6,805 nucleotides of DNA from Gammaproteobacteria bacterium (GTDB lineage: Bacteria > Pseudomonadota > Gammaproteobacteria > Granulosicoccales > Granulosicoccaceae), in assembly GCA_020444765.1 (NCBI GenBank), contig JAGRHW010000192.1, forward strand, positions 1 to 6,805. The letters are read 5' to 3'. Below are positions 1 through 6,805 of the stretch, piece after piece. The position numbers and the translations under genes are program-made. The notes under the pieces are model-generated. The model made no database searches, was not told the origin of the DNA, and saw only the letters and a program-made list of their open reading frames with translations. Position 1 is the first letter of the stretch, and every line of letters starts with the position of its first letter.

Positions 1-49
1 GCACCAAGAACCAGCGAGTCTTTCAAAGAAGATAAATGATGCACATGCT
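1..49 (+). other. 3' tail of the preceding integron cassette
   Basis: This short stretch lies just before an attC site, so it should be the end of the upstream cassette. Two frames could hold the end of its gene: one closes with TGA at 37-39 (tail ...SESFKEDK), the other with TAA at 53-55, inside the attC start, as cassette genes often do (tail ...KKINDAHAA). The sequence visible here does not decide between them, and no family can be recognised from so few residues. Confidence 0.4.
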
Positions 50-122
50 GCATAACAAGCGTATGCAGTCCGACCATCAAAAGGCTGCGCCTTTTGATGG
101 CGGCTGATGCGGAGCGTTAGGC
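50..122 (+). other. attC: attC site (integron cassette recombination site)
   Basis: The left end has an R''-like box GCATAAC (50-56) and the right end the R' box GTTAGGC (116-122), which fits the consensus GTTRRRY; integrase would cut after the first G of R'. Between them the DNA folds back on itself. An 11-bp perfect stem pairs 74-84 with 90-100 around a short GC-rich loop. CCG at 70-72 pairs with CGG at 101-103, and CAG at 66-68 with CTG at 104-106. A73 and T69 are left unpaired on one arm, like the extrahelical bases integrases use to choose the strand. At 73 bp it is within the usual attC size range. A cassette gene starts 15 bases after the R' box, as expected. Confidence 0.88.
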
Positions 123-137
123 AAAAAAAGGAGATTC

Positions 138-566
138 ATGAGTCGTTGCTATCTAGGTTTGGTCATGTTGGTGCTTTTAACGGGTTGTGCGTCTAAGGAA
201 TACAATGAGCATATTCAAGGCATTATTTCGTATGAGCTTGATCCTGAGCTAAATAGATTTAGTGCGGAGCATGTGGCCTGTTATGTTTGCGAAACTGGGA
301 ATATACCAACTACTGTTAAAGAGATAACAACATATGAAGCAACAACAGAGGAATGCGAACCGCTATTCAAGAATAAAGAAATTTCGTTTTTACACCCGAG
401 GTTTCGTGAATATCTCGCCACAGTAAAAAAACTAGAAGGAAGAGATGTCTATGTCTTTACTAAAGAAGGGCTGGGCTATGATGAAGTTGAGAGCATTAGT
501 GGGAAAGAGCCTTGGTTTTCAATGGCACTCTGGTACAACAAACATAAATGCTTGCCTAACAATTAG
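138..566 (+). CDS. Cassette-borne small lipoprotein of unknown function
   Basis: A 142-residue protein with a short signal peptide: after a brief start come a hydrophobic run (residues 5-14) and a lipobox L-T-G-C, giving a lipidated Cys17. The mature part has a CxxC pair (Cys48, Cys51) plus Cys73 and Cys138, which could form disulfides in the periplasm. I recognise no family. The ATG has a strong AAGGAG ribosome site at 128-133. The gene fills one integron cassette: it starts 15 bases after the R' box of the first attC, and its TAG stop (564-566) overlaps the beginning of the next attC. Base composition is clearly more AT-rich than the genes after 1800, which fits acquisition by transfer. The gene is intact and has no promoter I can identify; cassettes usually depend on promoters outside them. 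Confidence 0.8.
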   Translation: MSRCYLGLVMLVLLTGCASKEYNEHIQGIISYELDPELNRFSAEHVACYVCETGNIPTTVKEITTYEATTEECEPLFKNKEISFLHPRFREYLATVKKLEGRDVYVFTKEGLGYDEVESISGKEPWFSMALWYNKHKCLPNN

Positions 567-577
567 CTTCACCGGAA
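554..577 (+). other. attC: Truncated attC site (left half only)
   Basis: GCCTAAC at 554-560 is the exact reverse complement of the R' box of the upstream attC, and the following AATTAGCTTCACCGG resembles the left arm of typical attC sites. No matching right arm or GTTAGGC box follows. The arm runs into A-rich sequence and then the end of an IS3-like element at about 589. The site was probably cut by insertion or deletion, so this cassette can no longer be excised normally at its 3' end. Confidence 0.6.
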
Positions 578-588
578 AAAATACTCGC

Positions 589-736
589 TGTGAGCCTCCC
601 CAAGAAAAGTAGACACTCTTTTTTATTAGAGAGGTGTCATATGACTCAGAAGTATTCGATCGATATAAAGATCAAAGCCGTATTAAAAGCAAGTAAGCCA
701 GGGGGCATTTCTTCAATTTGCCAACTGTTGAACTAG
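589..736 (+). pseudogene. IS3-like element end with truncated orfA
   Basis: The segment begins TGTGAGCCTCCCC, resembling an IS3-family terminal repeat. After about 50 bases and a GAGAGG ribosome site, an ATG at 641 opens a 31-residue ORF (MTQKYSIDIKIKAVLKASKP...) that stops with TAG at 734-736. The first 16 or so residues look like the start of an IS3-family OrfA, a helix-turn-helix DNA-binding protein translated before the DDE integrase part. The rest of the element, including orfB and the other terminal repeat, is missing. The fragment runs into the start of the SRPBCC gene, which overlaps it in another frame from 718. The exact breakpoint, somewhere in 695-720, is not visible from this sequence alone. 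Confidence 0.55.
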
Positions 737-1173
737 CTACAACCTTCGATGCTCCCATCACTTTGGTATGGGAGGCAATTACGGATGCGTGTGCAATCTC
801 TCAGTGGTGTATGCACACGGATTTTGTCCCAGAAGTTGGGCGAAAGTTTCAGTACCTCGCGAAGCCGAACTTATTTTGGCGTGGCTACGTGGATTGCCAG
901 GTCTTAACAATCGAAAAGCCAAATTTGCTTCGCTTTTCATGGCAAAGCGTCGCAAGCCACTCGCCGACCGTCGTTACGTATCGCCTTGAAGCTGTTGGCA
1001 CGAAAACAAAGTTTTGTGTTACGCACGATGGGTTCGATAGCACTCACGGACTCTTCAATGGGTTATTCATGAGAGTAATGATCGATTTTGGCCTTAAGAA
1101 GGAAATCCTGGAGCGGCTTCCCAAGGTACTGGAACACGCAAAGGAAAGTGATAATGGACGGAAAATTGTTTGA
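718..1173 (+). CDS. SRPBCC / AHSA1-like domain protein
   Basis: A 151-residue protein covering a whole AHSA1-type SRPBCC (START-like) domain. It opens with the usual strand ELATTFDAPITLVWEAITD (residues 5-23), then the helix with QW near residue 30, the DFVPEVGRKFQY hairpin, a central sheet (IEKPNLLRFSW, TVVTYRLEAVG) and a C-terminal helix ending LERLPKVLEHA. These domains bind small hydrophobic ligands in a deep pocket; neither ligand nor role can be read from the sequence. The only in-frame start before the domain is TTG at 718; a stop (TAA, 694-696) closes the frame upstream. The nearest purine-rich site (AGGGGG, 700-705) is rather far away. The original ATG may have been lost when the adjacent IS3-like fragment arrived, leaving poor or no translation. 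The coding frame itself shows no damage. Confidence 0.72.
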   Translation: MPTVELATTFDAPITLVWEAITDACAISQWCMHTDFVPEVGRKFQYLAKPNLFWRGYVDCQVLTIEKPNLLRFSWQSVASHSPTVVTYRLEAVGTKTKFCVTHDGFDSTHGLFNGLFMRVMIDFGLKKEILERLPKVLEHAKESDNGRKIV

Positions 1174-1202
1174 GTCACAATTGCGGTCGGCAACACTAAC
1201 GT

Positions 1203-1252
1203 CTCTAACAATACATGCGGCTAACAAAGCGCCCCATAGCATGTCGTTAGCA
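1203..1252 (+). other. Short attC-like hairpin
   Basis: CTAAC (1205-1209) is matched by GTTAG (1246-1250), and inside them ACATGC (1213-1218) pairs with GCATGT (1239-1244). This is the nested R''/L''/L'/R' layout of an attC site. It lies 30 bases after the SRPBCC stop codon, where a cassette's attC would be. At about 50 bp it is shorter than most known attC sites, the R' box (GTTAGCA) does not pair fully with R'', and a second CTAAC at 1221-1225 makes the register uncertain. It may be a small or decayed site. Confidence 0.4.
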
Positions 1253-1288
1253 GTTTCTTGATATCTGGGCGTATGTCCATGAAAGCGG

Positions 1289-1483
1289 TGTGAAACAGAG
1301 AGATTGATTATTAGGCAGTTTGATCTAAGTGATACCGAGTTTATTCTTCGGTTACTTAATGACGAGTTGTTTATTCGGCACATAGCCGATAAGAATGTTC
1401 GTACTCAGGAAGACGCGGTCAATTATCTAACAAATGGCCTTATTTCCGGAGTTCCGGGGACAGTATACGTAACTCGCGTATGA
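1289..1483 (+). pseudogene. GNAT acetyltransferase fragment (N-terminal part)
   Basis: The frame reads ETERLIIRQFDLSDTEFILR and continues LLNDELFIRHIADKNVRTQEDAVNYL. This is the typical opening of a RimJ-like GNAT N-acetyltransferase (beta-1, helix 1 and helix 2 before the acetyl-CoA site). Where the initiator Met would be expected there is TGT (1289-1291), preceded in frame by a TGA at 1280-1282, so the start appears lost unless an internal TTG at 1304 is used. Similarity ends around 1448, where a GGGGACAGTATAC-containing sequence begins, and the frame stops at 1481-1483. The acetyl-CoA-binding half is absent, so the product would not be active. It follows the attC-like hairpin, and GNAT genes are frequent integron cargo. 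Confidence 0.65.
1448..1480. other. GGGGACAGTATAC-type element end
   Basis: The GNAT fragment ends in GGAGTTCCGGGGACAGTATA followed by CGTAACTC. It contains the palindrome GTATAC and outer arms GAGTT...AACTC. Similar GGGGACAGTATAC sequences are, to my recollection, scattered in gammaproteobacterial genomes next to small transposases, so this may be the end of a mobile element that cut the gene. That identification is inference; the sequence itself shows only the motif and the break in coding similarity. Confidence 0.3.
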
Positions 1484-1504
1484 GGTAAGTAAACTGCTTC
1501 TGAA

Positions 1505-1636
1505 ATTCATAGACTTACCATAGAAAAAAGACTCATGAAGGACGTTGTTACGGCAGATCTCCTCCACCCGCGCTACGGTCTCCGTCTGACGCAACGCAAA
1601 CGCAATCTGCTCCTCGGTATGTTGTCTTTTTCGTAG
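1505..1636 (-). pseudogene. IS3-family OrfA remnant
   Basis: On the minus strand the frame reads LRKRQHTEEQIAFALRQTE, then TVARVEEICRNNVLHESFFYGKS. It follows the helix-turn-helix pattern of IS3-family OrfA proteins (RFTEEQIAFALRQAE...VEEVCRKMGISEATFYRWKKKF). Similarity is strong up to EEICR and then decays: the GISEATFYRWKKKF block is represented only by NVLHESFFYGKSMNF. The usual ATG is replaced by CTA (Leu), although an upstream ATG at 1666 keeps an open frame to 1427. The remaining parts of the element, including orfB, are missing. It belongs to a different IS3 subgroup from the fragment at 589-736 and lies in the opposite direction, so these are two separate insertion events. Confidence 0.7.
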
Positions 1637-1745
1637 GCTCTCCCTCCCTCGTTCAGGATATGCCAAATGGCCGGATTTTATAACTTACCGTGGTCCTGTT
1701 TTTCGGGAGGAGGTCACCAAGGAGAACGGTAATTTAACCAGCCAG
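1637..1745. other. Non-coding junction before the lipoprotein promoter
   Basis: No gene is visible here. The stretch holds an imperfect inverted repeat: TTACCGT at 1685-1691 matches ACGGTAA at 1726-1732, with TGGT and ACCA pairing further in. This could be a weak hairpin or the relic of a mobile-element end. It marks the change from insertion-sequence debris to the GC-richer genes on the right. Confidence 0.3.
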
Positions 1746-1775
1746 GGGAATAAAAAGCCCGATCCGCTGTTTACC
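1746..1775 (+). promoter_or_regulatory. Predicted ECF-sigma promoter of the repeat lipoprotein gene
   Basis: The module GGGAATAAA (1746-1754), 13 bases, TGTTTACC (1768-1775) ends 40 bases before the ATG at 1816. GGAATAA followed about 15 bases later by GTT is a normal -35/-10 arrangement for ECF sigma factors. The same module with the same spacing stands before the P460-sigma-anti-sigma operon at 4004-4033: 22 of 30 positions are identical, including all 17 in the two boxes. Transcription would begin near 1780. Recognition by the sigma factor encoded in this window is inferred. Confidence 0.72.
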
Positions 1776-1815
1776 TGCTTGAGGTTTTCAATTCATTCAA
1801 GCGGAGTAAAGGGTA

Positions 1816-3873
1816 ATGAGGCAGAAAAGTATTTCCCGGACAAAAGCCACGCGCTGTTCGAAACATGTTCTGGCGGTGTGCATTATGGGCGCCATGGCAC
1901 TGAGTGGCTGCGCCGGCGATGGCAGTAACAGTTCATCCGGTGGCGACGCGCAAGTGCCCGATGGCGGGGGACAGGCTGCCGAGTTTTCGCAAAGTCTGGC
2001 ACCACAAACCACCTATACAACCGGGATTGGCAGGGTCTTAACCGAACAGAGTTCGAATCGCACATTGTATGTGTTCGAGAATGATCGCAACGACAGCGAC
2101 GGAGACGGCGCCGGTGATTCGGACTGCAACGGCCGCTGTGCTGAAATCTGGCCACCGCTCTATGCAAAAGATGATGCGGTAGCGAACGGACAGTTCACTA
2201 TTATCGAGCGCGATGACGGACGACGACAGTGGGCATTTAAATCCTTGCCGCTCTATCTGTTTCATACCGACGAACAGGCCGGAGACGTTCAGGGAGAAGG
2301 GGTGAACGATGTCTGGTTTGTTGCGCGCCCGGACCCTTTTGTTGTCACTGAATCCAATGTGGGAGCCGTTTTCAGCGGCACAGGAACGGTGCTGAATGTC
2401 GATGCTGACGGCGCGCGGACGGATGAACGTGCCGATCACGAAGGCTATACGCTGTACGTGTTTGACAAGGATGACAACAATCGCTCCAACTGCAACGGTG
2501 TTCCCTGCGCCGTTACCTGGCCGCCGCTGTATGCCGACAAAGGGGCTGAGGCGACCGGTCATTTTTCCATCTTTGAGCGCGATGACGGAACCGAACAATG
2601 GGCGTATCAGGGCGAACCGTTGTATTTTTTTAAAAATGATACAGCGCCCGGTGACACCAATGGCGACCAGGCGACAGGCAATACCTGGCACGCCGCCCGT
2701 ACCGCTCCCGTGCAGATTTTCACAGACAGCGAACTGGGCAATTACTTTGTCGCCCGCGGTGAGTTCAATGATGTCGGTGATAACGGGGAGTTGACCGACA
2801 GCCGCAGCGACAAAACCGGATTGACGCTGTACACGTTTGAAGCCGATCGACTGGATAAATCCAATGACGGGCTGGGCGATTCGGAATGCAACGGTGTACC
2901 CTGTGCCGTGAACTGGCCGCCACTGTTTGCCGGTGACGATGCTGAGGCGAGCGGTGATTTTACTGTTATCGAGCGGGATGACGGCAGTCGTCAGTGGGCC
3001 TACAACGACCTGCCCTTGTATTTCTGGCACCAGGATGAGGTGGCCGGCGACACTAACGGTGAAGGAGTCGGGGACGTCTGGTATGTTGCGCGTCCGCAAC
3101 CCAAAGCGGTGTCCGGGTCTGCGGCGGGGACGTTGTTTGCCGGTACCGGACCGGTATTTGATGTCAGCGATGATGGCAGTAAAAGCACGGTGCGCGTCGA
3201 CCGAAAAGGTATGACGTTATACATCTTTGATGATGACGTCGAAAACGTTCAGGGTGATGCAGCCGGAGATTCCGATTGTAACGGTCCGTGTGCTGTGATC
3301 TGGCCGCCGCTATACGCAGAAAACGGCGCCCATGCGACTGGCAATTTCTCGGTGATTGAGCGCGATGACGCTACCCGGCAATGGGCGTACAAGGGTCAGC
3401 CTTTGTACTTTTTCAACAGTGACGAACAACCGGGTGACACCCATGGCGATCAGGTCAGAATGAATGCCTGGCATACTGCTCGTCCGGCGCCGTTTCAGAT
3501 TTTCACGTCTGCCGATTACGGTGATATTTTTACAGCGCGCGGCAGCATCGCCGAAGTCACTGCCTCTGGCGGAAAAGCCGGTTCCGCAAGTGATCGCACC
3601 GGTTACGCCGTTTACGCTTTCGACAACGATGCGGCGGATACCGATAACGACGGCGTCGGCGATTCGGACTGCAATGGTCAATGTGCGGTGAACTGGCCGC
3701 CGTTATTCGCAGAGGACAGCGATAGTGGCAGTGGTGATTTCAGCATTATCAAAAGGGACGACGACAGCCTGCAGTGGGCGTACAGGGGGGTGCCTTTGTA
3801 TTTCTGGGCGGCCGAGACGGCACCCGGGCAGCTTGGTGGTGTTTCCGATAGCTGGCATGAAGTCGCCCCCTAG
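1816..3873 (+). CDS. Large lipoprotein with five COG4315-type secreted repeats
   Basis: A 685-residue lipoprotein: basic start, hydrophobic stretch (18-30), lipobox L-S-G-C with lipidated Cys32 followed by Ala, which favours the outer membrane, then a Ser/Gly-rich linker to about 65. Residues 66-685 form five repeats of the family described as predicted lipoproteins with a Yx(FWY)xxD motif (COG4315; Pfam 'secreted repeat of unknown function'). Each repeat has YxFxxD, a CNGxC or CNGxPC cysteine pair, WPPL(Y/F)A, (I/F)(E/K)RDD, QWA(Y/F), and a second YxFxxD-like motif. Most family members I know are much shorter, with one or two repeats. The pairs Cys104/108, 226/231, 358/363, 488/492 and 619/623 are probably disulfides. 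Acidic DxDxDGxGD stretches before the pair, clearest in repeats 1 and 5, resemble calcium-binding loops. The biochemical role is unknown. ATG 1816 follows GGAG at 1803-1806. It shares a promoter module with the P460-sigma operon downstream. Confidence 0.9.
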   Translation: MRQKSISRTKATRCSKHVLAVCIMGAMALSGCAGDGSNSSSGGDAQVPDGGGQAAEFSQSLAPQTTYTTGIGRVLTEQSSNRTLYVFENDRNDSDGDGAGDSDCNGRCAEIWPPLYAKDDAVANGQFTIIERDDGRRQWAFKSLPLYLFHTDEQAGDVQGEGVNDVWFVARPDPFVVTESNVGAVFSGTGTVLNVDADGARTDERADHEGYTLYVFDKDDNNRSNCNGVPCAVTWPPLYADKGAEATGHFSIFERDDGTEQWAYQGEPLYFFKNDTAPGDTNGDQATGNTWHAARTAPVQIFTDSELGNYFVARGEFNDVGDNGELTDSRSDKTGLTLYTFEADRLDKSNDGLGDSECNGVPCAVNWPPLFAGDDAEASGDFTVIERDDGSRQWAYNDLPLYFWHQDEVAGDTNGEGVGDVWYVARPQPKAVSGSAAGTLFAGTGPVFDVSDDGSKSTVRVDRKGMTLYIFDDDVENVQGDAAGDSDCNGPCAVIWPPLYAENGAHATGNFSVIERDDATRQWAYKGQPLYFFNSDEQPGDTHGDQVRMNAWHTARPAPFQIFTSADYGDIFTARGSIAEVTASGGKAGSASDRTGYAVYAFDNDAADTDNDGVGDSDCNGQCAVNWPPLFAEDSDSGSGDFSIIKRDDDSLQWAYRGVPLYFWAAETAPGQLGGVSDSWHEVAP
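2011..3870 (+). repeat. Five tandem protein-coding repeats (order A-B-A-B-A)
   Basis: Approximate units are 2011-2346, 2347-2721, 2722-3111, 3112-3504 and 3505-3870. The Trp of WPPL recurs at residues 112, 235, 367, 496 and 627, a period of 123-132. Units 1 and 3 end with DVW(F/Y)VARP and begin the next unit with (F/L)F(S/A)GTG. Units 2 and 4 end with a WH(A/T)AR segment and AP(V/F)QIFT and lead into a Y/I-F-V/T-ARG start. So a two-repeat block appears to have been duplicated, with a fifth A-type unit closing the array. Unit 2 is shorter because its acidic loop is trimmed. DNA identity between units is modest, so the duplications are old. Confidence 0.8.
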
Positions 3874-3901
3874 GAGCCGATAACAACCTCCTTTCACCCG
3901 G

Positions 3902-3925
3902 CGGCAGCCTGTTCTGCCGTTCTTT
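3902..3925 (+). terminator. Probable rho-independent terminator of the lipoprotein gene
   Basis: CGGCAG (3902-3907) pairs with CTGCCG (3914-3919) across the six-base loop CCTGTT, and is followed by the T-rich TTCTTT. It lies 28 bases after the stop codon. It would separate the lipoprotein gene from the operon downstream. Confidence 0.6.
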
Positions 3926-3953
3926 CAATACCCGCAGCGGGGCCGGTCATTAG

Positions 3954-3972
3954 AGCCGGCCTCCCGGCTTTT
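3954..3972 (+). terminator. Second terminator-like hairpin
   Basis: AGCCGG (3954-3959) pairs with CCGGCT (3964-3969) around the tetraloop CCTC, and the stem runs directly into TTTT (3969-3972). GGCCGG at 3941-3946 could instead pair with the overlapping CCGGCC, giving a competing fold. Together with the hairpin just before it, this gives a strong block to read-through. Confidence 0.55.
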
Positions 3973-4003
3973 ACGGGAAAGTCAGCAGATTTTTCGCATT
4001 CCC

Positions 4004-4033
4004 GGGAATAAATGCGCCGGTCGATTGTTTACC
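4004..4033 (+). promoter_or_regulatory. Predicted ECF-sigma promoter of the P460-sigma-anti-sigma operon
   Basis: GGGAATAAA (4004-4012) and TGTTTACC (4026-4033) are separated by 13 bases, an exact structural match to the module at 1746-1775. It ends 32 bases before the P460 ATG at 4066. Because the operon includes an ECF sigma gene, this looks like a self-activating promoter. A perfect 12-base palindrome, ATTCCCGGGAAT (3998-4009), overlaps the -35 box. It could be an operator, but part of it is simply the -35 sequence itself. Confidence 0.75.
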
Positions 4034-4065
4034 GGGGTATTGTCAACCAACCTTTTGAGGAAATC

Positions 4066-4599
4066 ATGAGAATCCCACCGCGCACTTTTGCAGTTACCCT
4101 ATGCCTTGCCGTCTACGCCGGCCACGCCTTTGCCGACGGTCACGTGATGAAGAACGTGGAGCCGGCCCCCAACGGTATTGAATTCCCGGCCGACTATCGC
4201 GACTGGCGGGTTATCTCGGTGTCCCACCGCACGGATCATGAATCGATGCGAGCCATTCTGGGCAATGATATCGCTATCGAAGCGGCACGCGCCGGTACAA
4301 CTAATCCCTGGCCCGAAGGTGCGATGCTGGGCAAAGTGGTCTGGAAGCAAGCGGCCGAAGAGCACTGGCCCCCGGCTATAGCCCCGAAAGCGTTCATTCA
4401 CGTTGAATTCATGTCCAAGGACAGCGAAAAATGGGCGTCAACCGGCGGCTGGGGCTATTCTCGCTGGGTGGGTGATGCACTCGAGCCCTATGGTAAAGAT
4501 GCCGGCTTTGCACAGGAGTGTGTTGCTTGCCATACGCCGGTCAAGTCGCAGGACTGGGTTTTCACAGTACCGGCACAAATGCCGGTTGCGGCACACTGA
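4066..4599 (+). CDS. Periplasmic cytochrome P460 family protein
   Basis: A 177-residue exported haem protein. The signal peptide (basic start, hydrophobic 8-19) should be cut after A-F-A at residue 23. The mature part is a full cytochrome P460 domain: DYRDWRVISVSHRTDHESMR, AILGNDIAIEAARAGTTNPW, PEGAMLGKVVWK, FIHVEFMSKDSEKW, GGWGYSRWVGDALEPYG, and the c-type haem motif CVACH (Cys152, Cys155, His156) near the C-terminus. Family members oxidise hydroxylamine or bind nitric oxide through a haem cross-linked to a Lys; Lys90, Lys94 or Lys108 could serve, but I cannot tell which, so enzyme versus gas-binding function stays open. ATG 4066 is chosen because GAGG (4057-4060) precedes it and the signal peptide starts there; an in-frame ATG at 4011-4013 lies in the promoter. 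First gene of an operon with the sigma and anti-sigma genes. Confidence 0.87.
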   Translation: MRIPPRTFAVTLCLAVYAGHAFADGHVMKNVEPAPNGIEFPADYRDWRVISVSHRTDHESMRAILGNDIAIEAARAGTTNPWPEGAMLGKVVWKQAAEEHWPPAIAPKAFIHVEFMSKDSEKWASTGGWGYSRWVGDALEPYGKDAGFAQECVACHTPVKSQDWVFTVPAQMPVAAH

Positions 4600-4622
4600 C
4601 TGACCTGCAACGGAACAAGGCC

Positions 4623-5132
4623 ATGCCTTCACAACGAGAATTGATCGTCGAGCATATTCCGCGTTTGCGTCGCTATGCGCGCGCGCTGATGAAAAATGAC
4701 AGCCTCGCGGCCGATGATCTTGTGCAGGATTGTCTGGAGCGCGCACTGAGTCGTCTGCATTCCTGGCGACAGGGTAGTGATTTGCGCGCCTGGCTTTTTA
4801 CCATTATGCATAACTTGTATGTCAATCAGGTGCGGCGTGCGAGCAATGGCCCCCGATTTGTTGAAATGCCGGACCAGGGTATAGGCGCTTCAGCTTCCAG
4901 TGCTGAGGCCGGGCTTGCATTGCGAGACCTGAGTCGGGGCGTGGCGGCCCTGCCGCCGGATCAACGGGAAATTCTGCTTCTGGTGTCGTTGGAGGGATTA
5001 CGCTATGCAGAAGTCGCCAGTATCCTGGGTATTCCGGAAGGCACGGTGATGTCCCGCTTGTCCAGAGCACGCAAACAACTGCGCAATCTGATGTTACACG
5101 AAGCCAATACGTCACTGCGGAGAGTGAAATGA
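4623..5132 (+). CDS. ECF-type RNA polymerase sigma factor
   Basis: A 169-residue sigma-70 family protein with the two-domain ECF layout. Region 2 spans about residues 11-72 (RLRRYARALMKNDSLAADDL, VQDCLERAL, then LRAWLFTIMHNLYVNQVRR) and binds the -10 element and core polymerase. Region 4 spans about 107-156 (LPPDQREILLLVSLEGLRYA, EVASILGIPEGTVMSRLSRA), with the helix-turn-helix that reads the -35 element. No region 1 or 3 and no C-terminal extension. The start at 4623 sits 23 bases after the P460 stop; longer in-frame starts would lie inside the P460 gene and add residues unlike any sigma factor. It overlaps the anti-sigma gene by four bases (ATGA), implying coupled translation. Its target is probably the GGGAATAAA-N13-TGTTTACC module found twice in this window. 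Confidence 0.93.
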   Translation: MPSQRELIVEHIPRLRRYARALMKNDSLAADDLVQDCLERALSRLHSWRQGSDLRAWLFTIMHNLYVNQVRRASNGPRFVEMPDQGIGASASSAEAGLALRDLSRGVAALPPDQREILLLVSLEGLRYAEVASILGIPEGTVMSRLSRARKQLRNLMLHEANTSLRRVK

Positions 5133-5902
5133 CTTACAAGACACCCGTCACTGAGAGTGACCTGCACGCCTATATTGATGGGGAGTTATCACCGGATCGG
5201 CAACGTGAGGTAGAGCGCTATTTGCAGGACAATCCGGAAGCAGCAAAAAAAGTCGCGCACTATCAGACAATCAATCAGCAATTGGGGCAGCTTTACGATC
5301 CGATCCTGGAAGAACCGCTGCCGGCACAGTTGCAAATCAGGAAACAGCTGCCTTCCCGCTGGATGCGCGTGGCGGCCGTGGCAGCCTGGATGTCGTTCGG
5401 CGGACTGATCGGCTGGCAGCTTCATGACGGAAACCTGGGCATTATTGCGCAAGCCGACGCTCTCGAACGGGAACATCTCGTCAAACCGGCGGCTTTTGCG
5501 CACAAGGTGTTCTCCGCGGAAGTGCGTCATCCGGTCGAGGTGGGTGCGGATCAGCAAGAGCATCTGGTCGCCTGGCTGTCCAATCGCATGAAGACCGAAA
5601 TCCGCGCGCCAAGCCTTGCCGATCAGGGCTATACACTGATGGGCGGGCGGCTGCTGCCCTCGACCAATCGAATGGCCGCCCAGTTCATGTACCAGCACCA
5701 GAACGGCGAGCGGGTAACGCTGTATATTCGCAAGGGTGAGTGGGATGCCGAAGAAACGGCATTGCGTTTTGCGGAGCAGGACGGCACCGGCGTTTCGTAC
5801 TGGATCAACGGTCCGATGGCGTATTCCATTGTCGGTCAGCTGGAACAGAACAAGCTGCTTGCGTTGTCGGAGACGGTGTATCCGCAGTTGAGCAACTATT
5901 AG
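5129..5902 (+). CDS. Membrane-bound anti-sigma factor
   Basis: A 257-residue single-pass membrane protein. The cytoplasmic part (1-79) begins VTESDLHAYIDGELSPDRQR and continues with EVERYLQDNPEAAKKVAHY and LYDPILEEPLPAQL. This is the helical anti-sigma domain usually found beside ECF sigma genes. Unlike zinc-type (ZAS) anti-sigma factors it has no HxxxCxxC motif and indeed no Cys at all, so a thiol-zinc switch is excluded. One transmembrane helix lies at about 81-98 (VAAVAAWMSFGGLIGWQL). The remaining 160 or so residues form a periplasmic domain that probably senses the signal or is cleaved by a site-1 protease. Its start codon lies within the stop of the sigma gene. Inferred role: it keeps the sigma factor inactive at the membrane until an envelope cue releases it. 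Confidence 0.88.
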   Translation: MTYKTPVTESDLHAYIDGELSPDRQREVERYLQDNPEAAKKVAHYQTINQQLGQLYDPILEEPLPAQLQIRKQLPSRWMRVAAVAAWMSFGGLIGWQLHDGNLGIIAQADALEREHLVKPAAFAHKVFSAEVRHPVEVGADQQEHLVAWLSNRMKTEIRAPSLADQGYTLMGGRLLPSTNRMAAQFMYQHQNGERVTLYIRKGEWDAEETALRFAEQDGTGVSYWINGPMAYSIVGQLEQNKLLALSETVYPQLSNY

Positions 5903-5908
5903 CGAAAT

Positions 5909-6406
5909 TCAGCGCAGCTGACTTACTGCGCAATAGGTTTTCTGGATAAGAAACGCATCATGACTCGCCCGATGACGGTCGATGGTCTGTTCGAGGGTAA
6001 TTCTCGCCTTGGTGTCATCCCAGCGCGCCAGATCTTGCTCTTTGAGAATCGCCTCAATGGGGCTGAGCGTGAATTGCATTTCCAGACCTGCGGCGGCGAA
6101 GAGGGCATTCAGCCAGGGTGAGTCAACCACCCAGCCGTCGGAGTAGGCGGTGGTATTTTGCAGCTGTTCATTCAACTCATTGGCAACTTCGTGGGCGGGT
6201 CTGCCCGTCGCCAGCAGTGTTTCGCGAGAGATATTGTGTATGGCCTCGGCGCGCGGATCCCAGTGCGTCCAGTCGGGTTGCGGCTGAATCAGCGAGCAAT
6301 ACCGTTCACCTTCAGGCGTGATAAAGCCGACTTCAATCGGATAGCTGCGCGAGCCGAAGCCGGAGGCTTCAACATCAATGATGCAGGGTATGCCGGTTTT
6401 ACCCAT
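5909..6406 (-). CDS. DEDDh-type 3'-5' exonuclease domain protein
   Basis: A 165-residue protein consisting of one DnaQ-like exonuclease domain. Motif I is IIDVEASGFG (Asp11, Glu13) and is followed by SYPIEVGF. IHNIS (56-60) matches the IHxIS element of this fold. Motif II is probably AYSDGWVVDSPWLNALF (Asp90 or Asp95). Motif III is HRASHD (His145, Asp150; H-x4-D), placing it in the DEDDh subclass. All metal-binding acidic residues appear present, so it should be active. The family removes nucleotides from DNA or RNA 3' ends; the substrate is not evident. The ATG has GAGGAA eight bases upstream (6415-6420). It is convergent with the anti-sigma gene, with only six bases between the stops and no terminator hairpin. 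An unrelated ORF ends 20 bases upstream on the same strand. Confidence 0.82.
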   Translation of the reverse strand: MGKTGIPCIIDVEASGFGSRSYPIEVGFITPEGERYCSLIQPQPDWTHWDPRAEAIHNISRETLLATGRPAHEVANELNEQLQNTTAYSDGWVVDSPWLNALFAAAGLEMQFTLSPIEAILKEQDLARWDDTKARITLEQTIDRHRASHDAFLIQKTYCAVSQLR

Positions 6407-6426
6407 CCGGTGGATTCCTCGGCTGC

Positions 6427-6624
6427 TCAGTTCAGGTCATCCATCGATAAAGCGGTGGCAAACGGCAGATCTTTAGCGGCCTTTCTACCGAGAAGGTCTG
6501 GCAGGTACTTCGGGTGTAAGCCATAGCCTGGTGGATACTCCGAACTTTGTCGGCGGTCACAAAACCATTTTCCGACATCGACACCAACATTGATTGTTGA
6601 CTTTCTCCTGGAGTGATTTGTCAT
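6427..6624 (-). pseudogene. Chimeric ORF starting as an IS110-family transposase
   Basis: A 65-residue ORF. Residues 1-20 (MTNHSRRKSTINVGVDVGKW) match the start of IS110-family transposases, where the Asp of GVDVGK is the first residue of the DEDD RuvC-like catalytic site. After Trp20 the similarity stops and the rest (CDRRQSSEYPPGYGLHPKYL, PDLLGRKAAKDLPFATALSM, DDLN) is not IS110-like and is unknown to me. It reads like genuine coding sequence and may be the end of a native gene that lay upstream of the exonuclease. A deletion joining an IS110 start to that gene is the simplest explanation. The ATG has AAGGG nine bases upstream. Transposase function is certainly lost; whether the fusion is made is unknown. 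Confidence 0.6.
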
Positions 6625-6805
6625 AAGAACTAACCCTTGCTAAATTCGGGCTTGAAGCCCTGTCGACTGTTCGAGTTAAAATCGGGTCGGTTCAGCGCTC
6701 TCGCTTGTTAACGATCTTTCGAGACCGAGCGTTTATCGAGCTGCTGAACCGGTAACTTGGTGGGACAAGTTACGGGCTTCACTTTATCATCTCTCTACAA
6801 AGGGG
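6625..6805 (-). ncRNA. Structured IS110 leader, candidate bridge RNA
   Basis: The 181 bases upstream of the IS110-like start contain no ORF but several hairpins. GTAACTTG (6752-6759) pairs with CAAGTTAC (6766-6773). CGGTTCAGC (6688-6696) pairs with GCTGAACCG (6743-6751) around a 46-base internal region, which can itself form TCTCG (6699-6703) with CGAGA (6720-6724). GGGCT (6648-6652) pairs with AGCCC (6656-6660). IS110 elements carry, in the non-coding end before the transposase, a bridge RNA of roughly this size with a 5' hairpin and stem-loops holding target- and donor-binding loops. The order here, read on the minus strand, is compatible. No programming loops can be assigned because the element ends and target are not visible, and the transposase is broken. 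Confidence 0.4.

Follow-up and report, generated by a model that had tools for sequence, protein, structure and literature searches.

Matching predicted ECF26-type promoters before a five-domain Lipoprotein_15 gene and a cytochrome P460-sigma-anti-sigma operon

Described ECF26 regulons and the locus under study

The closest described system is that of the ECF26 sigma factor RpoE1 of S. meliloti. According to the available parts of the cited reports, on which the comparisons below also draw, the operon SMc01418-rpoE1-ecfR1 begins with a gene for a secreted protein carrying a repeated 'lipoprotein 15' motif, SMc01418, which is a proven RpoE1 target (PMC3511301), and the RpoE1 regulon is very small, with three target genes (PMC6180224). 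Hence, a Lipoprotein_15 gene under an ECF26-type sigma factor is already known, and this half of the link claimed in a preliminary description of the present DNA had been known before. As we propose below for our locus, RpoE1 is autoregulated and its membrane anti-sigma factor is encoded downstream (PMC3511301, PMC6180224); autoregulation is not universal, since a 270-bp region upstream of rpoE1 in Starkeya novella was not activated by RpoE1 (PMC6527743). The regulon of S. novella RpoE1/SigE and the sulfite regulon of S. meliloti RpoE4 share ECF26-type sigma factors, a GGAAT -35 element and exported redox proteins (PMC6527743); S. novella RpoE1 controls a DUF305 gene and probably also the YVTN beta-propeller gene behind it (PMC6527743). 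The inducers differ, being sulfite in S. meliloti and tetrathionate in S. novella. In the open-licence PMC literature, no paper was found that names COG4315, or that treats an ECF sigma factor together with Lipoprotein_15 by that name, PMC3511301 having the link as 'lipoprotein 15', and a link between cytochrome P460 and a sigma factor was not found either; the accessible portions of one review and of PMC9693385 mention P460 without joining it to a sigma factor.

We analysed a stretch of 6,805 nucleotides from a gammaproteobacterium of the Granulosicoccaceae, hereafter the window, with the following features.

1746-1775, + strand: predicted promoter 1, with a GGGAATAAA -35-like box (1746-1754), a 13-nt spacer and a TGTTTACC -10-like box (1768-1775), before the Lipoprotein_15 gene
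1816-3873, + strand: Lipoprotein_15 (COG4315-type) lipoprotein of five domains, 685 aa (PF03640, eight stretches, 306.3 bits against a cut-off of 24.4)
1975-2337, + strand: Lipoprotein_15 domain 1, a WPP-anchored repeat aligned with the other domains
2344-2706, + strand: Lipoprotein_15 domain 2, from repeat coordinates and alignment
2740-3102, + strand: Lipoprotein_15 domain 3, from repeat coordinates and alignment; structure model with pLDDT 82
3127-3489, + strand: Lipoprotein_15 domain 4, from repeat coordinates and alignment
3520-3870, + strand: Lipoprotein_15 domain 5, from repeat coordinates and alignment
4004-4033, + strand: predicted promoter 2, with a GGGAATAAA -35-like box (4004-4012) and a TGTTTACC -10-like box (4026-4033), before the P460-sigma-anti-sigma operon
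4066-4599, + strand: exported cytochrome P460, 177 aa (PF16694, 132.5 bits; CVACH haem motif)
4623-5132, + strand: ECF sigma factor, 169 aa (Sigma70_r2, residues 7-74; Sigma70_r4_2, residues 102-153)
5129-5902, + strand: membrane anti-sigma factor, 257 aa, with N-terminal sigma-binding helices, one predicted membrane helix (77-97) and a periplasmic domain

The gene identities given in the preliminary description hold: the genes encode a Lipoprotein_15 protein (eight Pfam stretches), cytochrome P460, an ECF sigma factor and an anti-sigma factor, all on the + strand and with the P460-sigma-anti-sigma order behind the second site. Compared with the S. meliloti RpoE1 operon, the first gene encodes P460 instead, and the lipoprotein has five domains and a promoter of its own. 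The RpoE1 promoter reads GGGAATAAA-N14-TGTCTTAT, whereas the window has TGTTTACC as its -10-like box and a spacer of 13 nt. Sulfite oxidases, which are among the targets in the S. novella and S. meliloti RpoE4 regulons, are not encoded in the window.

The lipoprotein carries a signal peptide with a lipobox-like LSGC, read by eye, that places the cysteine at position 32. It also scores 289 bits with the NCBIfam model NF040526 (SCO0930_lipo; cut-off 275), in three stretches of the 685-aa protein for a model of 311 positions. A fold search of the PDB with the modelled third domain gave no match. To our knowledge, Lipoprotein_15 proteins have not been given an established role.

The promoter motif in the window and in related genomes

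The motif proved to be exactly duplicated with identical spacing, as had been claimed; the boxes agree at 17 of 17 positions and the spacers at 5 of 13, and the flanks are as dissimilar as background (11 of 60 positions identical upstream, 16 of 50 downstream). The sites are therefore not a recent copy, and the earlier reading of conserved boxes with diverged spacers extends to the flanks. Distances from the end of the -10-like box to the ATG are 40 nt for the lipoprotein gene (1816) and 32 nt for the P460 gene (4066), a spacing rightly called proper.

For comparison, related operons were collected through the anti-sigma factor, which has 4,420 relatives at E <= 0.001; the alignment was built from 40 of the 120 listed. 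Titled genome records yielded 252 stretches encoding an anti-sigma relative, and the best 80 were taken. Both the sigma and the anti-sigma gene are present in 77 of these (L041, L055 and L072 were dropped), which with the window gives 78 loci. The seed motif lies within 1.5 kb upstream of the sigma gene in 40 of the 78 and is 65-fold denser there than elsewhere in the same loci (40 in 110 kb versus 12 in 2.14 Mb of strand-bases). A matrix derived from 39 seed sites, with the window left out, reads GGGAATAAA-N13/14-TGTTTACC. Own-operon matches scoring at least 17.5 occur in 53 of the 78 loci, comprising the 39 training sites, the window and 13 others; with training loci included, these amount to 19 of 23 P460-type and 10 of 17 Lipoprotein_15-type operons among the best 80 of 252, while the matrix scan gave no strong motif at 25 of the 78. 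Thus, in other genomes, too, the motif recurs where the promoter of the sigma operon is expected, in keeping with the check on relatives that the preliminary description had called for. Among 18 loci outside the first 80, ten score at least 13 and five at least 17.5 upstream, against one and none for the reverse complements and none at either threshold for the reversed sequences of the same regions; this held-out set excludes L147, L151 and L159, which equal L024, L037 and L069, and L166, which shares some sequence with L009.

With this matrix, each of the two window sites reaches 28.9, the top of the training range (18.7-28.9), whereas shifting their spacers by one base gives 10.1 and 6.8, and no other site in the window exceeds 5.1. 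That chance, or an old duplication of which the site is an inert relic, explains the promoter before the lipoprotein gene seems to us very improbable. In favour of such an origin, the window is a single contig; against it, the window contains just these two matches at up to three mismatches, both exact, where 0.03 are expected by chance (200 dinucleotide shuffles, none with two), and the best scores of 40 Markov-shuffled windows average 8.5 and do not exceed 18.0. The boxes are moreover kept while spacer and flanks differ, and the site lies 70 nt upstream of the start codon of a gene whose family includes a described target of ECF26 control.

We further applied the matrix to the 32 S. meliloti promoters of Table 1 in PMC6180224, not all of which were mapped by its authors, grouped by the sigma factor with the strongest effect. 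The RpoE1-dependent SMc01418 promoter comes out on top (15.9), and the 12 promoters assigned to ECF26 targets rank above the remaining 20 (p 0.001). The separation is incomplete: two ECF15 promoters score 9.9 and 11.4, and four of the 12 ECF26-listed promoters fall below zero, including that of SMc02156, a strong RpoE1 target (-2.0).

Across 274 whole genomes, the strict motif has five matches, three at or beside operons related to that of the window and two elsewhere; it occurs in 3 of 26 genomes with the anti-sigma factor and in 2 of 248 without it (Fisher p 0.007). A slightly looser motif, searched in 24 operon-bearing genomes that we picked from the locus set, gives 13 matches, spread over 12 genomes, and one in the reversed control; 12 of the 13 lie at the operon or next to it. 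The loosest version returns 32 matches in 25 of 35 genomes, with 20 at or beside the operon, and four control matches. Since the motif is rare elsewhere in whole genomes, the regulon that it defines is tiny, like that described for S. meliloti RpoE1, in agreement with the small regulon put forward earlier.

These distributions also bear on whether a second ECF26 paralogue of the cell, and not the adjacent sigma, is the main factor that recognises both sites and thereby links them. S. meliloti ECF26 paralogues do cross-activate promoters (PMC6180224, available part), and Sulfuricella T08 has two operons of this kind (L022 and L081); on the other side, the motif co-occurs with the window-type sigma/anti-sigma pair and is rare elsewhere, and even a paralogue that reads this motif would put both genes into one regulon. 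We regard recognition mainly by such a paralogue as improbable and retain the adjacent sigma as the factor that would read both sites.

Eighteen sites scoring at least 17.5, the window lipoprotein site among them, are found beyond the operons and the promoter regions that belong to these. Thirteen of these (12 of 17 without the window) are located 70-176 nt before an exported-looking gene, compared with 662 of 4,000 random positions in a crude test, and all 12 non-window copies of this kind adjoin the sigma operon. A promoter copy before an adjacent exported protein is thus habitual in this operon family, with the window as one case. The genes concerned include those that we take, from C-terminal haem motifs, to encode cytochrome c' (L027, L040, L042 and L045); since L040 and L045 come from strains of a single species, the four loci represent three species, and PF01322 (cytochrome c') was found in 4 of 25 proteins scanned by Pfam. 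Others encode a CHRD lipoprotein (L044), further exported proteins and a beta-propeller lipoprotein (L004), the last recalling the YVTN beta-propeller gene of the S. novella regulon.

The regulators, cytochrome P460 and the proposed circuit

The sigma factor consists of regions 2 and 4 alone, is followed by an anti-sigma factor with a membrane helix and a periplasmic domain, and is associated with a GGAAT-type -35 box. By these sequence features, it is of the ECF26-like (RpoE1) type; the sole NCBIfam model above its cut-off is that of the ECF superfamily, TIGR02937 (best 25 of 88 rows). The start codon of the anti-sigma gene overlaps the sigma stop codon in ATGA. In the structure model, residues 140-257 of the anti-sigma factor adopt the fold of the small C-terminal domain (domain 2) of RseB/MucB, at a sequence identity of just ~13-16%. 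In the RseA-RseB and MucA-MucB systems, RseB is a separate soluble periplasmic protein of two domains, whereas here anti-sigma factor and RseB-like domain form one chain, and the model has this single periplasmic domain with no counterpart of the large RseB domain. As modelled, the periplasmic part resembles RseB but is not an RseB, and a protein in which RseA-like and RseB-like parts are joined, as predicted here, would represent a compact version of the classic envelope-stress sensor.

The window P460 aligns over most of its length with M. capsulatus P460 (PDB 6hiu, E 4.4e-53), and its Lys90, Glu114 and Arg62 are the counterparts of Lys78, Asp102 and Arg50 in 6hiu. These are the haem cross-link position, the distal carboxylate and the Arg cap, respectively, and active members of the family have the distal carboxylate (PMC11928373, Table 2). 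Both proteins thus share the cross-link lysine, a carboxylate, the Arg cap and CxxCH. The carboxylate is Glu in the window, as in N. europaea P460, and Asp in M. capsulatus P460, which also differs in that the window gene sits in a sigma/anti-sigma operon. The K/E/R/R/R set and CxxCH are kept in 30 of 32 P460 sequences, the exceptions being the incomplete L012 and L007, which is without the haem motif. Among the P460 matches listed is also one from Thiogranum longum, a culturable relative. We predict from these residues that the window P460 is of the active, hydroxylamine-oxidising type. The earlier statement that neither protein has an assigned role was too strong, as some cytochromes P460 oxidise hydroxylamine (PMC11928373) and the S. 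meliloti Lipoprotein_15 protein is a target of RpoE1 (PMC3511301), as far as the parts available of both papers go.

The sequences themselves show the motif and how it is conserved, the order of the genes and an intact set of active-site residues in P460; from them we infer recognition by the window sigma, positive autoregulation, an effector role and a signal, and propose the following circuit. At rest, the sigma factor (4623-5132) would be held by the membrane anti-sigma factor (5129-5902), which has an RseB-like domain fused in cis as its periplasmic part. On a signal from the periplasm or envelope, the sigma factor would be set free and would act at two places: at its own operon, where positive feedback would raise P460 and both regulators, and, in parallel, at the separately transcribed five-domain Lipoprotein_15 gene next to it. 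Both products would serve as exported effectors, P460 as a periplasmic haem enzyme and the lipoprotein at the outer envelope. The signal, possibly reactive nitrogen or sulfur stress, is the least certain step. As the window joins P460 and Lipoprotein_15 under one signature, and related loci add cytochrome c', a single shared stress is suggested; by analogy, sulfite or tetrathionate (from the relatives) and reactive nitrogen species (from P460 and cytochrome c') are the leading candidates.

The regulon joining a haem protein to a repeat lipoprotein, as first claimed, is supported by the recurrence of the motif at the sigma's own operon, its rarity genome-wide and the ranking of the S. meliloti promoters. 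Very probably, one self-amplifying stress circuit switches on both together. We hold with good confidence the whole explanation, namely that the adjacent ECF26-like sigma factor uses both sites as its promoters, under anti-sigma control and autoregulation, with two exported effectors. A shared regulon would give two poorly understood proteins one common, testable role.

Exchange of the gene before sigma and the pairing in relatives

Among the 77 related loci (best 80 of 252), the gene before sigma encodes P460 in 23, from 23 assemblies and with one broken P460 frame, and Lipoprotein_15 in 17, mostly as single-domain proteins of ~130 aa. The remaining 37 have an exported SnoaL-like protein in eight (SnoaL_2 by Pfam) and an exported 80-aa protein in three (by hand reading), the rest having no clear gene before sigma. 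This recurrence of a gene directly before sigma is what might be expected if the Lipoprotein_15 protein, P460 or both were feedback sensors acting on the anti-sigma factor and not effectors. The position is, however, swapped among these unrelated families while the anti-sigma factor stays homologous, the window lipoprotein has its own predicted promoter, and the P460 active site is widely intact, as noted above; we judge sensors unlikely, if less so than a paralogue, and continue to favour exported effectors.

In a midpoint-rooted sigma tree, the window sigma groups with 25 others, 21 of them P460-type, in one clade of 26 tips (local support 0.889), and its sister is L001 (support 0.893). The P460-type sigmas L006 and L008 lie outside this clade, and the Lipoprotein_15-type sigmas elsewhere in the tree. 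As to conservation of the pairing, the other check that had been called for, P460 and Lipoprotein_15 each precede sigma in different lineages; a Lipoprotein_15 relative was found in just 1 of 24 genomes with related operons, that of Sulfuricella T08, whose L081 operon is headed by Lipoprotein_15, which makes the pairing in the window unusual. What distinguishes the window from the related loci is that a P460-type operon is joined there by a five-domain lipoprotein gene that forms a transcription unit of its own.

More tentatively, and with less than even confidence, we suggest a widespread gammaproteobacterial branch of the envelope-stress response, comprising an ECF26-like sigma factor, an anti-sigma factor with a built-in RseB-like sensor and exchangeable exported effectors, in which haem proteins that bind or convert NO and hydroxylamine (P460, cytochrome c') replace Lipoprotein_15 repeat proteins in some cases and accompany them in others; P460 would here serve stress defence and not nitrification. 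The recurring, apparently autoregulated P460-sigma operon would offer an inducible handle on the role of P460 outside ammonia oxidisers, in that its inducer would point to that role.

Among the matches listed, relatives of the anti-sigma factor (P0005, 70%), P460 (P0244, 70%) and the lipoprotein (P0124, 73%, with its start missing) are each encoded on a 3784-bp JGI contig. Judging from the sizes, the three are probably on one contig, in the same gene order as in the window.

Genes occupying the P460 position in related operons

In eight related operons, a SnoaL_2-like exported protein of about 142 residues replaces cytochrome P460 directly upstream of the sigma gene. Another set of small, exported proteins, roughly 80 residues long and forming one family, is encoded either upstream of sigma or downstream of an additional copy of the predicted ECF promoter; in one such case (L116), the gene lies behind a perfect motif on a separate contig. 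Representatives in related loci from other genomes (L numbers) are:

L021:6617-7045, L022:9039-9467, L051:8952-9383 and others, SnoaL_2-like exported protein
L024:6406-6657, L033:9153-9392, L052:2625-2885, L038:500-757 and L116 around the motif, exported protein of about 80 residues

Gene order varies at L055, where the P460 reading frame (3939-4820) overlaps and follows the anti-sigma gene instead of standing before sigma.

Anti-sigma and Lipoprotein_15 domains

The periplasmic domain of the membrane anti-sigma factor (5129-5902, plus strand) is predicted to adopt the fold of RseB/MucB domain 2, and structural modelling portrays the protein as a putative fusion of RseA-like and RseB-like parts in a single chain.

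Alignment of the Lipoprotein_15 domains in the window revealed a conserved cysteine pair. A fold search with a modelled domain against the PDB returned no match. By eye, DxDxDGxGDSDC loops are present in these domains (1975-3870), and their sequence is reminiscent of calcium-binding loops.

Flanking regions

Positions 1-1740 contain small, unrelated reading frames interspersed with the repeated sequences listed below, an arrangement that we take to resemble integron cassettes with candidate attC-like sites. Two short stretches resembling by eye the start of an IS3-type orfA are probably transposase remnants.

within 1-1740, lipoprotein, 142 residues
within 1-1740, AHSA1/START-like protein, 151 residues
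37-100, inverted repeats
near 116-122, 553 and 1200-1240, GCCTAAC/GTTAGGC-like sequences
620-720 and 1560-1640, orfA-like stretches

Downstream, a 65-residue minus-strand reading frame (6427-6624; VGVDVGKWFCDRR...) resembles by eye the N-terminus of an IS110-type transposase; a Pfam search with it gave nothing above cut-off. The 165-residue minus-strand frame at 5909-6406 weakly matches an Rv2179c-like 3'-5' exoribonuclease domain (E 0.095).
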